From the NCBI RefSeq assembly GCF_013409645.1, contig NZ_JACCBG010000001.1, positions 124,001 to 188,000 on the forward strand: 64,000 bases of DNA. The letters run 5' to 3'. The position numbers and the translations under genes were made by a program. This DNA is from Nocardioides panaciterrulae. GTDB lineage: Bacteria > Actinomycetota > Actinomycetes > Propionibacteriales > Nocardioidaceae. The notes below the pieces were generated by a model. It was not told the origin of the DNA, searched no databases, and saw only the letters and a list, made by a program, of their open reading frames with translations. This document shows, in pieces, positions 1-64,000 of this stretch; position 1 is the stretch's first letter; the number at the start of each line of letters is the position of its first letter.

Positions 1-190
1 CAGATTCCATGCCATCCCGGTCCCCTTCCCTGGGCCCTCTCATTCTTCGACCGCGGAATCGGCCCGTCAATCCACCAGACGGGCGATACGGCGGCCCCGG
101 CTCGGCGACGAGCGGTGCCGAGGATCGGGACCGCGAGTCGCCGCTCCTCGACCCCGAACTTGTGGGACGCGCGACGCCGGGAACCGACCG

Positions 191-196
191 TAGAGT
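191..196 (+). promoter_or_regulatory. -10 element of leaderless promoter (TAGAGT)
   Basis: TAGAGT ends 7 nt before GTG 204, the spacing expected when transcription starts at the start codon. It supports the internal start of the PAP2-like gene. Confidence 0.5.
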
Positions 197-203
197 CGAA
201 GTC

Positions 204-1064
204 GTGGCACTGCTCCCACTCTGCTGGAGGTTCACCGGACGAGCCCGGCCTCGGCTGGTCGGTGAGCTCGCGATCGTCGCCGCGCTCCTCGTCTTCTACG
301 GCCGGGTGCGATCCCTGGCCGCGGTCCGCCCGTCCGAGGCGGTCGCCCACGGCCGGGCGATCCTCGACGCCGAGGGGGCCGTGTCCCTGCGCGTCGAGGG
401 CGCGGTGAACGGCTGGCTGACCGGTCAGGGACTGGTGCGCATGCTGGCGGTCGACTACTACCAGTTCCTCCACCTGAGCGTGGCGATGGGCGTGCTGGCG
501 TTCTGCTACGTGCGTCGGCCGGCCCTCTACCGTCCGGCGCGGAACGCGCTGGTGCTCACGAACGTCGTCGCGCTGTTGGTGTTCGCCCTCTATCCCGCGG
601 CGCCGCCTCGGCTGCTGCCGGGGGCCGGGTTCGTGGACTCGGTGGCCCGGGCGGGCTTCGGGACCACGCACGGGCCGATCCCCGCCGACCAGTACGGCGC
701 GCTGCCGTCGCTCCATCTCGCCTGGGCCACCTGGGTGGCCGTCGTCGGCGTCGCCATGGTGCGCCGCTGGTGGGTGCGCGCTCTGCTGGTGGCGCATCCG
801 TTGCTCACCGCGGTCGTGGTCGTGGTGACCGCCAACCACTACGTGGTCGACGTGGGCAGCGGGATGCTGCTCGGCCTCGTGGCGACCTGGGCGGTGGGGC
901 TGCTGACGCCCGGCGCCACCCGCAGCGCCCGCGGGGCACCGAAGGAGGCCGCCCCCGCGGCGGCACGGCCGGCCCTGGCGGGTGCACCGGTGGGCGCACC
1001 AGCGGGCGTCCGCGCGAGTCCGGCAGGGGGGCCGGGCCCGGGAAACAGGTCCTCGCCCACGTAG
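204..1064 (+). CDS. PAP2-superfamily membrane protein (inositolphosphotransferase-like)
   Basis: Predicted integral membrane phosphatase/phosphotransferase of the PAP2 superfamily, likely acting on a lipid-linked or inositol phosphate at the membrane. About five hydrophobic segments are visible in 286 residues. The active-site motifs are PSLH (residues 168-171) and NHYVVD (His212, Asp216), with YPAAPPRLLP between helices as in Aur1/Ipt1-like bacterial proteins. The C-terminal 60 residues are Ala/Pro/Gly-rich and probably disordered. The start is taken at GTG 204 because TAGAGT lies 7 nt upstream as a leaderless -10 element; an in-frame ATG at 9 would add a charged segment unlike the family. 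The substrate is not predictable. Confidence 0.8.
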   Translation: MALLPLCWRFTGRARPRLVGELAIVAALLVFYGRVRSLAAVRPSEAVAHGRAILDAEGAVSLRVEGAVNGWLTGQGLVRMLAVDYYQFLHLSVAMGVLAFCYVRRPALYRPARNALVLTNVVALLVFALYPAAPPRLLPGAGFVDSVARAGFGTTHGPIPADQYGALPSLHLAWATWVAVVGVAMVRRWWVRALLVAHPLLTAVVVVVTANHYVVDVGSGMLLGLVATWAVGLLTPGATRSARGAPKEAAPAAARPALAGAPVGAPAGVRASPAGGPGPGNRSSPT

Positions 1065-1098
1065 TCCTGGTCGGCCCCGGACCGGGCGCCCGTGGTGC

Positions 1099-1545
1099 CT
1101 ACCGGCAGCCGACGCCCGGCCGGTGGGCGAACGTGTGGTAGCCCGATCCCTTCACCCGGAGGGTTGTGAAGAACCGGCTGCCGCACAGCTCCCGGGGCTT
1201 CGCCAGGTGCACGGTGACCCGGTAACGGGCGTAGTGGCCGTGGGCGCAGTCCGGCTTGCAGTCGTTGACGTGGGCGACGCCCTTGCCGACCGCTCGGCGC
1301 GCGTCCCAGGTGGTCCATCGCATGCCGGTGACGTACAACGACCCGTCGACGGAGGGGTTCAGCCGGCTCGGCCGGTAGGCGTGGGTGTCGACGCCGTACT
1401 GGGCGACGTACGTCGGCTGGCTCGCGGCCCGGACCAGGGTGTCGGCATGGTCGGGGGCAGAACTCTGGCAGCCGATCGCCGTGGCCACCGCGAGCAGCAG
1501 GCCGACCGGTGCTGCGAGCAGGTGGGGGGCGGGCGAGCTGCGCAT
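1099..1545 (-). CDS. small secreted putative lipoprotein, function unknown
   Basis: A 148-residue exported protein I cannot assign to a named family. The N-terminus is a signal peptide with hydrophobic core LLAAPVGLLLAVATAIGC; Cys26 follows Ala-Ile-Gly, a weak lipobox, so it may be lipid-anchored or simply secreted. The mature part holds four more cysteines (NDCKPDC, LCGS, GVGC), suggesting two disulfides. It resembles short secreted proteins of unknown role common in actinobacteria. The start is placed at ATG 1545 because the signal peptide begins there; an upstream in-frame start at 1647 would bury the signal. It converges on the PAP2-like gene. Confidence 0.65.
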   Translation of the reverse strand: MRSSPAPHLLAAPVGLLLAVATAIGCQSSAPDHADTLVRAASQPTYVAQYGVDTHAYRPSRLNPSVDGSLYVTGMRWTTWDARRAVGKGVAHVNDCKPDCAHGHYARYRVTVHLAKPRELCGSRFFTTLRVKGSGYHTFAHRPGVGCR

Positions 1546-1718
1546 GGCGGGGCTCCGATCCGGGCGGCGTGGCGCGTGCACGGGTCGTGAGCTCGCGGTG
1601 CGCCGGGGGGCCGGCGCCGTGTCTCCCGGCGGTGCTGTGCCGGACACTTCCGTTATACCCCGCCGGGCGCGTGACGGCAGGACCCATTTCGACTAGATCG
1701 CGGCCCGGCCCCTGATCC

Positions 1719-1924
1719 GCCGAGTCGGCGCTCGTTGACGCCGTGCGCACGCCGAGTCGGCGCTCGTTGACGCCGTGTTCCCGTGTGGAAGGTCAACCTG
1801 CGCCGACTCGGCGACCCGGGTGGAACGTCAACATGGGCCGACTCGGCGCAGGTTGACGCCGGGTTCCCGTGCGGAAGGAGGCCCGGCGGTCGCCCGACTC
1901 GGCGACCCGGGTGGAACGTCAACA
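1719..1924. repeat. cluster of palindromic GAGTCGGCG/GTTGAC repeats (cluster 1)
   Basis: The unit is CGAGTCGGCGCNNGTTGAC: a near-palindromic core (CGCCGAGTCGGCG) with a directional GTTGAC arm. Forward copies lie at 1721-1741 and 1753-1773, reverse copies at 1792-1813 and 1827-1848, and a forward copy at 1839-1859 shares its core with the preceding one. A 31-nt stretch at 1803-1833 is repeated at 1894-1924. The same unit fills 52283-52467, so this is a dispersed family. I see no convincing gene in 1546-2159; the rest of this interval is featureless to me. Confidence 0.85.
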
Positions 1925-2146
1925 GGCCGCCTCGGTGGCGTGCAGGCGGCGCAGCCGTGGTCGCAGCTATCGCGACGATCACCGGTCTTGTCTGCGTGCA
2001 CAGGCTGGTCGGACCGGGTGAAGGAAGCCATGCAGGCGCCCGCAAGTTGAAAACATCGCTCCGCCAGCCGACTTCGCGGGAATGGCCACGTTCGGAAACC
2101 GGGTGGCCAATACTCGGACCCGCAAGTACGTGGTCTCTGGCGGCGT

Positions 2147-2155
2147 TGAGGTGAG
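2147..2155 (+). promoter_or_regulatory. Shine-Dalgarno site deciding a TTG start
   Basis: GAGGTGAGG lies 4-5 nt upstream of TTG 2160 and selects that codon over ATG 2082 and GTG 2151. Confidence 0.55.
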
Positions 2156-2159
2156 GGCA

Positions 2160-3017
2160 TTGAAGCGCGTTCGTATCGGATTGGTCGCCGGCCTGCTGGT
2201 TGGACTGGTCGCGCCGCTATCGGCGATGACCGACACGGCAGAAGCGAGGACGGCTGGCTTATCCGCAGAGAGCCGAGTCGCCGCCAAGTCGATCGCCAAG
2301 CCCGTGCTGACTTCTTCCGCGAAGGCGGTGAAGGAGGGCGACCGGTTGACCCTTACGGTCACGGTCAAGTCGCCCAGGACTGCCACTTCTGCGACGTTTC
2401 AGAAGTGGTACGTGCCGGTCTATGGCACTGCGTCGTGGCAGACGGTCAAGACCGTCAAGGTCAACGGGCGGAGAAAGGTCCGCTTCAAGAGGGTCGCCAC
2501 CGATGAGAACACGGAGCGCTACCGCGTGTTCGTGACCTACCGGCATGTCGCCAGGCCGGTGGTGTCGAACGCGGTCAGCGTGACCATCTGGCGTTGGATC
2601 CCACTCTCGGATTACCACCCGTACTACACCACCGGCGGAACCACCTTCGGAACCACCACCATCAACGGAGTCGCTTACACCGGTTGGGGAGTAGACATCT
2701 ACTCCCACACCGGAAGCTGGGAGAGCCGGTTCACGCCCGGGCGACACTGCAGGTCGTTCAAGGCAGTCCTCGGCGTCGCCGACATCTCTGCCGACGGCTC
2801 CTCCGGCGCGATCACGTTCACCGCCGATGACACGCAGGTCTACGCCTCACCAACCCTGACGCCGGGCATGAGCGTTCCAGTCACCGTCGACTTGGCGAAG
2901 CCGTACCGGTTCGGCATCCAGTTGCTCGACACCACGCCCGGCGCCACCACGGAACGGGACGCCGTGGAATCCTGGCCAGTACTAGGGGAACCGACCTTCC
3001 TCTGCACAGGCGTCTAA
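2160..3017 (+). CDS. secreted protein with NPCBM-like C-terminal domain
   Basis: An exported 285-residue protein. The signal peptide is MKRVRIGLVAGLLVGLVAPL followed by SAMTDTAEA. Residues about 40-135 look like an Ig-like beta domain (LTLTVTVKSP, RVFVTYRHV). Residues about 165-285 resemble an NPCBM carbohydrate-binding beta-sandwich (FKAVLGVAD, GAITFTADD, VPVTVDLAK), with two cysteines (HCRSF and FLCTG) placed to close the domain. Such proteins usually sit at the surface and bind glycans; no catalytic domain is present. The start is TTG 2160 after GAGGTGAGG. G+C is lower than in its neighbours. The NPCBM call is by eye and is inference. Confidence 0.6.
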   Translation: MKRVRIGLVAGLLVGLVAPLSAMTDTAEARTAGLSAESRVAAKSIAKPVLTSSAKAVKEGDRLTLTVTVKSPRTATSATFQKWYVPVYGTASWQTVKTVKVNGRRKVRFKRVATDENTERYRVFVTYRHVARPVVSNAVSVTIWRWIPLSDYHPYYTTGGTTFGTTTINGVAYTGWGVDIYSHTGSWESRFTPGRHCRSFKAVLGVADISADGSSGAITFTADDTQVYASPTLTPGMSVPVTVDLAKPYRFGIQLLDTTPGATTERDAVESWPVLGEPTFLCTGV

Positions 3018-3071
3018 GTGGTTGAACTGCGGCCGCAAGGCTTGGGCGGATCGTGCGGGTGTGTGTGCGCC

Positions 3072-4649
3072 TCAGCGCAGCCGGGCAGCGATCCGCTCAG
3101 CGACGCGGATCGCGTTGGCGATGATGGTCAGTGTCGGGTTGACCGCGCCGATCGAGGGCATGAAGCTGCCGTCGACGACGTAGAGGTTGTCCAGCTCGTG
3201 GGCCTTGCAGTCCAGGTCGAGCGCGGAGGTGGTCGGGTCGGTGCCGAAGCGCACCGTCCCCGCCTGGTGGGCGGTGGCCGAGACGTCCATCCTCTTGTGG
3301 AGGTAGAGGCCGCGCGCGAACGACTTCGAGGCCATGCCGAGGTCGGTGAGCATGTCATCGAAGCAGGCGCGCAGCCTCTTGACGCCCTCGGTGTTGTTGT
3401 CCGGCGTCAGCGCGAGCTTGATCGAGCCGTCGTTGCGCAGGGTGACGCGGCTCGTGGGCAGCGGGAGGTCCTCGCCGGCCAGCCAGAAGTCCATGGAGTG
3501 CGAGGCGGCGATGCGGTAGCCGAAGTCAGGGCCCCACTGGAGCATCTTGGGGGCCTCGCCCTTGACCTGCCAGTCGTCGGACTTGCCGAGCATCTGGATG
3601 TTGCCCATCGGGTAGTCCCAGAACTTGCTGGGGCCGTAGAAGTCGTTGATCGCCAGCGTCTTCTGGAACGTGGTGGGGTTGGGGTCCTTCGACAGCGCCA
3701 TCAGCGCCACGTTGTTGTGCCGCATGTAGTGGCGGCCGACGACGTCACTGGAGTTGGCCAGGCCGTGCGGGTGCTTGTCGTTGGCGGAGGCCAGCAGCAG
3801 GGCGGAGGAGAGGATGGAGCCGGCGGAGAGTACGACGATGTCGGCGGTGAAGGTCTGGGTCGAGCCGTCGGGCATCTCCGTCACCACGCCGGTCACCGAG
3901 CCGCCCGCGTCGTCGGTGAGCAGCTTGCGCACGGTCGCGCGGGTCAGCAGCTGCAGATTGGAGTGGGCGGCGAGCGCGGGACGCACTGCGATCGTCTCGG
4001 AGTCCGACTTCGCGCCGACCAGGCACGGGAAGCCGTCGACGCGGTCGCAGCGGATGCACGGCGAGTCGTGGGTCGCCTGCCCCTGCTCGTCCTGGATCAT
4101 GTCGACGCCGATCGGCAGGTGGAACGGGTGCAGGCCCAGGCCGGTCAGGCCGTCAGAGAGCTGCTGGATGCGGGGGGCGTGCTGGACCGGGGGGTACTTG
4201 TAGTCCTCGCTCGACTTGCCGGCGAACGGGTCCTCGCCGTGCTTGCCGTGCACCTTGTACATGTGTTCGGCGCGGACGTAGTACGGCTCGAGGTCGTCGT
4301 AGCTGATCGGCCAGGCGGGGGAGATGCCGCCGTGCTGCGTGATCTGACCGAAGTCGGCGGGGGTCAGCCGGAACAGCGCGGCGCCGTACACCTTGGAGTT
4401 GCCGCCGACGAAGTAGTGCATCCCGGGGTGGAACGGCTTGTCGTCGCGGTCGTAGAAGGTTTCGGCTGCGCCGTACCGGGAGTTGCCGAAGACCTCTTCG
4501 GACTCCCAGTTCGCCCGCTCGCGCGGCAGCCAGTCTCCCCGCTCCAGCAGCAGGATCTTCTTGCCGGTGGCGGCGAGCTCGGCGGCCATGGTGCCGCCGG
4601 CCGGGCCGCTGCCGATCACGATGACGTCTTGATGCTCGTGCGGGTCCAT
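3072..4649 (-). CDS. GMC-family FAD-dependent oxidoreductase
   Basis: Flavin alcohol or sugar oxidoreductase of 525 residues. The FAD dinucleotide-binding motif is GSGPAG (13-18), followed by the GGNSKVYGAALFR loop that contacts FAD. The C-terminal GMC domain carries AHQAGT and IGAVNPTLT, which supply the catalytic His/Asn pair. A mid-protein CIRCDRVDGFPC cluster is typical of the soluble bacterial subgroup. There is no signal peptide, so it is cytoplasmic. ATG 4649 has AGGAGA 5 nt upstream. It lies 47 nt downstream of the SMP-30 lactonase gene on the same strand, so the pair probably oxidises a sugar or polyol to a lactone and then opens it. The exact substrate is unknown. Confidence 0.85.
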   Translation of the reverse strand: MDPHEHQDVIVIGSGPAGGTMAAELAATGKKILLLERGDWLPRERANWESEEVFGNSRYGAAETFYDRDDKPFHPGMHYFVGGNSKVYGAALFRLTPADFGQITQHGGISPAWPISYDDLEPYYVRAEHMYKVHGKHGEDPFAGKSSEDYKYPPVQHAPRIQQLSDGLTGLGLHPFHLPIGVDMIQDEQGQATHDSPCIRCDRVDGFPCLVGAKSDSETIAVRPALAAHSNLQLLTRATVRKLLTDDAGGSVTGVVTEMPDGSTQTFTADIVVLSAGSILSSALLLASANDKHPHGLANSSDVVGRHYMRHNNVALMALSKDPNPTTFQKTLAINDFYGPSKFWDYPMGNIQMLGKSDDWQVKGEAPKMLQWGPDFGYRIAASHSMDFWLAGEDLPLPTSRVTLRNDGSIKLALTPDNNTEGVKRLRACFDDMLTDLGMASKSFARGLYLHKRMDVSATAHQAGTVRFGTDPTTSALDLDCKAHELDNLYVVDGSFMPSIGAVNPTLTIIANAIRVAERIAARLR

Positions 4650-4696
4650 CGGGCTCTCCTGTGGTTGGTCGTGTCGGCGCGAGGCGGAACGGTCGG

Positions 4697-5599
4697 TCAG
4701 CCCGCGAACAGTGGTTCCGGCATACCTGGGATACCCGGATCGAGCGCGAACACGCTTCCGCTGAGCGGGTAGCGCGCAAGGTCGTCGTCGTCCATGCCCT
4801 GCCGCGCCGTCGTGATGTAGAGCGTGGTCAGGTCTTCGCCACCGAAGATGCAGCTGGTGGGGTGAGGGACCGGCAGGTCGACCACGTGGGTGGGTGCGCC
4901 CTCCGGGTCGTAGCGGACCACCTTGCCGCCGGCGTTGTGCACGCTCCAGACACCGCCCTCGGCGTCGACGGTCAGCCCGTCGGGGAAGGCGCCATCGGGC
5001 GCTCCGACCTCGGTGAACAACCGGCGGTTGGAGACCGTGCCGCGGTCGATGTCGAAGTCGTAGGCGAAGATGGCGTGCCGGAAGCTCTCGCCGAGGTAGA
5101 AGGTGCGGTCGTCCGGACTCCAGCCGAGTCCGTTGGCACAGACGACGCCGTCGAGTTGCAGGGCCGGAGCGCCGCCGGGGTCGAGCCGGTAGAGGGCGCC
5201 GGTGGGCCGGTCCCAGTGCTCGCCGTCCATGCTGCCGGCCCAGTACCGGCCGCGCCGGTCCACCTTGCCGTCGTTGAACCGGTTGTCGGGACGGTCCTGC
5301 TCCACCTCGGCGAACGGACGGAGTACGCCGGAACCGGGCTCGAGCCAGGCGAACGACTTGGCGGTGACCACCAGCAGGCCGCCCTCGCGCCGGACCACGA
5401 GGTCCATCACGTCCTCGTCGAGCCGGATCTCCTCGTCGTGCCCGGTACGCGGGTCGAAACGGTGGATGCGGTGCTCGACGTTGTCGGTCCAGTAGAGCAC
5501 CGCCTCGAGGGTCGACCACATGGGTGACTCGCCGCAGGTGGCCTCGCTCCGCACGACACAGTCAGGGGTGGGCAACTGGAGGGGCTTCGGTGACACCAT
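4697..5599 (-). CDS. SMP-30/gluconolactonase family lactonase
   Basis: A 300-residue six-bladed beta-propeller hydrolase that opens sugar lactones, cytoplasmic. The metal-binding residues of the family are visible: Glu in CGESPMW near the N-terminus, Asn in ANGLGWSPDD, and Asp in FPDGLTVDAEGGVW. It is the first gene of a two-gene unit with the GMC oxidoreductase. The start ATG 5599 is chosen because TATGGT lies 7 nt upstream on the minus strand, a leaderless -10 element, and because the family domain begins close to it. Substrate specificity cannot be read from sequence. Confidence 0.85.
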   Translation of the reverse strand: MVSPKPLQLPTPDCVVRSEATCGESPMWSTLEAVLYWTDNVEHRIHRFDPRTGHDEEIRLDEDVMDLVVRREGGLLVVTAKSFAWLEPGSGVLRPFAEVEQDRPDNRFNDGKVDRRGRYWAGSMDGEHWDRPTGALYRLDPGGAPALQLDGVVCANGLGWSPDDRTFYLGESFRHAIFAYDFDIDRGTVSNRRLFTEVGAPDGAFPDGLTVDAEGGVWSVHNAGGKVVRYDPEGAPTHVVDLPVPHPTSCIFGGEDLTTLYITTARQGMDDDDLARYPLSGSVFALDPGIPGMPEPLFAG

Positions 5600-5606
5600 G
5601 CCCACG

Positions 5607-5612
5607 ACCATA
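5607..5612 (-). promoter_or_regulatory. -10 element of leaderless promoter (TATGGT)
   Basis: On the minus strand TATGGT ends 7 nt before ATG 5599 and probably drives the lactonase-GMC operon. Confidence 0.5.
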
Positions 5613-5686
5613 GCCACGCAGCATCGGACCCCCGGCTGGGGTGCCACTCGACCAGGGACCGGCCCCGCCGCGAACGACTGTCCTGC

Positions 5687-6328
5687 TCAGTGCTCTCCGG
5701 CAGGCTCGTGCACCTTGGTCGCCGTGCACAGGAAGACGCCGAACTCGCGGTCGCCCTTGAGGATGGTCGTGGCGTCGACGAAGCTGACGTCGGCGAATCC
5801 CGCGTGGGCCAACTGTTCGGCAAGCCGGTGCCGGTCGAACCCGTGATGTCCGGCGAAGTCGACCTTGTCAGCGTGGAAGGCGCCGTCGGGATCCTCGTCC
5901 AGGTCCGCGATACACAGCCGGCCACCGTCGACGAGGAGGTCCGCTACGGACCGCAACAGTCCGTCCAGGTCCTGCACGTGGTGCAGCGCCATGGAGCTCC
6001 ACACCACGTCGTACGCGCCGTCGAGACGGTCTGTCGTCAGGTCTGCCTGGACCGCGCGCAGCCGGTCGTTGAGCCCGGCCGCGTCGATCCGCTCCCGTGC
6101 GACCTGCACCATCCCGGCGGAGGGGTCGGTCACGACCACGGAGCCGACCTGGTCGGCGAGCAGGATGCTCAGCCGGCCGGTGCCGCCGCCGACGTCGACA
6201 GCCTTCATCCGAGGGCTGAGGTTGACGGCCTCCCTGATGGCCTGGGCCACCGCCACCTGCCGCTTCTCGTGGCCGGGGTCGTCGTCCCACGTCGCTGCCT
6301 CGTCGTCGAATCGCTTGTGTTCGTGCAC
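5687..6328 (-). CDS. class I SAM-dependent methyltransferase
   Basis: A 213-residue Rossmann-fold methyltransferase. Motif I is VDVGGGTGRLSIL, the acidic end of strand beta-2 is VVVTDPS, and the post-motif WSSMALHHV is typical of the UbiE/Methyltransf_11 group. The C-terminal RLAEQLAHAGFADVSF matches the final strands. The acceptor substrate is not predictable. GTG 6328 is chosen because TAGGGT stands 7 nt upstream; a longer frame upstream is Pro/Arg-rich and unlike the family. It is followed on the same strand, after a gap, by the lactonase operon. Confidence 0.8.
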   Translation of the reverse strand: MHEHKRFDDEAATWDDDPGHEKRQVAVAQAIREAVNLSPRMKAVDVGGGTGRLSILLADQVGSVVVTDPSAGMVQVARERIDAAGLNDRLRAVQADLTTDRLDGAYDVVWSSMALHHVQDLDGLLRSVADLLVDGGRLCIADLDEDPDGAFHADKVDFAGHHGFDRHRLAEQLAHAGFADVSFVDATTILKGDREFGVFLCTATKVHEPAGEH

Positions 6329-6335
6329 GTGCTCG

Positions 6336-6341
6336 ACCCTA
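6336..6341 (-). promoter_or_regulatory. -10 element of leaderless promoter (TAGGGT)
   Basis: TAGGGT on the minus strand ends 7 nt before GTG 6328, fixing the methyltransferase start. Confidence 0.5.
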
Positions 6342-6410
6342 GTCCCCGGCGGTGCCAGCGGAGATCGTCCAGCGGAGCCGGCGCAAGAAGCGACCCGGTG
6401 CTCGCTGCGA

Positions 6411-7163
6411 TCAGGCGGCCTCACAGACGCACAGCTGGAGTGGCGCGTCACCGATGAACTCTCGGCCGGACCAGTCGCCGAAGCGGTCGACCAGCCGAAG
6501 TCCGCCGAGCGAGAGCAGCAGCGGAAGCTCCTGCGGGAAGATGCTCCTGATCTCGAGCGGCGCGGCGAGGAAGTCGGGCTCGGCGTCCGTCGAAAGGAAC
6601 CACGTCCCGCGGGTCACCTGAGCGGGCGCATCGTAGGTCTCGGCCACATCGACCCTCACCCTGCCGCGGTCGGGATCGGTGAACGACAGCGAGTCCCTGG
6701 TGCGTCGTACGCCGTCGGCCTCGGCGAGCAGCCGCACGCTCGGGTTGAACACGTCGAAGACGAACCGGGCGCCGGGTGCCAGATGGCGGCGTACCGCCCT
6801 GAAGCAGCTCACAAGATCCTCAGTCTCATGCAGGTGCAGCAGGGAGTTGGCGGTGATGAACACCAGATCGAACGTGCGGCCCAGGTCGAAGGACGTCATG
6901 TCCCCCTGCACCCACTCCACACCGACGCCGTTCTCGTCCGCCTTGCGGCGGGCCTCGGCGAGCATGCCCGGTGAGAGGTCCAGCCCGACGCACCGAACAC
7001 CGTCCGACGCGATCGGGATCAGCTTGTGCCCTGTCCCGCAGCCGAGCTCAAGGACCGGGCCCCCGCGTCGGCCGGCCTCGGCTCTGTAGAAGTCCACCGC
7101 GGGACCACCACCGGGAAACATGAGGTCGTAAAGCCTCGCGTTTGAGTAGAACGCTTCGCCCAT
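6411..7163 (-). CDS. class I SAM-dependent methyltransferase
   Basis: A 250-residue methyltransferase. Motif I is VLELGCGTGHKL, followed by CVGLDLSPGML and VQGDMTSFDL. The ITANSLLHLHETED segment and the C-terminal beta-rich part (RVRVDVAETYDAP) match the Methyltransf_25 type. It lies 82 nt upstream of the other methyltransferase on the same strand but is not a close copy of it. The start ATG 7163 precedes the YSNARLYDLMFPG opening helix; GGAAGGG lies about 7 nt upstream. The preceding 286 nt (7164-7450) hold no gene I can support; TATTGT on the minus strand near 7220 is a possible -10. Confidence 0.78.
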   Translation of the reverse strand: MGEAFYSNARLYDLMFPGGGPAVDFYRAEAGRRGGPVLELGCGTGHKLIPIASDGVRCVGLDLSPGMLAEARRKADENGVGVEWVQGDMTSFDLGRTFDLVFITANSLLHLHETEDLVSCFRAVRRHLAPGARFVFDVFNPSVRLLAEADGVRRTRDSLSFTDPDRGRVRVDVAETYDAPAQVTRGTWFLSTDAEPDFLAAPLEIRSIFPQELPLLLSLGGLRLVDRFGDWSGREFIGDAPLQLCVCEAA

Positions 7164-7450
7164 CACGACGCCCTTCCCGCGTGACCGCCTGCAGCTGCGC
7201 TCGAATCCTCCTGACTCAAGCAGGCCCACGCACGGTCCTGACAATATGTGAGCGCGTCGGCTGTGGGCCGTGCAGAGACCCGTGTCCGCGATGCGGCGAC
7301 AGTGACATCGCCCCGCTGAACCAGTCCCAAACAGAGCCACGCACGACTGTCGCACCCACGGACAAGTCCAGGCAGCCGCCCGACACGCGGCATGACGCAT
7401 CGTCATCCCGACCTCCTCGGCGGCCAGTATCCGAGGCCGCCCGGCTGAGG

Positions 7451-8038
7451 TCAGGTGGCGAGGTCTACTGGCTTAGCGTTCGTCGCCTTGGCGAAGGCGT
7501 CGCGGATCTTGGTGGCTTGGGAGGGCGGCACGTCGCCGGCGATGCGGAGAAGCACCCTGCCGGCGCCGTAGTCCCACTCCGCGCCCAGCCCGTAGGTCTG
7601 CAGCTTGGTCTGAATGTCGTGGGCGCGGGCCGCGGCGTCGTCTGCGGACGGCCAACGCTCAAGCTTGATGCCACAGTCGATCGAGAGTTCGTCGTAGTCA
7701 GGCCCGCTGCAGCCGAGTGAGTCGAGCGCGAGGAACACCGCGGCGTCGTACTGCCCCGGGCGGCCGATCAAGTCGTTCGCGTCGTTGTCCTCGGTGAGTT
7801 TGATGGACTCGAGCACGTCGGGCAGGGAGCCTTTGAGGCCGTTGGCAATCGCGGTCACGTCCTCGACTGGGCCCGAGGGCTCGCTCTCGTCGTCGGCGGG
7901 GGAGTCAGCCGGCTCCTGTGCAGGGCTTGAGCTGCTGCTTGAAGCCGTGTCCGGGCGGGCCTCGGGCTCTTCGGTAGAGCTGCTGCAGGCGGCGAACGGG
8001 AGCAGGAGCAGGACCGAGGCGATCCCCAGGCGCATCAT
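7451..8038 (-). CDS. lipoprotein of unknown function
   Basis: A 195-residue exported lipoprotein. The signal peptide is MMRLGIASVLLLLPFAAC; Cys18 is in lipobox FAAC. A Ser/Glu/Pro-rich acidic linker (residues 19-58) tethers a folded domain with two cysteines (LGCSGPD and IDCGIK) that could pair. The C-terminal WDYGAGRVLLRIAGDVPPSQATKIRDAF looks like an alpha/beta sensor-type fold, but I do not recognise a family. G+C is lower than in the flanking genome, marking the approximate left edge of a foreign-looking block. Confidence 0.7.
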   Translation of the reverse strand: MMRLGIASVLLLLPFAACSSSTEEPEARPDTASSSSSSPAQEPADSPADDESEPSGPVEDVTAIANGLKGSLPDVLESIKLTEDNDANDLIGRPGQYDAAVFLALDSLGCSGPDYDELSIDCGIKLERWPSADDAAARAHDIQTKLQTYGLGAEWDYGAGRVLLRIAGDVPPSQATKIRDAFAKATNAKPVDLAT

Positions 8039-8291
8039 GGGCGGGAGTCTCGCACGACTGGTCGAGCGTCGTCCGTATTTCTACCGGGGCTATGTCGGTC
8101 GCGGCTGCTGCACAGTGCGCCTCGACGATTCGCGGCGGAGTGACGCACTGCCCATTGCGGATGGCCCTGCTCCTATGGATCCTCTGAACGCGCGATGCAT
8201 GGACACGTCCGACCTAAGAGTGGTGATCCCCCCGGCGCGCGCTCAAGGTCCTCACTGAGGACGCAATCGGCAGAGGAGTCATTGCGCGCCT

Positions 8292-8307
8292 TCTGATCAA
8301 GATCAGA
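8292..8307. promoter_or_regulatory. perfect palindrome upstream of the PD-(D/E)XK-like gene
   Basis: TCTGATC-AA-GATCAGA is a perfect 7+2+7 inverted repeat ending 20 nt before GTG 8328. Its place between core promoter and start suggests an operator. The remainder of 8039-8327 shows no gene. Confidence 0.4.
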
Positions 8308-8327
8308 CAGGCGGCATAGGGAAGGCT

Positions 8328-9347
8328 GTGCGTGACGCCGCACGTCCGGGGGACACTGATCAAGTGTTGCTGACCACTGAGACCGAGGCCACTCGAGCGC
8401 TCGCCGCCGCCCTGCTTCGCTCCCTTTCACTGGCTAGGGACTGGCTTCGCCACCTCGGTGTCCCGTGCGACGCAGTTACAGATGTGCGCGTAGAGGAGAT
8501 TGTTCTGGACGGTGAACGCCGCGCGGACGTCCGCCTCGACGTTTTCGTCGCCGGCAGCGTCGCTGTCTTGACCGTTGAAGCGAAACTCGACGCCCCTGTG
8601 GATGTCTCGCAACTTGCCGACACGAAACGCGCGTCGGATGTCGTGGTCAGTTTGGTCCCGGCCGGAATCGCTCCCCCGGTGCTTTCGGGGGTGGTTGCGG
8701 CTACTTGGGAAGACCTGGTTAAGCTCATGCAGAGAGGACCGCACGCGGACGCGGTCACGCAGTTTCTCGCCGATGAGCTCATGCTCCTGCTCGACTCGCC
8801 GGCGATCCGAAGGCGACGTCGGCTCGCTGCTCTGATCCCGGCCCCGCTGCCCTCGAACTGGAGTTGCAGTGTCGTGGGGAACAAAGCAGGTGGCGATCTG
8901 CTGATACTCACCGGCCCCGAAATGCCGAGTGGTCAGTGGGTGCAGGTTGAGGTATCTGACCGATCACGTGGCCAACGGACGCCGCTGCGCGCCCATGTGT
9001 TGGCCTGCAGCAGATCCAGCGCAACCGATCCGGTCGTCTGGTCCGCGCTCGGCCATGCTGCTGGTCGGTCAACGCTAGTGCCACCCGAACACGTGGCGCA
9101 TGGCCAACGAGGGCGCCGCACGCCGGAAGAGACGTCGGCTGCCGCTGTCAATCAGGTGCCCGCTTCATGGACCTACGGATATGGGCAGAATCAGTTGACC
9201 CGCTGGGGGTGGGCTGGGTTCGGTCCCCGGCTCGAACTCATCGAAGGCAATCCTGAGCCCCTCGTAGCGCACGCCGTTAACCTCGCCGTCGCAATCGACC
9301 GGGAACTCGCCGCGGTAGCGGACGGCGGCCGCGCCGCGTGCCCATAG
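8328..9347 (+). CDS. PD-(D/E)XK nuclease-like protein
   Basis: A 339-residue protein whose N-terminal part fits a PD-(D/E)XK nuclease core: an Asp in RADVRLDVFV (Asp71), then VEAKLDAPVDVSQL with Glu84-Ala-Lys86 and the downstream Gln95 seen in restriction-type nucleases. Residues beyond about 170 form a separate region with no family I recognise (WTYGYGQNQLTRWGWAGF is distinctive). No signal peptide or membrane helix. GTG 8328 has AGGGAAGG just upstream; GTG 8364 is an alternative start that keeps the whole core. Its low-G+C setting with AbiTii and HEPN genes suggests a role in phage defence, which is inference. Confidence 0.6.
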   Translation: MRDAARPGDTDQVLLTTETEATRALAAALLRSLSLARDWLRHLGVPCDAVTDVRVEEIVLDGERRADVRLDVFVAGSVAVLTVEAKLDAPVDVSQLADTKRASDVVVSLVPAGIAPPVLSGVVAATWEDLVKLMQRGPHADAVTQFLADELMLLLDSPAIRRRRRLAALIPAPLPSNWSCSVVGNKAGGDLLILTGPEMPSGQWVQVEVSDRSRGQRTPLRAHVLACSRSSATDPVVWSALGHAAGRSTLVPPEHVAHGQRGRRTPEETSAAAVNQVPASWTYGYGQNQLTRWGWAGFGPRLELIEGNPEPLVAHAVNLAVAIDRELAAVADGGRAACP

Positions 9348-9483
9348 CCGACCCGCGGCGGTAAGACGCGTCCTCTGCATGAGCCACTGTGGCGAAAGGC
9401 TGCGCTCGCGAAGGCGTCGGGCTGATGGGCGTCGCGTCATACATCGTCACGTGATGTCGGTGTGAACGTGCAGGATTCGCGTC

Positions 9484-10044
9484 GTGTACGAACTGGTGGC
9501 TTCATCCGCGGGCGGCGCGCTGGTCGCCCTAGCAACTACTTGGTCAGGTTATGCATTCGGCGTGCGCCAGGAGCGTGACAAGGAAGGACGCGGCCGACGT
9601 TTCACTGCCGCGGCGGATCTAGTGGCTCCGCTCCGCGTCCTGCAGCGACTCGTACGCCGATTCGGACGGGAAGATGTCGCCCGCGACGAGGTGGCAGACG
9701 CGTTCCAGCACTGGTTCGCGGCGTACGACGATCATGGTCATCGGCTACCGCAGGAGTGGCGACACCTGAGTCGGAGCGTTCGGGACGCAACTGGAACCGT
9801 CTTCGGTGGCGTTTCGTTCGTCGACCTCCGCCCAGACGCGAGAGAGCTGGACCTCGCGGAGCCAGATGGCATGTGGCAGGACTATGCCGACGAGTACCTC
9901 GATTACGCGGCGAGGTCGATCTTGCGATGGGGCGATTCAGGCAAGGACACGCCGAAGCAACTGATGACCTACGAGGAGTGGCTGGTGCGTACCGGTCGCC
10001 GGGAGCCGTGGGGCTCCAATGCAGTACCGGCCATAGGAAGTTAG
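9484..10044 (+). CDS. membrane-anchored hypothetical protein
   Basis: A 186-residue protein of unknown function. Residues 5-26 (VASSAGGALVALATTWSGYAFG) form one membrane helix, followed by a basic stretch RQERDKEGRGRR and a mostly helical cytoplasmic domain rich in Arg, Asp and Trp (QHWFAAYDD, WQDYADEYLDYAARSILRWG). The start is GTG 9484 with AGGA 8 nt upstream. It lies in the low-G+C block between the nuclease-like gene and the AbiTii gene. No catalytic motif is visible. Confidence 0.6.
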   Translation: MYELVASSAGGALVALATTWSGYAFGVRQERDKEGRGRRFTAAADLVAPLRVLQRLVRRFGREDVARDEVADAFQHWFAAYDDHGHRLPQEWRHLSRSVRDATGTVFGGVSFVDLRPDARELDLAEPDGMWQDYADEYLDYAARSILRWGDSGKDTPKQLMTYEEWLVRTGRREPWGSNAVPAIGS

Positions 10045-10174
10045 CGCCGGCTTCGCACGCCCAAAGATCTTCGGTCAACCACTCGGCGAGGGGCGGGCGT
10101 GAACGCGGTGGATTGACGCGCGCGGCTCTGTCGTGGTCAGCGGTATGATGGGACCAGTCGTTGGTTGAAGGCGC

Positions 10175-10205
10175 CAGTGGACCTGGGTTCGATTCCTGGG
10201 GCATC
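10175..10205 (+). other. tRNA T-arm-like sequence
   Basis: CCTGGGTTCGATTCCTGGGG folds like a tRNA T-arm: stem CTGGG/CCTGG with two G-U pairs closing the loop TTCGATT. No matching acceptor, D or anticodon arm is present upstream and no CCA follows, so it is not a tRNA gene. It could be a remnant of an integration site. Confidence 0.3.
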
Positions 10206-10279
10206 GCAGGTGGCTTCGCGGCGCTGGCCGGACTGGCATTCATGCGCCTTCTGAGTGAACTCCCCGCAAGGGGTACGAG

Positions 10280-10287
10280 GAAGGAGA
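10280..10287 (+). promoter_or_regulatory. strong Shine-Dalgarno site for the 48-aa peptide
   Basis: GAAGGAGA precedes ATG 10293 by 5-6 nt and marks that ATG as the true start of the small gene. Confidence 0.65.
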
Positions 10288-10292
10288 ACAAC

Positions 10293-10439
10293 ATGGACGC
10301 ACGAAAGGGAAGGCACAACAGCAGCAACACCAAGAAGTCAAACACGTCTGCACGGAAGTACTGGCAGTATCTGCTCGAAACTATCTGGGCCGTGGGTGCT
10401 GGGGTAATGGTCAGCCCACTGGCCACCTTGAGCCAATGA
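10293..10439 (+). CDS. 48-aa basic single-pass membrane peptide
   Basis: A small protein with a Lys/Arg/Ser/Asn-rich N-terminus (MDARKGRHNSSNTKKS) and one hydrophobic helix (IWAVGAGVMVSPLATL, residues 31-46). An excellent ribosome site (GAAGGAGA) and a perfect hairpin starting 4 nt after the stop make this a self-contained transcription unit. Small membrane peptides of this build are found as toxins or membrane modulators, but I recognise no family. The upstream in-frame extension to 10161 has no ribosome site and runs through the T-arm-like sequence, so it is not used. Confidence 0.6.
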   Translation: MDARKGRHNSSNTKKSNTSARKYWQYLLETIWAVGAGVMVSPLATLSQ

Positions 10440-10442
10440 CTC

Positions 10443-10470
10443 GGAAGCCCTGGCGGTTGCCAGGGCTTCC
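10443..10470 (+). terminator. intrinsic-type terminator hairpin
   Basis: GGAAGCCCTGGC-GGTT-GCCAGGGCTTCC is a perfect 12-bp stem with a 4-nt loop, just after the 48-aa gene. The T-run after it is weak (CGCTTTG), as is common in actinobacteria. Confidence 0.75.
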
Positions 10471-10581
10471 CGCTTTGCCCATCAAGGGGTCAAGCCGGGG
10501 CACTCGCGGCGAAATGACGCAGGTGGTTGGAACTTCTGTCTCGGACGATCGGCGCGAGGGCTCTAGAGTCGCGGTCGAGGA

Positions 10582-11427
10582 TTGAAACGGCTCCGGGAGC
10601 GAGGTGTGGGCTTGACCCGATCCACGAAGGGCATGCTCGAGCAGATCGAGGAGGGCGCGCTGGACAGTAAGTCTTCGCTGGCTGATGTCTTGCGGAAGTG
10701 TGTGGCCCTTGGCGGACGCTCTGGCTCGGAGCAGCTGAGGGACTGGGCACGTCGCGAACTTGACGGATACCCACCCGCGGAGGAGTTGCCGGGCTATAGG
10801 ACAGTGGGGGCCATCATTGCGATCGACGGCGCAAACCTTGCGTACAAGGTCACGGGCCAACAAATCTCGCCGTCGGACCTTCCGGAGTTCGCGCGTGAGT
10901 CCATCAAGCAAGAAGCTGCGATCACGCAAGGCGTCGCGGAAATCGAGAGGCTGGCTGCCACCCAGGAGGAGGTCATACGGATTCAGCACTCAGCGATGCC
11001 GGACCTAGTGACTTACATGAACAGCCAGCAGGACGACGTCCATGTCAACGGGACGATTCTCGCCATGTACTGGAAGGTCACGCCGAGTGCCCTGTACGGG
11101 ATCTTGGACACGATTCGCACAAATCTCGTGGCACTCGTGGCTGAAATGCGGGCGGCGGGAGTGGATGATGTGCCACCGGCGGAGGTCGCCAACCAAGCAG
11201 TCCAGGTGGTCGTTCACAACGCCAAACGAAGTCAGATCACTGTCAATGCCAACCAGGCATCGGGCGGCGTTGGAGGTTCCCAGGAGATCACAACGCCACC
11301 GTCCGCCGAGCATGCGAGTCTCCCAGGCTGGGTCCGGGGGCCGTGGGCGGTGGTCCTGGGCCTGGCAACCATTGCCGGTGGCGTGGGCGCGATCGCGGTC
11401 TGGCTCGATTGGACCCCATTCACATGA
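10582..11427 (+). CDS. AbiTii-domain protein with C-terminal membrane helix
   Basis: A 281-residue protein. Residues about 15-200 match the AbiTii domain of abortive-infection proteins: LADVLRKCVALGGRSGSEQLRDWARRELDGYP, split here as the LRKC, GSEQLRDWA and ELDGYP motifs, then LPGYRTVGA, ISPSDLPEF, and WKVTPSALYGILDTIRTNL. A Ser/Gly/Gln linker leads to one hydrophobic helix (WAVVLGLATIAGGVGAIAVWL, about 256-276). The layout suggests a sensor joined to a membrane effector. The start is TTG 10582 or GTG 10606; the latter has GGGAGCGAGG nearby. It converges with the HEPN-like gene across a hairpin. Confidence 0.78.
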   Translation: MKRLRERGVGLTRSTKGMLEQIEEGALDSKSSLADVLRKCVALGGRSGSEQLRDWARRELDGYPPAEELPGYRTVGAIIAIDGANLAYKVTGQQISPSDLPEFARESIKQEAAITQGVAEIERLAATQEEVIRIQHSAMPDLVTYMNSQQDDVHVNGTILAMYWKVTPSALYGILDTIRTNLVALVAEMRAAGVDDVPPAEVANQAVQVVVHNAKRSQITVNANQASGGVGGSQEITTPPSAEHASLPGWVRGPWAVVLGLATIAGGVGAIAVWLDWTPFT

Positions 11428-11455
11428 TCGCGAGTCGCAACGTGGGCGGAGGGGT

Positions 11456-11487
11456 CGACGGGCGGTGCCTTTGGTCGCCGCCCGTCG
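11456..11487. terminator. bidirectional terminator hairpin between convergent genes
   Basis: CGACGGGCGG, a 12-nt loop and CCGCCCGTCG form a perfect 10-bp stem between the AbiTii gene (plus) and the HEPN-like gene (minus). It can act on either transcript. Confidence 0.55.
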
Positions 11488-11567
11488 CTCTCGCTGAAAG
11501 GGAACACCGGCCCACGTCGTGTGTTTGCACGACGTAGGACCAAGTAGACGTCCGGCTGGCAGGGGCC

Positions 11568-13505
11568 CTAGTTCGACTCCCTTAGCTCGAGGTCGTCGTT
11601 GATTTTGATGACGAGTGCTACGAGCAATCGAAGCGCGTGTATGTAGGTATGGAAGTGCTCGCGGTCGTCCTCGCCATCAGCCTGCGATCCGTGGAGGTAC
11701 CGGTTGCGCAGGTCGGGTCCGTTGCTGAACTCGGACTGGTTCAGCATGTAGTTGAAGTAGCTGCTCTCCGGTGCTGTGAGCAATGAGGACCTACGCGTGA
11801 CCCATCCCTTCTGTTCCATTTCCTCGATGGCGTCTTGGCTTGCCTGCGAATGGCGGTTGAAGCTCGCGGCCTCGAAGTTGTTGAGCGACAGAAGGACTTC
11901 AAACTGCGCTAGGTTGGCGAATCGGAGAGGTTTACCATTCTCGTTCTCAACAATTCCACCTTCAACGAGGAAGTCGATGTCTGCCCGTTGATGCTCGGCG
12001 AAGGCTTCGTACGGGACGTCGTGCTTGAGGATGAGACGAGCGAACGTGTCTTCCTGCAGGCTCCCGTCGATGTAGCCCAGAACGGCCTGGTCGGAGAACA
12101 GCAGGTGTTGAATTCGGCGCACTTCCGGGTTGTCGGTCACGTAGACGTACTTACCTTCGACGAAGCTCGGTATGGCCCGGTATGACAGCTGCTCGGAAGT
12201 CATTGCGAGCAACTCTGGGTCCAGTTGTCCGTTTTCAACGTAGAGCGAGTACTGCTTGAGGACGCTCTCCATCTCTGCGAACAGATGTCGGGCCTTCTCC
12301 AGGAAGCTGGCTGTGCTGCTCGCCGGCCGAAACCTCAGGTTGTCGACGCCGAACTCTGCTGGAAGGTAGTCCTCGAAGAACCACGCCAAGACGTTCTCGA
12401 GCTCGATCGACTCTGAGCGCAGGAACTGTTCGTACATGACCAACTGGAGGAAGCTCGCCTGATTCGAGTGGTCGAACGCTGCGCCAGTTCGGTAGCTGTC
12501 TTTGCCGGTAGTCACCAAGAACCGCTCAACCACTCCAAGTTGCGCCGAGAACGACGGGAAGTTGAGCAGCATGTGATGGCTCGAGAACTCGAACAGGTAT
12601 ATGAAGTTGTTCAGGATGGACGGATTGTCCAGGCTCGCGTTCAGCCACTCTCTGCTGTAGGAGTACTTGCCGACGAGCCCATCCAAACTTGTCGCAACTG
12701 GATCGTCCTGGTCATCGGCAACGCGAATCTCACACCCCGTCTTGATGCCCTCGTTCGTCTCAAAGTGCTTCTTCCAATACGCGTCGTAAGCGCGCTGAGC
12801 CTTGAGCTTCAACTTCGGGTCGATGCCCGTGTTGCGATCGGTACGCGCATCGGCGACGAGCTTCAAGTAGTTCGGGTTGGGCCCATCGCTGTCGATGTAC
12901 GTCTCGATGAGTCCACGGCTGTCGTCGGCGGTCAGACTCTGAGGCAGGTGGATGTCGCGCCCGCCATCCGCCTGAAGATGCTTGGCAATGATCTGCTCTG
13001 CGTGCTTCGGACTCGCCAGAAGCAGAGCTCTCACTTCCGCGTCGTAGGCGCGCACGAGAGCAGCGTTGGACAGGAGTTCGCCTGTGTGAAAGCGAGCTTG
13101 TTTCAGCGCAGGCAGCACTACCGATGCGCTGCATCTGTGGAAGACGCCGTTTCGTGCGAGTAGATCCAACACGTCGGTGTGGTATTGAAAATCGACCTCT
13201 GTGATGCGAGTCGCGAAGTTCGCGTCGTCTACCTGACTGAAGAAGGTGCCGACTATCCGGCGCACATCAGCAATTCGCGCTCTCAGCGCGCGGCGCTCTT
13301 CTTCGGTAACACTTGCGGGGAAGAGGTCTTGGTCAGCGAACCTGCCCGCGTGGTGAATCTCGACTACGTCGTTGACCTCCGAGGGCTGCTGCGAGGAGTC
13401 GAGGGCGCCGAGTAGCCCGACAACTTGCTCGAGTTGGAAGAACGTCGCGTAGTCGGATAGCCCGTAGAACCTCAACCTCCTTCGTGGGAGTTCTGGTTCG
13501 GACAT
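11568..13505 (-). CDS. large protein with C-terminal HEPN-like RNase motif
   Basis: A 645-residue soluble protein I cannot place in a named family. The last 50 residues contain LRNRYLHGS (Arg600 to His605), an R-X4-H motif, followed by a helix HTYIHALRLLVALVIKIND. This is the arrangement of the C-terminal HEPN domains of DUF4209/ApeA-like proteins, which act as RNases in phage defence. The rest is helical with no P-loop or other nuclease motif. G+C is close to 50-60%, far below the genome, a sign of transfer. ATG 13505 is the start. It converges with the AbiTii gene. Defence function is inferred from the motif and neighbours. Confidence 0.6.
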   Translation of the reverse strand: MSEPELPRRRLRFYGLSDYATFFQLEQVVGLLGALDSSQQPSEVNDVVEIHHAGRFADQDLFPASVTEEERRALRARIADVRRIVGTFFSQVDDANFATRITEVDFQYHTDVLDLLARNGVFHRCSASVVLPALKQARFHTGELLSNAALVRAYDAEVRALLLASPKHAEQIIAKHLQADGGRDIHLPQSLTADDSRGLIETYIDSDGPNPNYLKLVADARTDRNTGIDPKLKLKAQRAYDAYWKKHFETNEGIKTGCEIRVADDQDDPVATSLDGLVGKYSYSREWLNASLDNPSILNNFIYLFEFSSHHMLLNFPSFSAQLGVVERFLVTTGKDSYRTGAAFDHSNQASFLQLVMYEQFLRSESIELENVLAWFFEDYLPAEFGVDNLRFRPASSTASFLEKARHLFAEMESVLKQYSLYVENGQLDPELLAMTSEQLSYRAIPSFVEGKYVYVTDNPEVRRIQHLLFSDQAVLGYIDGSLQEDTFARLILKHDVPYEAFAEHQRADIDFLVEGGIVENENGKPLRFANLAQFEVLLSLNNFEAASFNRHSQASQDAIEEMEQKGWVTRRSSLLTAPESSYFNYMLNQSEFSNGPDLRNRYLHGSQADGEDDREHFHTYIHALRLLVALVIKINDDLELRESN

Positions 13506-14233
13506 GGGCCTATCTTGGTGGTTCGGCGTGTGTCACACGAAGGATTTCTGCGTCGTGTTCGGTCTGATGAGGCCGGCCACCTTCGGCTTGCGTCAGATGT
13601 TGTGGCACCTCTCCTTCTGCTCGTAGCTGAGCGCGAGAAGACGCCTGAGCTGAGCCCATCTCAACCCGGCGCGTTGTGCGAAACTCAAGCCGGCGCTGCC
13701 GGTCGCAGCATTCTGGGCGAAAGGCCGCAGGTATCGGAACCGCGAGTGGACCGGTGACATCTCGTCGCCCCGGCACGATGACGGCCACTGGTTCTGCCAC
13801 TACGCCTTCCGCGCCAAGGCGGACAGCACCATCCACATCGAGGACGACAAGGCCACGGTCTGTGGCAAGTGGTTGGAGGTCGAAGGAGCCAAGGTGGACT
13901 CCTCATAGACCGGCTCGGGCTCGCACACGCTGAATCTCTGGCCCGTCGGTGGCTACGACGAGCTGACAGACTGCGGCCACAAGACCTATCGGCCGTCTGC
14001 GTCCAAGACCGCGAGGCGATTCAGTGCCGAGCGCCAGCCCTGCCCGGTTGCGCGAGCGACGGAGAAGCCGTGGACCGAGGCGAGCGTCAGGCTGGCGGCC
14101 CGATCGGGAGCAGTGCTTGGTGGTCCCGCCGCCGGGGAGCGACGTTGACGCCGCAACGTGAAGGCTCCGGATACGGGCTTTGCTCGGGCTGAAGGCTCAG
14201 GTCGCGGGTGTTTCCGCCCGCAGGGCATCCGCG
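13506..14233. other. gene-poor gap at the right edge of the low-G+C block
   Basis: A 728-nt gap between the HEPN-like gene and the acyl-CoA ligase. It holds only short overlapping frames without ribosome sites, plus the decayed frame at 13741-14148. It may be the right boundary of an acquired block. Confidence 0.5.
13741..14148 (+). pseudogene. decayed gene fragment interrupted by TAG
   Basis: Frame 1 reads a protein-like stretch with balanced composition (DGHWFCHYAFRAKADSTIHI, then CGKWLEVEGAK), meets TAG at 13906-13908, and continues in the same frame with similar character (TGSGSHTLNLWPVGGYDELT, DCGHKTYRP) before a TGA at 14146. No start codon with a ribosome site precedes it. I read this as the remnant of a secreted or Cys-containing protein gene broken by a nonsense change and 5' loss. 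The parent family is unknown. Confidence 0.4.
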
Positions 14234-16081
14234 TCATCCATGCGGCTGTCCGTCGTACATGGAGTCCAGCAGCGGCCTGTACCGCGACTCCATGACCTTG
14301 CGCCTGACCTTCATGCTGGGTGTCAGCTCGCCGTCGTCGACGCTCAGGTCGTGGTCGAGGATCCGGAACTCCTTGATCGTCTCCCAGCGGTTCACCCGGC
14401 CGTTGAGCACCTCGACGCAGGAGCCGACGTACGAGCGGACGGCGGGGTCCGCGGCGAGCGGGGCGTAGTCGGTGGCCGCCAGACCCTGCGCCCGTCCCCA
14501 CTGGAGGAGTGCCTCCGGATCGAGCGTGACCAGCGCGGTGGCGTAGTTGCGGCCGTCGGCGTGCACGAGCATCTGGCTGGCGAGCGGGCAGATTGCCTTG
14601 AACATCACCTCGATGGCCTGGGGCGCGATGTACTTGCCGCCCGAGGTCTTGACCAGGTCCTTCTTCCGGTCGGTGATGCGCAACCGGCCCTGGTCATCGA
14701 TCTCGCCGACGTCCCCGGTCGCGAACCAGCCGTCCTCGTCCAGCACCTCGGCCGACGCCTCGGGCAGGTTGTGGTAGCCGCGCATCACCCCGGGGCCCCG
14801 GATGAAGATCTCGCCGTCGTCGGCCACCTTGAGTTCGGTGCCGGCCAGCGGTGGTCCGACGATTCCGAACTGCAGGTCGTCGAGACGGGTGATGCACGCC
14901 CCGGAACTGGTCTCGGTGAGCGCGTAGCCCTCGATGATCGGCAGGCCGGCTGCGTGGAACCAGCGCGCCACGTCGGTCGACAACGCCGCGCTGCCCGAGA
15001 CCAGGAAGCGGATCCGGCCGCCGAGCCGGGCGCGGATCTGGGAGAGCACCAGCCGGTCCGCGAGCACGAACTGCGCGCGTACGAGCGGGTTCGGGCGCTG
15101 CTGGTCCAGCCGGGCCCGCGCCACCCGGTCGCCGACGCCGAAGGCCCACTTGTACAGCTGGTGCCTGAGGCCACCTTGTTCCTCGATGCCCTGCACGACC
15201 TTCGAGTGCACCTTCTCGAAGATCCGCGGCGGGCCGGCCATGAACGTGGGCCGGACGACGGCGAGGTTCTCCACGATCTTGTCGACGCGGCCGTCGAGGG
15301 CGGTCGGGAACCCGACCTGCAGCTGCACCGTCTCGAGCATCTTGCCGAAGGCGTGCGCCAACGGCACCCAGAGGTACTGCAGGTCGCTCGGCGACAACAG
15401 GTCTAGCGTCGTCGCGCCCGCGCCGATGTAGGTCCAGCACCGGTGCGGCAGCTCGACCCCCTTGGGTGGTCCCGTGGTCCCGGAGGTGTAGATGAGCGTG
15501 GCCAGGTGCTCCGGCTGTACGGCGGCCACGGACTCGTCCACCGCCGTCGGGTGCGCGACGAGGTGCTTGGCGCCGAGCGCCTGCAGCTCCTCCAGGGCGA
15601 GGACCCACTCCCCGTCCGCCGTACCGTCGAAGGTGACGACCCGGACCACGTCCGGGAGATGGTCGCGCTGCTCCTTCAGCTTGTCGATCTGCGCATCGTC
15701 CTCGGCGAAGACGATGCGCGAGCCGCTGTCGGACACGATGAACGCGACGCCCTCGGCTCCCGTCGTGGGGTAGACCGTCGTGGTCGCGCCGGCAGCGCAC
15801 ATCACGGCCAGGTCGGCGTAGATCCACTCGACCCGCGTGTTGCTCACGATCGCCACGCGGTCCTCTGGCCGGACCCCGAGCTCCAGCAGACCAGCCGCCA
15901 TCGTCCGGACCGTGTCCTCCACCTGCGCCCAGGTCACCGACTGCCAGCCCGAGTCGGTCGGGAAGCGGAACGCCTCGGCGTCCGGCGTCGCGGTCACCCG
16001 GTCGCGGAAGAGGCGGGCCATCGAGACCGCTGGCGTCGGGTATCGGCTGGCGTCGGTCGAACCTGCACTCGTCCTGGTCAC
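14234..16081 (-). CDS. long-chain fatty acyl-CoA ligase (AMP-binding, FadD15-like)
   Basis: A 615-residue adenylate-forming enzyme that activates long-chain fatty acids to acyl-CoA. The P-loop motif YTSGTTGPPKG is at residues 198-208; EGYALTETS and the GWFATGDVGEIDDQGRL and TDRKKDLVKTSGGKYIAP motifs (A5-A10) follow in order. The insertion NRWETIKEFRIL before the C-terminus is typical of the FadD15/FAA1 group of actinobacteria. Start GTG 16081 has GGAG 5 nt upstream; ATG 16021 would remove 20 residues. It is transcribed away from the epimerase gene and is probably monocistronic. Confidence 0.88.
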   Translation of the reverse strand: MTRTSAGSTDASRYPTPAVSMARLFRDRVTATPDAEAFRFPTDSGWQSVTWAQVEDTVRTMAAGLLELGVRPEDRVAIVSNTRVEWIYADLAVMCAAGATTTVYPTTGAEGVAFIVSDSGSRIVFAEDDAQIDKLKEQRDHLPDVVRVVTFDGTADGEWVLALEELQALGAKHLVAHPTAVDESVAAVQPEHLATLIYTSGTTGPPKGVELPHRCWTYIGAGATTLDLLSPSDLQYLWVPLAHAFGKMLETVQLQVGFPTALDGRVDKIVENLAVVRPTFMAGPPRIFEKVHSKVVQGIEEQGGLRHQLYKWAFGVGDRVARARLDQQRPNPLVRAQFVLADRLVLSQIRARLGGRIRFLVSGSAALSTDVARWFHAAGLPIIEGYALTETSSGACITRLDDLQFGIVGPPLAGTELKVADDGEIFIRGPGVMRGYHNLPEASAEVLDEDGWFATGDVGEIDDQGRLRITDRKKDLVKTSGGKYIAPQAIEVMFKAICPLASQMLVHADGRNYATALVTLDPEALLQWGRAQGLAATDYAPLAADPAVRSYVGSCVEVLNGRVNRWETIKEFRILDHDLSVDDGELTPSMKVRRKVMESRYRPLLDSMYDGQPHG

Positions 16082-16268
16082 GGGTACTCCGATTCCCGGC
16101 GCCGCCGCCGACTCGCTCGCACCGGCCTCGGCGCGCCTGCACCCGACGTAACCGTTACGCCGTCGCCGCCAGCGTCCCGCCCCGGCCGGGGGGCTCACCA
16201 GGGAACTTTGTCCCGACGCCGATCCGGTCCATGACTGGACCGTCCCCGAGGCGGGTACGTCGACGCTC

Positions 16269-17192
16269 ATGCGCATCTTCTTCACCGGGGGCAGTGGCAA
16301 GGCCGGCAGGCACGTCGCGCCGTACCTCGCCGCCCAGGGCCACCACGTCACCAACGCCGACCTCGTCCCGCTGGGCCACCCCGCCGTGGCGGACCTCCGC
16401 GTCGACCTCACCGACGCCGGCGAGACCTATTCGGCGCTGGCCGGGCTCGCCACCTTCGAGGAGCTGGACCTGCCCGAGAAGCCCACCTACGACGCGGTCG
16501 TGCACTTCGCCGCGATCCCCCGCATCCTGCTGACGTCAGACGCGGCGACGTACGCCGCGAACGTGCTCAGCACCTACAACGTGCTCGAGGCCGCCACCCC
16601 GCTGGGGGTGCGCAAGATCGTGTTCGCGTCCTCGGAGACGACCTACGGGATCTGCTTCGCGCAGGGCGAGCGGCGCCCGCGCTACCTCCCGGTCGACGAG
16701 GAGCACCCGACCGTCCCCGAGGACTCCTACGCGATGTCGAAGGTTGCCGGCGAGGCGACCGCCCGCTCCTTCCAGGCCCGCACCGGGGCGGACGTCTACG
16801 GGCTGCGGATCAACAACGTCATCGAGCCGCACGAGTACGCCGAGCTGTTCCCCGACTTCCTCGCTGACCCGGCGCTGCGGCGGCGCAACATCTTCGCCTA
16901 CATCGACACCCGCGACCTGGGCCAGATGGTCCAGCGCTGCCTGGAGACCGACGGGCTCGGCTACGAGGTCTTCAACGTCGCGAACGCCGACCTGTCCGTG
17001 GCCTCGACGACGCAGGAGATCCGGGAGCGGTTCTACGACGGCGTGGAGGTGCGCCGCGAGCTGGGACGCGACGAGACCTTCTACTCCATCGACAAGGCGC
17101 GCGACCTGCTCGGCTACGCTCCTCGCCATTCCTGGCGCGATGTCCTGGCCGACCCCGGTGCCCGGAGCGAGACCGGGACCGGGAGGAGCTGA
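16269..17192 (+). CDS. NAD-dependent epimerase/dehydratase (extended SDR)
   Basis: A 307-residue extended short-chain dehydrogenase, likely acting on a nucleotide sugar. TGGSGKAGRH (6-15) is the NAD(P)-binding glycine motif; VVHFAAIP, FASSETTYG (catalytic Ser/Thr) and YAMSK (catalytic Tyr-x3-Lys) complete the active site. YIDTRDLGQMVQRCLE is the usual substrate-side helix. The true substrate is unknown. ATG 16269 is the start. The stop is 6 nt before the DHFR-like gene, so both are probably co-transcribed. Confidence 0.85.
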   Translation: MRIFFTGGSGKAGRHVAPYLAAQGHHVTNADLVPLGHPAVADLRVDLTDAGETYSALAGLATFEELDLPEKPTYDAVVHFAAIPRILLTSDAATYAANVLSTYNVLEAATPLGVRKIVFASSETTYGICFAQGERRPRYLPVDEEHPTVPEDSYAMSKVAGEATARSFQARTGADVYGLRINNVIEPHEYAELFPDFLADPALRRRNIFAYIDTRDLGQMVQRCLETDGLGYEVFNVANADLSVASTTQEIRERFYDGVEVRRELGRDETFYSIDKARDLLGYAPRHSWRDVLADPGARSETGTGRS

Positions 17193-17198
17193 ACCGCC

Positions 17199-17741
17199 AT
17201 GCGCAAGCTCGTGGCCTACATGATCGTGTCGGCGGACGGGGTCGCGCAGGACCCCGAGGAGTTCGTGTCCGACTTCGACGAGGAGATGGATGCCGACCTC
17301 GCCGAGGCGATCGAGACCCAGGACACCGTCCTGCTCGGCCGCACGATGCACGACCAGTGGTCGCGCTACTGGCCCGACGCCGAGCACCAGCCCTTCGCCG
17401 ACTTCATCAACACCGTGCAGAAGTACGTCGCGACCGCGACCCCGCTGATGGGCGGGTGGACGAACGCGGAGGCCATCTCGGGCCCGGTCGACGACTTCGT
17501 CCGGGCGCTCAAGGCGAGCGACGAGGGCGGCGACATCGGGGTCCACGGCAGCATCACGCTCACGCAGTCGCTGCTGGCCTCGGGGCTGGTCGACGAGCTC
17601 CGGCTGCTCGTGGCGCCGTGCGTGGTCGGCCGCGGTCGCCGCCTGTTCCAGGACGACGTGGCGCACTCCCTCGAGCTGGTCCGCAGCACCAGCACCCCGT
17701 CCGGCTCGCTGCTCGTGCACTACCGGGTGCGCACCGACTGA
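17199..17741 (+). CDS. dihydrofolate reductase family protein (RibD C-terminal-like)
   Basis: A 180-residue NADPH-dependent reductase-fold protein. It opens with RKLVAYMIVSADGVAQDP and has LLGRTMHDQW and GDIGVHGSITLTQSLLASGLVDELRLLVAPCVVGRGRRLF, split here into VHGSITLTQSLL and DELRLLV, the cofactor-binding core of the YwjB/RibD_C group. These actinobacterial proteins seldom act as true DHFRs; the substrate is not known. It follows the epimerase by 6 nt. Its stop codon lies in the first of four 13-nt tandem repeats. Confidence 0.85.
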   Translation: MRKLVAYMIVSADGVAQDPEEFVSDFDEEMDADLAEAIETQDTVLLGRTMHDQWSRYWPDAEHQPFADFINTVQKYVATATPLMGGWTNAEAISGPVDDFVRALKASDEGGDIGVHGSITLTQSLLASGLVDELRLLVAPCVVGRGRRLFQDDVAHSLELVRSTSTPSGSLLVHYRVRTD

Positions 17742-17787
17742 GGCGCCCGACTGAGGCGCCCGACTGAGGCGCCCGGCTGAGGCGCCG
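17736..17787. repeat. four tandem 13-nt repeats
   Basis: GACTGAGGCGCCC occurs three times in a row (17736-17774) and a variant GGCTGAGGCGCCG follows. The first unit contains the stop codon of the DHFR-like gene, so every unit offers a TGA. Confidence 0.85.
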
Positions 17788-17801
17788 GCGCCCCGGCACC
17801 C

Positions 17802-19397
17802 TCAGCGCGGCAGGTGCACCAGCCCCCAGCCTGTGAAGGCGGGCAGCTCGGCGACCAGGTAGTCGCCGTCGCGGACGGCCGGCAGATCCACCAGCTCCGG
17901 GCCGTGCTCCGGACTGCCGAACAGCAGCCGCTCGCCGGCCCACCGGACCCGGACCGTGACCGACCCGACCGGGAGCGACGGCTGCTTGGGCCGGTTCCAC
18001 TCCAGGTCCTCCTGGCCTGCCAGGTCGATCAGGTGCAGCGTCATGCCCAGCGCCGAGGACCGGGCCACGACCCACAGGCTCCCGGCGACGGGGTCCGGGC
18101 TCACCGGGACGGCGGCGGTGACCGCGAGGTCGTCGTTCTCGTCCCCGGACAGGTGCGAGTGGGTGATGGTGCGGGCCTTCGGTGCGTGCAGCAGGTCCCC
18201 GTTGGCCACGGCGAAGTCGAACCAGTCCCGCAGCAACCGGCCGGTCCCGGCGTCGACCCGCGCGAAGTTCGGGTAGTAGGGGTGGGTCAGCACCCCGTCG
18301 CCCTCCCCGCAGAGCAGGTGGTGGCCGCCGTGGGCCCAGATCGTCGCCAGCGCCAGCCGCGCCGCCCACTCCGCGCCGGGCGTGCTGCCGTCGGCGAACG
18401 GCACCAGGTAGGCCGCGAGCACCACCGGGCGTCCCGGCGCGGAGAGCCGGGCGGCCTCGATCAGCGCGACGAGGTGGCGGTACTCCCGGTGCGGGTCCCA
18501 CACCTCGACGTACGTCGTGTCCAGCGGCGCCGCCACGCTGGTCCAGGTCGGGTAGTCGTTGACGTTGTTGAAGAACAGCGTCGCCTCCGGCAGCGCACGC
18601 CGGACCTCGCGCAGGAACGGCGGGAACAGCTCGGCGAGGTCCAGCGGCCGGCCCTCGTGGTCCCACGCGATCTTCGGGAAGCCGTAGGTGTCGAGGTGCA
18701 GCCCGTCGAAGCCCAGCTCGTCCACCGCGCGCCGGAACTGCCCGATGATGTGGTCGTGCCAGGGATTGTCCGGGGCGAGGTTGCCGATCTTGAGCAGGTC
18801 GGCCAGCGCGTACGCCGTCCCGTCGCGGTGGTAGAGCAGCTGGTCGGGGTGCTCCTCGGCGTAGTCCATCGCCACGCCGTAGACGGCGGCGTACCCGACC
18901 GCCGACGCGCCGACCTCGCGGCAGGCCGCGATCAGCGACCGTGTGGTCCGGTGCGAGAGGTCGCGGCCGCAGATGTCGGTGAACTCCTCCGCGCTCCCGA
19001 CCAGGTCGGCGTGCCGGTAGGCCCAGTCGTAGAACTGGACCGCGGTCAGGTGCAACCGGCGCAGGCCGAGGCTCGCAGCCGCGGTCTCCTCCGGGGACCG
19101 GCCCGGCCCGAACTCGGAGAGGAAGCCGTAGCGCGGGCGGTCGACCGGAGCGGCGAGCACGTCGAACGCGCTGGTGACCGGCGCCTCGTCCTCACCCAGC
19201 AGGCGTACGGCGTAGCCGCCGACCGGCAGCACGCCCAGGTCGAGCAGCCGACCGGGTGGCACCTGCTCGTCGCGGACCCTCTCGCCGAGCCGGGTCACCA
19301 CCAGCCGGGCCGGCGCAGCGGCGCCGGTCCACTCCAGGACCACCGGCTGGTCCGGGGCGAACGTCGCGTGGGTCGGGACCAGGTCCTGCCCGCTCAT
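17802..19397 (-). CDS. GH66 glycoside hydrolase (dextranase/cycloisomaltooligosaccharide glucanotransferase type)
   Basis: A 531-residue GH66 enzyme acting on alpha-1,6-glucans. An N-terminal beta domain (1-80) precedes a TIM barrel. AVQFYDWAYRH (119-129) is a family hallmark; GFDGLHLDTYG contains the likely nucleophile Asp236 and TTYVEVWD the likely acid/base Glu298. A C-terminal beta domain ends at ELPAFTGWGLVHLPR. There is no signal peptide, so unlike secreted dextranases it should work in the cytoplasm on imported sugars. It is the last gene of the sugar operon and its ATG overlaps the stop of the GH13 gene by 4 nt. Confidence 0.82.
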   Translation of the reverse strand: MSGQDLVPTHATFAPDQPVVLEWTGAAAPARLVVTRLGERVRDEQVPPGRLLDLGVLPVGGYAVRLLGEDEAPVTSAFDVLAAPVDRPRYGFLSEFGPGRSPEETAAASLGLRRLHLTAVQFYDWAYRHADLVGSAEEFTDICGRDLSHRTTRSLIAACREVGASAVGYAAVYGVAMDYAEEHPDQLLYHRDGTAYALADLLKIGNLAPDNPWHDHIIGQFRRAVDELGFDGLHLDTYGFPKIAWDHEGRPLDLAELFPPFLREVRRALPEATLFFNNVNDYPTWTSVAAPLDTTYVEVWDPHREYRHLVALIEAARLSAPGRPVVLAAYLVPFADGSTPGAEWAARLALATIWAHGGHHLLCGEGDGVLTHPYYPNFARVDAGTGRLLRDWFDFAVANGDLLHAPKARTITHSHLSGDENDDLAVTAAVPVSPDPVAGSLWVVARSSALGMTLHLIDLAGQEDLEWNRPKQPSLPVGSVTVRVRWAGERLLFGSPEHGPELVDLPAVRDGDYLVAELPAFTGWGLVHLPR

Positions 19398-21148
19398 CGT
19401 CCGTGCTCCCGCCGCAGGACCCGGGCCTCCCAGGCCACGAGGTCGGGTCCGACCGAGCCCGCCACGTTGCCGAGGAGCAGCGGAGCGTCCAGCCACTCCT
19501 CCCACCCCGGGACCGCCGGGCGGACCGGGTCGCCGGAGAAGTTCGCGACGCAGAGCAGCTCCACCTCGCCCAGCCGCCGGGTGAACGCGTAGACCACAGG
19601 GTCGTCCTCGAGCAGCATCGTGAAGTCGCCCAGGGCGACCGCCGGCTCCGACTTCCGCAGCGCGATCAGCCGCCGGTAGTGGTGGAAGACCGAGTCGGGG
19701 TCGGCCAGCGCGGCCGCGGCGTTGATCTCGTCGTGGTTGGGGTTGACCGCCAGCCAGGGGGTCCCGGTGGTGAAGCCGGCGTTCGGCGAGGCGTCCCACT
19801 GCATGGGCGTCCGGGCGTTGTCCCTGCTCATCGCGCGCAGCGCGCGCAGCACGTCGGCGGGCTGCTCGCCGAGCCCCACCGCGTGCCGGTAGTGGTTGAC
19901 CGACTCGATGTCGCGGAAGTCCTCGATCGCGGCGAAGGGCGCGTTGGTCATGCCGAGCTCCTCGCCCTGGTAGACGTACGGCGTCCCGCGGTGCAGGTGC
20001 AGCACGGTGCCGAGCAGCTTGGCCGAGCGCACCCGGTGCGCGCCGTCGTCCCCGAAGCGGGACACCACCCGCGGCTGGTCGTGGTTGTTCCAGTAGAGGC
20101 TGTTCCAGCCGGCCTTCGCCAGGCCCTCCTGCCAGCGCCCCAGCGACTCCCTGAGCGCGGTGAGCCGGAACGGCAGCACGTCCCACTTGCCCTCGCCCTG
20201 GTCGACGCCCACGTGCTCGAACTGGAAGACCATGTCCACCTCGCGCCGCTCGGGATCGGTGAACAGCTGCGCCTCCTCGACGGTCACCCCCGGCATCTCG
20301 CCGACGGTCAGCAGGGTGGCCTCGTGACCGGCCACCACCTCGGCGTGCATCTCGGCGAGGAACTCGTGGATGCGGGGCCCGCCCAGGAAGTACGCCGCGC
20401 CGTCGCCGTGCGCCGCGCCCTCGGCCACGGGGCCGTCGGTCAGCGGCAGCTGCTTGGAGATCATGTTGATGACGTCCATCCGGAACCCGTCGACGCCGCG
20501 GTCGAGCCACCAGCGCATCATCGCGTGGACGGCGTGCCGGACCTCGGGGTTCTCCCAGTTCAGGTCGGGCTGCTTGCGGCTGAACAGGTGCAGGTAGTAC
20601 TCGCCGGACGCCTCGTCGTACTCCCACGCGGGCCCGGAGAAGAACGAGCCCCAGTTCGTGGGCTCGGCGCCCGGCTCACCGGGCGTGCTGCCGGGCCGGG
20701 CGGGCCGCCACCAGTACCAGTCGCGCTTGGGCGAGTCGGTCGAGGACCGCGACTCGACGAACCACGGGTGCTCGTCGGAGGTGTGGTTGACCACCAGGTC
20801 CATCACGACCCGGAGGCCGCGCGCGTGGGCCTGGGCGATCAGGTCGTCGAGGTCGGCGAGCGAGCCGAACAGCGGGTCGACGCCCTGGTAGTCGCTGATG
20901 TCGTAGCCGTTGTCGTCCTGCGGCGAGGGGTAGATCGGGCTGAGCCACAGCACGTCGACACCGAGCTGCTGGAGGTAGTCCAAGCGCGAGGTGATGCCGC
21001 GCAGGTCGCCGACCCCGTCGCCGTCGGCGTCGGCGAAGCTGCGCGGGTAGACCTGGTAGACGACCGAGCTGGTCCACCAGGGGGCCTCGGGGCCGGGCTC
21101 GGGGCGGGACTCGGGGCGGGGCTCGGGAACGGACCCTGCGACGGTCAT
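19394..21148 (-). CDS. GH13 alpha-glucosidase, probable oligo-1,6-glucosidase
   Basis: A 584-residue cytoplasmic GH13_31-type glucosidase. Catalytic residues: Asp225 (GFRMDVINM), Glu284 (TVGEMPG), Asp357 (NNHDQPR); DLVVNHTSDEHPWF and YDISDYQGVDPLFG are conserved regions. The residue after the nucleophile is Val, which in characterised family members marks alpha-1,6 (isomaltose) rather than alpha-1,4 preference. This agrees with the GH66 partner. ATG 21148 has AAGGGA 8 nt upstream; ATG 21157 lies too close to that site. The operon continues without a gap into GH66. Confidence 0.9.
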   Translation of the reverse strand: MTVAGSVPEPRPESRPEPGPEAPWWTSSVVYQVYPRSFADADGDGVGDLRGITSRLDYLQQLGVDVLWLSPIYPSPQDDNGYDISDYQGVDPLFGSLADLDDLIAQAHARGLRVVMDLVVNHTSDEHPWFVESRSSTDSPKRDWYWWRPARPGSTPGEPGAEPTNWGSFFSGPAWEYDEASGEYYLHLFSRKQPDLNWENPEVRHAVHAMMRWWLDRGVDGFRMDVINMISKQLPLTDGPVAEGAAHGDGAAYFLGGPRIHEFLAEMHAEVVAGHEATLLTVGEMPGVTVEEAQLFTDPERREVDMVFQFEHVGVDQGEGKWDVLPFRLTALRESLGRWQEGLAKAGWNSLYWNNHDQPRVVSRFGDDGAHRVRSAKLLGTVLHLHRGTPYVYQGEELGMTNAPFAAIEDFRDIESVNHYRHAVGLGEQPADVLRALRAMSRDNARTPMQWDASPNAGFTTGTPWLAVNPNHDEINAAAALADPDSVFHHYRRLIALRKSEPAVALGDFTMLLEDDPVVYAFTRRLGEVELLCVANFSGDPVRPAVPGWEEWLDAPLLLGNVAGSVGPDLVAWEARVLRREHGR

Positions 21149-21166
21149 GGGGATCATCCCTTCGGT

Positions 21167-22039
21167 TCAGCCCTTGAGGGCGCCGGCCTGCAGGCCGGAG
21201 ACGAAGTAGCGCTGGAAGACGACGAACACGGCGATCACCGGGACCACGGCGATGGTGGAGGCGGCGAACACCAGCCCCCAGGAGGTGCCGTGCTGGCCCT
21301 GGAAGAGCTGGATGGCCATCGGCAGCGTGCGGTTGTCCTTGGAGTCGATGATGGTCACCGCCCAGACGAACTCGTCCCAGGAGCCGAGGAACGTGAAGAT
21401 CGCGGCGGTCGCGAGGGCGGGACGGGCCAGCGGCAGCATCAGGTGCCAGTAGATGTGCCAGCGGTTCGCGCCGTCGATCAGCATGGCGTCGTCGAGCTCG
21501 CGCGGGATCCCGGCGAAGAACCCCCGCAACAGGAAGGTCGTGAACGCGAGCTGCCCGGCGACGTAGAACAGCACCAGGCCGGTGCGGCTGTCGAGCACGC
21601 CGAGGTCGCGGGCCACGAAGTACTGCGGGATCAGCAGCATCATCGCGGGGATCATCAAGGTGGCGATCATCGCGTAGAACATCGCCTTCTTGCCGACGAA
21701 CTCGAAGCGGGCGAACGCGTAGGCCATCATCGATCCGAACAGCAGCACCAGCGCCACCGTGGCCAGCGCGACGGCCGCGCTGTTGAGGAAGTAGCGGCCG
21801 AAGCCGCTGGAGGTCCACGCCCGGACGTAGTTGTCCAGCGTCGGGTGGTCGGGCACCAGGCTCGGGGTGAGGACGAAGCTCTGCTGCTTGAGCGAGGTGG
21901 CGATCATCATCGCGAACGGCAGCACCATCACCGCGGCCCCGACGAGCAGCACCACGAAGCGTCCGGTGGTCCGCGCGGACGGCCGGCTCATCGGGCGGGC
22001 CGGCGGGCGGGTCGGCGGGCCGGTCGGGGGGCGGGTCAC
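21167..22039 (-). CDS. carbohydrate ABC transporter permease (MalG-type)
   Basis: Inner-membrane permease of 290 residues with six predicted helices. The EAA-type loop (ELDDAMLIDGANRWHIYWHL) that docks the ATPase is intact. It pairs with the MalF-type permease; its GTG start overlaps that gene's stop by 4 nt. No ATPase gene is in the operon, as usual in actinobacteria where a shared MsiK-like ATPase serves several importers (inference). A Pro/Arg-rich N-terminal tail of about 25 residues precedes the first helix. Confidence 0.9.
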   Translation of the reverse strand: MTRPPTGPPTRPPARPMSRPSARTTGRFVVLLVGAAVMVLPFAMMIATSLKQQSFVLTPSLVPDHPTLDNYVRAWTSSGFGRYFLNSAAVALATVALVLLFGSMMAYAFARFEFVGKKAMFYAMIATLMIPAMMLLIPQYFVARDLGVLDSRTGLVLFYVAGQLAFTTFLLRGFFAGIPRELDDAMLIDGANRWHIYWHLMLPLARPALATAAIFTFLGSWDEFVWAVTIIDSKDNRTLPMAIQLFQGQHGTSWGLVFAASTIAVVPVIAVFVVFQRYFVSGLQAGALKG

Positions 22040-23037
22040 GAGGCCTCCTCGTCGTAGCGGAACAGCCTCATCTGGGCGAAGCTGAGCGCGAAGATGATGA
22101 TCGCCAGCAGGTAGGCGATCGCCGAGCCGTAGCTGAACTCCAGGAAGTCGAACGCCTGCTTGTACATGTAGGTCAGGACCACCTGGGTGTCGTTGGCGGG
22201 GCCGCCACCGGTCATGACGAAGACCGAGATGAAGACGTTGAACCCGCCGATGACCAGCATGACCGTCACGAACAGTGCGACCGGGCGCAGCTGCGGCAGC
22301 GTCACCGCGAAGAACCGGCGGACCGGTCCGGCTCCGTCGACGCTGGCGGCGTCGAGCAGGTCCTTCGGCACGGCCTGCAGGGCGGCCAGGAAGATCAGCA
22401 TCGACCAGCCGGCACCCTTCCAGATGCCGAGCAGGCTGAGCACGACCATCGCCGGCCACCGGCTGCCGAGCCAGTTGATCGGCTCCGAGCCGATCCCCAG
22501 CCCGTCGTGCAGGACGTGGTTGACCAGGCCGCTGCTGGTCGCGAAGAGGTACTCGAAGACCAGCGACACCACGACCCAGCTGGTGATGACCGGCAGGTAG
22601 TAGAGCACCCGGAAGGCGACCTTGCCGGCGATCGCCTTGTTCAGCAGCAGCGCCAGGGCCAGGCCGAGGATCATCTGGGTGGGCACGGTCGCGACCATGT
22701 AGACGCCGGTGTTGACCAGGCTCTTCCAGAAGATCGGGTCGTGCAGGGCCCGGTCGTAGTGCTTCAGGCCCACGAACGGACTCGGCAGCCCCGGGTTGAA
22801 CTGCCAGTCCAGCAGGCTCATCCGGGCCGCCTGCACGATCGGCCAGAGCACGAGCCCGACGAAGAGCACCATGCCGGGCAGCAGGAAGAGGTACGGCGTG
22901 AGCCGGGAGCCGTGCCCGGTCCCGCCCGAGGGGGCGGGCCCCCGGCGGGGGCGGGCGCGGCGGCCCGACCCCGGGCGGGGGACGCGGGGGCGGGCCGCCG
23001 GGGTGGCGCCGGTCGTCGGTGAGGCGGTATCGGTCAT
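22036..23037 (-). CDS. carbohydrate ABC transporter permease (MalF-type)
   Basis: Inner-membrane permease of 333 residues. A Pro/Arg-rich cytoplasmic N-terminus (about 45 residues) is followed by six helices starting at LTPYLFLLPGMVLFVGLVLW. The coupling loop is DLLDAASVDGAGPVRRFFAV. It lies 24 nt downstream of the binding-protein gene and overlaps the MalG-type gene by 4 nt, so the three form one importer. Confidence 0.9.
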   Translation of the reverse strand: MTDTASPTTGATPAARPRVPRPGSGRRARPRRGPAPSGGTGHGSRLTPYLFLLPGMVLFVGLVLWPIVQAARMSLLDWQFNPGLPSPFVGLKHYDRALHDPIFWKSLVNTGVYMVATVPTQMILGLALALLLNKAIAGKVAFRVLYYLPVITSWVVVSLVFEYLFATSSGLVNHVLHDGLGIGSEPINWLGSRWPAMVVLSLLGIWKGAGWSMLIFLAALQAVPKDLLDAASVDGAGPVRRFFAVTLPQLRPVALFVTVMLVIGGFNVFISVFVMTGGGPANDTQVVLTYMYKQAFDFLEFSYGSAIAYLLAIIIFALSFAQMRLFRYDEEAS

Positions 23038-23061
23038 CGGTCAGCCACCAAGTCAGGTCGG

Positions 23062-24333
23062 TCAGGAGCTCGCGAGGATGCCGTCGATCTGCTTCGCGGC
23101 ACTGTCGAGGGCGGCCTGCACGGTGGTGTCGCCGGTGAACGCCTTCTGCACCTCGGTGCTCAGGATCGTCTCGATCTTCGGGTACTCCGGGTGGGGGAGC
23201 CGCGGCCGCGCCGTCTCGAGCTGCTTGGCGAAGATCCCGTAGTAGGGCTTGATGTCGGTCAGCTGCGAGCCGAGCGTGGACAGCACCGGCATCTGGCCGA
23301 CCTCGGCCATGTCCTTCTGGGCCTCGTCGGAGAGCAGGAACCGGATGAACTGCTCGGCGTCGCCCTTGGACGGGCAGCTGTTGGTCATCACGACGTCCTC
23401 GCCGCCGACGACCGAGATGGACCCGCCGGGGCCGGCGGGCATCATCGCGGTCTGCACCTGGAAGTCGGGGTTCTGGCTCGCGAAGATCGGGAGCATCCAC
23501 GGTCCGTCGAGCATGGTCGCGTAGTCGCCCTTGGGAAGGCCCACCGAGGTCTCCTCGCCGCCCTTGGCGCCGGTGATGATGTCGGGGAGCTCGCCCTCCT
23601 TGTAGAGGTCGACCAGCAGCTGCACACCGGCGACGGACTGCGGCGAGTTCAGGTAGCCGGTCGCCTTGGTCATGTCGGAGTTGGCCAGGTCGCCGCCGGC
23701 GGACCAGATCCACGGCATCAGGTTCCAGCCGGAGGTGCCGTTGTCGGCGAACGCGTAGTCGCCGGTGCCCTTGAGCCCGTCGGCGAGCTTGCGCATGTCG
23801 TCGAAGGTGGCGGGCGGCTTGCTCATCCCGGCCTCCTGGAGCGTGGCCTGGTTGTACATCAGCACCCGGGTGTTGGTGTCCAGCGGCAGCCCGTAGTGCT
23901 TCCCGTCGTACTCGGTGGTCGCGAGCGCGCCGTCGTAGGTCGTCGAGGCGATCTTGTCGAAGTCCGTCATCTCGTCGCTGAGCGGCGCGATCGTGCCGAG
24001 CTTGGCCAGCTCCGGGACCCAGATGATGTCGCTGCGGACCAGGCACGGCAGGGTGCCGCCCGCGGTGGCGGTGAGCAGCTTCTGGTGCAGGTCGTCGTAG
24101 GGATAGGGCACCGACTCGACCTTGATGCCGGGGTGGGACTTCTCGAAGGCCGGGATGACCTTGTCCTCGAGGGTCTTGATCTCGGGACTGTCGGCGCTGT
24201 AGGCGTGCCAGTACTTGATGACGGTGTTGCCCTGGGCGTCGGTGGTCGGCTTCTGGTCGCCCCCGCCGCAGGCGGTCAGGGTCAGCGCGACGCCCCCGAG
24301 GGCCAGCCAGCTCAGCGTCTTCGAGACTCTCAT
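23062..24333 (-). CDS. sugar ABC transporter substrate-binding lipoprotein
   Basis: A 423-residue extracytoplasmic solute-binding protein of family 1. Signal peptide with lipobox LTAC (Cys22) anchors it outside the membrane. YWHAYSADSPE, VIPAFEKSHPGIKVESV and the SVVGGEDVVMTNSCPSKGDAEQFIRFLLSDEAQ region are typical (quoted in part: AEQFIRFLLSDEAQ). Given the intracellular GH13/GH66 enzymes, the ligand is probably an isomalto-oligosaccharide or cyclic dextrin. ATG 24333 has GGAGA 7 nt upstream. First gene of the operon, opposite the ROK regulator. Confidence 0.9.
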   Translation of the reverse strand: MRVSKTLSWLALGGVALTLTACGGGDQKPTTDAQGNTVIKYWHAYSADSPEIKTLEDKVIPAFEKSHPGIKVESVPYPYDDLHQKLLTATAGGTLPCLVRSDIIWVPELAKLGTIAPLSDEMTDFDKIASTTYDGALATTEYDGKHYGLPLDTNTRVLMYNQATLQEAGMSKPPATFDDMRKLADGLKGTGDYAFADNGTSGWNLMPWIWSAGGDLANSDMTKATGYLNSPQSVAGVQLLVDLYKEGELPDIITGAKGGEETSVGLPKGDYATMLDGPWMLPIFASQNPDFQVQTAMMPAGPGGSISVVGGEDVVMTNSCPSKGDAEQFIRFLLSDEAQKDMAEVGQMPVLSTLGSQLTDIKPYYGIFAKQLETARPRLPHPEYPKIETILSTEVQKAFTGDTTVQAALDSAAKQIDGILASS

Positions 24334-24391
24334 GCTCGGTTCTCCGTTCTCGGCGAGTGGTCGGCGGCGTGCGAGACGTCGCTTGGGGAAT

Positions 24392-24421
24392 AAGTTGCAG
24401 CATGAAAAGAACTGGTGTCAA
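24392..24421 (-). promoter_or_regulatory. probable promoter of the sugar operon
   Basis: On the minus strand TTGACA (24416-24421) is followed after 18 nt by CAACTT (24392-24397), leaving a leader of about 50 nt to ATG 24333. Confidence 0.45.
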
Positions 24422-24449
24422 GAGTCACTGGCGGCCAGGCGTGAAATTC

Positions 24450-24464
24450 GCGCAACCGTTGCGC
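24450..24464. promoter_or_regulatory. palindromic operator candidate GCGCAACCGTTGCGC
   Basis: Perfect 7+1+7 inverted repeat in the space between the sugar operon and the ROK gene. It resembles sugar-regulator operators with a CG centre; the ROK protein is the obvious candidate binder. Confidence 0.5.
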
Positions 24465-24469
24465 TGAAC

Positions 24470-24482
24470 CGCGATCATCGCG
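24470..24482. promoter_or_regulatory. second palindrome CGCGATCATCGCG
   Basis: Perfect 6+1+6 inverted repeat six bases beyond the first palindrome, in the ROK-proximal part of the divergent region. Possibly a second operator half or the ROK autoregulatory site. Confidence 0.4.
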
Positions 24483-24540
24483 TTGAATTATCGCCATACT
24501 GCAAGGAACTATGGGTGTTGAGCGGGGAACGGAGATCGGT

Positions 24541-25701
24541 GTGACCGAGTTGGAGGAGCGACAGCAGGCCTGGCCGACGCTGGACGGGCTGGCGCGCGAC
24601 CTCTCGCTCGAGGTGCTCATCCGGGGGCCGCTGCCCCGGCGCGAGCTGGCGGCCAAGTTCGGGGTGTCCGCCGCGACCCTGACCCGGACGGTGGCGCCGC
24701 TCATCGAGCGCGGGGTGCTGATCGAGCTCGAGGAGCCGCTCGCCGGCGGCCTGGGGCGGCCCGCCCGGCTGCTCGACGTCCCGGCGAGCACCCACCGGTT
24801 CGTCGGCCTCAAGCTCACCGGCGACTGCGTGCACGGGGTGCTCACCGACCTCCGCGCCCAGATCGCGGCCTCGCGGACCGTGCAGCTCGAGACCCTCGAG
24901 CCGGCGCGGGTCGCTGAGCAGGTCGCCCGCCTGGTCGAGCAGCTGGACACGGGTCGGGACGCGACCGCGGTGGGCATCAGCTTCGGCGGGGTCAGCCACG
25001 ACGGCCGCACCGTCGCCCGGGCGCCGTTCCTGGACTGGCACCAGGTGCCGTTGGCGGAGCTGGTCGAGCAGGCCACCGGCCTGCCGGTGATCCTCGAGAA
25101 CGACCTGGTCGCGCTGGCCGGGGCCGAGCACTGGTTCGGCGAGGGGCGCACGGTGTCGAGCTTCGCCGTCCTCACCATCGGCATCGGCGTGGGCTACGGC
25201 CTGGTCGTGCACGACCGCGTCGTCACCCACCGAGACGTCGGGGTGGGGCTCGTCGGCCACTACCCGCTGGACCCGCAGGGGCCGCGCTGTCCCAGCGGCC
25301 ACCACGGATGCGCCGAGGCGATGCTGACCACCACCGGGATCAGCTCGCAGGTCTCGGTCGCCCACCGCCGCCCGGTCGGCTACGACGAGGCGCTCGAGCT
25401 GGCCCGCCAGGGTGACCCGGTGGCGCTGCAGGTCGTCACCGCCGCCGGCCACGCGTTGGGCCGGCTCATCGCCGCCGTCGCCAACCTGGCGATGCCCGAG
25501 CGGATCTTCCTGTCCGGGGAGGGGATCGAGCTGGCCCGGCTGGTCTGGGCGTCGGTGTGGGCGGGAGTGCAGCGCGATCGGGACCCCGCCGCCTCGACCG
25601 TCGACGTGGCCGTGCAGCCCTACGACTCCGACCAGTGGGCCCGGGGAGCGGCCGCGATCGCGATCCAGCACCACGTTCTCGGCTCCGCGTCGACGCGCTG
25701 A
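24541..25701 (+). CDS. ROK-family transcriptional regulator
   Basis: A 386-residue repressor of the ROK (NagC/XylR-type) family. The N-terminal winged helix is at RRELAAKFGVSAATLTRTV; the sugar-kinase fold follows (VGISFGGVS, ENDLVALAGAEHWFG, TIGIGVGYGLV). The structural zinc motif reads CPSGHHGCAE: the usual second cysteine (CxCGxxGC) is Ser, so zinc binding may be altered. GTG 24541 has GGAG 6 nt upstream; ATG 24511 is an alternative start with a shorter-spaced site. Divergent from the isomalto-sugar operon and probably its regulator. Confidence 0.85.
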   Translation: MTELEERQQAWPTLDGLARDLSLEVLIRGPLPRRELAAKFGVSAATLTRTVAPLIERGVLIELEEPLAGGLGRPARLLDVPASTHRFVGLKLTGDCVHGVLTDLRAQIAASRTVQLETLEPARVAEQVARLVEQLDTGRDATAVGISFGGVSHDGRTVARAPFLDWHQVPLAELVEQATGLPVILENDLVALAGAEHWFGEGRTVSSFAVLTIGIGVGYGLVVHDRVVTHRDVGVGLVGHYPLDPQGPRCPSGHHGCAEAMLTTTGISSQVSVAHRRPVGYDEALELARQGDPVALQVVTAAGHALGRLIAAVANLAMPERIFLSGEGIELARLVWASVWAGVQRDRDPAASTVDVAVQPYDSDQWARGAAAIAIQHHVLGSASTR

Positions 25702-25736
25702 CGCTGCCCCGCCCCCTCATGCGGCAGGCTGTGCGC

Positions 25737-27491
25737 ATGTACTACGTCGGGGTCGACCTCGCCTGGGGGCGGCGCAAGCCCACCGGGCTGGCCGCGCTCG
25801 ACGACGACGGCCGGCTCGTGCACGTCTCCGCGGTCACCACCGACGAGGAGATCGTCGCCGCGCTGGCGCCGTACGTCGAGGGCGACTGCGTGGTCGCCGT
25901 CGACGCGCCGCTGGTGGTCCGCAACGCGACCGGCAACCGGGCGGCCGAGGCCGAGCTCAACCGCGACTTCGCCCGGTTCGACGCCGGGGCGCACCCCTCG
26001 AACACCGGCAAGCCGGAGCTGGTCTCGCCCCGCGGCGCGCTGCTCGCGGACAAGCTCGGCCTCTCCCTGGACCCCGCGCCTGGCAACGGCCGCCGGGCGG
26101 TCGAGGTCTACCCGCACGCGGCCACGGTCTCGCTGTTCCGGCTGGGCCGGACCCTGAAGTACAAGAACAAGACCGGCCGCTCCCTGGAGTCGCTGCGCGG
26201 GGAGATGCTGGTGCTGATGGGCCTGCTCGAGGGGCTCGCCGACGCCGACCCGGCGCTGCACGTCAACGGGACCTGGCGCACCCTGGTCACGGCCGTCGAG
26301 GAGGCCGGTCGCAAGAGCGAGCTGCGGGTGGTCGAGGACCAGGTCGACGCGGTGCTCTGCGCCTACGTCGCCCTCTTCGCGACCCGCCGGCCGCAGCAGA
26401 CCACGACGTACGGCGACCCCGAGCACGGCTGCATCGTCACCCCGGCGCTGCCTGAGGGCCTCGAGCCGACCCCGCGGGAGCGCCGCAGCGCCACCGCGGG
26501 GGACCGGGTGGCCGCCGCGGTGCGTGAGTACGCCGTGGCGCAGCCGTCGCTGCGCGGGGCCGCCGAGCAGGCGGTCGCGCTGGTCCGGACCGTGCTCGAC
26601 GACGCCGGCATCAACTACCTCACCGTGGACGGCCGGGCCAAGAGCGTGGCGTCGTTCGCGGCCAAGGCGGCCCGGATCGAGGACGGCGCCCCGGCGTACC
26701 CCGACCCGCTGCGCGACATCACCGACCAGGTCGGCGTCCGGGTGATCACCTACGTGCACAGCGACGTGGCCGCGGTCGCGGACCTGCTCGGCGACCAGGT
26801 GGTGGTCCGCGACGACCGCGACATGGGCCGCGAGACCGCGAGCCAGGGCCGGTTCGGGTACGCCAGCCGGCACCTGCTGATCGAGCTGGACGCCGCCCGG
26901 GAGGGCCAGGAGGCCTACGAGCTGCTGCGCGGCCGGGTCGTGCAGGTGCAGATCCGCACGGTGCTGCAGCACGCGTGGGCGGAGTTCGAGCACGACATCC
27001 GCTACAAGGGCACCATCCCCGACGAGCACGTGCCGGACTTCGACCGCCGCTTCACGCTGGCCGCCGGCCTGCTGGAGCTGGCCGACCAGGAGTTCGAGAC
27101 GATCCGGGAGCGGCTGCAGCAGGGGCTCCGGGTCGCGCCCGCCGAGCACGTCGACGACGACCCGCGGATCAGCCCGCGCGAGCTCGCGGCGTTCCTCGCC
27201 GGCCAGTACGCCGACGCCGGCTGGTCGCGCACCGACCACTACGCGTGGATCTCCGGGCTGCTGCTGGAGCTGGGCATCGCCTCGCTCGACGAGCTGGGCG
27301 AGGTGCTCCGGGCGGTCGACTCGGCCGCGCTCAACGAGCGGATGGACTACCGCTACCCGCCCGGCGCCGTCCGCCGGCTCGACGACGCGCTGCTGGCGGC
27401 CTACGACGAGCAGTACGTCGCGCTGCACGGCAACAGTCACCGGGTGCCGCTGCTGGAGGCCCGGCTGGCCCGGCTCCGCGGCCAGCCCTGA
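25737..27491 (+). CDS. DUF429 domain fused to a RelA/SpoT nucleotide pyrophosphokinase domain
   Basis: A 584-residue two-domain protein. Residues 1-240 are a DUF429 RNase H-like domain with acidic residues Asp7 (GVDLAWG), Asp56 (VAVDAPLV), Glu123 (AVEVYPHA) and Asp204 (EDQVDAVLCAYV). Residues about 285-425 are a RelA/SpoT synthetase domain: GRAKSVASFAAK (Arg300, Lys302, Ser306), DITDQVGVRV (Asp330, Arg335), GYASRH (374-379), and VQVQIRTVLQHAWAEFEHD. The usual catalytic Glu of the EVQIRT motif is Gln403. The C-terminal 140 residues are helical. No hydrolase (HD) domain is present. The start is ATG 25737. A role as alarmone synthetase or toxSAS-type effector is inference. Confidence 0.82.
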   Translation: MYYVGVDLAWGRRKPTGLAALDDDGRLVHVSAVTTDEEIVAALAPYVEGDCVVAVDAPLVVRNATGNRAAEAELNRDFARFDAGAHPSNTGKPELVSPRGALLADKLGLSLDPAPGNGRRAVEVYPHAATVSLFRLGRTLKYKNKTGRSLESLRGEMLVLMGLLEGLADADPALHVNGTWRTLVTAVEEAGRKSELRVVEDQVDAVLCAYVALFATRRPQQTTTYGDPEHGCIVTPALPEGLEPTPRERRSATAGDRVAAAVREYAVAQPSLRGAAEQAVALVRTVLDDAGINYLTVDGRAKSVASFAAKAARIEDGAPAYPDPLRDITDQVGVRVITYVHSDVAAVADLLGDQVVVRDDRDMGRETASQGRFGYASRHLLIELDAAREGQEAYELLRGRVVQVQIRTVLQHAWAEFEHDIRYKGTIPDEHVPDFDRRFTLAAGLLELADQEFETIRERLQQGLRVAPAEHVDDDPRISPRELAAFLAGQYADAGWSRTDHYAWISGLLLELGIASLDELGEVLRAVDSAALNERMDYRYPPGAVRRLDDALLAAYDEQYVALHGNSHRVPLLEARLARLRGQP

Positions 27492-27592
27492 CTCCGGCCC
27501 TGACTCCGGCCGGTCCAGTCCGCATCCCACCTGCGGCGGATCGCACACGGCCCGCGCGGTAGGACCGGTGCGGTAGTGGGCATAGGAGAGTC

Positions 27593-29281
27593 ATGAGCTC
27601 AACGACCTCCGGAAGCCTGCACCGCTACACCGCGCTGGTCCGGCTGCTGGTCCGGCACGGCCGGTCGGACCTGGTGTCCGGCGCGGGCCTGGACGAGTTC
27701 GCGGTCGACGAGGAGCGCCCGACCGGCGACCAGGGTCGGGCCGAGGCGTTCGCCCGGGACCTGGAGGAGCTCGGCCCGACGTACATCAAGCTGGGCCAGC
27801 TGCTCTCGACCCGCTTCGACCTGCTGCCGCCGGCGTACACCACCGCGCTGGCGCGGCTGCAGGATGACGCCGAGCCGTTCCCCTACGAGCAGGTGGAGGC
27901 GATCGTCGAGGCCGAGCTGGGCGGGCAGGTGCGGCACCTGTTCGCGGACTTCGAGCGCGAGCCGCTGGCGGCCGCCTCGCTCGGCCAGGTCCACCGCGCG
28001 ACGCTCCCCGGCGGCCGCGAGGTGGTGGTCAAGGTGCAGCGCCCCGACGCCCGGGAGGTGGCCCGCGAGGACATGGAGGTGCTCGCGCGCCTCGCCGGCC
28101 TCGCGGACCGGCACACCGAGGCCGGGCACCGGTTCGGGTTCGAGCAGCTGCTCGGGCAGTTCCGGCGCTCGCTGGCCGGCGAGCTGGACTACCGGCGCGA
28201 GGCGCGCAACCTGGCGAAGTTCCGCGAGCTGACCCAGCCCTACGACCTGCTGGTCGTGCCGGAGCCGGTCCTCGACCACTCCTCGTCGCGGGTGCTCACC
28301 ATGGAGCGCATCGAGGGGCGCAAGGTGACCGACGTCGGGCCGCTCGGCCTGCTCGACGTGGACGCCGCGCCGATCGTGGAGCAGCTGTTCCGCTGCTACC
28401 TGAACCTGATGCTCGACGAGGGCGTGGTGCACGCCGACCCGCACCCGGGGAACCTGCTGCTCACCGACGACGGCCGGCTGGCGCTGTTGGACCTGGGCAT
28501 GGTGAGCATGATCCCGCCGCGGATCCAGGACCGGGTGCTCAAGCTGCTGCTCGCGATCGGCGACGGCGACGGCGAGGAGGCGGCGAAGGTGCTGGCCGCC
28601 ATGGGTCAGCCCCTCGACGAGTACGACGCCGCCGCGTTCCGCTCGGACGTGGCGCACCTGGTCTCCGAGGCGACCGCCGCCGGGCCGCACCAGCAGGCCG
28701 GCAAGGTTCTGGTCGAGCTCAGCCGGCTCAGCGGCGCGCACGGCCTGCGCCCGCCCGCGGAGATGTCGATGATCGGCAAGGCGCTGCTCAACCTCGACCA
28801 GTCGACGCTGCACCTCGACCCGGACTTCGACCCCGCCGAGGCGGTCCGGGCCAACCTCAGCGACCTGCTCACCAGCGGGCTGAAGGTGAGCCGGGGCGGG
28901 GTCATGGCCGCGGCGCTGGAGGCCAAGGAGTTCACCGCGCAGCTGCCCCGCCGCGGCAACCGGATCCTGGACAGCCTGGCCGACGGCGAGTTCACCATCC
29001 GGGTGCAGGCGGTCGACGAGGAGCGGCTGCACCGGGTCCTGCAGCGTCTCGCCAACCGGGTGACGCTGGGCATCGTGATCGCCGCGACCCTGCTCGGCGC
29101 CGCCCTGATGATGCGGGTGCCCACCGACCACCGGATCCTCGGCTACCCCTCCCTGGCGATGGGCTTCTTCTCCTTCGCCGTGCTCGCCGGCATCGCGCTG
29201 GGCGTGTGGATCGTGATGACCGACCGCAAGGTGGCCAGGACCGTGCGGCCCAGCCCGGGCGACACCGGCCCGGGGATCTGA
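27593..29281 (+). CDS. ABC1/AarF/UbiB-family atypical kinase
   Basis: A 562-residue membrane-associated atypical kinase. The KxGQ motif (IKLGQLLSTRFDLLP), the Ala-rich loop (AAASLGQVH), the VVKVQRP lysine, HADPHPGNLL and LLDLGMV (metal-binding Asp) identify it. Two C-terminal membrane helices (VTLGIVIAATLLGAAL and MGFFSFAVLAGIALGVWIV) anchor it. Family members support quinone or isoprenoid-lipid metabolism; in a menaquinone-using actinobacterium the exact role is unknown. ATG 27593 is preceded by ATAGGAGAG. It converges with the F420 oxidoreductase gene across a large inverted repeat. Confidence 0.88.
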   Translation: MSSTTSGSLHRYTALVRLLVRHGRSDLVSGAGLDEFAVDEERPTGDQGRAEAFARDLEELGPTYIKLGQLLSTRFDLLPPAYTTALARLQDDAEPFPYEQVEAIVEAELGGQVRHLFADFEREPLAAASLGQVHRATLPGGREVVVKVQRPDAREVAREDMEVLARLAGLADRHTEAGHRFGFEQLLGQFRRSLAGELDYRREARNLAKFRELTQPYDLLVVPEPVLDHSSSRVLTMERIEGRKVTDVGPLGLLDVDAAPIVEQLFRCYLNLMLDEGVVHADPHPGNLLLTDDGRLALLDLGMVSMIPPRIQDRVLKLLLAIGDGDGEEAAKVLAAMGQPLDEYDAAAFRSDVAHLVSEATAAGPHQQAGKVLVELSRLSGAHGLRPPAEMSMIGKALLNLDQSTLHLDPDFDPAEAVRANLSDLLTSGLKVSRGGVMAAALEAKEFTAQLPRRGNRILDSLADGEFTIRVQAVDEERLHRVLQRLANRVTLGIVIAATLLGAALMMRVPTDHRILGYPSLAMGFFSFAVLAGIALGVWIVMTDRKVARTVRPSPGDTGPGI

Positions 29282-29299
29282 GCGGCGGCCGGGAAAACA

Positions 29300-29369
29300 T
29301 GTAACGCCCGGTTAGGGGCTCCGTCGCACCGTTCGAACGGGTCGGCTGGCCCCCTAACCGGGCGTTACA
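29300..29369. repeat. 70-nt nested inverted repeat between convergent genes
   Basis: TGTAACGCCCGGTTAGGGG (29300-29318) pairs perfectly over 19 bp with 29351-29369. The 32-nt loop itself contains the palindrome CCGTTCGAACGG (29329-29340). It lies between two convergent genes and probably acts as a bidirectional terminator, but the arms are far longer than needed for that. Confidence 0.85.
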
Positions 29370-29383
29370 AGCAGGCGGCGCGA

Positions 29384-30382
29384 TCAGCTCGAGGCGGCCC
29401 GGAGCTTCTCCAGCAGCGGACGGGCGGCCTCGGCGAGGAACGCGTCCTGGCTCTCGTCGCCGACCTGCACCAGCGCGACGTCGGTGAAGCCGGCCTCCCA
29501 GAACGCGCTGACCGCCTCGACGATCCGGTCCAGGTCCGGGCCGCACGGGATCGACTCGGCGACGTCCTCGGGGCGGACGAACTGGGTCGCGCCCGAGAAC
29601 CCCCGCGGCGTCGGCAGGTCGGCGTTCACCTTCCACCCGCCGGCGAACCACCGGAACTGCTCGTGGGCGCGCTGGACCGCCACGGCCTCGTCGGGGTCCC
29701 AGCAGATCGGGATCTGGCCGACGGCCCGGGCGCCCTCCCCGATCCGGGTGGCGCCCTCGACGGCGTTCCACGACTCGACCAGGTCGGCGCGCGGCTCCAC
29801 CGCGATCAGGTGGTCGCCGATCGGTGCGAAGTGCTCGATGGCCCGGTCCCCGGCCACCGCGAGCGCGAGCTCGACCGGCTGCTCCGGCAGGTCCCAGATG
29901 CGCGCGGAGTCGACGTCGAAGTGCTCGCCCCGGAAGGTCACCAGCTCCCCGGTGTGCAGCGCCCGGATGATCTCGACGGCCTCGGCGAGCATCTCCTGCC
30001 GGGTCTGGATCGACGGCCAGCCGGCGCCCACCACGTGCTCGTTCAGGCTCTCGCCGCTGCCGAGGCCCAGGGTGAAGCGGCCCTCGGCGAGGAGCTGCAG
30101 CGTCGCCGCCTTCTGGGCGACCACGGCGGGGTGGTAGCGGATCGTCGGGCAGGTCACGTAGGTCATCAGGTCCACCCGCGAGGTCGCCTGGGCCACCGCG
30201 CCCAGCACCGTCCAGGCGTACGGCGCGTGCCCCTGCTCGGTCAGCCACGGGGAGTAGTGGTCGCTGGAGACCTCGAAGTCGAAGCCCGCCTCCTCCGCGC
30301 CCACGGCGTACCGCACCAGCTCGCGCGGACCGCTCTGCTCGGTCATCAGCGTGTAGCCGAACCGGGTCTGTGCTTCGGTCAC
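29384..30382 (-). CDS. F420-dependent LLM-class oxidoreductase (G6PDH-like family)
   Basis: A 332-residue TIM-barrel enzyme using coenzyme F420. FGYTLMTEQ, FEVSSDHYSPWL, TYVTCPTIRYHPAVVAQ and LGLGSGESLNEHVVG are signatures of the F420 G6PDH-like subfamily. The reaction is a hydride transfer to or from F420; the substrate is not predictable. GTG 30382 is preceded by a near-perfect GAGGAGG 5 nt upstream, which overrides the nearby out-of-frame ATG. It is divergent from the DinB gene. Confidence 0.88.
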   Translation of the reverse strand: MTEAQTRFGYTLMTEQSGPRELVRYAVGAEEAGFDFEVSSDHYSPWLTEQGHAPYAWTVLGAVAQATSRVDLMTYVTCPTIRYHPAVVAQKAATLQLLAEGRFTLGLGSGESLNEHVVGAGWPSIQTRQEMLAEAVEIIRALHTGELVTFRGEHFDVDSARIWDLPEQPVELALAVAGDRAIEHFAPIGDHLIAVEPRADLVESWNAVEGATRIGEGARAVGQIPICWDPDEAVAVQRAHEQFRWFAGGWKVNADLPTPRGFSGATQFVRPEDVAESIPCGPDLDRIVEAVSAFWEAGFTDVALVQVGDESQDAFLAEAARPLLEKLRAASS

Positions 30383-30443
30383 TGCATCCTCCTCGGGGGC
30401 CCCGCGGGCCCGGACGAACGTCGGACCACGCCCGTACCCCTCG

Positions 30444-30449
30444 TAGCCT
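30444..30449 (+). promoter_or_regulatory. -10 element of leaderless promoter (TAGCCT)
   Basis: TAGCCT ends 6 nt before ATG 30456. Confidence 0.45.
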
Positions 30450-30455
30450 CGAGCC

Positions 30456-30959
30456 ATGACACCTGCCGAGCTGCTGATCGACTCCTTCGGCCGGATCGCC
30501 GAGGGCGCCCACGACGTCGTCGACGGGCTGGACGAGGCCCAGCTGGCCCACCGCCCCGGGCCGGACGCCAACCCGATCGGGTGGCTGGTCTGGCACCTGG
30601 CCCGGGTCCAGGACGACCACGTCGCCGACGTGGCCGGCCGCGACCAGGTGTGGACCGGCCGCGGCTTCGCCGAGCGGTTCGCCCTGCCCTTCGACACCGG
30701 CGACATCGGCTACGGCCACTCCAGCGAGCAGGTCGGGCAGCTGCGCGCCGACGCCACGATGCTCCAGGAGTACGTCGCGGCCGTCCACGACCAGACCCGC
30801 GGCTACCTCGAGGGGCTCGCCGAGGCGGACCTTGACCGGGTCGTCGACGAGCGCTGGGACCCCCCGGTGACGTTGGGGGTGCGACTGGTCAGCGTGGTCG
30901 GCGACGACCTCCAGCACCTCGGCCAGGCGGCGTACGTCCGGGGGCTGCTCGGCGTCTGA
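30456..30959 (+). CDS. DinB/DUF664-family protein
   Basis: A 167-residue four-helix-bundle protein of the DinB superfamily. The metal-ligand histidines are placed as in the family: WLVWHLARVQDDH in the second helix and DDLQHLGQAAYVRGL near the C-terminus. Such enzymes often use mycothiol or bacillithiol as co-substrate for detoxification; the substrate is unknown. Leaderless promoter upstream. It converges with the MFS exporter across a CGGCC-rich spacer (30961-30995). Confidence 0.82.
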   Translation: MTPAELLIDSFGRIAEGAHDVVDGLDEAQLAHRPGPDANPIGWLVWHLARVQDDHVADVAGRDQVWTGRGFAERFALPFDTGDIGYGHSSEQVGQLRADATMLQEYVAAVHDQTRGYLEGLAEADLDRVVDERWDPPVTLGVRLVSVVGDDLQHLGQAAYVRGLLGV

Positions 30960-31018
30960 GGCCGGGCTGGCCCGGCCCGGCCCGGCCCCCGGCCGAGCGA
31001 CAGCAGGCAGCGCCCGCC

Positions 31019-32305
31019 TCAGGTGACCTCGCGCATGGTCCGGCTGATCCGGTAGCGCACGAAGGCGGGGGCGGCGAGGGCGGCGACGACGGTGCCGACG
31101 ACCACGAGCACGCCGCCGCCGGCGGCGGTGGCGGCGGTGCCGACCAGCGCGGCGGAGGCGCCGTGGGCGACGTCGGCGATCCGCGGCCCGCCGGCGACCA
31201 CCACGATGAACACGCCCTGCAGCCGGCCGCGCACCGAGTCGGTGGCGGCGGTCATCAGCATGCTGTTGCGGAACGCCGAGGACGCCATGTCGGCGGCGCC
31301 GCCGAGGACCAGCGTCAGCACCGCGGCCACCAGCATCGGGGTCGGGCCGAGGCGGTCGGCGAGCCCCACCGCCACGCCGAAGCCGGTGATCGCCACGCCC
31401 CACAGCAGGATGCAGACGATCACGGCCCGGCCCTGGAGGTCGACCCGGGAGACCCAGCCGGAGAAGATGCCGCCGAGCACCGCGCCGGCGGGGATCGCGG
31501 CGAACAGCAGCGCGAACGCGAGGCCGCCCTCCGCCGGCCCGCCGAACGCCTCGTGCGCCACCTGGGGGAACAGCGCCCGCGGCATCCCGAAGGTCATCGC
31601 GATCAGGTCGACGACGAACGACATCAGCAGCACCGGGTGACCGCGCAGGTAGGTCAGGCCCTCGACCACCGAGCGCAGCCCGGGGGCGCCGGCGGCGCCC
31701 TCGACCGCCAGCCGGGGCAGCCGGACCACCGCGGACAGCGTGGCGAAGAGCGTGCAGGTGTCGATCAGGTAGAGCCAGGAGAAGCCGAGCACCGGGATCA
31801 GCGCCCCGGCGACCAGCGGGCCGGCGATCGCGCCGGCCTGGAAGATCGTCGTGTTCAGCGAGTTGGCGGCCGGCAGCAGGTCCAGCGAGATGATCTTCGG
31901 CAGCACCGCGCTGCGGGTCGGCTGGTTGACCGCGAAGAACGCCTGCTGGAGCGAGAACAGGCCCAGCAGCAGCCACACGTCGAGGCCGCCCACCGCGGCC
32001 TGCAGCCAGAACAGCGCGCTGGTCGCGATCAGCCCCACGGTCGTGCAGACCAGGATCGTACGGCGGTCCACGACGTCGGCCAGCGCGCCGCCCCAGAGCC
32101 CGAACACCACGAGCGGCACCAGGCCGAAGAGCCCGGTGAGTCCGACGTACGCCGAGGAGCCGGTCTCCGCGTAGATCTGCGCCGGCACCGCGACCACCGT
32201 CAGCTGGGCGCCGACGACCGTGACGATGTTGGCCAGCCAGAGCCGGCGGAAGTGCTCGTTGCGCAACGGCCGCGTGTCCGCGACGAGCCCTCGGAGTCCT
32301 GCCAC
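31019..32305 (-). CDS. MFS exporter (EntS-like)
   Basis: A 428-residue twelve-helix major facilitator of the MFS_3 group, which exports siderophores, macrolides or other small molecules. The cytoplasmic loop motif GGALADVVDRRTIL (motif A) is present after helix 2. The C-terminus ends in a short basic tail. The start is taken at GTG 32305 because TAGATT lies 8 nt upstream; GTG 32341 gives 12 more residues without a ribosome site. The substrate cannot be named. It is divergent from the ABC exporter operon. Confidence 0.82.
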   Translation of the reverse strand: MAGLRGLVADTRPLRNEHFRRLWLANIVTVVGAQLTVVAVPAQIYAETGSSAYVGLTGLFGLVPLVVFGLWGGALADVVDRRTILVCTTVGLIATSALFWLQAAVGGLDVWLLLGLFSLQQAFFAVNQPTRSAVLPKIISLDLLPAANSLNTTIFQAGAIAGPLVAGALIPVLGFSWLYLIDTCTLFATLSAVVRLPRLAVEGAAGAPGLRSVVEGLTYLRGHPVLLMSFVVDLIAMTFGMPRALFPQVAHEAFGGPAEGGLAFALLFAAIPAGAVLGGIFSGWVSRVDLQGRAVIVCILLWGVAITGFGVAVGLADRLGPTPMLVAAVLTLVLGGAADMASSAFRNSMLMTAATDSVRGRLQGVFIVVVAGGPRIADVAHGASAALVGTAATAAGGGVLVVVGTVVAALAAPAFVRYRISRTMREVT

Positions 32306-32313
32306 GTCCGGCG

Positions 32314-32319
32314 AATCTA
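32314..32319 (-). promoter_or_regulatory. -10 element of leaderless promoter (TAGATT)
   Basis: On the minus strand TAGATT ends 8 nt before GTG 32305 of the MFS gene. Confidence 0.4.
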
Positions 32320-32436
32320 CTGCCCGCAGCCCGGCCCGCACGCCGCCGGGCCGGCACCGGCGCAGCCGTGTCCGGCCTCCGGACGGTCACGAACCGATGA
32401 CGAACGGACGCGACGCAGCAAATAGGCTTGACGCCG

Positions 32437-32446
32437 ACCGTACGGT
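32437..32446. promoter_or_regulatory. palindrome ACCGTACGGT upstream of the ABC operon
   Basis: Perfect 10-nt palindrome 31 nt before GTG 32478, next to TTGACG (32428-32433). It may be an operator for the exporter operon. Confidence 0.3.
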
Positions 32447-32477
32447 GTCCCAGGCATCGACGTGGGGAGAGTGGGAC

Positions 32478-33404
32478 GTGGTAGCGGCGGAGACGGTCGT
32501 CGAGCGGGGCTTCGACATCGGGGAGCTGGGCCGGCCGGGGGGCATCGGGATCCGCTGCCAGGGCCTCGTGCACCTCTACCGCACCTTCGAGGGCCACGAC
32601 GTGGTCGCGCTGCAGGGCGTCGACCTGACCATCGCGCCCGGCGAGCGGGTGGCGTTCCTCGGCCCCAGCGGCTCGGGCAAGTCCACGCTGCTCACGCTGC
32701 TGGGCGGCATCCAGAAGCCCAGCGCGGGCCGGATCTTCCTCGGCGACGAGGAGATCTCGCGGATGGGCGAGCGCTACCTCGCCCGGATCCGGTCGCGCCG
32801 GGTCAGCACGATGCTGCAGGGCTCGACCCGCAACCTGCTGCCCTACGCCACCGCCCGCCAGAACATCGCGTTCGCCCGGCTGGCGCTGGCCGGCTCCGAG
32901 CGCCGCGAGGTCGAGCCGGCCGCCGCCCTGCTGGACCGCGTGGGGCTCGGCGGCCAGGCCGACCAGGTGGTCTCGACGATGTCCGGCGGCCAGCGCCAGC
33001 GGCTCGCGCTGGCCTGCGCGGTCTCCACCGGTCCCCAGCTGCTGCTCGCCGACGAGCCGACCAGCCAGCTCAGCCACGAGGACCGCGACCACGTCATCGA
33101 GTTGCTGCACGAGCTCGGGGACGACCTGGGCACGACCATCGTCGTGGTCACCCACCAGCCCGAGGTCGCCGCGACCTTCCCGCGGACGGTCACGATGAAG
33201 GGCGGCCGGGTCGGCTCCGAGGGCCGCGACGGCGCGGAGTACGTCGTGATCGGCGCGGAGGGCGTGGTGCACCTGCCCAGCCACCTCGCCGACCAGTGGC
33301 CGCAGGGCACGCTGGTGCGCATCGAGCCGGAGGACTACGACCGGCTGGTGGTCTCCCGTCCCTCGGAGTCCGACGCCGGCCAGGACCCGGAGGTCGAGCA
33401 GTGA
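32478..33404 (+). CDS. ABC transporter ATPase (MacB/LolD-like), first copy
   Basis: A 308-residue ATP-binding subunit. Walker A GPSGSGKST (62-70), signature MSGGQRQRL, Walker B LLLADEPTSQL and switch VVVTHQ are complete. An N-terminal extension (1-25) and a C-terminal tail after the cassette (EYVVIGAEGVVHLPSHLADQ) are unusual. GTG 32478 has GGGGAGA 7 nt upstream. It overlaps the next ATPase by 4 nt, and both should energise the large FtsX-type permeases downstream. Confidence 0.87.
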   Translation: MVAAETVVERGFDIGELGRPGGIGIRCQGLVHLYRTFEGHDVVALQGVDLTIAPGERVAFLGPSGSGKSTLLTLLGGIQKPSAGRIFLGDEEISRMGERYLARIRSRRVSTMLQGSTRNLLPYATARQNIAFARLALAGSERREVEPAAALLDRVGLGGQADQVVSTMSGGQRQRLALACAVSTGPQLLLADEPTSQLSHEDRDHVIELLHELGDDLGTTIVVVTHQPEVAATFPRTVTMKGGRVGSEGRDGAEYVVIGAEGVVHLPSHLADQWPQGTLVRIEPEDYDRLVVSRPSESDAGQDPEVEQ

Positions 33405-34357
33405 GCACGGGCGTGAACACCGGCGCGGGCGCCGAGGCGGGCACGAGCGCCGGAGCGACCCCCGGCCCGGACGCGGCCGGGCGCAGCCTGGTCCTCGCCG
33501 GGGTGACCTACGAGCTGTCCCGGCGCCTCCTCGACGACGTCGACGTGGAGTTCCGGGCCGGTGAGCTCACCGCGCTGTCCGGGCCCAGCGGCTCGGGCAA
33601 GACCACGCTGCTGTCGGTCGCCGGCGGCCTGATCGAGCCGACCAGCGGCCGCGCGACGTACGCCGGGAAGCCGATGTGGCTCGGGACCGGCGACCCGCGC
33701 CCGGAGGTCGCCTTCGTGCTCCAGGTCTACGGCCTGGTCCCGATCCTGTCCGCGCGCGAGAACGTCTCGGTCGCGCTGCGCGCCCGCGGCCTGAAGCCGG
33801 CCGAGGCCGACGAGCGGGCCGAGGCGGCGCTGGCCCGGTTCCACATCGCCGACCTCGGCGACCGCCAGGTCGAGGAGCTCTCCGGCGGCCAGATGCAGCG
33901 GGTCGCGCTGGCGCGCGGGCTGTGCGTCGGCTCGGAGGTGCTGCTGGCCGACGAGCCCACCTCGGAGCTCGACGAGGGCAACCGGGGCCTGGTGCTGGCC
34001 GAGCTGCGCAAGGAGGCGCGGCGCGGCGCGGTCGTGGTCGTGGCGACCCACGACCCGGCGGTCGTGGACGCCTGCGACCGGCACTACGTGATCGACGAGG
34101 GCCGCCTGGTCGACCACGTCGCCGAGGTCGACCTGGCCCAGTTCGCCGCGCCGCAGCCCGCCCGGCCCGCCCAACCCCGGACGAGCGTGCCGACCGGGAC
34201 GGCCGAACCGGCCGAACCGGCCGGGACGAGCGAGCCGTCCGGGACGAACGAACCGGCCGGGACGAGCGAGCCGGCCGACGCACAGGTCCCCGCCGTGGCC
34301 CGGCCGCGCGCCGAGGGCGACGACGCGGCGTTCCGCCGCCCCCCGGGCGACGCATGA
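33401..34357 (+). CDS. ABC transporter ATPase with repetitive C-terminal tail
   Basis: A 318-residue ATP-binding subunit of the MacB/LolD type. Walker A GPSGSGKTT, signature LSGGQMQRV, Walker B VLLADEPTSEL and VVVATHD are intact. After the cassette comes a low-complexity tail of Glu-Pro-Ala and Gly-Thr-Ser-Glu-Pro repeats (encoded near 34180-34280), probably disordered. The GTG start overlaps the preceding stop (GTGA) and its own stop overlaps the permease ATG. The two ATPases differ, so they may form a heterodimer. Confidence 0.87.
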   Translation: MSTGVNTGAGAEAGTSAGATPGPDAAGRSLVLAGVTYELSRRLLDDVDVEFRAGELTALSGPSGSGKTTLLSVAGGLIEPTSGRATYAGKPMWLGTGDPRPEVAFVLQVYGLVPILSARENVSVALRARGLKPAEADERAEAALARFHIADLGDRQVEELSGGQMQRVALARGLCVGSEVLLADEPTSELDEGNRGLVLAELRKEARRGAVVVVATHDPAVVDACDRHYVIDEGRLVDHVAEVDLAQFAAPQPARPAQPRTSVPTGTAEPAEPAGTSEPSGTNEPAGTSEPADAQVPAVARPRAEGDDAAFRRPPGDA

Positions 34358-36627
34358 ACCGCACCCTGCGGGGTGCGTGGTCCCGGCGCGGGACCCTGCT
34401 GCCCCTGCTGCTGCTGACCGTGGTCGTGGTCGCCGGCACCGTCACCGTCATCGGCTTCGCCGAGCAGGCCGGGACCTCCGCGATGCTGGCGGTGCCGCTG
34501 CTGCTGCTCGGGATCGTCGCGGTCCCCACCACCGGGCGCGAGCTCGCGAGCGCCCGGCGCGGCGAGATCGCCCTGGCCCGGCTGCGCGGCCTGCGCGGTG
34601 CCCAGCTCTACCGGCTGCTCGCGGTGGAGCCGCTGCTGGTCCTGGTCCTCGGCGGCCTGGCCGGGCTGGTGCTGGGCGGGATCGGTTCGCTGCTGGCCAC
34701 CGCGGCCTGGCTCGGCTCCGGCGCCGGCCTGCCGGGGCCGGGGGCGCTGCTCGCCGGGCTCGCGATCGTCGTGATCGGCCTGGTCGCGGTGCTCGCCGGC
34801 ATGGCCGGCGCGCTGCGCGAGCCGCTGGCCGGCCAGGTCAGCACCGCCACGCGTCCGCGGTCGGCCTCCGCGGCCGCGTTGTTCGGCAACGTGCTGGTGG
34901 TCGTGGCCGCGGTCGTCGCCGTCTACCGCAGCTCGGTGGCCACCGGCGACCCCGACTGGGTCGTGCTGGTCGGTCCCGCGCTGATCGGGCTCGCGGTCGG
35001 CGGGCTGGTCGTCTGGCTGGTGCGGGTGGCCGCCCGGGTGGCCGTGGCGCGGACCGCGGACGGGTCGCTGTCCGGCTTCCTGGCCGTACGCCGGCTCGCG
35101 CGGGTCGCGGACGCGGCGACCGCGCTGCGGGTGCTCGTGGCCGCGACCGTCGTGGCCGCCGTCGCGGTCACCGGCGCCGCCCAGGTCGGCGACTGGACCC
35201 ACGACACCGCCCGGCTGAGGGCGGGGGCGCCGCTGCAGGTCCGCCTCGACGGCGACGCCGCCGCGGCGCTGCAGCTGACCCGCGACCTCGACCCGGACGG
35301 GCACTGGCTGATGGCCGCGGTGCTGGTGCCCGGCGAGGGCAGCGTGGTGGCCCGGCGCGCGTTCCTCGACCTCTCGCGCTTCGACCCGGTGCTCGGCGAC
35401 TTCTACGCCGGCACCCCCGCGGCCGGCCTGGCCCACGACGTGGCGGCGCTGACCGGCGGCGACAGCCTCGGCACCGGCGACACGGTCACGGCGACGGTGC
35501 GCGGCGTCAGCGCGCGGCGCACCGGCGTGATGCGGCCGCGGGTCAAGGTGGGCTACCGCGACTCCACCGGCACCGGCCGGCAGGTCGTCGTCCGCCTGAA
35601 GGTCGCGCGGGACGGCGGCCCGGACACCGCCTCCGCGCCGGTCGAGGGCTGCGACACCGGCTGCGTGGTCACCTCGGTGACGCTGGCCCGCAGCCCGGGG
35701 GACACCACGCTGCCGTGGGTGCTCACCGGCCTGGACCTCGGCGGCGCCGACGCGATGACCGCGCACTGGCGCACCAGCGCCCCGAACTGGTTCGGCGAGC
35801 CGACCTCGCCGACCCGGGTCGACGACGGGCTGCTCGCGCCGTCGACGTTCAAGCCGCTCACCGCCCAGGCCACCCAGACCGCCGCCACGGTCCCGGTGGT
35901 CGCGACCGACTCCGCCACCTGGGACGGCAAGCGGCTGCTGGACTCGCCGGGCGGCGACGAGCGGACCGCCGAGCTCGTGGGCCGGCTGCCGGCGCTGCCG
36001 CTGGTGGAGGCCGACGGGCTGCTCGCCGACCTGTCGCGGGCCGCCGCCGGCGCGCCCCCGACCGTGCCGGCCGCCCAGGTGATGGTGCTGGCCCGCGCGG
36101 ACACCCCCACCAAGGTCCTCGACGCGCTCGTCGCCAAGGCCGGGCACCGCCCGGTCACCCTCGACGCGGTCGACCAGCGGGTGGCCGTTGTGACCGGCGC
36201 CGCCCAGGCGAAGGTCTACTCGCTGATGGCGCTGTTCTGCGTGCTGGCCGCGCTGCTGGTGCTCGCCACCGCGGTGGCCCGGCAGCGCACCGCCTGGACC
36301 CGGGAGGTGGCCGCGCTGCGCACGGTCGGCGTCGGCAGCCAGGTGGTCCGCGCCTCCGGGCGGGTCGAGGTGCTCTGGCTGGCCGCGGCCGCCACGGTGT
36401 CCACGCTGCTCGGCACCGTTCTCGCGGTGCCGCTGCTGCTGGCCCACCTGCCGCTGGTCAGCGTCCCGGAGCACGCCGTACCCCTCGTCACCGGGCTGTC
36501 GTGGTGGCCGCTGCTGCTCGGTGCGGTCGTCGCGGCCGTCCTCACCGGCGGGGTAGCCGGCCGCGGCCGGAGGCTGCGCCCGGACCAGACCCGGCCGGCC
36601 ATCCTGCGCGAGGAGGGCGCCGCATGA
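34354..36627 (+). CDS. FtsX-like ABC permease
   Basis: A 757-residue membrane protein with about eight helices and a large extracytoplasmic domain (about residues 285-620) holding a GCDTGC pair. The C-terminal four-helix FtsX-type unit begins at AKVYSLMALFCVLAALLVL. LTRDLDPDGHWLMAA and VLARADTP are shared with the two larger permeases downstream, so all three are related. Translationally coupled (ATGA) to the ATPase before and the permease after. Likely exports or extracts a lipid, peptide or drug; the substrate is unknown. Confidence 0.82.
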   Translation: MNRTLRGAWSRRGTLLPLLLLTVVVVAGTVTVIGFAEQAGTSAMLAVPLLLLGIVAVPTTGRELASARRGEIALARLRGLRGAQLYRLLAVEPLLVLVLGGLAGLVLGGIGSLLATAAWLGSGAGLPGPGALLAGLAIVVIGLVAVLAGMAGALREPLAGQVSTATRPRSASAAALFGNVLVVVAAVVAVYRSSVATGDPDWVVLVGPALIGLAVGGLVVWLVRVAARVAVARTADGSLSGFLAVRRLARVADAATALRVLVAATVVAAVAVTGAAQVGDWTHDTARLRAGAPLQVRLDGDAAAALQLTRDLDPDGHWLMAAVLVPGEGSVVARRAFLDLSRFDPVLGDFYAGTPAAGLAHDVAALTGGDSLGTGDTVTATVRGVSARRTGVMRPRVKVGYRDSTGTGRQVVVRLKVARDGGPDTASAPVEGCDTGCVVTSVTLARSPGDTTLPWVLTGLDLGGADAMTAHWRTSAPNWFGEPTSPTRVDDGLLAPSTFKPLTAQATQTAATVPVVATDSATWDGKRLLDSPGGDERTAELVGRLPALPLVEADGLLADLSRAAAGAPPTVPAAQVMVLARADTPTKVLDALVAKAGHRPVTLDAVDQRVAVVTGAAQAKVYSLMALFCVLAALLVLATAVARQRTAWTREVAALRTVGVGSQVVRASGRVEVLWLAAAATVSTLLGTVLAVPLLLAHLPLVSVPEHAVPLVTGLSWWPLLLGAVVAAVLTGGVAGRGRRLRPDQTRPAILREEGAA

Positions 36628-39600
36628 ACCCGCTGTTCGCCACGGTGGCCCGCGGGCTGCGGGCCCGGGCGCTGCTCTCGGCCGGCTCGGTGCTGCTCAC
36701 GGCGCTGGCCATCGGCTCGGCGGTGCTCGGTCCGGTCTTCCAGGAGGCGGTCACCAACTCCTACCTGGTCACCCGCCTCAACGACGCCCCGAACGAGCTC
36801 ACCGGGCTGACCTGGCGCTACCAGCCGGAGGGCCCGACGGTCGACGTCGCCACCACCGTGGCCCGGGCGGAGCGGGCCGCCGCCGGTGCCGCCGACGGGC
36901 CCTTCCTGGCCCCGCAGTCCCTCGTCGAGAGCGGCCGGCTGCCCGCGCTGTCCGGCGCCCAGGTCCAGCTGCTCGGCAGGGACGGCGCCTGCGACCACCT
37001 CGAGGTCGAGGGCCGGTGCCCGGCCCGGCCGGGGGAGATCCTGATGCTGGCGGGCGACCTCGAGCGGACCGGGCTGACGGTCGGGAGCCCGATCGACACG
37101 GGCTCGCCGGGCCGCGGGGGGTTCGGGAAGCTGACGGTGGTCGGCAGCTACCGGGTCCCGTCGAGCGCCACCGACTACTGGTTCCAGCCGGCCCGCTTCG
37201 GCAGCATCCCCCCGTTCGAGACGGCGCGCCAGCAGATGCCCTACAAGCCGGCGCCGTTCGTCACGCCGCTGTCGACCTTCGAGCGGGTCCCGCCGGCCGG
37301 CTACAGCGTGCTGGTCGACCGGCGGCTGCAGGTCCCGGCCGGCTTCACCGTCGACGACCTGCCCGCGGTCGAGCGGACCGCGGCCGGGCTGGACGGCGAC
37401 GCCAGCCGGGTCCCGGGTGGGACGCTCACCGGCGACAGCATCAACGACATCCACGGCATCGCGCAGGAGGTCAGGGGGCAGCAGGCCACCGCGAAGGCCT
37501 CGATCACCCCGGCTGTCATCTCGCTCGTGCTCGTGGCCATGGCGCTGCTGCTGCGGCTGCTGATGGCGGCGGCCGACCTGCGCCTGCCCGAGCTGGCGCT
37601 GGCCTCGCTGCGCGGCCTGCCGCGTCGACGGATGTGGGCGCTCGGGCTGTCGGAGCCGCTGGCCCTGCTGGCGCTGTCGCTGCCGGTGGGCGCCGCGGTC
37701 GGGTTCGCGCTGTCGCTCGCGCTGGTGCGCTGGTGGCTGGTCCCGGGCCTGCCGCTGCCGCTGCCGTGGACCGCGCTGGCCTCGGCGCTGGTGGTCGCGG
37801 TCGCCTCGCTGCTGGTCGCGGTGCTCGCCGTCGGGCTGGTGCTGCGGGTCTCCCTGTCCGACCAGCTCACCGGTGTACGCCGGCCGCAGCGGACCTCCCG
37901 CGTGGCGCTAGTCGTGCAGCTCACGCTGGTCGCGGCCGCGGTCGCGGTGCTGGCCAGCAAGCTGTCGGCCGACAAGCCGGGCGACCCCGACATGACCGAC
38001 CTGGTGCTGCCGGTGCTGCTCGCGGTGGTGGCCGGCCTGGCCGCCACCCGGCTGGTGGCCGGCGCGGCGACCCGCTGGACCCGGGCGCGCCCGCGGGCCC
38101 GGGCCCTGGCCGGCTTCGTCGCCGCCCGGGCGATCAGCCGGCGGCAGGAGGGCACGCTGGTGATCCTGCCGGTGACCGCCGCGATCGCCATCTGCGTGTT
38201 CGGCGCCGGGGTCTACACCTCGGCGAGCCAGTGGCGCGAGAGCGTCGCCGCGACCGCCGCGCCGGCCGGCCAGGTGTGGACCTCCCCGCTGACCATCGAC
38301 CAGACCGTGGGGCTGACCCGCCGGCTGGACCCGCAGGGCCGGTGGCTGATGGCCGCGGGGCAGCTCGACAGCCTCGGCCCGACGTACACCGTCGTCGACG
38401 CGCCCCGGCTGGGCCGGGTCGCGGCGTGGCAGGACCAGTGGACCCCCGGCATCGGCGCCGACGAGGTCGCGCGCCGGATCGGCCTGCGGGCGACGGTGCC
38501 GACGGTCACCGGCACGCGGCTCGGTCTCACCGTCGACAACCAGGTCCGCTCCGACGACGACCTCTACCTCCGGCTCCGGCTCGACGTGCCGTCGGACCGC
38601 ACCCACTACCTGTTCCTCGGCCCGTTCCGGTCCGGCACGAGCAGCCTGTCCGGGCCCACGCCGTACTGCCGCCAGGGCTGCCAGCTGCGGGGCATCACCG
38701 TGGGCGCCGCCGCCGCGCTGCCGGCAGCGATGCAGGGCTCGCTCACCCTCAGCGACATCGTCGCCGACGGCGAGCCCGTCCCGGGCGCGATCGCGGGGGC
38801 GGGCTGGACCCGCAGCCCCGACGACCAGCCGGACGGCGCGGTCGGCGAGGTCTCCACCAGCGGGGACCGGCTGGTGGTCGGCGTGGACTCCGGCGGCGGC
38901 ACCGCGATCGGGCAGATCACCTCCGGGGACGTGCCGGCGAGGCTGCCGGTGGTGGCCGGCGTGGACTCGCCGACGACCGCCGCGTCCGGCAGCTTCACCG
39001 GCACCAGCGAGAGCGAGTTCCCGGTCCGGCCGGTGCTGACCTCGGGCAGCGTGCCGTTCCTCGGCCCGAGCGGCCTGATGATCGACTACGGCATGCTGAC
39101 CGCCACCCGCACGCTCTACGACCAGGGCCAGGACGTCTACGTGCTGGCCCGCGCGGACACCCCGCCGTCGGTCCTCCAGGGCCTCGAGGACGCCGGCGTC
39201 ACCCGCAGCACCACGCTCGCCTCGGTCAAGCACACCCTGGACCAGGGGGCCTACGCGCTGGCGCTGCGGCTCTACGCCGTGGTCGCGGTGCTGGTGCTGA
39301 TCATGGCGCTGGCCGGCCTCGTCGTGAGCACCGCCGTCCAGCTGCCGGCCCGACGCCGCGATGCCGCGTCGCTGCGGGTCGTGGGGGTCTCCCGCCGGTC
39401 GGTGATGTCCTCGGTGGTGCGCGAGCTCGCGGTGGTCCTGGGGGGGACCGCGCTGGCCGGCCTCGCCGCGGGCACGGTCGCGCAGTACGTCGTGCTCCGG
39501 ACGGTCACGCTCGGCTACGTCGAGGACATCAAGACCCCCGCGCTCGTCGCCGCGGTCGACTGGAACCGGCTCGCGGTGCTCACGCTGCTCGCCGCGGTGG

Positions 39601-39683
39601 TCTTCGGCGTGGTGGCCGTGGCGAGCGCCGCGCTGACCGTCCGCGGCGCGCGTGGGGCCACGCTGCGGGAGAACGCGCGCTGA
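36624..39683 (+). CDS. large FtsX-like ABC permease, copy A
   Basis: A 1019-residue permease with an N-terminal helix (ALLSAGSVLLTALAIGSAVL), a first outer domain containing CDHLEVEGRC, a central block of helices starting at AVISLVLVAMALLLRLL, a second outer domain containing YCRQGC, and a C-terminal FtsX unit. The Cys pairs probably form disulfides outside the membrane. It is coupled (ATGA) to the preceding permease, so ATPases and both permeases form one unit. It is strongly similar to the permease at 40352-43483. Confidence 0.83.
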   Translation: MNPLFATVARGLRARALLSAGSVLLTALAIGSAVLGPVFQEAVTNSYLVTRLNDAPNELTGLTWRYQPEGPTVDVATTVARAERAAAGAADGPFLAPQSLVESGRLPALSGAQVQLLGRDGACDHLEVEGRCPARPGEILMLAGDLERTGLTVGSPIDTGSPGRGGFGKLTVVGSYRVPSSATDYWFQPARFGSIPPFETARQQMPYKPAPFVTPLSTFERVPPAGYSVLVDRRLQVPAGFTVDDLPAVERTAAGLDGDASRVPGGTLTGDSINDIHGIAQEVRGQQATAKASITPAVISLVLVAMALLLRLLMAAADLRLPELALASLRGLPRRRMWALGLSEPLALLALSLPVGAAVGFALSLALVRWWLVPGLPLPLPWTALASALVVAVASLLVAVLAVGLVLRVSLSDQLTGVRRPQRTSRVALVVQLTLVAAAVAVLASKLSADKPGDPDMTDLVLPVLLAVVAGLAATRLVAGAATRWTRARPRARALAGFVAARAISRRQEGTLVILPVTAAIAICVFGAGVYTSASQWRESVAATAAPAGQVWTSPLTIDQTVGLTRRLDPQGRWLMAAGQLDSLGPTYTVVDAPRLGRVAAWQDQWTPGIGADEVARRIGLRATVPTVTGTRLGLTVDNQVRSDDDLYLRLRLDVPSDRTHYLFLGPFRSGTSSLSGPTPYCRQGCQLRGITVGAAAALPAAMQGSLTLSDIVADGEPVPGAIAGAGWTRSPDDQPDGAVGEVSTSGDRLVVGVDSGGGTAIGQITSGDVPARLPVVAGVDSPTTAASGSFTGTSESEFPVRPVLTSGSVPFLGPSGLMIDYGMLTATRTLYDQGQDVYVLARADTPPSVLQGLEDAGVTRSTTLASVKHTLDQGAYALALRLYAVVAVLVLIMALAGLVVSTAVQLPARRRDAASLRVVGVSRRSVMSSVVRELAVVLGGTALAGLAAGTVAQYVVLRTVTLGYVEDIKTPALVAAVDWNRLAVLTLLAAVVFGVVAVASAALTVRGARGATLRENAR

Positions 39684-39739
39684 GCCGGGGCCGCTCCGGT
39701 CCTGGCCGGTCCCGACCCCGGGCGCCTTGGGCCCGCGCC

Positions 39740-39745
39740 TACCGT
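39740..39745 (+). promoter_or_regulatory. -10 element of leaderless promoter (TACCGT)
   Basis: TACCGT ends 6 nt before GTG 39752 of the DUF427 gene, giving it a promoter separate from the ABC operon. Confidence 0.45.
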
Positions 39746-39751
39746 GGGGCC

Positions 39752-40261
39752 GTGCAGCAGCAGCGTGAGGTCCCGGGGCCGGGACAGGAGTCGGTGTGGG
39801 ACTACCCGCGGCCGCCCCGGCTGGAGCGGACCGAGGAGCTGGTCGAGGTCGAGCTCGGCGGCCGCGTGGTCGCCAGCAGCCGGGCCGGCTGGCGGGTGCT
39901 GGAGACCAGCCACCCCCCGACGTACTACCTGCCCCGCGAGGCGTTCGTCGCCGGCAGTCTGCGGCCGTGCCCCGGTGCCACGTGGTGCGAGTGGAAGGGG
40001 CGGGCGTCGTACTTCGACGTGGTCGCCACCGGCCCGGCGGGGGCGCAGGTCGTGGCCCCTCGGGCCGCCTGGACCTACGAGCACCCCACCCCGGGCTTCG
40101 TCGAGCTGGCGGGGGCGGTCGCGGTGATGCCGGGGCTGGTGGACCGGTGCACGGTGGACGGGGAGACCGTGGTGCCGCAGCCGGGCGGCTTCTACGGCGG
40201 CTGGATCACCGGCCGGTTCGTCGGCCCGTTCAAGGGCGCGCCGGGCACCGCCGGCTGGTAG
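39752..40261 (+). CDS. DUF427 domain protein
   Basis: A 169-residue protein of the DUF427 family, a small beta-rich fold of unknown biochemical role widespread in actinobacteria. PTYYLPREAF, CPGATWCEWKGRASYFDV (in part CEWKGRASYFDV) and AAWTYEHPTPGF are its landmarks. The C-terminus YGGWITGRFVGPFKGAPGT is also family-typical. No signal peptide. It stands between two near-identical permease genes but has its own leaderless promoter, so it is probably unrelated to transport. Confidence 0.85.
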   Translation: MQQQREVPGPGQESVWDYPRPPRLERTEELVEVELGGRVVASSRAGWRVLETSHPPTYYLPREAFVAGSLRPCPGATWCEWKGRASYFDVVATGPAGAQVVAPRAAWTYEHPTPGFVELAGAVAVMPGLVDRCTVDGETVVPQPGGFYGGWITGRFVGPFKGAPGTAGW

Positions 40262-40337
40262 GCCGTCGGCGCGCCGGCGCGACGGGTGATGCGGAGGAGA
40301 CCGGCCGAAACGCCGCAGGTTCCACCCCGATCGTGCC

Positions 40338-40343
40338 TAGGGT
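40338..40343 (+). promoter_or_regulatory. -10 element of leaderless promoter (TAGGGT)
   Basis: TAGGGT ends 8 nt before GTG 40352 of the second large permease, so this copy has independent expression. Confidence 0.45.
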
Positions 40344-40351
40344 GGGCGGTT

Positions 40352-43300
40352 GTGACCGCCACGCCGCCGCCGAAGGACCGGTCACCGGCACACTCGTCCG
40401 ACCCGCCCGGCCGTGCGGCGCGGACGCGGCTCAGCAGGAGTCAGCTGCTCGCCACCGTGGCCCGGGGCGTGCGGTCCCGCGCCCTGCTCTCGGCCGGGTC
40501 GGTGCTGCTCACGGTCCTGGCCGTCGGGGCTGCCGTGCTGGGCCCGGTGTTCCAGCAGGCCGTGGTGAGCTCCTACCTGGTCAGCCGGCTCAACGAGTCC
40601 CCCAACGAGCTCACCGGCCTCACCTGGCGGTTCCAGCCGGACGGTGGGGTCCGCGACGTGCACCGTGCCATCGGGCTTGCTGAGGACGCGGCGGCCGACC
40701 AGACGCACGGCCCGTTCCTGCCACCGCAGTCGCTGGTCGAGAGCCCGCGGATGACGGCCCTGGCCGACGCGAAGGTCGAGGTGCTCGGCAAGCAGGGTGC
40801 CTGCTCCCACCTCGTCGTCCAGGGACGCTGTCCGAGCCGGCCCGGCGAGATCCTGATGCTCGCCAAGGACCTCGAGCTGACCGGGTTGTCCCCGGGCAGC
40901 GCGATCGACACCGGCCCCCAGGGACGCGGTGGCTTCGGCAGGCTGACGGTGGTCGGCAGCTACGAGGTGCCGGTCGACGCGACCGACTACTGGTTCCTGC
41001 CGGCCCGGTTCAGCAGCATCCCGCCCACCACCAACTCGCCGTACCAGCCGGCGCCGTTCGTGACCTCGCTGGGCACCTTCGACCAGGTCGAGCCCGCGCG
41101 GTACAGCGTGCTGGTCGACCGGCGGCTGCAGGTCCCGCCCGACTTCAGGCTCAGCGACCTGGCGCCAGTGGAGCGGATGGGCCACCATCTCGATGGTCGG
41201 GTCACGCCGGTCCGTGGCGGGACGTTGACCGGCGACACCATCAACGACCTCACGGGGATCGCCCGGGAGATCGAGCGGCAGCAGTCAACCGCCAAGGCCT
41301 CGGTCACGCCGGCGGTGATCTCGCTGGTGCTCGTCGCGATGGCACTGCTGCTGCGGCTGCTGGTGGCCGCGGCGGAGCTGCGCCTGCCCGAGCTCGCGCT
41401 GGCGTCGTTGCGCGGCCTGCCGCGTCGGCGGATGTGGACCCTCGGCCTGTCGGAGCCGCTTGCCCTGCTGGGCCTCTCGTTCCCGGTCGGGGTCATCGCC
41501 GGTCTCGGGTCCTCCTTCGTGCTGGTGCGGTGGTGGCTGGTCCCGGGCCTGCCGATGCCGGTCCCGGGGGTCGCGCTGGCCTCGGCGCTGGTGGTCACGG
41601 TCGCCTCGGTGCTCGTGGCGGTGGTCGCCGTCGGCCGGGTGCTGCGGGTCCCCCTGTCCGATCAGCTCACCGGTGTCCGCCGACCGCAGCGGACCTCACG
41701 GCTCGGACTGATCGGACAGCTCGCCCTCCTCGCCGCGGCCGTCGCGGTGCTGGCCAGCAAGCTGACCGCCGGCCGACCGGGGCAGCCCGACCTGACCGAC
41801 CTGGTGCTGCCGGTGCTGCTGGCCGTGGTCACCGGTCTCGCGGCGACCCGACTGGTCGCGGCGGCGGCCTCGCGCTGGACCCGGGCCCGCCCCCGGGCCC
41901 GGTCCCTGGCGGGCTTCGTGGCGGCCCGGGCGATCAGCCGCAGGCGGGAGGGCACGCTGGTGATCCTGCCGCTGACCGCCGCGATCGCCATCTGCGTGTT
42001 CGGGGCCGGGGTCTATCAGTCCGCGAGCCTGTGGCGGGAGAGCGTGGCCGCCACGACCGCGCCGGCCGGGCAGGTCTGGACGTCGTCGGCGACGCTCGAC
42101 CAGACCGTCGCGCTGACCCACCGGCTCGACCCCAGGGGCCGGTGGCTGATGGCGGCCGGCCAGATCGACAGTCTCGGCCCGACGTACACCGTCGTCGACG
42201 CGCCCCGCCTGGGCCGGGTGGCGGCGTGGCAGGACCAGTGGACCCCCGGCACCAGCGCCGACGAGATCGCCCGACGGATCGGTCTGCCGGCGACGGTGCC
42301 GACCGTCACCGGCTCGCGGGTCGGGATCACTGTCGACAACCGGGTCAGCTCGGGGGAGGACCTCTACCTCCGGCTCCGGCTCGACGTCCTCGGAGAGCGC
42401 ACCCACCTGCTCTTCCTCGGGCCCCTCGCGTCCGGCACCAGCAGCGTCTCGGGGCCGGTGTCCTACTGCCGCGAGGGCTGCCTGCTGCAGGGCATGACCC
42501 TGGGTGGGTCCGCCGCGCTGCCGACCACGATGACGGGCACGCTCACGATCAGCGACGTCGTCGTGGACGGCAGGACGGTGGCCAGCGGGATCCGGTCCGC
42601 CGGCTGGGTCCGCAGCCCCGATGACCAGCCCGACGGTGCCGTCACAGCGGTGCGGACCGAGGGCGACCGGTTGGTGGTCGCCGTGGACTCGGGCGGCCGG
42701 CCGGCGATCGGGCGGATCACCTCCGGGGGTGTGCCGTCGAGGCTCCCGGTCGTGGCGGGCGCCCACGCGTCCACGACGGCAGCCTCGGGCAGCTTCAGCA
42801 ACACGAGTGCCTACGAGTTCCCGGTGGACCCGGTGATCACCTCCGGCAGCGTGCCGTTCCTCGGGCCGAGCGGCCTGATGGTCGACTACGACATGCTGAC
42901 GACCACCCGCACCATCGACGACCAGGGGCAGGCGGTCCACGTGCTGGCCCGTGCGGACACCCCGGCCTCGGTCGTCCTGGGACTGCAGGAGGCGGGTGTC
43001 ACGCGCAGCACCACGCTCGCCGCGGTCAAGCACACCCTCGACCAGGGCGCCTACGCGCTGGCCCTGCGGCTCTACGCCGTCGTCGCGGGGCTGGTGCTCG
43101 TGATGGCGCTCGCGGGACTCTTCGTGAGCACAGCCGTCCAGCTGCCCGCCCGCCGACGCGACGCCGCGTCGCTGCGGGTCGTGGGTATGTCCCGGCGCTC
43201 GGTGATGTCCTCGGTGGTGCGCGAGCTCGTCGTGGTGCTCGGGGGCACCGCCCTGGCCGGCCTCGCCGCGGGCACGCTCGCGGAGTACGTCGTGCTGCGG

Positions 43301-43483
43301 ACCGTCACGCTCGGCTATCTCCAGGACATCCGGACGCCACCCCTGGTGGCGCAGCTCGACGTGCAGCGACTCGCCGTTCTCGCCCTGCTCGCCGGAGGGC
43401 TCTTCGCGGTGGTGGCCGTGGCCAGCGCCGTACTGACCGTCCGGGGTGCGCGCGGCGCGACGCTGCGGGAGGACGCACGCTGA
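40352..43483 (+). CDS. large FtsX-like ABC permease, copy B
   Basis: A 1043-residue paralogue of the permease at 36624-39683, alike over the whole length (for example SAGSVLLTVLAVGAAVLGPV, NELTGLTWRFQPDG, LASLRGLPRRRMWTLGLSEP). The outer-domain cysteines (ACSHLVVQGRC, YCREGC) are kept. It has an extra 35-residue polar N-terminus and no ATPase next to it, so it may share the ATPases encoded 7-8 kb upstream. It likely arose by tandem duplication with the DUF427 gene in between. GTG 40352 is supported by the -10 element. Confidence 0.82.
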   Translation: MTATPPPKDRSPAHSSDPPGRAARTRLSRSQLLATVARGVRSRALLSAGSVLLTVLAVGAAVLGPVFQQAVVSSYLVSRLNESPNELTGLTWRFQPDGGVRDVHRAIGLAEDAAADQTHGPFLPPQSLVESPRMTALADAKVEVLGKQGACSHLVVQGRCPSRPGEILMLAKDLELTGLSPGSAIDTGPQGRGGFGRLTVVGSYEVPVDATDYWFLPARFSSIPPTTNSPYQPAPFVTSLGTFDQVEPARYSVLVDRRLQVPPDFRLSDLAPVERMGHHLDGRVTPVRGGTLTGDTINDLTGIAREIERQQSTAKASVTPAVISLVLVAMALLLRLLVAAAELRLPELALASLRGLPRRRMWTLGLSEPLALLGLSFPVGVIAGLGSSFVLVRWWLVPGLPMPVPGVALASALVVTVASVLVAVVAVGRVLRVPLSDQLTGVRRPQRTSRLGLIGQLALLAAAVAVLASKLTAGRPGQPDLTDLVLPVLLAVVTGLAATRLVAAAASRWTRARPRARSLAGFVAARAISRRREGTLVILPLTAAIAICVFGAGVYQSASLWRESVAATTAPAGQVWTSSATLDQTVALTHRLDPRGRWLMAAGQIDSLGPTYTVVDAPRLGRVAAWQDQWTPGTSADEIARRIGLPATVPTVTGSRVGITVDNRVSSGEDLYLRLRLDVLGERTHLLFLGPLASGTSSVSGPVSYCREGCLLQGMTLGGSAALPTTMTGTLTISDVVVDGRTVASGIRSAGWVRSPDDQPDGAVTAVRTEGDRLVVAVDSGGRPAIGRITSGGVPSRLPVVAGAHASTTAASGSFSNTSAYEFPVDPVITSGSVPFLGPSGLMVDYDMLTTTRTIDDQGQAVHVLARADTPASVVLGLQEAGVTRSTTLAAVKHTLDQGAYALALRLYAVVAGLVLVMALAGLFVSTAVQLPARRRDAASLRVVGMSRRSVMSSVVRELVVVLGGTALAGLAAGTLAEYVVLRTVTLGYLQDIRTPPLVAQLDVQRLAVLALLAGGLFAVVAVASAVLTVRGARGATLREDAR

Positions 43484-43496
43484 TCCCGACGCGGCG

Positions 43497-44102
43497 TCAG
43501 GCGGGCTGGGGCTGGTCGTCGGGGCGCGGCCCGAAGACGGTGAGCGCGTCGAGCTCGTCGTCGCCCGGCACCGGCGCGAACCACGCCCGCATCTGCCGCC
43601 GGGAGCGGCGGGAGAAGAAGCCGCGGAACAGCTCGTACGCCGGGGCGTCGACCGCGACCCCGTCCGGCAGCCGGTCGAGCATCCGCGGCCGGAGCGCGTC
43701 GAGGACCGGTCGCCACAGGTGCTCCGGGGGCCGGCCCAGGCCGAGCGCCTCGTGCAGGTCGGTGTGGTGGACCGCGATGTCCCACACCAGGGCGGGGGTG
43801 GCGCTGTCGGCGACCGATCCGGCGACCGCGTCGACGTTGGCCAGCAGCTCGGCGACCAGCTCGTCGAGCGGGAGGAGGGCCCGTTCCCCGACGTGCCGGG
43901 CGGTCCACTCCGGGCCCGGGGCGCCGTCCATCCGGCCGGCCAGCGCGTCGGCGGGGCCGCCGGCGAGGTGGGCGTAGACGTCATGCACGGTCCAGGCGGG
44001 GGTGGCCGGCACGTGCAGGTGCCGCTGGTGGTCGGTGAGCCCGGCGGCGAGCGCGGCCAGGGCGGTCGCGTGGTCGCGGTAGAGGCCGCCCCAGTCCGTC
44101 AT
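43497..44102 (-). CDS. mycothiol-dependent maleylpyruvate isomerase-like (MDMPI_N) protein
   Basis: A 201-residue DinB-fold protein. VPATPAWTVHDVYAHLAG is the hallmark N-terminal MDMPI helix with the metal-binding His; the second ligand region is LVWDIAVHHTDLHEALGL. These enzymes typically use mycothiol, in keeping with an actinobacterium, but the substrate is unknown. ATG 44102 has TAGGGT 6 nt upstream on the minus strand. It converges with the permease gene, 13 nt apart. Confidence 0.83.
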   Translation of the reverse strand: MTDWGGLYRDHATALAALAAGLTDHQRHLHVPATPAWTVHDVYAHLAGGPADALAGRMDGAPGPEWTARHVGERALLPLDELVAELLANVDAVAGSVADSATPALVWDIAVHHTDLHEALGLGRPPEHLWRPVLDALRPRMLDRLPDGVAVDAPAYELFRGFFSRRSRRQMRAWFAPVPGDDELDALTVFGPRPDDQPQPA

Positions 44103-44108
44103 GGCCAG

Positions 44109-44114
44109 ACCCTA
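44109..44114 (-). promoter_or_regulatory. -10 element of leaderless promoter (TAGGGT)
   Basis: On the minus strand TAGGGT ends 6 nt before ATG 44102. Confidence 0.45.
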
Positions 44115-44189
44115 GGGCATCCGGGCGGTGCGAACGGCCCTGTCGCCGCGGCCCCCGCCGTCCCTAGCGTCGCGGGCAGGAGGTGCCCC

Positions 44190-44270
44190 ATGTGGTTCTG
44201 GATCTTCATCGTCGTGCTCGTCGTCGCGCTCGGCCTGCTCATCCTGGACGGCGCGCGCCGTCGCCGGTGA
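44190..44270 (+). CDS. 26-aa single-pass membrane peptide
   Basis: A tiny gene: Met-Trp-Phe-Trp followed by a hydrophobic helix (IFIVVLVVALGLLIL) and a basic end (DGARRRR), which predicts an N-out, C-in membrane peptide. AGGAGGTG lies about 5 nt upstream of ATG 44190, one of the best ribosome sites in the window, and TAGCGT (44165-44170) could be its -10. The stop is 17 nt before the M3 peptidase start. No family recognised; small membrane peptides often regulate larger membrane proteins. Confidence 0.6.
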   Translation: MWFWIFIVVLVVALGLLILDGARRRR

Positions 44271-44274
44271 GCCC

Positions 44275-44280
44275 TAGGGT
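44275..44280 (+). promoter_or_regulatory. -10 element of leaderless promoter (TAGGGT)
   Basis: TAGGGT ends 7 nt before GTG 44288 of the M3 peptidase, just after the 26-aa gene. Confidence 0.5.
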
Positions 44281-44287
44281 GGCGCCC

Positions 44288-46300
44288 GTGACCCAGACGC
44301 CGCTCCCGGAGCACCCGCCCACCGCCGAACCGGCCCCGCTGGCCCTGCCCGACGCCGCCGGCGCCCGGGCCTGGGTCGAGGCGCGCACCGCGGAGGGCTT
44401 CGCGCGGGTGCGCGAGCTGGTCGCGCGGCTCCGCGAGGCGCGGCCGGCCGACCCGCTGACGGTGCTGCGCAGCTGGGACGAGGTCTCCCTGGCGCTCTCC
44501 GACGTGGCCGCGGTCGGGTCGCTGTGGGCCAACGTGCACCCGCTGCTGGAGGTGCGCACCGCCTGCGAGCGGGCCGAGGTCGAGGCCGACCGGCTGGGCA
44601 CCGAGCTGCGCCAGGACCGGGGGCTCTACGACGTGTTCGCGGCCCTCGACCCGGCCGGGCTGGACCCGGAGGCCGCCCGGCTGCTGGACAAGACCCTGCA
44701 GGACTTCCGGCGCGCCGGCGTCGACCGCGACCACGCGACCCGCGCGCGGCTGGCGCAGATCGAGGAGCGGCTGACCGAGCTGGTCCAGGACTTCGGCCGC
44801 ACGATCCGCGACGACGTGCGCCGGGTCCGGGTGCCGGCCGACCGGCTGGCCGGGATGCCGCAGGACTGGCTCGACGCCCACCCCGCGGACGCCGACGGCC
44901 TGGTCACCGTGACCACCGACTACCCCGACGCCGTGCCGGTGCGGATGTTCGTCCACGACCCGCAGGTGCGCCGCGACGTCACCGTCGCGTTCCTGCAGCG
45001 GGGCTGGCCCGCGAACGAGCCGCTGCTCACCGAGCTCGTCGCGCTGCGCCACGAGCTCGCCACGCTGGTCGGGTTCCCGGACTGGGCGTCCTACGACGCC
45101 GAGGTGAAGATGATCGGCGCCGGCGCGCGGATCCCGGAGTTCATCGACCGGATCGCCGCCGCGGCCGAGGAGCCGATGCGCCGCGACCTCGACGTGGTCC
45201 TCGAGCGCTACCGCCGCGACGTCCCCGGCGCCACGACGATCGACGCCGCCGACGCCGGCTACTACGAGGAGCTGGTCCGCAAGGAGCAGCTCGACGTCGA
45301 CGCCCAGCAGGTGCGCACCTACTTCGACTTCGCCAAGGTGCGCCAGGGGCTGCTCGACGTCACCGGCCGGCTGTTCGGGCTGCGCTGGGTCGAGGTGCCC
45401 GACGCCCCGGTGTGGCACGAGGACGTCACGGTCTACGACGTGTACGACGAGTCCGACCTGCACGACGGGGCCGACCCGGACTCCGCCGTTCCCGGGGAGC
45501 GAGCGCAGCCAGCGTCTCGACGGATCGGCCGGATCCACCTCGACCTGCACCCGCGTGAGGGCAAGTACAAGCACGCCGCCCAGTTCACGCTCGCCGACGG
45601 GCTGGTGGGCCGGCAGCTGTCCGAGGGGGCGCTGGTCTGCAACTTCCCGCGCGGGCTGATGGAGCACTCCGACGTCGTGACGCTCTTCCACGAGTTCGGC
45701 CACCTGGTCCACCACGTGCTGGCCGGCCGGGCCCGCTGGACCCGCTTCTCCGGGGTCGCGACCGAGTGGGACTTCGTCGAGGCGCCCAGCCAGATGCTCG
45801 AGGAGTGGGCCTGGGACGCCGGCGTGCTGCGCGGCTTCGCCACCGACGCCGCCGGCGAGCCGATCCCGGCCGAGCTGGTCGAGCGGATGCGCGCGGCGGA
45901 CGACTTCGGCAAGGGCTACCAGGCCCGGCAGCAGATGTTCTACGCCGCGATGTCGTACTGGTTCCACACCGACCGGCCCGCGGACCTGACCGGCCGGATG
46001 GTCGAGCTGCAGCAGCGCTACTCGCCGTACGCGTGGATCGAGGGCACCCACATGTTCGCGAGCTTCGGGCACCTCGGCGGCTACTCCTCGGCGTACTACA
46101 CCTACATGTGGTCGCTGGTCATCGCCAAGGACCTGTTCAGCGCCTTCGACCCCGGCGACCTGTTCGCGCCCGAGGTCGCCCTGCGCTACCGCCACAAGGT
46201 GCTCGCCCCCGGCGGCAGCCGGGACGCCGCGGACCTGGTCGAGGACTTCCTCGGCCGGCCCTACACCTTCGACGCGTACGCCGCCTGGCTGGCCCGCTGA
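44288..46300 (+). CDS. M3-family zinc oligopeptidase
   Basis: A 670-residue cytoplasmic metallopeptidase (thimet oligopeptidase family). HEFGH (468-472) supplies two zinc ligands and the catalytic Glu; the third ligand lies in the following VEAPSQMLEEW. The GYSSAYYTYMWSLVIAKDLF and CNFPRG segments form the substrate site. It degrades short peptides. Around residues 403-412 the sequence PGERAQPASRR is encoded by a REP-like element (45494-45523) and looks like an in-frame insertion in a surface loop. GTG 44288 is fixed by the leaderless -10. Confidence 0.9.
   Translation: MTQTPLPEHPPTAEPAPLALPDAAGARAWVEARTAEGFARVRELVARLREARPADPLTVLRSWDEVSLALSDVAAVGSLWANVHPLLEVRTACERAEVEADRLGTELRQDRGLYDVFAALDPAGLDPEAARLLDKTLQDFRRAGVDRDHATRARLAQIEERLTELVQDFGRTIRDDVRRVRVPADRLAGMPQDWLDAHPADADGLVTVTTDYPDAVPVRMFVHDPQVRRDVTVAFLQRGWPANEPLLTELVALRHELATLVGFPDWASYDAEVKMIGAGARIPEFIDRIAAAAEEPMRRDLDVVLERYRRDVPGATTIDAADAGYYEELVRKEQLDVDAQQVRTYFDFAKVRQGLLDVTGRLFGLRWVEVPDAPVWHEDVTVYDVYDESDLHDGADPDSAVPGERAQPASRRIGRIHLDLHPREGKYKHAAQFTLADGLVGRQLSEGALVCNFPRGLMEHSDVVTLFHEFGHLVHHVLAGRARWTRFSGVATEWDFVEAPSQMLEEWAWDAGVLRGFATDAAGEPIPAELVERMRAADDFGKGYQARQQMFYAAMSYWFHTDRPADLTGRMVELQQRYSPYAWIEGTHMFASFGHLGGYSSAYYTYMWSLVIAKDLFSAFDPGDLFAPEVALRYRHKVLAPGGSRDAADLVEDFLGRPYTFDAYAAWLAR
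45494..45523. repeat. REP-like element inside a coding sequence
   Basis: GGGGAGCGAGCGCAGCCAGC followed by GTCTCGACGG resembles the palindromic repeat (GAGCGAGCGCAGCGAGCGTC type) common between actinobacterial genes. Here it sits in frame in the M3 peptidase gene. Confidence 0.55.
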
Positions 46301-46344
46301 CCGTCGTCCGGTCTTGTGCGGGCCGGATCCCGGCGTACCATCGG

Positions 46345-46370
46345 CGATATATCGTGATCTGTCGTCGATA
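46345..46370. promoter_or_regulatory. PadR operator candidate
   Basis: CGATATATCG, 8 nt, then CGTCGATAG make an imperfect AT-rich inverted repeat in otherwise GC-rich DNA, 18 nt before ATG 46388. The position suggests autorepression by the PadR protein. Confidence 0.55.
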
Positions 46371-46387
46371 GTCTTCGGAGGGTTGTC

Positions 46388-47083
46388 ATGGGGAGCTGGG
46401 GAAATTGGGGCGGGCCGTGGGGCGGGTTCCCGCCGGTGGGGCCGTGGGGCGGCGTCGGTGGCGGTCCGGGGCGCTCCGGCAAGCCGGGCCCGCCGCCGTG
46501 GCTGACCGGGCTGTTCGGCCTCGCCCAGCCGGAGCCGCCGCGCGGTCCGCGGGCGCGCCGGGGTGACGTGCGCGCGGCCATCCTCGACGTGCTGCGCGGG
46601 GAGCCGATGAACGGCTACCAGGTCATGCAGCAGATCGCCGAGCGGTCCGGTGGCGCCTGGAAGCCCAGCCCGGGCTCGGTGTACCCGACGATCCAGCAGC
46701 TCGAGGACGAGGGGCTGATCGAGGGCATCGACGGCTCGGGGCAGCGCAAGCTCAAGCCCACCACCGCGGGCTGGCACTACATCGACGAGCACCGCGAGGA
46801 GCTCGAGGACGTGTGGCGGCCGTTCGAGCGGTCCGAGGGCGAGGAGCGGGGTGCCGGGTTCGGCGACCTCAAGCCCGAGATCGGCCAGGTGCTCTCGGCG
46901 GTGTGGCAGATCATCACCCAGGGCAGCGACCGCCAGCGGCGCGAGGCCGTGGCCGTGCTCGTCGAGACCCGACGCCGGCTCTACGGGATCCTGGCCGAGG
47001 GCGACGACCCGACCGACCCCGGCTCCCGCGACGCCGGGGGTGAGGAGAGCGACGACGGGACCGGGGACGGGGTGGCGTCATGA
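46388..47083 (+). CDS. PadR-family transcriptional regulator
   Basis: A 231-residue repressor. The first 50 residues are a Gly/Trp/Pro-rich tail (MGSWGNWGGPWGGFPPVG). The winged helix follows: VRAAILDVLRGEPMNGYQVM, SPGSVYPTIQQLEDEGLI and KLKPTTAGWHYI. The C-terminal part is a dimerisation helix region. GGAGGG precedes ATG 46388 by 6 nt. It is coupled (ATGA) to a DUF1707 membrane protein, a common pairing in actinobacteria, and probably represses its own operon through the AT-rich palindrome. Confidence 0.88.
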   Translation: MGSWGNWGGPWGGFPPVGPWGGVGGGPGRSGKPGPPPWLTGLFGLAQPEPPRGPRARRGDVRAAILDVLRGEPMNGYQVMQQIAERSGGAWKPSPGSVYPTIQQLEDEGLIEGIDGSGQRKLKPTTAGWHYIDEHREELEDVWRPFERSEGEERGAGFGDLKPEIGQVLSAVWQIITQGSDRQRREAVAVLVETRRRLYGILAEGDDPTDPGSRDAGGEESDDGTGDGVAS

Positions 47084-47499
47084 AGGACGGACACTTCCTG
47101 CTCAGCGACGTCGAGCGCGACCGGGCGGGCGCCGAGCTCGCCGACCACTACGCCGAGGGCCGGCTGACCCCTGAGGAGCACGCCGAGCGGCTGGACCGGA
47201 TCTGGTCCGCGCGCACCCGCGCCGACCTGCTCCCGGTCTTCCGCGACCTGCCCCGCCCCGCCGCGGCCACCCCGACCAGGTCCGGCCGGCCGGGTGCCGC
47301 CCGGGGCTGGGGCGGCCGGACGCCGTACGCCGCGCCGCGCCGGACCGGGCTGCGCGCCGTGCCCACCCCGCTGCTGGTGGTCCTCGGCGTGCTGCTCGTG
47401 CTGACCGTCCTCACCCACCTGCCGGTGGTGCTGCTCGGCCTGCTGGTGTGGTTCTTCGTGGCCCGCGCCCGGCACGGGCACTACCCGCGCCGTTGGTGA
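47080..47499 (+). CDS. DUF1707 membrane protein
   Basis: A 139-residue protein. Residues 7-55 are a DUF1707 domain (LLSDVERDRAGAELADHYAE, GRLTPEEHAERLDRIWSART), a small SHOCT-like helical motif. A basic linker leads to two hydrophobic segments (TPLLVVLGVLLVLTVL and PVVLLGLLVWFFV). Overlaps the PadR stop by 4 nt, so its level is set by that regulator. Precise role unknown; probably senses or modulates the envelope. Confidence 0.85.
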   Translation: MKDGHFLLSDVERDRAGAELADHYAEGRLTPEEHAERLDRIWSARTRADLLPVFRDLPRPAAATPTRSGRPGAARGWGGRTPYAAPRRTGLRAVPTPLLVVLGVLLVLTVLTHLPVVLLGLLVWFFVARARHGHYPRRW

Positions 47500-47537
47500 C
47501 CCTGTTGCTGACCCCGTTGCTGACCCCGTTGGTGACC
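47496..47537. repeat. short tandem repeats of GTTGSTGACC
   Basis: Around the stop of the DUF1707 gene GTTGGTGACCCT, GTTGCTGACCCC, GTTGCTGACCCC and GTTGGTGACCTC follow one another with a 12-nt period. Confidence 0.7.
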
Positions 47538-47545
47538 TCGGGCCA

Positions 47546-47564
47546 CCGCTGACGGGATCAGCGG
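47546..47564. terminator. hairpin overlapping a stop codon
   Basis: CCGCTGA-CGGGA-TCAGCGG, a 7-bp stem, lies between convergent genes and includes the stop of the nucleotidyltransferase gene. A modest terminator candidate. Confidence 0.4.
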
Positions 47565-48385
47565 GCGGCCAGCAGCTCGTCGGTCCAGGCGAAGCAGGCC
47601 GCTGACAGCTCGGCCAGGCCGGCGGCGTTGTCCGGGCCGGGCAGCAGCGTGTCGATGCGCGCGGCGACGGCGGCGGGCAGGTCCTCGTGGAGGTAGCGCA
47701 GCCCGAAGTCGTGCCGCCAGGGGCAGTGCTCGATGCGCAGCAGCCGCACCAGCCCGCCGAGCGCGAACGTGAGGTAGAGCGAGGCCGCCTCCGGCAGCTG
47801 GCCGCGGCGAACCGCGCGGTTGACCAGCCACTCCGCCGTCGCCCGGCGCTGCCGGACCTGCTCGGTCCACTCCGCGCACGCCTGGGCGATCGCGTCCTCG
47901 TCGTCGTGGCGCAGCTCGACGAGGCCGTCGGGGTCGTGGACGACGATCGGGGTGCCGTGCCGGCGTACGTCGACGAAGCGGTGCTCGTCGGACAGGCTCG
48001 AGATGTGCAGGTCGACGATCCGGGTCGGCTCGGCCAGCGCGCCCGGCCGGTGCTGGTGGTTGACGAAGCACTGACGGCCGTCCGGCCAGCCGGCCCGCGG
48101 CAGCTCCCAGACGTGGTCGACGTCGAACTCCTCGCGGATCCGGGCGAGCAGCCGGTCGTAGACCGCGTCGTGCGCGCCGGGCGTGCACAGCAGCTCCACG
48201 TCGAGGTCGGACCACTCGTCGTAGCCACCGGTGGCGGCGGACCCGCCCACCCAGGCGACCAGGACGTCGGGGTCCTCCTCGCCCTGGCGGGCCAGCCAGG
48301 TCAGCCAGTCCTGGAACCGGGTCAGGTCGGGTGCCGAAGTGCGTTCAGAAATGTGGGGGACAGGTGAGTGCGCGGGGGCAGACAT
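47558..48385 (-). CDS. nucleotidyltransferase-fold protein
   Basis: A 275-residue protein with a polymerase-beta-type nucleotidyltransferase core: AWVGGSAATGGYDEWSDLDV has the GS motif and the DxD metal-binding pair. The C-terminal half is helical (LYLTFALGGLVRLLRIEH), as in aminoglycoside adenylyltransferase-like proteins. The substrate is unknown; drug modification is one possibility only. ATG 48385 is chosen since the folded domain begins soon after. No ribosome site is obvious. Confidence 0.72.
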   Translation of the reverse strand: MSAPAHSPVPHISERTSAPDLTRFQDWLTWLARQGEEDPDVLVAWVGGSAATGGYDEWSDLDVELLCTPGAHDAVYDRLLARIREEFDVDHVWELPRAGWPDGRQCFVNHQHRPGALAEPTRIVDLHISSLSDEHRFVDVRRHGTPIVVHDPDGLVELRHDDEDAIAQACAEWTEQVRQRRATAEWLVNRAVRRGQLPEAASLYLTFALGGLVRLLRIEHCPWRHDFGLRYLHEDLPAAVAARIDTLLPGPDNAAGLAELSAACFAWTDELLAAR

Positions 48386-48461
48386 GTGGATATCGTCACA
48401 CCCGGCCCCGGTCCGCCGCTGGCCATTTTCGTCGCCGTGCTCTCCTCCTCGGAAGGTGCCC

Positions 48462-48728
48462 ATGACCGAAACGCCTCCCCGCCCCGCGGGCCGGACCCCC
48501 CGCGGCCCCTGGATCCTCGCCGTGGTGCTGCTCGCCCCGGCCGTGATCCTGCCCCTGATCGTGCCGCTCTACGACAGCACGGACCCCACGTTGAACGGCT
48601 GGCCGTTCTACTTCTGGTTCCAGATGGCGCTGATCCTCATGTCGGGGGTGCTGACGATCGCGGCCTACCTGGTCGTCACCCGCAGCGAGCGCCGTGAGCG
48701 CGTCCGCGACGGCGAGCGCACGCGATGA
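48462..48728 (+). CDS. DUF3311-like small symporter subunit
   Basis: An 88-residue membrane protein with two helices (WILAVVLLAPAVILPLIVPLY and FYFWFQMALILMSGVLTIAAYLVV, quoted in part). This size and layout match the DUF3311-type partner found directly before SSS symporter genes. GGAAGG precedes ATG 48462, and the stop overlaps the symporter start (ATGA), so the two subunits are made together. Confidence 0.8.
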   Translation: MTETPPRPAGRTPRGPWILAVVLLAPAVILPLIVPLYDSTDPTLNGWPFYFWFQMALILMSGVLTIAAYLVVTRSERRERVRDGERTR

Positions 48729-50371
48729 GCGGCGTCGACGGGGTCGCCTTCAGCGTCTTCCTGTTCTTGTTCCTGCTGGTCACGGTGCTGGGCTTCGCGG
48801 CGGCCCGGTGGCGGCGCGCCACCTCGATGGCCAGCCTCGACGAGTGGGGGCTCGGCGGCCGGGGCTTCGGCACCTTCATCGCCTGGTTCCTCATCGGCGG
48901 CGACCTCTACACCGCCTACACGTTCGTGGCGGTCCCCGCGCTGATGTACGCCGGCAGCGTGGTCGGCTTCTTCGCGGTGCCTTACACGATCGTGGTCTAC
49001 CCGCTGATCTTCCTGTTCCTGCCCCGGCTGTGGTCGGTCTCCCACCGGCACAGCTACGTGACGCCCGCCGACTTCGTGCGCGGCCGCTACGACTCCAGGC
49101 CGCTGGGCCTCGCGGTCGCGCTGACCGGGATCCTGGCCACGATGCCCTACATCGCGCTGCAGCTGGTCGGCATCCAGGTGGTGCTGGAGGTGATGGGGAT
49201 CGGGACCGGCGCCGGCAGCTGGGTCAGCAAGGACCTGCCGCTGTTCATCGCGTTCGCGGTGCTCGCCGCCTACACCTACTCCTCGGGCCTGCGGGCGCCG
49301 GCGCTGATCGCGTTCGTCAAGGACATCCTCATCTACGTGGTCATCCTGGTCGCGGTGATCTACCTGCCGCACCACCTCGGCGGCTGGGGGCACATCTTCT
49401 CCTCCGCCCAGCACTCCTTCGACTCCTACAACGCCGACAACGCCGAGGCGATCAAGGCGGGGACCGCGTCCGGCAAGGGCAGCATCCCGCCGGCCGCGGC
49501 GCACTGGGCGTACGCCTCGCTGGCGCTCGGGTCGGCGCTGGCGCTGTTCATGTACCCGCACTCGGTCACCGGCGTGCTGTCGACCAAGAACCGCTCGGTG
49601 ATCCGCCGCAACGCCGCGCTGCTGCCGGCGTACTCCTTCCTGCTCGGGCTGCTCGCCCTGCTCGGCTTCGTCGCGATCGCGGCCGGGGTGAAGGTGACCA
49701 ACGCCCAGCAGTCGGTGCCGCAGCTGTTCGAGAACGAGTTCCCGAGCTGGTTCGCCGGCGTCGCGTTCGCCGCGATCGTGATCGGTGCCCTGGTGCCGGC
49801 CGCGATCATGTCGATCGCGGCGGCGAACCTGTGGACGCGCAACATCTACAAGGCGTTCCTCAAGCACGACGCCACGCCGGCGCAGGAGGCCCAGCAGAGC
49901 AAGCTGGCCTCGCTGCTGGTGAAGTTCGGGGCGCTGGCGTTCGTGCTGTTCCTGCCCAAGGACTTCGCGATCAACCTGCAGCTGCTCGGTGGCGTGTGGA
50001 TCCTGCAGACCTTCCCGGCCATCGTGCTGGGGCTCTACACGCGGTGGTTCCACCGCTGGGCGCTGTTCGCCGGCTGGCTGGTCAGCATGGTCTACGGCAC
50101 CTGGCTGGCCTACAACGTGCCGGTCGTCGGCAACCCGGGCAGCCACTTCGGTGGCCCGCTGAGCGCGTTCCCGGGCACCGACACGAAGGTCTACATCGCG
50201 GCCATCGCGTTCGTGGTCAACCTGGTGGTCTCGGTGGGGCTGACCATCGTGCTGCGGGCGGCGAACGTGGCCGAGGGCACCGACCAGACCCGCCCGGAGG
50301 ACTACACCGCCGACGTCGGCGACGCCGAGGTCGAGCCCGAGCTGGACCCGGGGGCTCCTGCCCACGCGTGA
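48725..50371 (+). CDS. sodium:solute symporter (SSS family)
   Basis: A 548-residue transporter with about 13 helices. GLGGRGFGTFIAWFLIGGDL, YVTPADFVRGRYDS, YTYSSGLRAPALIAFVKD and SIAAANLWTRNIYKAFL are family landmarks, closest in feel to monocarboxylate or solute uptake proteins of the MctP type. A polar C-terminal tail follows the last helix. It is coupled to the DUF3311-like subunit. The carried solute is not certain. Confidence 0.87.
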   Translation: MSGVDGVAFSVFLFLFLLVTVLGFAAARWRRATSMASLDEWGLGGRGFGTFIAWFLIGGDLYTAYTFVAVPALMYAGSVVGFFAVPYTIVVYPLIFLFLPRLWSVSHRHSYVTPADFVRGRYDSRPLGLAVALTGILATMPYIALQLVGIQVVLEVMGIGTGAGSWVSKDLPLFIAFAVLAAYTYSSGLRAPALIAFVKDILIYVVILVAVIYLPHHLGGWGHIFSSAQHSFDSYNADNAEAIKAGTASGKGSIPPAAAHWAYASLALGSALALFMYPHSVTGVLSTKNRSVIRRNAALLPAYSFLLGLLALLGFVAIAAGVKVTNAQQSVPQLFENEFPSWFAGVAFAAIVIGALVPAAIMSIAAANLWTRNIYKAFLKHDATPAQEAQQSKLASLLVKFGALAFVLFLPKDFAINLQLLGGVWILQTFPAIVLGLYTRWFHRWALFAGWLVSMVYGTWLAYNVPVVGNPGSHFGGPLSAFPGTDTKVYIAAIAFVVNLVVSVGLTIVLRAANVAEGTDQTRPEDYTADVGDAEVEPELDPGAPAHA

Positions 50372-50381
50372 CCGTGCGCGG

Positions 50382-50418
50382 GCCGGGCGCGGGCCGCGGG
50401 CAGCGGCCCGCGCCCGGC
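50382..50418 (+). terminator. strong GC terminator hairpin
   Basis: GCCGGGCGCGGGCCGC-GGGCA-GCGGCCCGCGCCCGGC is a perfect 16-bp stem (given in parts) starting 11 nt after the symporter stop. Confidence 0.75.
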
Positions 50419-50436
50419 GGGACCCGTGGCCGGCGG

Positions 50437-50474
50437 GCCGGAAATGCTGGCCGGAAATGCTGGCCGGAACGGCC
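50437..50474. repeat. short tandem repeats GCCGGAAATGCTG
   Basis: GCCGGAAATGCTG at 50437-50449 is repeated exactly at 50450-50462 and followed by a partial copy, between the terminator and the FUSC gene. Confidence 0.75.
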
Positions 50475-50490
50475 GGCTGGAGCTGCTGGC

Positions 50491-50496
50491 TAGGGT
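50491..50496 (+). promoter_or_regulatory. -10 element of leaderless promoter (TAGGGT)
   Basis: TAGGGT ends 6 nt before GTG 50503. Confidence 0.5.
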
Positions 50497-50502
50497 CGAG
50501 CC

Positions 50503-51663
50503 GTGATGTCCCCGTCCGGAGCCGTGCGTGACCCACGGGAGCGGTGGCGCGAGCGCCTGCACGACCCGGTGTTCTGGACCGAGACCCTCCAGGTGGTCAA
50601 GACCGTGGCGGCCGCGGTGGCCGCCTGGTTCTTGGCGACCCACGTCTTCCACCTGCCGCAGTCCTTCCTCGCGCCCTGGTCGGCGCTGCTGGTAGTGCAC
50701 GCGACGGTCTACCGGACCTTCTCCGAGGGGGCCCGCCAGGTGGGCGCGGCCGTGCTGGGCGTGGTCGTGGCCTGGGGGGTCGGCAACCTGCTGGGCCTGG
50801 ACGCGACCGCGGTCGCGGTGGTGCTGCTCGCCGGGCTCGCGGTGGGGACGCTGCCCTGGCTGGCCGGCCAGGGCACCGCGATCGCGGCGACGGCCCTTAT
50901 CGTGCTGACCACGGGCTTCGCCCAGGACGGCAACATGCTGCTCATGCGGCTCGCCGACACCGGGATCGGGATCGGCGTCGGCCTGCTGGTCAACCTCGTG
51001 GTGTGGCCGCCGCTGCGCAACCGGACCGCGATCTCGGCCCTGAACGCCCTCGACGACGAGATCGGCGACCTGCTCCAGACGATCGGCGACGGACTGGCGG
51101 CCGGACGGGCCGAGGACGAGGTCGCGGATTGGATCGACCGCACCCGGGTCCTGGACGAGGACCTCGACCGCGCCTGGGGGCTGGTGCGCCAGGCGCGGGA
51201 GAGCGCGCGGCTGAACCCGCGGCGCTCGGCGGTCGAGCTGCGCAATCCCAAGCTCTGGATGGGACTGCTGAAGCGCGAGGAGCAGGCCATCGCCGAGACC
51301 CGGAGCATGGCCCAGACGATCCTGCACGGCACGGGCGAGGACGGCGAGTGGATCTCGGCGTTCCGGGAGCCCTACGTCGTGCTGCTGCGCGACACCGGTG
51401 CCGCCATCCTCGCCGCCGACCCGATGGCCATCCTCGAGGTCCGCGACCGGCTGAACCGGCTCGTGGACCGGCTCGCGGAGGAGTCGACGCCCCGGCTGTG
51501 GCCCGTGTACGGCGGCCTGATCATCAACCTGCGCAACATCATCGACGCGATGGACGAGGTCGCCAAGGCCAACCCGCTGGACCAGCCGCCGCTGCCGTTC
51601 CTGCGGGCCGACCAGGTGAGCGGGACGTCAGGTGAGCGGGGCGACCAGATGAGCGGGGCGTGA
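50503..51663 (+). CDS. FUSC-family membrane protein (aromatic acid exporter-like)
   Basis: A 386-residue membrane protein. Five or six helices in the first 180 residues (TVAAAVAAWFLATHVF, WSALLVVHATVYRTF, GIGIGVGLLVNLVVW) are followed by a long helical cytoplasmic domain. This matches the FUSC/ArAE group, which export aromatic acids or act at the envelope. GTG 50503 is supported by the leaderless -10; the next codon is ATG 50506, an alternative. It overlaps the next gene by 4 nt (GTGA). Confidence 0.82.
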   Translation: MMSPSGAVRDPRERWRERLHDPVFWTETLQVVKTVAAAVAAWFLATHVFHLPQSFLAPWSALLVVHATVYRTFSEGARQVGAAVLGVVVAWGVGNLLGLDATAVAVVLLAGLAVGTLPWLAGQGTAIAATALIVLTTGFAQDGNMLLMRLADTGIGIGVGLLVNLVVWPPLRNRTAISALNALDDEIGDLLQTIGDGLAAGRAEDEVADWIDRTRVLDEDLDRAWGLVRQARESARLNPRRSAVELRNPKLWMGLLKREEQAIAETRSMAQTILHGTGEDGEWISAFREPYVVLLRDTGAAILAADPMAILEVRDRLNRLVDRLAEESTPRLWPVYGGLIINLRNIIDAMDEVAKANPLDQPPLPFLRADQVSGTSGERGDQMSGA

Positions 51664-52307
51664 GGGCCCGGGCGCATGGCCGGGCAGGTGGCCGGGCGCG
51701 GGACCGGTTCGACGGGGCCATCGCGGGCGTCGGCAGCACCAGTGGCGTCCGGGTGGTCGTGGGCCACTGGCCACGCACGGCGCTCGGACCGTTCTCCGAC
51801 GTGATGGTCGAGACCGCGACCGGGCACCGGGTGCTGCTCGCGCCGAGTGTCGAGGTGGCCGGGTTCGTGGCTGCGACGTACACCTTCGACGAGACCCGGA
51901 TCGAGCCGGTCGAGGTGGACGCCCGGCGGGACGGATGGTGCGTGCACACGCCCTCCCTCGAGCTGCGGCTCGCGCTCGGTGGTCGGCCGGCCCTCGGGCT
52001 GCTGCTGCGGGCGGTCCCGCCCCGGCTCGCCACCAGCCCGGCCTGGTGCGCGCTGACCGACCCGGTGGCGCGGGTGCTGCTGCGGGGTGTCCGCACCCGC
52101 GGCACCGCGGGCAACTCGCGTCGCGAGTGGTACGGCGCGACCGACCTGCGCGCGGTCCGGTCGCTCGCCGGCAGCTTCGACGGTCGTGAGCTCGGCCGGC
52201 TCGCCCCCGTCGACCCGCCGTGCCGGTTCGGCTTCTCCTCCAGCCCGCGCCGCCCGTCGGTGACCTCGGTCGTCACCACCGTCGAGTCGGCGCAGGTTGA
52301 CGCCTGA
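51660..52307 (+). CDS. conserved-type hypothetical protein ending in a repeat
   Basis: A 215-residue soluble protein of unknown function. The core is beta-rich (VRVVVGHWPRTALGPFSDVM, LLAPSVEVAGFVAATYTFDE, LELRLALGGRPALGLLLRA) and has WYGATDLRAV near the C-terminus. GTG 51660 overlaps the FUSC stop, so it is co-translated. The last residues (VESAQVDA) and the stop codon are encoded by the first copy of the palindromic repeat cluster, meaning the repeat has shaped the C-terminus. Confidence 0.65.
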   Translation: MRARAHGRAGGRARDRFDGAIAGVGSTSGVRVVVGHWPRTALGPFSDVMVETATGHRVLLAPSVEVAGFVAATYTFDETRIEPVEVDARRDGWCVHTPSLELRLALGGRPALGLLLRAVPPRLATSPAWCALTDPVARVLLRGVRTRGTAGNSRREWYGATDLRAVRSLAGSFDGRELGRLAPVDPPCRFGFSSSPRRPSVTSVVTTVESAQVDA

Positions 52308-52467
52308 CCCCGCGAGTCGGCGCATGTTGACGCGCCTGCCCCCGCGAGTCGGCGCTGGTTGACGCCGGAGAGCGCCGTCCGTGTCAACGAGCGCCGACTC
52401 GGCGTGCCCGGGGGTGTCAACGAGCGCCGACTCGGCGTGCCGTGAGGTGTCAACGAGCGCCGACTCG
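52283..52467. repeat. cluster of palindromic GAGTCGGCG/GTTGAC repeats (cluster 2)
   Basis: Six copies of CGAGTCGGCGCNNGTTGAC: forward at 52283-52303, 52313-52333 and 52345-52365; reverse at 52383-52404, 52416-52437 and 52449-52467. Three copies facing three copies give a symmetric array between convergent genes. It is the same family as 1719-1924. Confidence 0.88.
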
Positions 52468-52485
52468 CGGGGGCCCTTGGGGGTG

Positions 52486-53403
52486 TCAGACGGCGATGGC
52501 GCGGTTCACCCAGTTGGAGGTGACCCGCATCCCGACCTTCTCGTAGAGGCCCAGGGCGCCGGTGCGGGAGTCGGTCGACAGCTCGCAGCGTTCGACACCC
52601 CGTGCGGTGGCCTCGGCGAAGGCGTCGACGAGCAGCGCCTGGGCCAGCCCGCGGCCGCGCTGGTCCTTGCGGGTGGCCAGCCGGGCGATGAATGCGCAGG
52701 ACGGGCTCACCTGAACCACGGCCATCGCCACGACCTCGTCGGCCGGGTCGGTGACGACGCGGAGGTTCCAGGGTTCGAAGCCGGGGCGGCGGACGATCTC
52801 GGCCTCCCATCGCTCGAAGGGCTCCCGGTCCCGCTTGGACCACTCCAGGAAGGCGTCCTCCTGGACCGTCCAGCAGGCGCGGTGCTCGGCCTCGGTGGCC
52901 GCCCGCGCGGAGTACCCCTCCGGCAGCGGGCGGTCCGGGATCGTGGTGCCCGCGGGCAGCTGGAGCACCCAGCTGTTCCACCGGACGTGGTAGCCGAGCG
53001 ACTCCAGCAGCCGGTCGCCGGGGGACCCCTGCGGCACCGGCATCCCGACCACCTCGGCGCCCAGCTCGCGGCCGCGGGCCTGCATCCACCGGGCCAGGCC
53101 GGTCCCGAGGCCGCGGCCGTTGTAGTCGGGGTGCACCGAGGCGTCGCCGCGGCCGGACTCACCCACCTCGGCGTACGCCACCAGCCGGTCCCCGTCGAAG
53201 ACGCCGACCGCGTGCCGGCCCACGTCGTACCCCGGGACCTGCCACTCGGCGACGATGTCGGCCTCCTCGATCGCGACCTCACCGGTGTCGGCGAGCTGCT
53301 GGGCGGCCATCACCGCGGTGACCGCGGCCGCGTCCGCGAGGACGAGGGGGCGGTGGGTCAGGCCGTCGGGGAGCGCGAGGGCTGCGGTGGTCATGATCGA
53401 CAT
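52486..53403 (-). CDS. tandem-GNAT acetyltransferase
   Basis: A 305-residue protein with two GNAT domains. The first has NGRGLGTGLARWM as acetyl-CoA loop (residues about 90-102), the second ATRKDQRGRGLAQALLVDAF (about 245-265) followed by STDSRTGALGLYEKVGM. Two-domain GNATs include mycothiol synthase, but the sequence does not let me claim that enzyme. ATG 53403 is used; a second ATG lies 9 nt on. No clear ribosome site. It converges on the hypothetical gene across the repeat cluster. Confidence 0.8.
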   Translation of the reverse strand: MSIMTTAALALPDGLTHRPLVLADAAAVTAVMAAQQLADTGEVAIEEADIVAEWQVPGYDVGRHAVGVFDGDRLVAYAEVGESGRGDASVHPDYNGRGLGTGLARWMQARGRELGAEVVGMPVPQGSPGDRLLESLGYHVRWNSWVLQLPAGTTIPDRPLPEGYSARAATEAEHRACWTVQEDAFLEWSKRDREPFERWEAEIVRRPGFEPWNLRVVTDPADEVVAMAVVQVSPSCAFIARLATRKDQRGRGLAQALLVDAFAEATARGVERCELSTDSRTGALGLYEKVGMRVTSNWVNRAIAV

Positions 53404-53508
53404 TGCAGCAGGAAATGCCCGACGGGACCGCCGAATTAACGGCGGCCCCGTCGAGATGGGCCCGGCAGGTGGGCCCGGCATTCGGCCGGTCGCTCGACCG
53501 GCGAGGAC

Positions 53509-54099
53509 TCAGGCGTTCTGGATGGCCGAGACGTCGAACTCGAGCTTGATCTTCTCCGAGACCAGCACGCCGCCGGTCTCGAGCGCGGCGTTCCAGGTCA
53601 GGTCCCAGTCCTTGCGGTTGATCGAGGCCACGCCCTCGAAGCCGACCCGCAGGTTGCCGAACGGGTCGCGGGCCGAGCCGCTCTGCTCGAACTCGATGGT
53701 GACGGGGCGGGAGACACCCTTGATGGTCAGGTCGCCGGTGATGGCCCAGTCGGCGCCGTCGCGCTCGACCTTGGTGGAGACGAAGGTGATCTCCTTGTTG
53801 TTGTCCGCGTCGAAGAAGTCGGCGGAGCGCAGGTGGCCGTCGCGGTCGGCCACGCCGGTGTCGATGCTGGCGGTCTGGATGGCCAGCTCGACGCGCGAGG
53901 CGGCGGGGTTCGCGGAGTCGATGTGCGCGGTGCCGGCGAAGTCGGTGAACTGGCCGCGGACCGTGGTCACCATGGCGTGCCGGGCGCTGAAGCCCAGGCG
54001 GGTGTGGGTCGGGTCGATGGTGTAGTCGCCGGTGACGTCCTCGACGGCGGTGGTCGGGGCGTCGAAGGTCTCGGTCTTGCTGCGGCTGAAGATGCTCAT
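53509..54099 (-). CDS. YceI-family lipid-binding protein
   Basis: A 196-residue lipocalin-like beta-barrel of the YceI family, which binds isoprenoid chains. YTIDPTHTRLGFSARHAMVT (strands 1-2), HLRSADFFDADNNKEITFVS and GDLTIKGVSRPVTIEFE are characteristic. No signal peptide is present, so it is cytoplasmic, as in many actinobacterial members. ATG 54099 is preceded by GGAGACC. Divergence from the next genes leaves 213 nt (54100-54312) without a gene. Confidence 0.88.
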   Translation of the reverse strand: MSIFSRSKTETFDAPTTAVEDVTGDYTIDPTHTRLGFSARHAMVTTVRGQFTDFAGTAHIDSANPAASRVELAIQTASIDTGVADRDGHLRSADFFDADNNKEITFVSTKVERDGADWAITGDLTIKGVSRPVTIEFEQSGSARDPFGNLRVGFEGVASINRKDWDLTWNAALETGGVLVSEKIKLEFDVSAIQNA

Positions 54100-54312
54100 G
54101 CTGGGTCTCCTGGCGGGGTTGGTTGTTCAAAGTTCAACCATCTCAACCGGACCCAGCTCCGGTTCATTCCCCCGGGGCCGCCGACGCGCGGGTGATCCGG
54201 GTCACACCGGGCAGCCCCCAGTAGCCGATCACCTCGCCGGTGACCGGCCGCGGCAGCCACCGCTCCGCGTGCTCGTCCGAGCGTGCGTCCTGATCGCGCG
54301 GTCAGCCGGCGG

Positions 54313-54456
54313 TCAGGCGGCGTGCATCGGAGCGGTCGGCGCGCCGGCGGGGGACTCCCCGGCGGCCACCCAGCGCGCCTCGAGGTGCGCGCGACCGCGG
54401 GCGTCGACGACGCGCACCCAGGTCTGCTGGAGCATCGTGTTCAGGTCAGTCGTCAT
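54313..54456 (-). CDS. 47-aa small soluble protein
   Basis: A small gene with the sequence start MTTDLNTMLQQTWVRVVDAR and end GAPTAPMHAA. AAAGGTGA lies 6 nt upstream of ATG 54456, a strong ribosome site, and TAGGGT further upstream (minus strand, near 54495-54500) may be its -10. The leader contains three AGGTGAMC-like repeats in about 33 nt. Amphipathic N-terminal helix, no membrane segment. Family unknown. Confidence 0.55.
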   Translation of the reverse strand: MTTDLNTMLQQTWVRVVDARGRAHLEARWVAAGESPAGAPTAPMHAA

Positions 54457-54551
54457 CGTCGGTCACCTTTCGTTCACCTTCTGTTCACCTACCCTAACCC
54501 AGACGTTCGCCTCACGCGTCACTGATGAGCCAAATAGCGGCAATGAGGTAT

Positions 54552-54575
54552 TTCCTGCCCGATTTCGGGCAGGAA
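54552..54575. other. perfect hairpin TTCCTGCCCG-ATTT-CGGGCAGGAA
   Basis: A 10-bp perfect stem with a 4-nt AT loop, in the region between two divergent small genes and 37 nt before GTG 54613. It could be an operator or a leader hairpin; a terminator is unlikely because the genes diverge. Confidence 0.6.
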
Positions 54576-54612
54576 CTTGCCCTTCGCGTCGGCGAGCGGC
54601 CAGCATCATCGG

Positions 54613-54882
54613 GTGCCCGCCGTTCCCGACCCCGAACTCGTCCGCCGCATCGCCGTGAGCACCGGGCTCAGCCCGGCGGAGGCGGCCCGGGTGGTGGAGG
54701 ACGTCGTCGCCTACCACCAGGAGCCGGTCGAGGAGTACGTCCGCCGGCGGCACGCGCACCTGAAGGCCTACGGCGCGAGGAACCCCGAGATCTTCGCCCG
54801 CCTCGCCGACGAGCTCGCCGGCCGCGTGGTCGCGGCGCCCGACCTCAGCGAGCGCCAGCTGCGACGGATCGTCTACGGCTAG
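54613..54882 (+). CDS. small helical hypothetical protein
   Basis: An 89-residue, all-helical, highly charged protein (LSPAEAARVVEDVVAYHQEP, VEEYVRRRHAHLKAYG, FARLADELAGRVV). Its pattern fits short conserved actinobacterial proteins of unknown role. The start is unsure: GTG 54613 begins just before PDPELVRRIAVSTG; an ATG at 54577 adds 12 residues that overlap the hairpin edge. It lies 50 nt upstream of glmS on the same strand. Confidence 0.6.
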   Translation: MPAVPDPELVRRIAVSTGLSPAEAARVVEDVVAYHQEPVEEYVRRRHAHLKAYGARNPEIFARLADELAGRVVAAPDLSERQLRRIVYG

Positions 54883-54932
54883 CCGCCGAGACCCATGACC
54901 TGACCCAGAGACAAGAATGAGGAGAACACCAG

Positions 54933-56753
54933 ATGTGCGGAATCGTGGGGTACGTCGGCGGCCAGCAGGCCGCGCCGCTGCTGCTCGAGGGGCTGTCCCG
55001 GCTCGAGCACCGGGGCTACGACTCGGCCGGCGTCGCCGTGTTGGCCGGCGCCGGGATCAAGGTGGCCAAGCGCGCCGGCCGGGTGCGTGACCTCGGGGAG
55101 TCGGTCCCGAAGCGGTTCTCCGGCAAGCTCGGGATCGGGCACACCCGCTGGGCCACGCACGGCCCGGCCAACGACGTCAACGCGCACCCGCACTCCGACG
55201 CCAAGGGGGACGTGGCGGTGGTCCACAACGGGATCATCGACAACGCCGCGACGCTGCGGAAGCGGCTGGCCGACGACGGGGTGGACCTGGTCTCCGACAC
55301 CGACACCGAGGTGCTCGCCCACCTCATCGCCCGCTCCGGCGCCGACACCTTGGAGGGCAAGGTCGCCGACGCGCTCTCGGTCATCGACGGCACCTACGGC
55401 ATCGCGGTCATGCACGCGGACTTCCCGGACCGGCTGGTCGTCGCCCGCAACGGCAGCCCGCTGATCATCGGCGTTGGCGAGAAGGAGATGCACGTCGCCT
55501 CCGACCTCGCCGCGCTGGTCCGCTACACGACCACGGTCGCCCACCTCGACGACGGCGAGCTGGCCACGCTGACCGCGACCGGCTTCACGACGTACCGCGC
55601 CGACCTCACCGCGACCGACAAGGCGGCCGCGCCGATCGACGTCGACCCGGCCTCCTACGACGCCGGCGAGCACGACTCGTTCATGTACAAGGAGATGCTC
55701 GAGCAGCCGGCCGCCGCCGAGCGGGTGCTGCGCGGCCGCCTCGACGAGCGGTTCGGTACGGCGCACCTCGGCGGGCTGAACATGGATCCACGTGAAACCA
55801 GGGCGATCCGCCGCGTGAAGATCCTCGGCTGCGGCTCGGCGTACTACGTCGGCCAGATGGGCGCCGCGCTGGTCGAGGAGCTGGCCCGGATCCCGGCCGA
55901 CGCCGAGGCGGCCAGCGAGTTCCGCTACCGCGACCCGGTGATCGAGCCGGACACCCTCTACGTGGCGGTCAGCCAGTCGGGGGAGACCCTGGACACGCTG
56001 CTGGCGGTCCAGGAGATCCGCCGCAAGGGCGGCCGGGTCGTCGGGCTGGTCAACGTCGTGGGCAGCGCGATCGCGCGGGCGTGCGACGGCGGCATCTACC
56101 TGCACGCCGGCCCGGAGGTCGCGGTCGCCTCGACCAAGGCGCTGACCAACATGTTCCTCGGGTTCGCGCTGCTCTCCCTCCAGCTCGGCCGGGTCCGCGA
56201 CCTGTCCATCGCCGACGGCAACCGGCTGATCGCCGGCCTGGCCCGGATCCCGGAGCAGATCGCGGAGATCCTGCAGCGCGAGGAGGAGCTGGCCGAGGTG
56301 GCCCGGCGGCTGGCGGGCTCCGAGAGCCTGTTCTTCATCGGCCGGGTGCGCGGCTTCCCCGTGGCCCGGGAGGGCGCGCAGAAGTTCAAGGAGATCTCCT
56401 ACCGGCACGCCGAGGCCTACCAGACCTCCGAGCTCAAGCACGGTCCGCTCGCGCTGATCTCCGAAGGGGTGCCGACCGTGGCGATCGTCCCCGACGACGA
56501 GCTCACCAGCCGCAACGTCGGCGCCCTGCACGAGATCGCCGCGCGGCGCGGCCCGCTGGTCGTGGTCACCCACGAGGGCGTCGACCTCGGCGACGTCGAC
56601 GCGATGCGGATCGACGTGCCCCGCAACGAGCGCGAGCTGGACCCGATCCTGCTCACCGTGCCGCTGCAGGTGCTCGCCTACCACGCGGCGCTGCACCTGG
56701 GCCACGACATCGACAAGCCGCGCAACCTCGCCAAGTCGGTGACGGTCGAGTAG
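54933..56753 (+). CDS. glmS: glutamine--fructose-6-phosphate aminotransferase
   Basis: A 606-residue cytoplasmic enzyme making glucosamine-6-phosphate for cell-wall synthesis. The N-terminal glutaminase uses Cys2 (MCGIVGYVG), with LEHRGYDSAG, GIGHTRWATHG and HNGIIDN. Two SIS domains follow: VAVSQSGETLDTL and the RGFPVAREGAQKFKEISY region; the C-terminus DKPRNLAKSVTVE is invariant in the family. GAGGAGA is 7 nt upstream of ATG 54933. No glmS ribozyme is present. Confidence 0.96.
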   Translation: MCGIVGYVGGQQAAPLLLEGLSRLEHRGYDSAGVAVLAGAGIKVAKRAGRVRDLGESVPKRFSGKLGIGHTRWATHGPANDVNAHPHSDAKGDVAVVHNGIIDNAATLRKRLADDGVDLVSDTDTEVLAHLIARSGADTLEGKVADALSVIDGTYGIAVMHADFPDRLVVARNGSPLIIGVGEKEMHVASDLAALVRYTTTVAHLDDGELATLTATGFTTYRADLTATDKAAAPIDVDPASYDAGEHDSFMYKEMLEQPAAAERVLRGRLDERFGTAHLGGLNMDPRETRAIRRVKILGCGSAYYVGQMGAALVEELARIPADAEAASEFRYRDPVIEPDTLYVAVSQSGETLDTLLAVQEIRRKGGRVVGLVNVVGSAIARACDGGIYLHAGPEVAVASTKALTNMFLGFALLSLQLGRVRDLSIADGNRLIAGLARIPEQIAEILQREEELAEVARRLAGSESLFFIGRVRGFPVAREGAQKFKEISYRHAEAYQTSELKHGPLALISEGVPTVAIVPDDELTSRNVGALHEIAARRGPLVVVTHEGVDLGDVDAMRIDVPRNERELDPILLTVPLQVLAYHAALHLGHDIDKPRNLAKSVTVE

Positions 56754-56794
56754 CGAGCGGGCGGGGACGGGCAGCGGAACCTCCCGGAGGCCGC

Positions 56795-56816
56795 CCGCCG
56801 GCTTTGACGCCGGCGG
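56795..56816 (+). terminator. terminator hairpin after glmS
   Basis: CCGCCGGC-TTTGAC-GCCGGCGG, a perfect 8-bp stem about 40 nt after the glmS stop. Confidence 0.5.
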
Positions 56817-56894
56817 TCGGTCTCGCCCAAGATCGGGGCAGCACGTGACGCAGCCCTCCGCGCCCGCGAATCCCCACCGCGGCGCCCGACCCCC

Positions 56895-56900
56895 TACCGT
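56895..56900 (+). promoter_or_regulatory. -10 element of leaderless promoter (TACCGT)
   Basis: TACCGT ends 8 nt before ATG 56909. Confidence 0.45.
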
Positions 56901-56908
56901 GGTGACCC

Positions 56909-58717
<1,809 letters not shown>

Positions 58718-58724
58718 ACCGGGC

Positions 58725-58748
58725 TGGACCAGCCCCGCGAGGGGCTGG
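58725..58748 (+). terminator. terminator hairpin after the helicase gene
   Basis: GACCAGCCCC-GCGA-GGGGCTGGTC, a perfect 10-bp stem with a GCGA loop, 7 nt after the stop. Confidence 0.65.
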
Positions 58749-58817
58749 TCGGCGTCGGTGCCGGGTGCTTGGCTGAGCACGGCCACATCGGGGTGGCCGT
58801 GACCCTCGGGAGGTCCC

Positions 58818-59852
58818 GTGCACCGCTCTGGCCTGTTCGTCCGCACCGCGCTCGCCCCGCTGGCAGCCCTGCTGGCCCTCGGGGCGCTCGTGGCGCCGAT
58901 GCCGCCGCCGGCGGGCGCCGCGGCCCCGTCGTACGTCGCCCTCGGTGACTCCTACTCCTCCGGGGTCGGGACCCGCAGCTACCTCGACGACGGCACCTCG
59001 TGCCGGCGCTCGGCGTACGCGTTCCCGAGCCTGATCGCGGCGGCCCGGGGGTTCGCGCTGACCTTCCGGGCGTGCTCGGGGGCGACGATCCCCGACGTCA
59101 CCAGCGGCCAGCTCGGCGCGCTGGACGCCGCGACCGCCTACGTGACGATCTCGGTCGGCGGCAACGACGCCGGCTTCGCCGCGGTCCTCACCGAGTGCGC
59201 CCAGCCGTGGTGGATGAGCGACTGCGACGACGCCGTGGAAACCGCCCGCGCCTACATCCGCACCGAGCTGCCCGCCGCGCTCGCCACCCTCTATGCCGCG
59301 ATCCGCGCCCGGGCGTCCTCCGCGCGGGTGGTCGCGGTCGGCTACCCGCGGATCTTCGACGGGGAGGACTGCAACGCGGCCACCTGGTTCTCGCCCACCG
59401 AGGAGAAGCGGCTCAACGCGACCGCCGACCTGCTGGACAGCACGATCGCGGCGGCCGCCGCCGCCCAGGGCTTCGCGTTCGCCGACCCGACCGACCGGTT
59501 CACCGGCCACGCGGTCTGCGACGACACCGAGTGGCTCAACGGGCTCTCCTACCCGATCACCGAGAGCTACCACCCCGACCGGGCCGGGCACCGGTACGGC
59601 TACACGCCGCTGGTCGGCCGGCTGCTGACCGGCGCGACCGTGCGGGTCGGCGCCGCGACCCTGCGCGCCGCGGCGGACTCGGCGCCGGCGCTGGCCGAGG
59701 CCGCCCGGAGGTACGCCGGTCCCGACGCCGCCGTCGCCCCGGAGCGGTTCGTCGCGCCCGACCCGACCGGCGCCCGGGCGCGGGTGGCGGCCCGCCGGGC
59801 CGGCGTCGACCTCGACCGGTGGCTGGCCCGGGCGGCCGGCGGTCGACGCTGA
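58818..59852 (+). CDS. secreted SGNH/GDSL esterase-lipase
   Basis: A 344-residue exported hydrolase. A signal peptide (LAPLAALLALGALVAPMPPP, cleavage near AGA-AAP) precedes the SGNH fold: GDSYSSG (Ser45), GGNDAGF (Asn116) and YHPDRAGH (His252, with the catalytic Asp two residues on). Six cysteines in three likely pairs (CRR/CSG, ECA/CDD, EDC/VCDD) match the Streptomyces-type secreted lipases. GTG 58818 follows GGGAGGT. The C-terminal 70 residues are Ala/Arg-rich. Confidence 0.87.
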   Translation: MHRSGLFVRTALAPLAALLALGALVAPMPPPAGAAAPSYVALGDSYSSGVGTRSYLDDGTSCRRSAYAFPSLIAAARGFALTFRACSGATIPDVTSGQLGALDAATAYVTISVGGNDAGFAAVLTECAQPWWMSDCDDAVETARAYIRTELPAALATLYAAIRARASSARVVAVGYPRIFDGEDCNAATWFSPTEEKRLNATADLLDSTIAAAAAAQGFAFADPTDRFTGHAVCDDTEWLNGLSYPITESYHPDRAGHRYGYTPLVGRLLTGATVRVGAATLRAAADSAPALAEAARRYAGPDAAVAPERFVAPDPTGARARVAARRAGVDLDRWLARAAGGRR

Positions 59853-59903
59853 CCGGCCGGCCGGCGGCGCTGACGGGCCGGCCGGCGGCGCTGACGGGCC
59901 GGC
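59851..59903. repeat. tandem 21-nt GC repeat
   Basis: A unit built from GGCCGGCCGGCGGCGCTGAC (20 of 21 nt) occurs twice, with a third partial copy, between the esterase and the penicillin-binding protein genes. Confidence 0.65.
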
Positions 59904-59919
59904 GGGGGGAGCGGGCTGG

Positions 59920-59925
59920 TAGAAC
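59920..59925 (+). promoter_or_regulatory. -10-like element TAGAAC
   Basis: TAGAAC ends 6 nt before ATG 59932; the last base differs from TANNNT, so this is a weaker case. Confidence 0.3.
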
Positions 59926-59931
59926 CGGGGC

Positions 59932-61821
59932 ATGCGGGCACCACGGACGATCGCCGGCCTGACCGCCACGGCGCTGCTCGGCGCGCTCCTGGCCGGCTGC
60001 GACGACGGGTCGCAGGACACCGGCCCGGACCCGCGGGCGGCCGGCCAGGCGCTGGCCGGCGCGCTGTCCTCCGGGGACTTCGCCGGGGTCGTTTTCCGGG
60101 GGGACACCGCGGGCGAGGTCGGCGCCGACTTCGCCGACATCGTGCACGACCTGGCCCCGGCCGAGCCGTCGGTGCACGCCGGCACGGTCCGCACCGACGG
60201 AGCCACCGCCACCGTCGCGCTGAACTGGTCGTGGCCGCTGCGGGGCAGCGACTGGAGCTACGCGACCCGGGCGCGGATGACCCGGGTCGACGGTCGGTGG
60301 CAGGTCGCCTGGGACCCCTCGATCGTCGCGCCCGACCTGCGCCCGCGCGAACGGCTGACGGCGACCACGGTCGAGCCCCGGCGCGGCCGGATCCTCGGCG
60401 CCCACGGCCGGGTACTGGTCGAGGCGCGCCCGGTGGTCCGGTTCGGCATCGACAAGTCGAAGGTCGGCCCCGCCCGGGCGGTCGCCTCGGCCCGCCAGCT
60501 GGCCCGGATCGTCGGCGTCGACCCGGCGTCGTACGCCCGCCGGGTCCAGGCCGCCGGCGACCAGCAGTTCGTCGAGGCCATCGTCTACCGGGTCGGCCAG
60601 ATCCCCTCCTCGGTGGACGGCTACGCCGACCTCCCGGGCTTCCTCGCCGTCGCCGACCGGCTGCCGCTCGCACCGACCCGGGAGTTCGCGGCGCCGCTGC
60701 TCGGCTCGGTCGGGCAGGTCACCGCGGAGATGGTCCAGAAGGACCCCGAGGCCTACCACCCCGGCGACGTGGCGGGCCTCTCCGGGCTGGAGGCGCGGTA
60801 CGACCAGCAGCTGCGCGGCACGCCCGGCGTGGTGGTGCGGGCGGCCCGCCCGGACCGGACCGGCCGGGTGCTGCACCGGCAGCCCGCGCAGGCCGGTGAG
60901 CCGCTCCGGCTGACCCTGGACGAGGGCCTGGAGACCCTGGCCGAGCACCTGCTCGCCCGGGTGCGCCCGGCCAGCGCGCTGGTGGCGATCCGGCCCTCGA
61001 CCGGCGAGATCCTGGCCGCGGCGAACGGGCCCGGCAACCACGGCTACAACTACGCGACCTACGGCCAGGTCGCGCCCGGCTCGACGTTCAAGAGCGTCTC
61101 CGGGCTGGCGCTGCTGCGCGCCGGGCTCACCCCCTCCACGAGGGTGCCCTGCACGCCGTCGATCACCGTGGACGGCAAGCGGTTCGAGAACTACGACGGC
61201 TACCCGGCCGACGCCCTGGGCCGGGTGCCGCTGCGCACCGCGCTCGCGAACTCCTGCAACACCGCGTTCATCTCCCAGCGGGGCCGGCTGCACGGGCACG
61301 ACCTCGCCGACGCGGCCGCGGCGCTGGGGATGGGCGTCGACCACGACCTCGGCTTCCCGGCGTACTTCGGCCACGTGGCGCCCGCCGCCTCCGACACCGA
61401 GGCGGCCGCGGACATGATCGGTCAGGGCACGGTGCTCGCCTCCCCGATGGCGATGGCCACGGTGCTCGCCTCGATCCAGTCCGGCACGCTCGTGGTGCCG
61501 CGGCTGGTGACCTCGGTCGACGTCGCGCCGCCCGACGGCGTGGAGCCGGTGTCGCGGTCCGAGGCCGCCACCCTGCGCGGGCTGCTGCGCGGCGTGGTCA
61601 CCTCCGGCAGCGGCCGTGCCCTGCTCGGACTGCCCGGCCCGCCGGTGATCGCCAAGACCGGTACGGCGGAGTTCGAGTCCGACGGCAAGACCCTCACCCA
61701 CGCGTGGATGATCGGCGCCCAGGGCGACCTCGCCGTCGCCGTCTTCGTCGACCGCGGCTCGTCGGGCTCCGGCACCGCCGGTCCGATCCTGGAGGCGTTC
61801 CTGCGCGCCGCGCGGTCCTGA
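59932..61821 (+). CDS. lipoprotein penicillin-binding protein (class B, MecA_N domain)
   Basis: A 629-residue cell-wall transpeptidase. Lipobox LLAGC (Cys23) anchors it outside the membrane. Residues about 30-145 are an NTF2-like MecA_N domain, then a PBP dimer domain (EPRRGRILGAHGRVLVE), then the transpeptidase with STFK (Ser384), SCN (Ser441) and KTG (Lys575). This domain order is that of MecA/PbpA-like enzymes and low-affinity PBPs; resistance is not implied. It converges with the EF-G2 gene. Confidence 0.9.
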   Translation: MRAPRTIAGLTATALLGALLAGCDDGSQDTGPDPRAAGQALAGALSSGDFAGVVFRGDTAGEVGADFADIVHDLAPAEPSVHAGTVRTDGATATVALNWSWPLRGSDWSYATRARMTRVDGRWQVAWDPSIVAPDLRPRERLTATTVEPRRGRILGAHGRVLVEARPVVRFGIDKSKVGPARAVASARQLARIVGVDPASYARRVQAAGDQQFVEAIVYRVGQIPSSVDGYADLPGFLAVADRLPLAPTREFAAPLLGSVGQVTAEMVQKDPEAYHPGDVAGLSGLEARYDQQLRGTPGVVVRAARPDRTGRVLHRQPAQAGEPLRLTLDEGLETLAEHLLARVRPASALVAIRPSTGEILAAANGPGNHGYNYATYGQVAPGSTFKSVSGLALLRAGLTPSTRVPCTPSITVDGKRFENYDGYPADALGRVPLRTALANSCNTAFISQRGRLHGHDLADAAAALGMGVDHDLGFPAYFGHVAPAASDTEAAADMIGQGTVLASPMAMATVLASIQSGTLVVPRLVTSVDVAPPDGVEPVSRSEAATLRGLLRGVVTSGSGRALLGLPGPPVIAKTGTAEFESDGKTLTHAWMIGAQGDLAVAVFVDRGSSGSGTAGPILEAFLRAARS

Positions 61822-61935
61822 GGGGCACCGGCCGGGCGGTCGGGCGGCGGGTCGGCCGGGCGGAGGCTGGAGGCGGGCGTGCGGGATGCGGGCGTGCCGC
61901 GCCGAGGGGTGGCTCGAGGGGGTGGCCCGAGCGGG

Positions 61936-61955
61936 TTGAACATACATTTGTTCAA
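61936..61955. other. AT-rich inverted repeat TTGAACA-TACATT-TGTTCAA
   Basis: A perfect 7-bp repeat with a 6-nt loop in a GC-rich convergent gap between the PBP and EF-G2 genes. It may be a bidirectional terminator or a regulator site; the spacing does not match a LexA box. Confidence 0.5.
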
Positions 61956-62010
61956 ACCGCGGGAGCCCCCCTCCCGCCCGGGCCCGGCACCGACACCGGC
62001 GACGCCTCGG

Positions 62011-64000
62011 CTAGCCCGTCCGCGGGGGCAGCTTCGCCGCGACGTCGTCGGGCATCGGCTCGTAGTGGGCGAACGCGCGGGTGAAGGTGCCCGCGCCGTG
62101 GCTGGCCGAGCGGAGGTCGACGGCGTAGCGGACCAGCTCGGTCTGGGGGACCTCGGCGAGGATGCTGGTGCGGTCCTCGCCGACCTTGTCGGTGCCGAGC
62201 ATCCGCCCGCGGCGGGCGGAGAGGTCGCTCATCACGCCGCCGACCAGGTCGTCGGGCACCACGACGGTGACGGTGTCGAAGGGTTCGAGCATCGTCACCG
62301 TGGTCGAGGCGGCGGCCTCGCGCAGCGCCAGGCCCCCGGCGGTCTGGAACGCCATGTCGGAGGAGTCCACGCTGTGCGCCTTGCCGTCGGTCAGGGTCAC
62401 CCGCAGGTCCACCACGGGGTAGCCGAGCCGCACACCCCGCTCCATCTGGGCGCGCACGCCCTTCTCGACGCTGGCGATGAACTGCCGGGGTACGGCGCCC
62501 CCGACCACCTTGTCGACGAACTCGAACCCGGTGCCCTCCGGCAGCGGCTCGACCTCGAGGTCGCAGACCGCGAACTGGCCGTGCCCGCCGGACTGCTTGA
62601 CGTGCCGGCCGTGGCCCTTGGCCGGACCGGCGAACGTCTCGCGCAGCGACACCGTGAACGGCACCTCGTCGACGTGCACGCCGTAGCGGGACCCGAGCCG
62701 CTCCAGCAGCGCCTCGGCGTGCGCCTCGCCCAGGCACCACAGCACCAGCTGGTGGGTCTCCGCGTTGTTCTCGATGCGCAGCGACGGGTCCTCGGCGCCG
62801 AGCCGGGCCAGCGCCTGGGAGAGCTTGTCGTCGTCGGCCTTGCTGTGGGCGACGACCGCGACCGGCAGCAGCGGGTCGGGCATCGTCCACGGCCGCAGCA
62901 CCCGCGGCTCCTCGACCGAGGACAGGGTGTCGCCGGTCTCGGCCCGGGTCAGCCGGCCGACCGCGCACAGGTCGCCGGCGACGATGCGGGAGGCGGGCGC
63001 CTGGTGCCGACCGAACGGGTACGCCAGGGCGCCGATCCGCTCGTCCTCGTCGTGGTCGTCGTGGCCGGCCAGCTCGCCGAAGAACGACGTGAAGTGGCCC
63101 GAGACATGCACCGGCTGGTCGGGCCGCAGGGTGCCGGAGAAGACCCGGACCAGGCTGAGCCGCCCGACGTACGGGTCGCTGGTGGTCTTCACGACCTCCG
63201 CGACCAGCGGACCGTCGGGGTCGCAGGCCAGCGCGGGCGCGCCCCGGCCCGCCGGCGTGAACACCTCCGGCGCGGGGTGCTCCGCCGGCGAGGGGAATGC
63301 CCGGGTGGCCAGGTCGAGCAGCTCCGCGCAGCCGACGCCGGTGGTCGAGCACACGGGGAGGACCGGGAAGAACGTCGCCCGGGCGACCGCCCGCTCGAGG
63401 TCGGCGACGAGCACGTCCTCGGCGATCTGCTCGCCCCCGACGTACCGGTCCATCAGCGTCTCGTCCTCGGACTCCTCGATCACGGCCTCGATCAGCTCCC
63501 CGCGCAGCTGCTCGGGAGCGCCGTCCTCCGGTGCGAGGAGGCCGGTGAGCCCGACGACCTCCGAGCCCGAGCGGCGGGGCACGTAGAGCGGCAGCACCTT
63601 GTCGCCGAACGCCTCCTGCGCCTGGCGCAGCAGGCCTTCGTAGTCGGCGCGCGCCTGGTCGAGCTTGGTGATCACGACGGCCCGGGGCATCCCCACTGCG
63701 TCGCACTCGCGCCACAGCGTGCGGGTGGCCTCGTCGACGGCCTCGTTGGCGGCGACCACGAACAGCGCACAGTCCGCGGCACGCAGCCCGGCGCGCAGCT
63801 CGCCGACGAAGTCGGCGTAGCCGGGGGTGTCGACCAGGTTGACTTTGACGCCGGCGTGCACCAGCGGCGCCACCGCGAGCGAGATCGACCGGCCGTGGGC
63901 CTGCTCGGACTCCTCGGAGTCGCAGACCGTGGTCCCGTCCCGGACCGAGCCGGGGCGGGTGAGGGCCCCGGCGCAGGCGAGCAGCGTCTCCGCGAGCGTG
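62011..64000 (-). CDS. elongation factor G-like protein EF-G2 (5' end outside the window)
   Basis: A translational GTPase of the EF-G2 type, 662 residues visible. The G-domain is present from switch I (SEESEQAHGRSISLAVAPL), through switch II DTPGYADF, ITKLDQ in place of NKxD, and the usual domains II-V (GGHGQFAVCDLEVEPLP, RRGRMLGTDKVGEDRTSILA). The P-loop lies beyond base 64000. Actinobacteria carry this paralogue beside the essential EF-G; its job is not established, and GTP use may differ. The stop is TAG at 62011-62013. Confidence 0.88.
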   Translation of the reverse strand, partial: TLAETLLACAGALTRPGSVRDGTTVCDSEESEQAHGRSISLAVAPLVHAGVKVNLVDTPGYADFVGELRAGLRAADCALFVVAANEAVDEATRTLWRECDAVGMPRAVVITKLDQARADYEGLLRQAQEAFGDKVLPLYVPRRSGSEVVGLTGLLAPEDGAPEQLRGELIEAVIEESEDETLMDRYVGGEQIAEDVLVADLERAVARATFFPVLPVCSTTGVGCAELLDLATRAFPSPAEHPAPEVFTPAGRGAPALACDPDGPLVAEVVKTTSDPYVGRLSLVRVFSGTLRPDQPVHVSGHFTSFFGELAGHDDHDEDERIGALAYPFGRHQAPASRIVAGDLCAVGRLTRAETGDTLSSVEEPRVLRPWTMPDPLLPVAVVAHSKADDDKLSQALARLGAEDPSLRIENNAETHQLVLWCLGEAHAEALLERLGSRYGVHVDEVPFTVSLRETFAGPAKGHGRHVKQSGGHGQFAVCDLEVEPLPEGTGFEFVDKVVGGAVPRQFIASVEKGVRAQMERGVRLGYPVVDLRVTLTDGKAHSVDSSDMAFQTAGGLALREAAASTTVTMLEPFDTVTVVVPDDLVGGVMSDLSARRGRMLGTDKVGEDRTSILAEVPQTELVRYAVDLRSASHGAGTFTRAFAHYEPMPDDVAAKLPPRTG

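Follow-up and report, generated by a model that had tools for sequence, protein, structure and literature searches.

A PDC-S56 phage defence candidate of Nocardioides panaciterrulae with a probable HEPN-type RNase site in its C-terminal half

We analyzed a stretch of 64,000 nucleotides of the Nocardioides panaciterrulae genome (hereafter the window) and found in it a member of the catalogued family PDC-S56. This is likely to be a stand-alone, horizontally acquired defence gene whose product carries a metal-independent endoribonuclease of the HEPN type in its C-terminal half and acts by abortive infection. The gene spans exactly 11568..13505 on the minus strand, on which all parts of the protein named below are encoded, and is present as a single copy in the 4.27-Mb genome. 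The open reading frame proposed for this interval in the initial annotation is real: it starts with ATG and encodes 645 amino acids, while the plus strand across the same interval contains many stop codons. A local G+C content of about 50% had also been proposed. The value determined for the gene is higher, at 57.6% (GC3 74.6%) compared to 71.9% for the whole window, with 54.8% in its lowest 250-bp stretch; the low-G+C character itself is borne out, as positions 11001-14000 comprise the three lowest-G+C kilobases in the window. Immediately upstream, a small open reading frame (13510-13836) matches no family and seems to be open by chance, as happens in high-G+C DNA.

The protein had been described as unclassified and without resemblance to any family. 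With regard to Pfam, NCBIfam, and the PDB this description holds, and sequence searches against these databases and PHROGs yielded nothing significant; the Pfam, NCBIfam, and PDB sequence searches revealed no catalytic domain, whether DNA-cleaving or of another kind. It does not hold for PADLOC, where the protein matches PDC-S56 with an E-value of 3.6e-237 (residues 3-644 of 645, profile positions 3-643 of 649). The profiles of this family, PDLC05039 and PDLC05038 of PADLOC-DB, are those of a candidate single-gene phage defence. A match to PDC-S56 is common to the window protein and every aligned relative (39 of 39 members), and no other PADLOC family was matched at an E-value of 0.01. PDC stands for phage defence candidate; candidates of this series come from work based on guilt-by-embedding (Payne et al. 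2024, preprint, as cited in PMC12988326). The PADLOC entry gives neither a domain nor a mechanism, and a literature search whose scope did not extend to that preprint found no paper naming, testing, or explaining PDC-S56.

About 50 relatives were gathered from plasmids, whole genomes, 43 loci in species genomes, and 3 viral contigs. When species-genome contigs were scanned, the single-protein query gave no match, and the 43 loci were obtained using the alignment as query. The relatives belong to the Actinomycetota, Bacillota, Bacteroidota, and Pseudomonadota and include copies on plasmids and prophage contigs. In the alignment of 39 rows built from them, the homologues are 22-47% identical to the window protein.

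The motif LRNRYLHGS, predicted to form the RNase active site R600-N601-x3-H605, lies at residues 599-607 (11685..11711), and R600 and H605 were numbered correctly in the initial annotation. An R-x4-H motif by itself is not beyond chance: at least one occurs in 79% of shuffled proteins of equal composition, and R-[NDH]-x3-H occurs in 20%. What raises LRNRYLHGS above chance is the conservation of R600, N601, and H605 among the homologues. Only 12 columns are invariant across the 39 rows, namely P188, Y203, F305, K452, Y453, E580, Y583, L588, N589, R600, N601, and H605, and we estimate the chance of two positions named beforehand both being invariant at about 3e-4. In two pattern scans, R-N-x3-H was found in frame at 45 of 46 loci, the exception being L040, where the frame breaks before the C-terminus. 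As the bait of these scans was a block around residues 580-589, invariance is biased at this block but not at residues 600-605. LRN-x-Y-x-H is also present in nine further homologues retrieved by profile or tblastn searches that did not use the bait; these are not all independent, since two repeat sampled species or near-identical neighbours.

The sequence signatures of HEPN domains are R-x4-6-H, a polar residue following the arginine, and an acidic residue in helix 2, usually as Ex3[KR]; the motif is located at the end of helix 3 and is followed by helix 4 (PMC3710099). In PDC-S56, both R600 and H605 occur in 39 of 39 rows, and the polar residue directly after the arginine (N, D, or H in HEPN domains) is N601 in all of them. 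Position 413 is E or D in 39 of 39 rows, and (E/D)-x3-(K/R), with K or R at position 417, is present in 36 of 39. This signature, E413-x3-K417 in the window protein, is located inside a long helix (residues 401-425, 12231..12305) of the AlphaFold2 model, which by alignment and the published signature (PMC3710099) would correspond to HEPN helix 2. Putative helix 3 comprises residues 578-588 and 599-604 (11694..11774) and contains the invariant residues E580, Y583, L588, and N589. R600 is within the short helix 599-604, and H605 is in the loop just after it. A hydrophobic helix had been claimed to follow the motif, and the model places a long C-terminal helix at residues 614-644 (11574..11666), the putative HEPN helix 4. 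The invariant R-N-x3-H, the acidic-x3-basic signature in 36 of 39 members, and the position before the last helix all support the reading of the motif as a HEPN RNase active site. We infer from them that the C-terminal half adopts a HEPN fold and functions as an RNase of this type.

The model itself, obtained by AlphaFold2 on the family alignment, had a pLDDT of 90.8 and a pTM of 0.84 for the full protein. Residues 328-645 alone gave values of 90.3 and 0.86, indicating that prediction of the C-terminal half does not depend on the remainder of the protein. The N-terminal part (residues 1-327, 12525..13505) is predicted to be mostly helical, with a small beta element at residues 256-284, and probably represents the sensor or regulatory part. 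Foldseek searches of the full model against the PDB yielded no significant match; the best was to the HEPN protein Csx1-Crn2 (E 0.2, TM 0.13), which is no evidence of membership. Csx1-Crn2 and Csm6 are HEPN RNases whose active site is located close to the protein end, as is the putative one of PDC-S56, but neither a CARF domain nor a CRISPR context was seen for PDC-S56. Residues 328-645 likewise gave nothing significant, with no HEPN protein among the 50 matches listed, and a search against viral models also gave no significant match. A HEPN four-helix bundle in the 645-aa protein is therefore not recovered by fold search and is proposed from the order of the helices and the position of the signatures in the model.

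No HEPN family scored above threshold for any PDC-S56 member in HMMER searches. Among Pfam families, DUF4209 (PF13910), a HEPN family in the survey mentioned above (PMC3710099), was hit by the largest number of members (3 of 39), with a best E-value of 0.058 that does not reach the cut-off; L029 reached 11.9 bits against a curated Pfam threshold of 22.3. The located match falls on the motif. When the C-terminal part was aligned by hhalign with eight DUF4209 proteins, scores of 23-24 were obtained, compared to 17-19 for the best of 100 column shuffles, and omission of the insert described below brought the Ex3K helix of PDC-S56 onto the Ex3R helix of DUF4209. Using the C-terminal profile, all eight DUF4209 sequences outscored 123 of 125 unrelated neighbour proteins, the other two being a pair of near-identical restriction subunits. 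Comparison of the full-length profiles was weak (P 0.07). Like PDC-S56, DUF4209/C6orf70 proteins have LRN-x3-HG near the C-terminus and Ex3[KR] in an upstream helix, as found in the comparison with the eight proteins; they are mostly about 560-640 aa long, and DUF4209 is reported in operons related to restriction-modification. In contrast to these similarities, all PDC-S56 members remain below the Pfam threshold, and the N-terminal half has no detectable similarity to DUF4209. Thus, by a similarity that is sub-threshold but above controls, DUF4209 appears to be the HEPN family nearest to PDC-S56. HEPN_Apea (ApeA/BMEI1217), which likewise consists of long single proteins with R-N-x3-H close to the C-terminus and is reported in restriction-modification operons, was rejected as the nearest family, as the profile comparison was not significant.

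The missing fold match, together with the fact that the DUF4209 similarity rests mostly on 27 columns, would be compatible with LRN-x3-HG having a structural role in a helical fold unrelated to HEPN, the resemblance being convergence of a short string. We regard this as improbable, since a second, independent HEPN signature (acidic-x3-K/R) occurs in the right helix and in the right order, and the motif is placed correctly relative to the last helix.

About 185 residues separate the helix-2 motif from the active site in PDC-S56 compared to about 60 in DUF4209, and the additional sequence includes a winged-helix-like insert between putative helices 2 and 3 (residues 500-575, 11781..12008), as judged from the order of secondary-structure elements. 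This insert would split the HEPN domain. The Foldseek matches of residues 328-645 below the significance threshold include many winged helices of the MarR, GntR, and PadR type, in accordance with the helix-strand pattern at residues 500-575. These matches to winged-helix regulators, the insert itself, and the equal invariance of P188, Y203, F305, K452, and Y453 would also fit a C-terminus that is derived from or similar to HEPN without being a nuclease, serving in dimerisation or RNA binding, while other parts of the protein produce the effect, for example through DNA binding by the insert. However, non-canonical HEPN domains have lost the arginine and/or the histidine (PMC3710099), whereas none of R, N, and H varies in PDC-S56, and the lack of any other catalytic domain in our searches likewise speaks against such a role, which we consider quite unlikely. 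A more specific version of the HEPN RNase reading can be put forward tentatively, although we would not expect it to hold: PDC-S56 would be a new HEPN family with a core that the winged-helix insert splits, separating the acid of helix 2 from the active site, and nucleic-acid binding by the insert would directly switch on the RNase within one polypeptide.

PDC-S56 is distributed patchily, with matches in 7 of 197 congener genomes and, across the phylum, in 3 of 396. Identity to the window protein was 44-45% for the four congeneric copies that were compared, which are thus no closer to it than those of Nocardiopsis (47%) and Microbacterium (44%). In the tree, the window copy is placed apart from the congeneric copies, the separating branch being moderately supported (88/67). 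Both the identities and the tree placement fit an independent acquisition of the window copy. An empty-site comparison with one congener, which carries the flanking-gene copy most similar to that of the window, gave no empty site, as this gene is all that the congener has in common with the region. Another congeneric copy (G569:C1:2982308-2984227), from a 70% complete genome, is broken into three matches that lie in different frames and is either a pseudogene or an assembly error. At four congeneric loci (L080, L081, L082, and L083), about 250 bp upstream of the PDC-S56 gene are well conserved, and a frame across this stretch is open in at least two of the four; the stretch could contain a common promoter, encode a regulatory RNA or an N-terminal extension, or simply reflect recent common transfer.

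The relatives of the window protein are located in a defence-island context. Among 125 neighbour proteins, for which there was no matched random-gene control, type I restriction R and S subunits, HpaII, EcoRII, and cytosine methylases recur, as do HerA, SIR2, and resolvases/integrases. On an Enterococcus hirae plasmid (L006:5512-8324), the relative adjoins a TIR-domain gene and recombinase genes, suggesting a cassette-like defence island. Next to the PDC-S56 gene of the window and convergent with it is a gene for a 281-aa AbiTii protein (PF18864, Pfam 7.3e-32; 10582..11427, plus strand), which has a C-terminal hydrophobic segment, probably a membrane segment, and in which no HEPN domain was found. 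Further away, a gene at 8328-9347 (plus strand) encodes a 339-aa protein without a match in Pfam, NCBIfam, or PADLOC; by eye, a D...(V)EAK pattern near residues 65-86 resembles a PD-(D/E)XK nuclease core, and the gene could belong to the same defence island. That the PDC-S56 gene and the AbiTii gene together form a two-gene abortive-infection system is highly improbable: the AbiTii gene is the only one in the genome and is separated from the PDC-S56 gene by 140 bp within a shared low-G+C island, and fusions of AbiTii domains with Ymh- and c2405-family HEPN domains have been published (PMC3710099), but the two genes are convergent and form no operon, no constant partner gene was found at the relatives' loci, and AbiTii was rejected as a conserved partner because no relative of it is among the nearest neighbours at any other locus.

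Membership in PDC-S56, taken together with the strictly conserved HEPN-type motif, suggests that the protein probably stops infected cells by cutting RNA. The most likely arrangement is that of a sensor and a HEPN RNase in one chain acting by abortive infection. The RNase would be kept inactive by the N-terminal half together with the insert and be released once these detect a phage product or nucleic acid; with R600, N601, and H605 as the active site and E413 and K417 in a supporting role, the RNase would then cut host or phage RNA, and growth would stop. PDC-S56 is a widespread yet unexplained defence candidate, and a HEPN assignment that names these five residues provides it with a testable mechanism. 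If the assignment is right, the family would represent a single-gene HEPN system that unites sensor and RNase in a single polypeptide and needs no partner of the CRISPR, ATPase, or antitoxin kind.

Follow-up and report, generated by a model that had tools for sequence, protein, structure and literature searches.

What does a single polypeptide that joins a nuclease-type fold to an alarmone synthetase represent in the soil bacterium Nocardioides panaciterrulae, and is it, as a preliminary description of this locus proposed, a new kind of small-alarmone or tRNA-modifying effector? The gene in question occupies 25737..27491 on the forward strand of our window, by which we mean the whole 64,000-nucleotide stretch of DNA that was analysed, within a genome of 4.27 Mb represented by a single contig, and it forms one open frame of 584 amino acids plus a stop codon. 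A longer frame opens upstream at 25557; GC3 jumps from 0.65 over 25557-25736 to 0.99 from 25737 onward, and a start at the corresponding residue is shared by 11 relatives that we compared, which together make this position the likely true start of a relZ-like gene. A Pfam search of the protein returned DUF429 at aa 5-229 (94.4 bits against a cut-off of 23, E 1.1e-26) and RelA_SpoT at aa 299-425 (53.5 bits against a cut-off of 27, E 3.5e-14), and these were the only two families found at E <= 0.01, with no HD hydrolase, TGS or ACT domain among the matches. Two domains in an uninterrupted frame and the lack of a hydrolase, both read earlier from the sequence, were thus borne out.

We examined each part of the protein using an AlphaFold2 model of the whole chain (mean pLDDT 88.3, pTM 0.57), in which the domains are well predicted and their placement relative to one another is poorly predicted. 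The DUF429 domain (25749..26423, +) carries the candidate acids D7, D56, E123, D201 and D204, each of them conserved in at least 98% of 102 aligned fusions. When aa 1-232 of the model were compared to solved folds, the top match was RuvC 6s16 (Z 9.7, rmsd 3.6, 142 residues aligned), and this region looks like an RNase H-like, RuvC-like fold with acids D7 and D56 on strands 1 and 4, in agreement with the placement of DUF429 in clade D of the RNase H-like superfamily, together with RuvC, YqgF and Tex, reported in Majorek 2014. Because the RuvC chains (Z 9.3-9.7) tie with the mitochondrial transcription factor TEFM (Z 9.4), the fold alone shows neither substrate nor activity. The small-alarmone-synthetase domain (aa 252-463; 26490..27125, +), assigned from Pfam, homology and predicted fold, contains the Pfam RelA_SpoT core (aa 299-425; 26631-27011, +), and the model of aa 252-462 superimposes on RelP 6ewz with Z 17.8, an rmsd of 3.0 and 188 aligned residues. 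Matches of this half to RelP and RelQ range over Z 17.5-17.8, compared to 13.2 for the tRNA pyrophosphokinase CapRel, and the suggestion of a tRNA-modifying effector is accordingly left without specific support. Against the RelQ/YjbM equivalog (NF053588), the protein scores 42.1 bits, below the curated cut-off of 320.

A third conserved region, a C-terminal helical domain comprising the last 115 residues (aa 470-584; 27144..27488, +), was delimited from the predicted model and is missing from the preliminary description, whose two-domain reading holds but whose list of domains was incomplete. Modelled separately, this domain is predicted well (pLDDT 89.1, pTM 0.84), and a comparison with solved folds gave no confident PDB match, the best Foldseek E being 0.61 and the best second-look Z being 3.7. 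Since matches to four RelS-type synthetases extend to aa 563-583 and so run through it, the C-terminal helical domain is, judged by these alignments, part of the synthetase side of the protein.

The combination of domains rules out a new architecture, as the fusion of DUF429 to a synthetase was described in 2011 and 2014. Atkinson 2011 reports that some actRel synthetases of Mycobacterium have an N-terminal DUF429 and Majorek 2014 describes the DUF429-synthetase arrangement while noting that most DUF429 proteins are single-domain. A 2020 RelZ review presents M. smegmatis MSMEG_5849, also called MS_RHII-RSD or RelZ, as a protein that is both an RNase HII-type nuclease and a synthetase of (pp)pGpp. 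According to this review, RelZ hydrolyses RNA:DNA hybrids and R-loops, makes pGpp, ppGpp and pppGpp with the preference GMP > GDP > GTP, assembles as a hexamer, is inhibited by ssRNA and pppGpp, and is inactive when its halves are separated; these activities, like the Mg2+-independence considered below, are taken second-hand from papers. Homology and shared domain order indicate that the N. panaciterrulae protein is very probably a Nocardioides member of this known RelZ (actRel) family. What had been called a new kind of effector is indeed a nuclease-fold protein with an alarmone synthetase and no hydrolase, but of a kind known since 2011-2012. The protein has no match to PF01351 (RNase HII) at E <= 0.01, its N-terminal fold is RuvC-like and a canonical RNase HII is encoded separately, elsewhere in the same genome, so the 'RNase HII domain' of the RelZ literature is best read as the name of an activity, not of a family. 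RNase HII was also absent from the 50 second-look fold matches of aa 1-232, which proves nothing.

The distribution of the fusion was surveyed by scanning 84,980 species, each represented by one genome, with a sequence pattern; 449 relatives were confirmed, and the best 80 of these were retained and read. The whole fusion stands in one frame in all 80 of these best loci, at 61-80% identity, ruling out an assembly artefact as its source. Genera among the best 80 include Nocardioides, Mumia, Cellulomonas, Kineosporia, Ornithinimicrobium, Nostocoides, Actinopolymorpha, Klenkia, Georgenia, Nakamurella and Blastococcus, in addition to others, and Nocardioides supplies most of the closest named relatives (N. 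ungokensis, 80%). In a Mycobacterium-like genus with genomes mostly of 4-8 Mb, taken as Mycobacterium given that 295 of 396 genomes contain an often weak match (E <= 0.001) to MspA of M. smegmatis, 44 of 148 genomes encode a full-length fusion at 53-62% identity (one more is cut at a contig edge) and 73 of 148 encode a RelZ-type DUF429-only gene at 48-62%; all six mycobacterial DUF429-only genes that we read were of the RelZ type (54-61%). The survey across actinobacteria proposed in the preliminary description thus found the fusion itself, not two domains always encoded by separate genes, and each half also occurs alone. Searches of 72,556 plasmid records and 50,697 phage records turned up none with at least 80% of the protein, and carriage of the fusion by phages or plasmids was rejected on this basis.

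Among 296 genomes of the class, we found 22 full fusions, 11 close synthetase-only forms (51-68%) and 12 close DUF429-only forms (52-61%). The two close single forms never occurred together in these 296 genomes, in most of which the best four candidates were scored, leading us to reject the splitting of one gene into two. Using the DUF429 profile, we detected a separate DUF429 gene in eight of the 11 genomes with the synthetase alone; in the 22 fused genomes the profile matched the fusion and no other gene. These eight genes (L219-L226, from G250, G264, G164, G042, G290, G119, G155 and G157) belong to another DUF429 subfamily and have no significant similarity to the RelZ-type DUF429 domain (best E 1.2), and hence they are not the lost half; their presence may reflect descent rather than replacement, the genomes being related. 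The start of the L220 frame resembles the tail of a Nudix domain. Judging from these gene inventories, both modules can exist alone, although the review reports that the M. smegmatis halves are inactive apart. Two further observations concern the Mycobacterium-like genus: in one genome a full fusion has a DUF429-only gene immediately upstream (L177; G421:C202:11700-15400), and three genomes of 3.2-3.3 Mb (G361, G373 and G396) retain only short or stop-ridden DUF429 remnants. A long DUF429-only match is kept in a genome of 3.1 Mb (G406), and size alone therefore does not explain the remnants.

We next consider the active site of the synthetase. The residues of the ATP and GTP sites (R, K, S, K; the Mg Asp; G-Y-x-S-x-H; Q-x-R-T; H; K) are present in the protein, and of the positions checked only the canonical Glu is replaced: the codon CAG at 26943..26945 (+) places Q403 at the position of the catalytic, metal-binding Glu of the E-x-Q-x-R-T motif. 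The earlier claim that most active-site residues are retained was accurate, given that the DUF429 acids and the checked synthetase residues are kept with the exception of Q403. To place this substitution in the family, we aligned 178 synthetase rows, namely 132 fusions, 11 close synthetase-only forms and 35 other small synthetases of the class, counting identical synthetase stretches once and dropping loci without a synthetase match. The fusions have Q (72), S (51), A (7), T (1) and E (1) in the Glu column and the close synthetase-only forms have S in all 11 cases, for a total of 142 non-Glu rows out of 143 in the RelZ clade. All 35 other small synthetases have E, as does the genome's own long Rel, which was read apart. 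The same holds for all 30 RelS-type loci that we fetched and read, including those from a Corynebacterium-like genus with genomes of 2-3 Mb; these came from a search of 48 rows, of which five others are RelZ fusions and the remaining 13 lie outside the count, and one of the genomes (G102) also contributes to the 35 other synthetases. All 132 fusions agree at thirteen further positions: R300, K302, S306, K310, D330, R335, Y375, S377, H379, Q405, R407, H419 and K424. The M. smegmatis RelZ sequence was not found in the searched sets and no identical MspA occurs among the 396 genomes; the nearest stand-in is a fusion (L183) with Ser at the Glu position, from a genome (G621) with five MspA-type porins, of which four share 97-99% identity with MspA of M. 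smegmatis.

In phmmer alignments, taken by their ranges and assuming no gap between 403 and 438, aa 330 aligns to residue 107 and aa 403 to residue 174 of S. aureus RelP. We take E335 of E. coli RelA to be the same position as Q403. In S. aureus RelP, Mg2+ is bound by Asp107 and Glu174, and the RelA'-E335Q variant is reported to serve as a catalytic-dead control. By analogy, a natural Q at an E335-type position could mean weak or no synthesis. A single fusion of the 132 keeps the Glu, in the sequence VEIQIRT (L101, on the minus strand of G066). We built a tree without the Glu column from 85 rows, comprising a hand-picked 55 of the 178 and the 30 RelS-type loci and leaving out the very long L147. 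RelS-type sequences separate from the RelZ-clade rows (SH-aLRT 96), and one change between E and not-E is needed. L101 falls at the base of the RelZ clade, in an unsupported fork, both here and in a wider tree, a position that would fit fusion first and loss of Glu afterwards, with reversion as the alternative. L147, a very long E-bearing branch, lies among the RelZ-clade rows in the wider tree, in the same basal fork as L101.

The loss of this residue coincides with a reported difference in metal requirement. A paper on C. glutamicum RelS cites, second-hand, an Mg2+-independent pyrophosphokinase activity of M. smegmatis MS_RHII-RSD, reports that C. glutamicum RelS is inactive without Mg2+ and deviates only slightly from the ExQIRT motif, and calls the shared subgroup of RelS with MS_RHII-RSD questionable. 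A Glu that is lost in RelZ and kept in RelS-type synthetases fits this difference; the Mg2+-independence of RelZ could also be an assay effect. We found no link between Glu loss and Mg2+-independence in the literature searched, and the primary RelZ papers may make such a link.

Upstream of the gene, the hexamer CAGGCT at 25725..25730 (+) resembles a -10 element and ends 6 nt before the ATG. Among 122 distinct sequences upstream of fused relatives, 108 carry a [TC]AnnnT hexamer whose end lies 6 or 7 nt ahead of the start codon, as compared to a mean of 2.6 and a maximum of 8 in 200 mononucleotide shuffles. Many of the 122 come from related species and are hence not independent; CAGGCT is the commonest form, present in 39 of the regions. 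This conserved motif and its spacing predict that the relZ mRNA is leaderless and lend further support to the start at 25737. A second match to the hexamer occurs at 27 nt before the start in 12 of the 122 regions, and CTTACG, which is seen in some of the mycobacterial upstream regions, may be part of the promoter there. A search for a RecA-independent damage-promoter motif upstream of relZ returned one misplaced match in 128 regions.

The genes that adjoin relZ in the window are not conserved beside it. A ROK-family regulator lies just upstream (24511-25701, +) and an ABC1/UbiB-like kinase downstream (27593-29281, +); the former adjoins relZ in 0 and the latter is found in 1 of 80 relatives' loci, and an operon with either gene was rejected. 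Further downstream are a luciferase-like monooxygenase (29384-30706, -), a DinB/mycothiol-S-transferase-like gene (30456-30959, +) and an MFS transporter (31019-32341, -). Genes of these three kinds are found close to relZ at about 9-15 of the 80 loci, luciferase-like monooxygenase and MFS genes in 12-15 and the commonest neighbour in 13-15. Within flanks of up to 6 kb, these 80 loci conserve neither an operon partner nor an antitoxin nor a defence neighbourhood.

From the domains, homology, conservation, Glu absence and fold similarity computed here, we infer that the protein is probably a chromosomal stress enzyme of the RelZ type, with dual nuclease and synthetase function, a leaderless mRNA and a loss of Glu that would account for the Mg2+-independence reported for RelZ. 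It would be expressed outside any conserved operon and translated from the leaderless message. Its N-terminal RuvC-like DUF429 domain would cut nucleic acid, as mycobacterial RelZ is reported to do with RNA:DNA hybrids and R-loops, and its C-terminal half would transfer pyrophosphate from ATP onto GMP, GDP or GTP to give pGpp, ppGpp or pppGpp, such that the removal of replication-transcription conflicts could be coupled to alarmone output. The synthetase of the RelZ clade would use one metal ligand (D330), the second (Glu) having been lost, and would thus need no added Mg2+. Against this account stand the use of E335Q as a dead control, the Glu kept by L101, the placement of the E-bearing L147 among clade rows in the wider tree, and the absence of the M. 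smegmatis sequence itself from the sets searched.

The first of these points also speaks for a quite unlikely alternative, in which the synthetase half has, across the RelZ clade, turned into a sensor of nucleotides or alarmones that synthesizes little or nothing and regulates or scaffolds the nuclease, the missing Glu being a scar of lost catalysis. Replacement of the canonical Glu by Q, S, A or T in all but one row of the clade, the catalytic defect of the RelA' mutant and the inhibition by pppGpp and ssRNA and inactivity of isolated halves given in the review would all suit a sensor. However, invariance of the 13 other active-site positions from R300 to K424 speaks for retained catalysis, production of all three alarmones is reported for M. 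smegmatis RelZ, and synthetase-only forms exist without any fused nuclease to regulate. With regard to the nuclease half, it is unlikely that this domain acts mainly on branched DNA, in the manner of a RuvC-like resolvase, or on some other substrate, with cleavage of RNA:DNA hybrids as a side activity. That RuvC resolvases lead the solved-fold matches of aa 1-232, that DUF429 is assigned to clade D alongside RuvC, YqgF and Tex, and that the protein lacks a PF01351 match in a genome with its own canonical RNase HII are consistent with such a role, but cleavage of RNA:DNA hybrids and R-loops is the activity reported for M. smegmatis RelZ and the tie between TEFM and RuvC deprives the fold of any say on substrate.

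A CapRel-like role as a phage-defence or toxin-like effector, with a nuclease joined to a synthetase that resembles toxSAS enzymes, is highly improbable. Residues 1-241 (25737-26459) match the PADLOC candidate PDC-S44 with an E of 8.2e-82, CapRel is among the structural matches of the predicted model and some distant small synthetases are found in phages and prophages. As the C-terminal helical domain gave no confident PDB match, it may include a fused antitoxin-like part. Nonetheless, we rejected PDC-S44 as evidence for defence, as it is a bare candidate label and conserved neighbours are lacking, the 80 loci having revealed no recurrent partner or antitoxin-like gene (the commonest neighbour in 13-15, the ROK regulator in none). 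Moreover, the plasmid and phage records contain no copy of the protein at the 80% threshold, and RelP and RelQ match the synthetase better than CapRel does.

Returning to the chromosomal stress enzyme that we favour, a bolder and more tentative version of its synthetase can be put forward, in which the RelZ clade is a naturally Glu-less lineage that lost the residue once, after the fusion arose, and that possibly carries out a metal-light pyrophosphate transfer with GMP as the preferred acceptor. If this were true, RelZ would represent its own kind of RSH synthetase, set apart by mechanism, for which L101 (fused, with Glu) and RelS (unfused, with Glu) are natural controls. A reported and unexplained property of RelZ, that it needs no Mg2+, coincides with the loss of a residue that binds Mg2+ in RelP, and what this Glu does in alarmone synthetases becomes testable with natural variants, beyond dead mutants. 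The points that we consider new and worth keeping are that Glu is lost across the clade, with a possible link to Mg2+-independence, that the nuclease half looks RuvC-like and has no match to the RNase HII family, that the C-terminus forms a third, helical domain, that a leaderless promoter is predicted, and that each half can also stand by itself.

Compared to known systems, the protein most closely parallels RelZ of M. smegmatis, with which it shares an N-terminal DUF429 and a C-terminal RelA/SpoT synthetase in one chain, the absence of an HD domain, an actinobacterial host and a similar size (64.5 kDa as reported, 584 aa here). It differs in belonging to another genus and in having Gln where the nearest mycobacterial stand-in has Ser at the Glu position. 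A RelZ-type protein from Marmoricola is already in print in the C. glutamicum paper, and the fusion reported here extends this known story in that RelZ is not a mycobacterial oddity. The RelS-type synthetases are named for RelS of C. glutamicum, an actRel that lacks the RNase domain; in our tree they form the sister group of synthetases, and they have the C-terminal extension in common with RelZ. They differ in that they have no fused DUF429 and keep the catalytic Glu at every locus read, among which C. glutamicum's own RelS was not identified, and the C. glutamicum enzyme is reported to be strictly Mg2+-dependent. RelP and RelQ (SAS2 and SAS1, or YwaC and YjbM) share the synthetase fold and most active-site residues, but they are single-domain proteins in which the catalytic Glu is present. 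Finally, the N-terminal half is a DUF429 (COG4328) domain of the RNase H-like superfamily, clade D with RuvC, complete with the expected acids, and whereas most members of that family are reported to stand alone, here the domain is fused to an alarmone synthetase.
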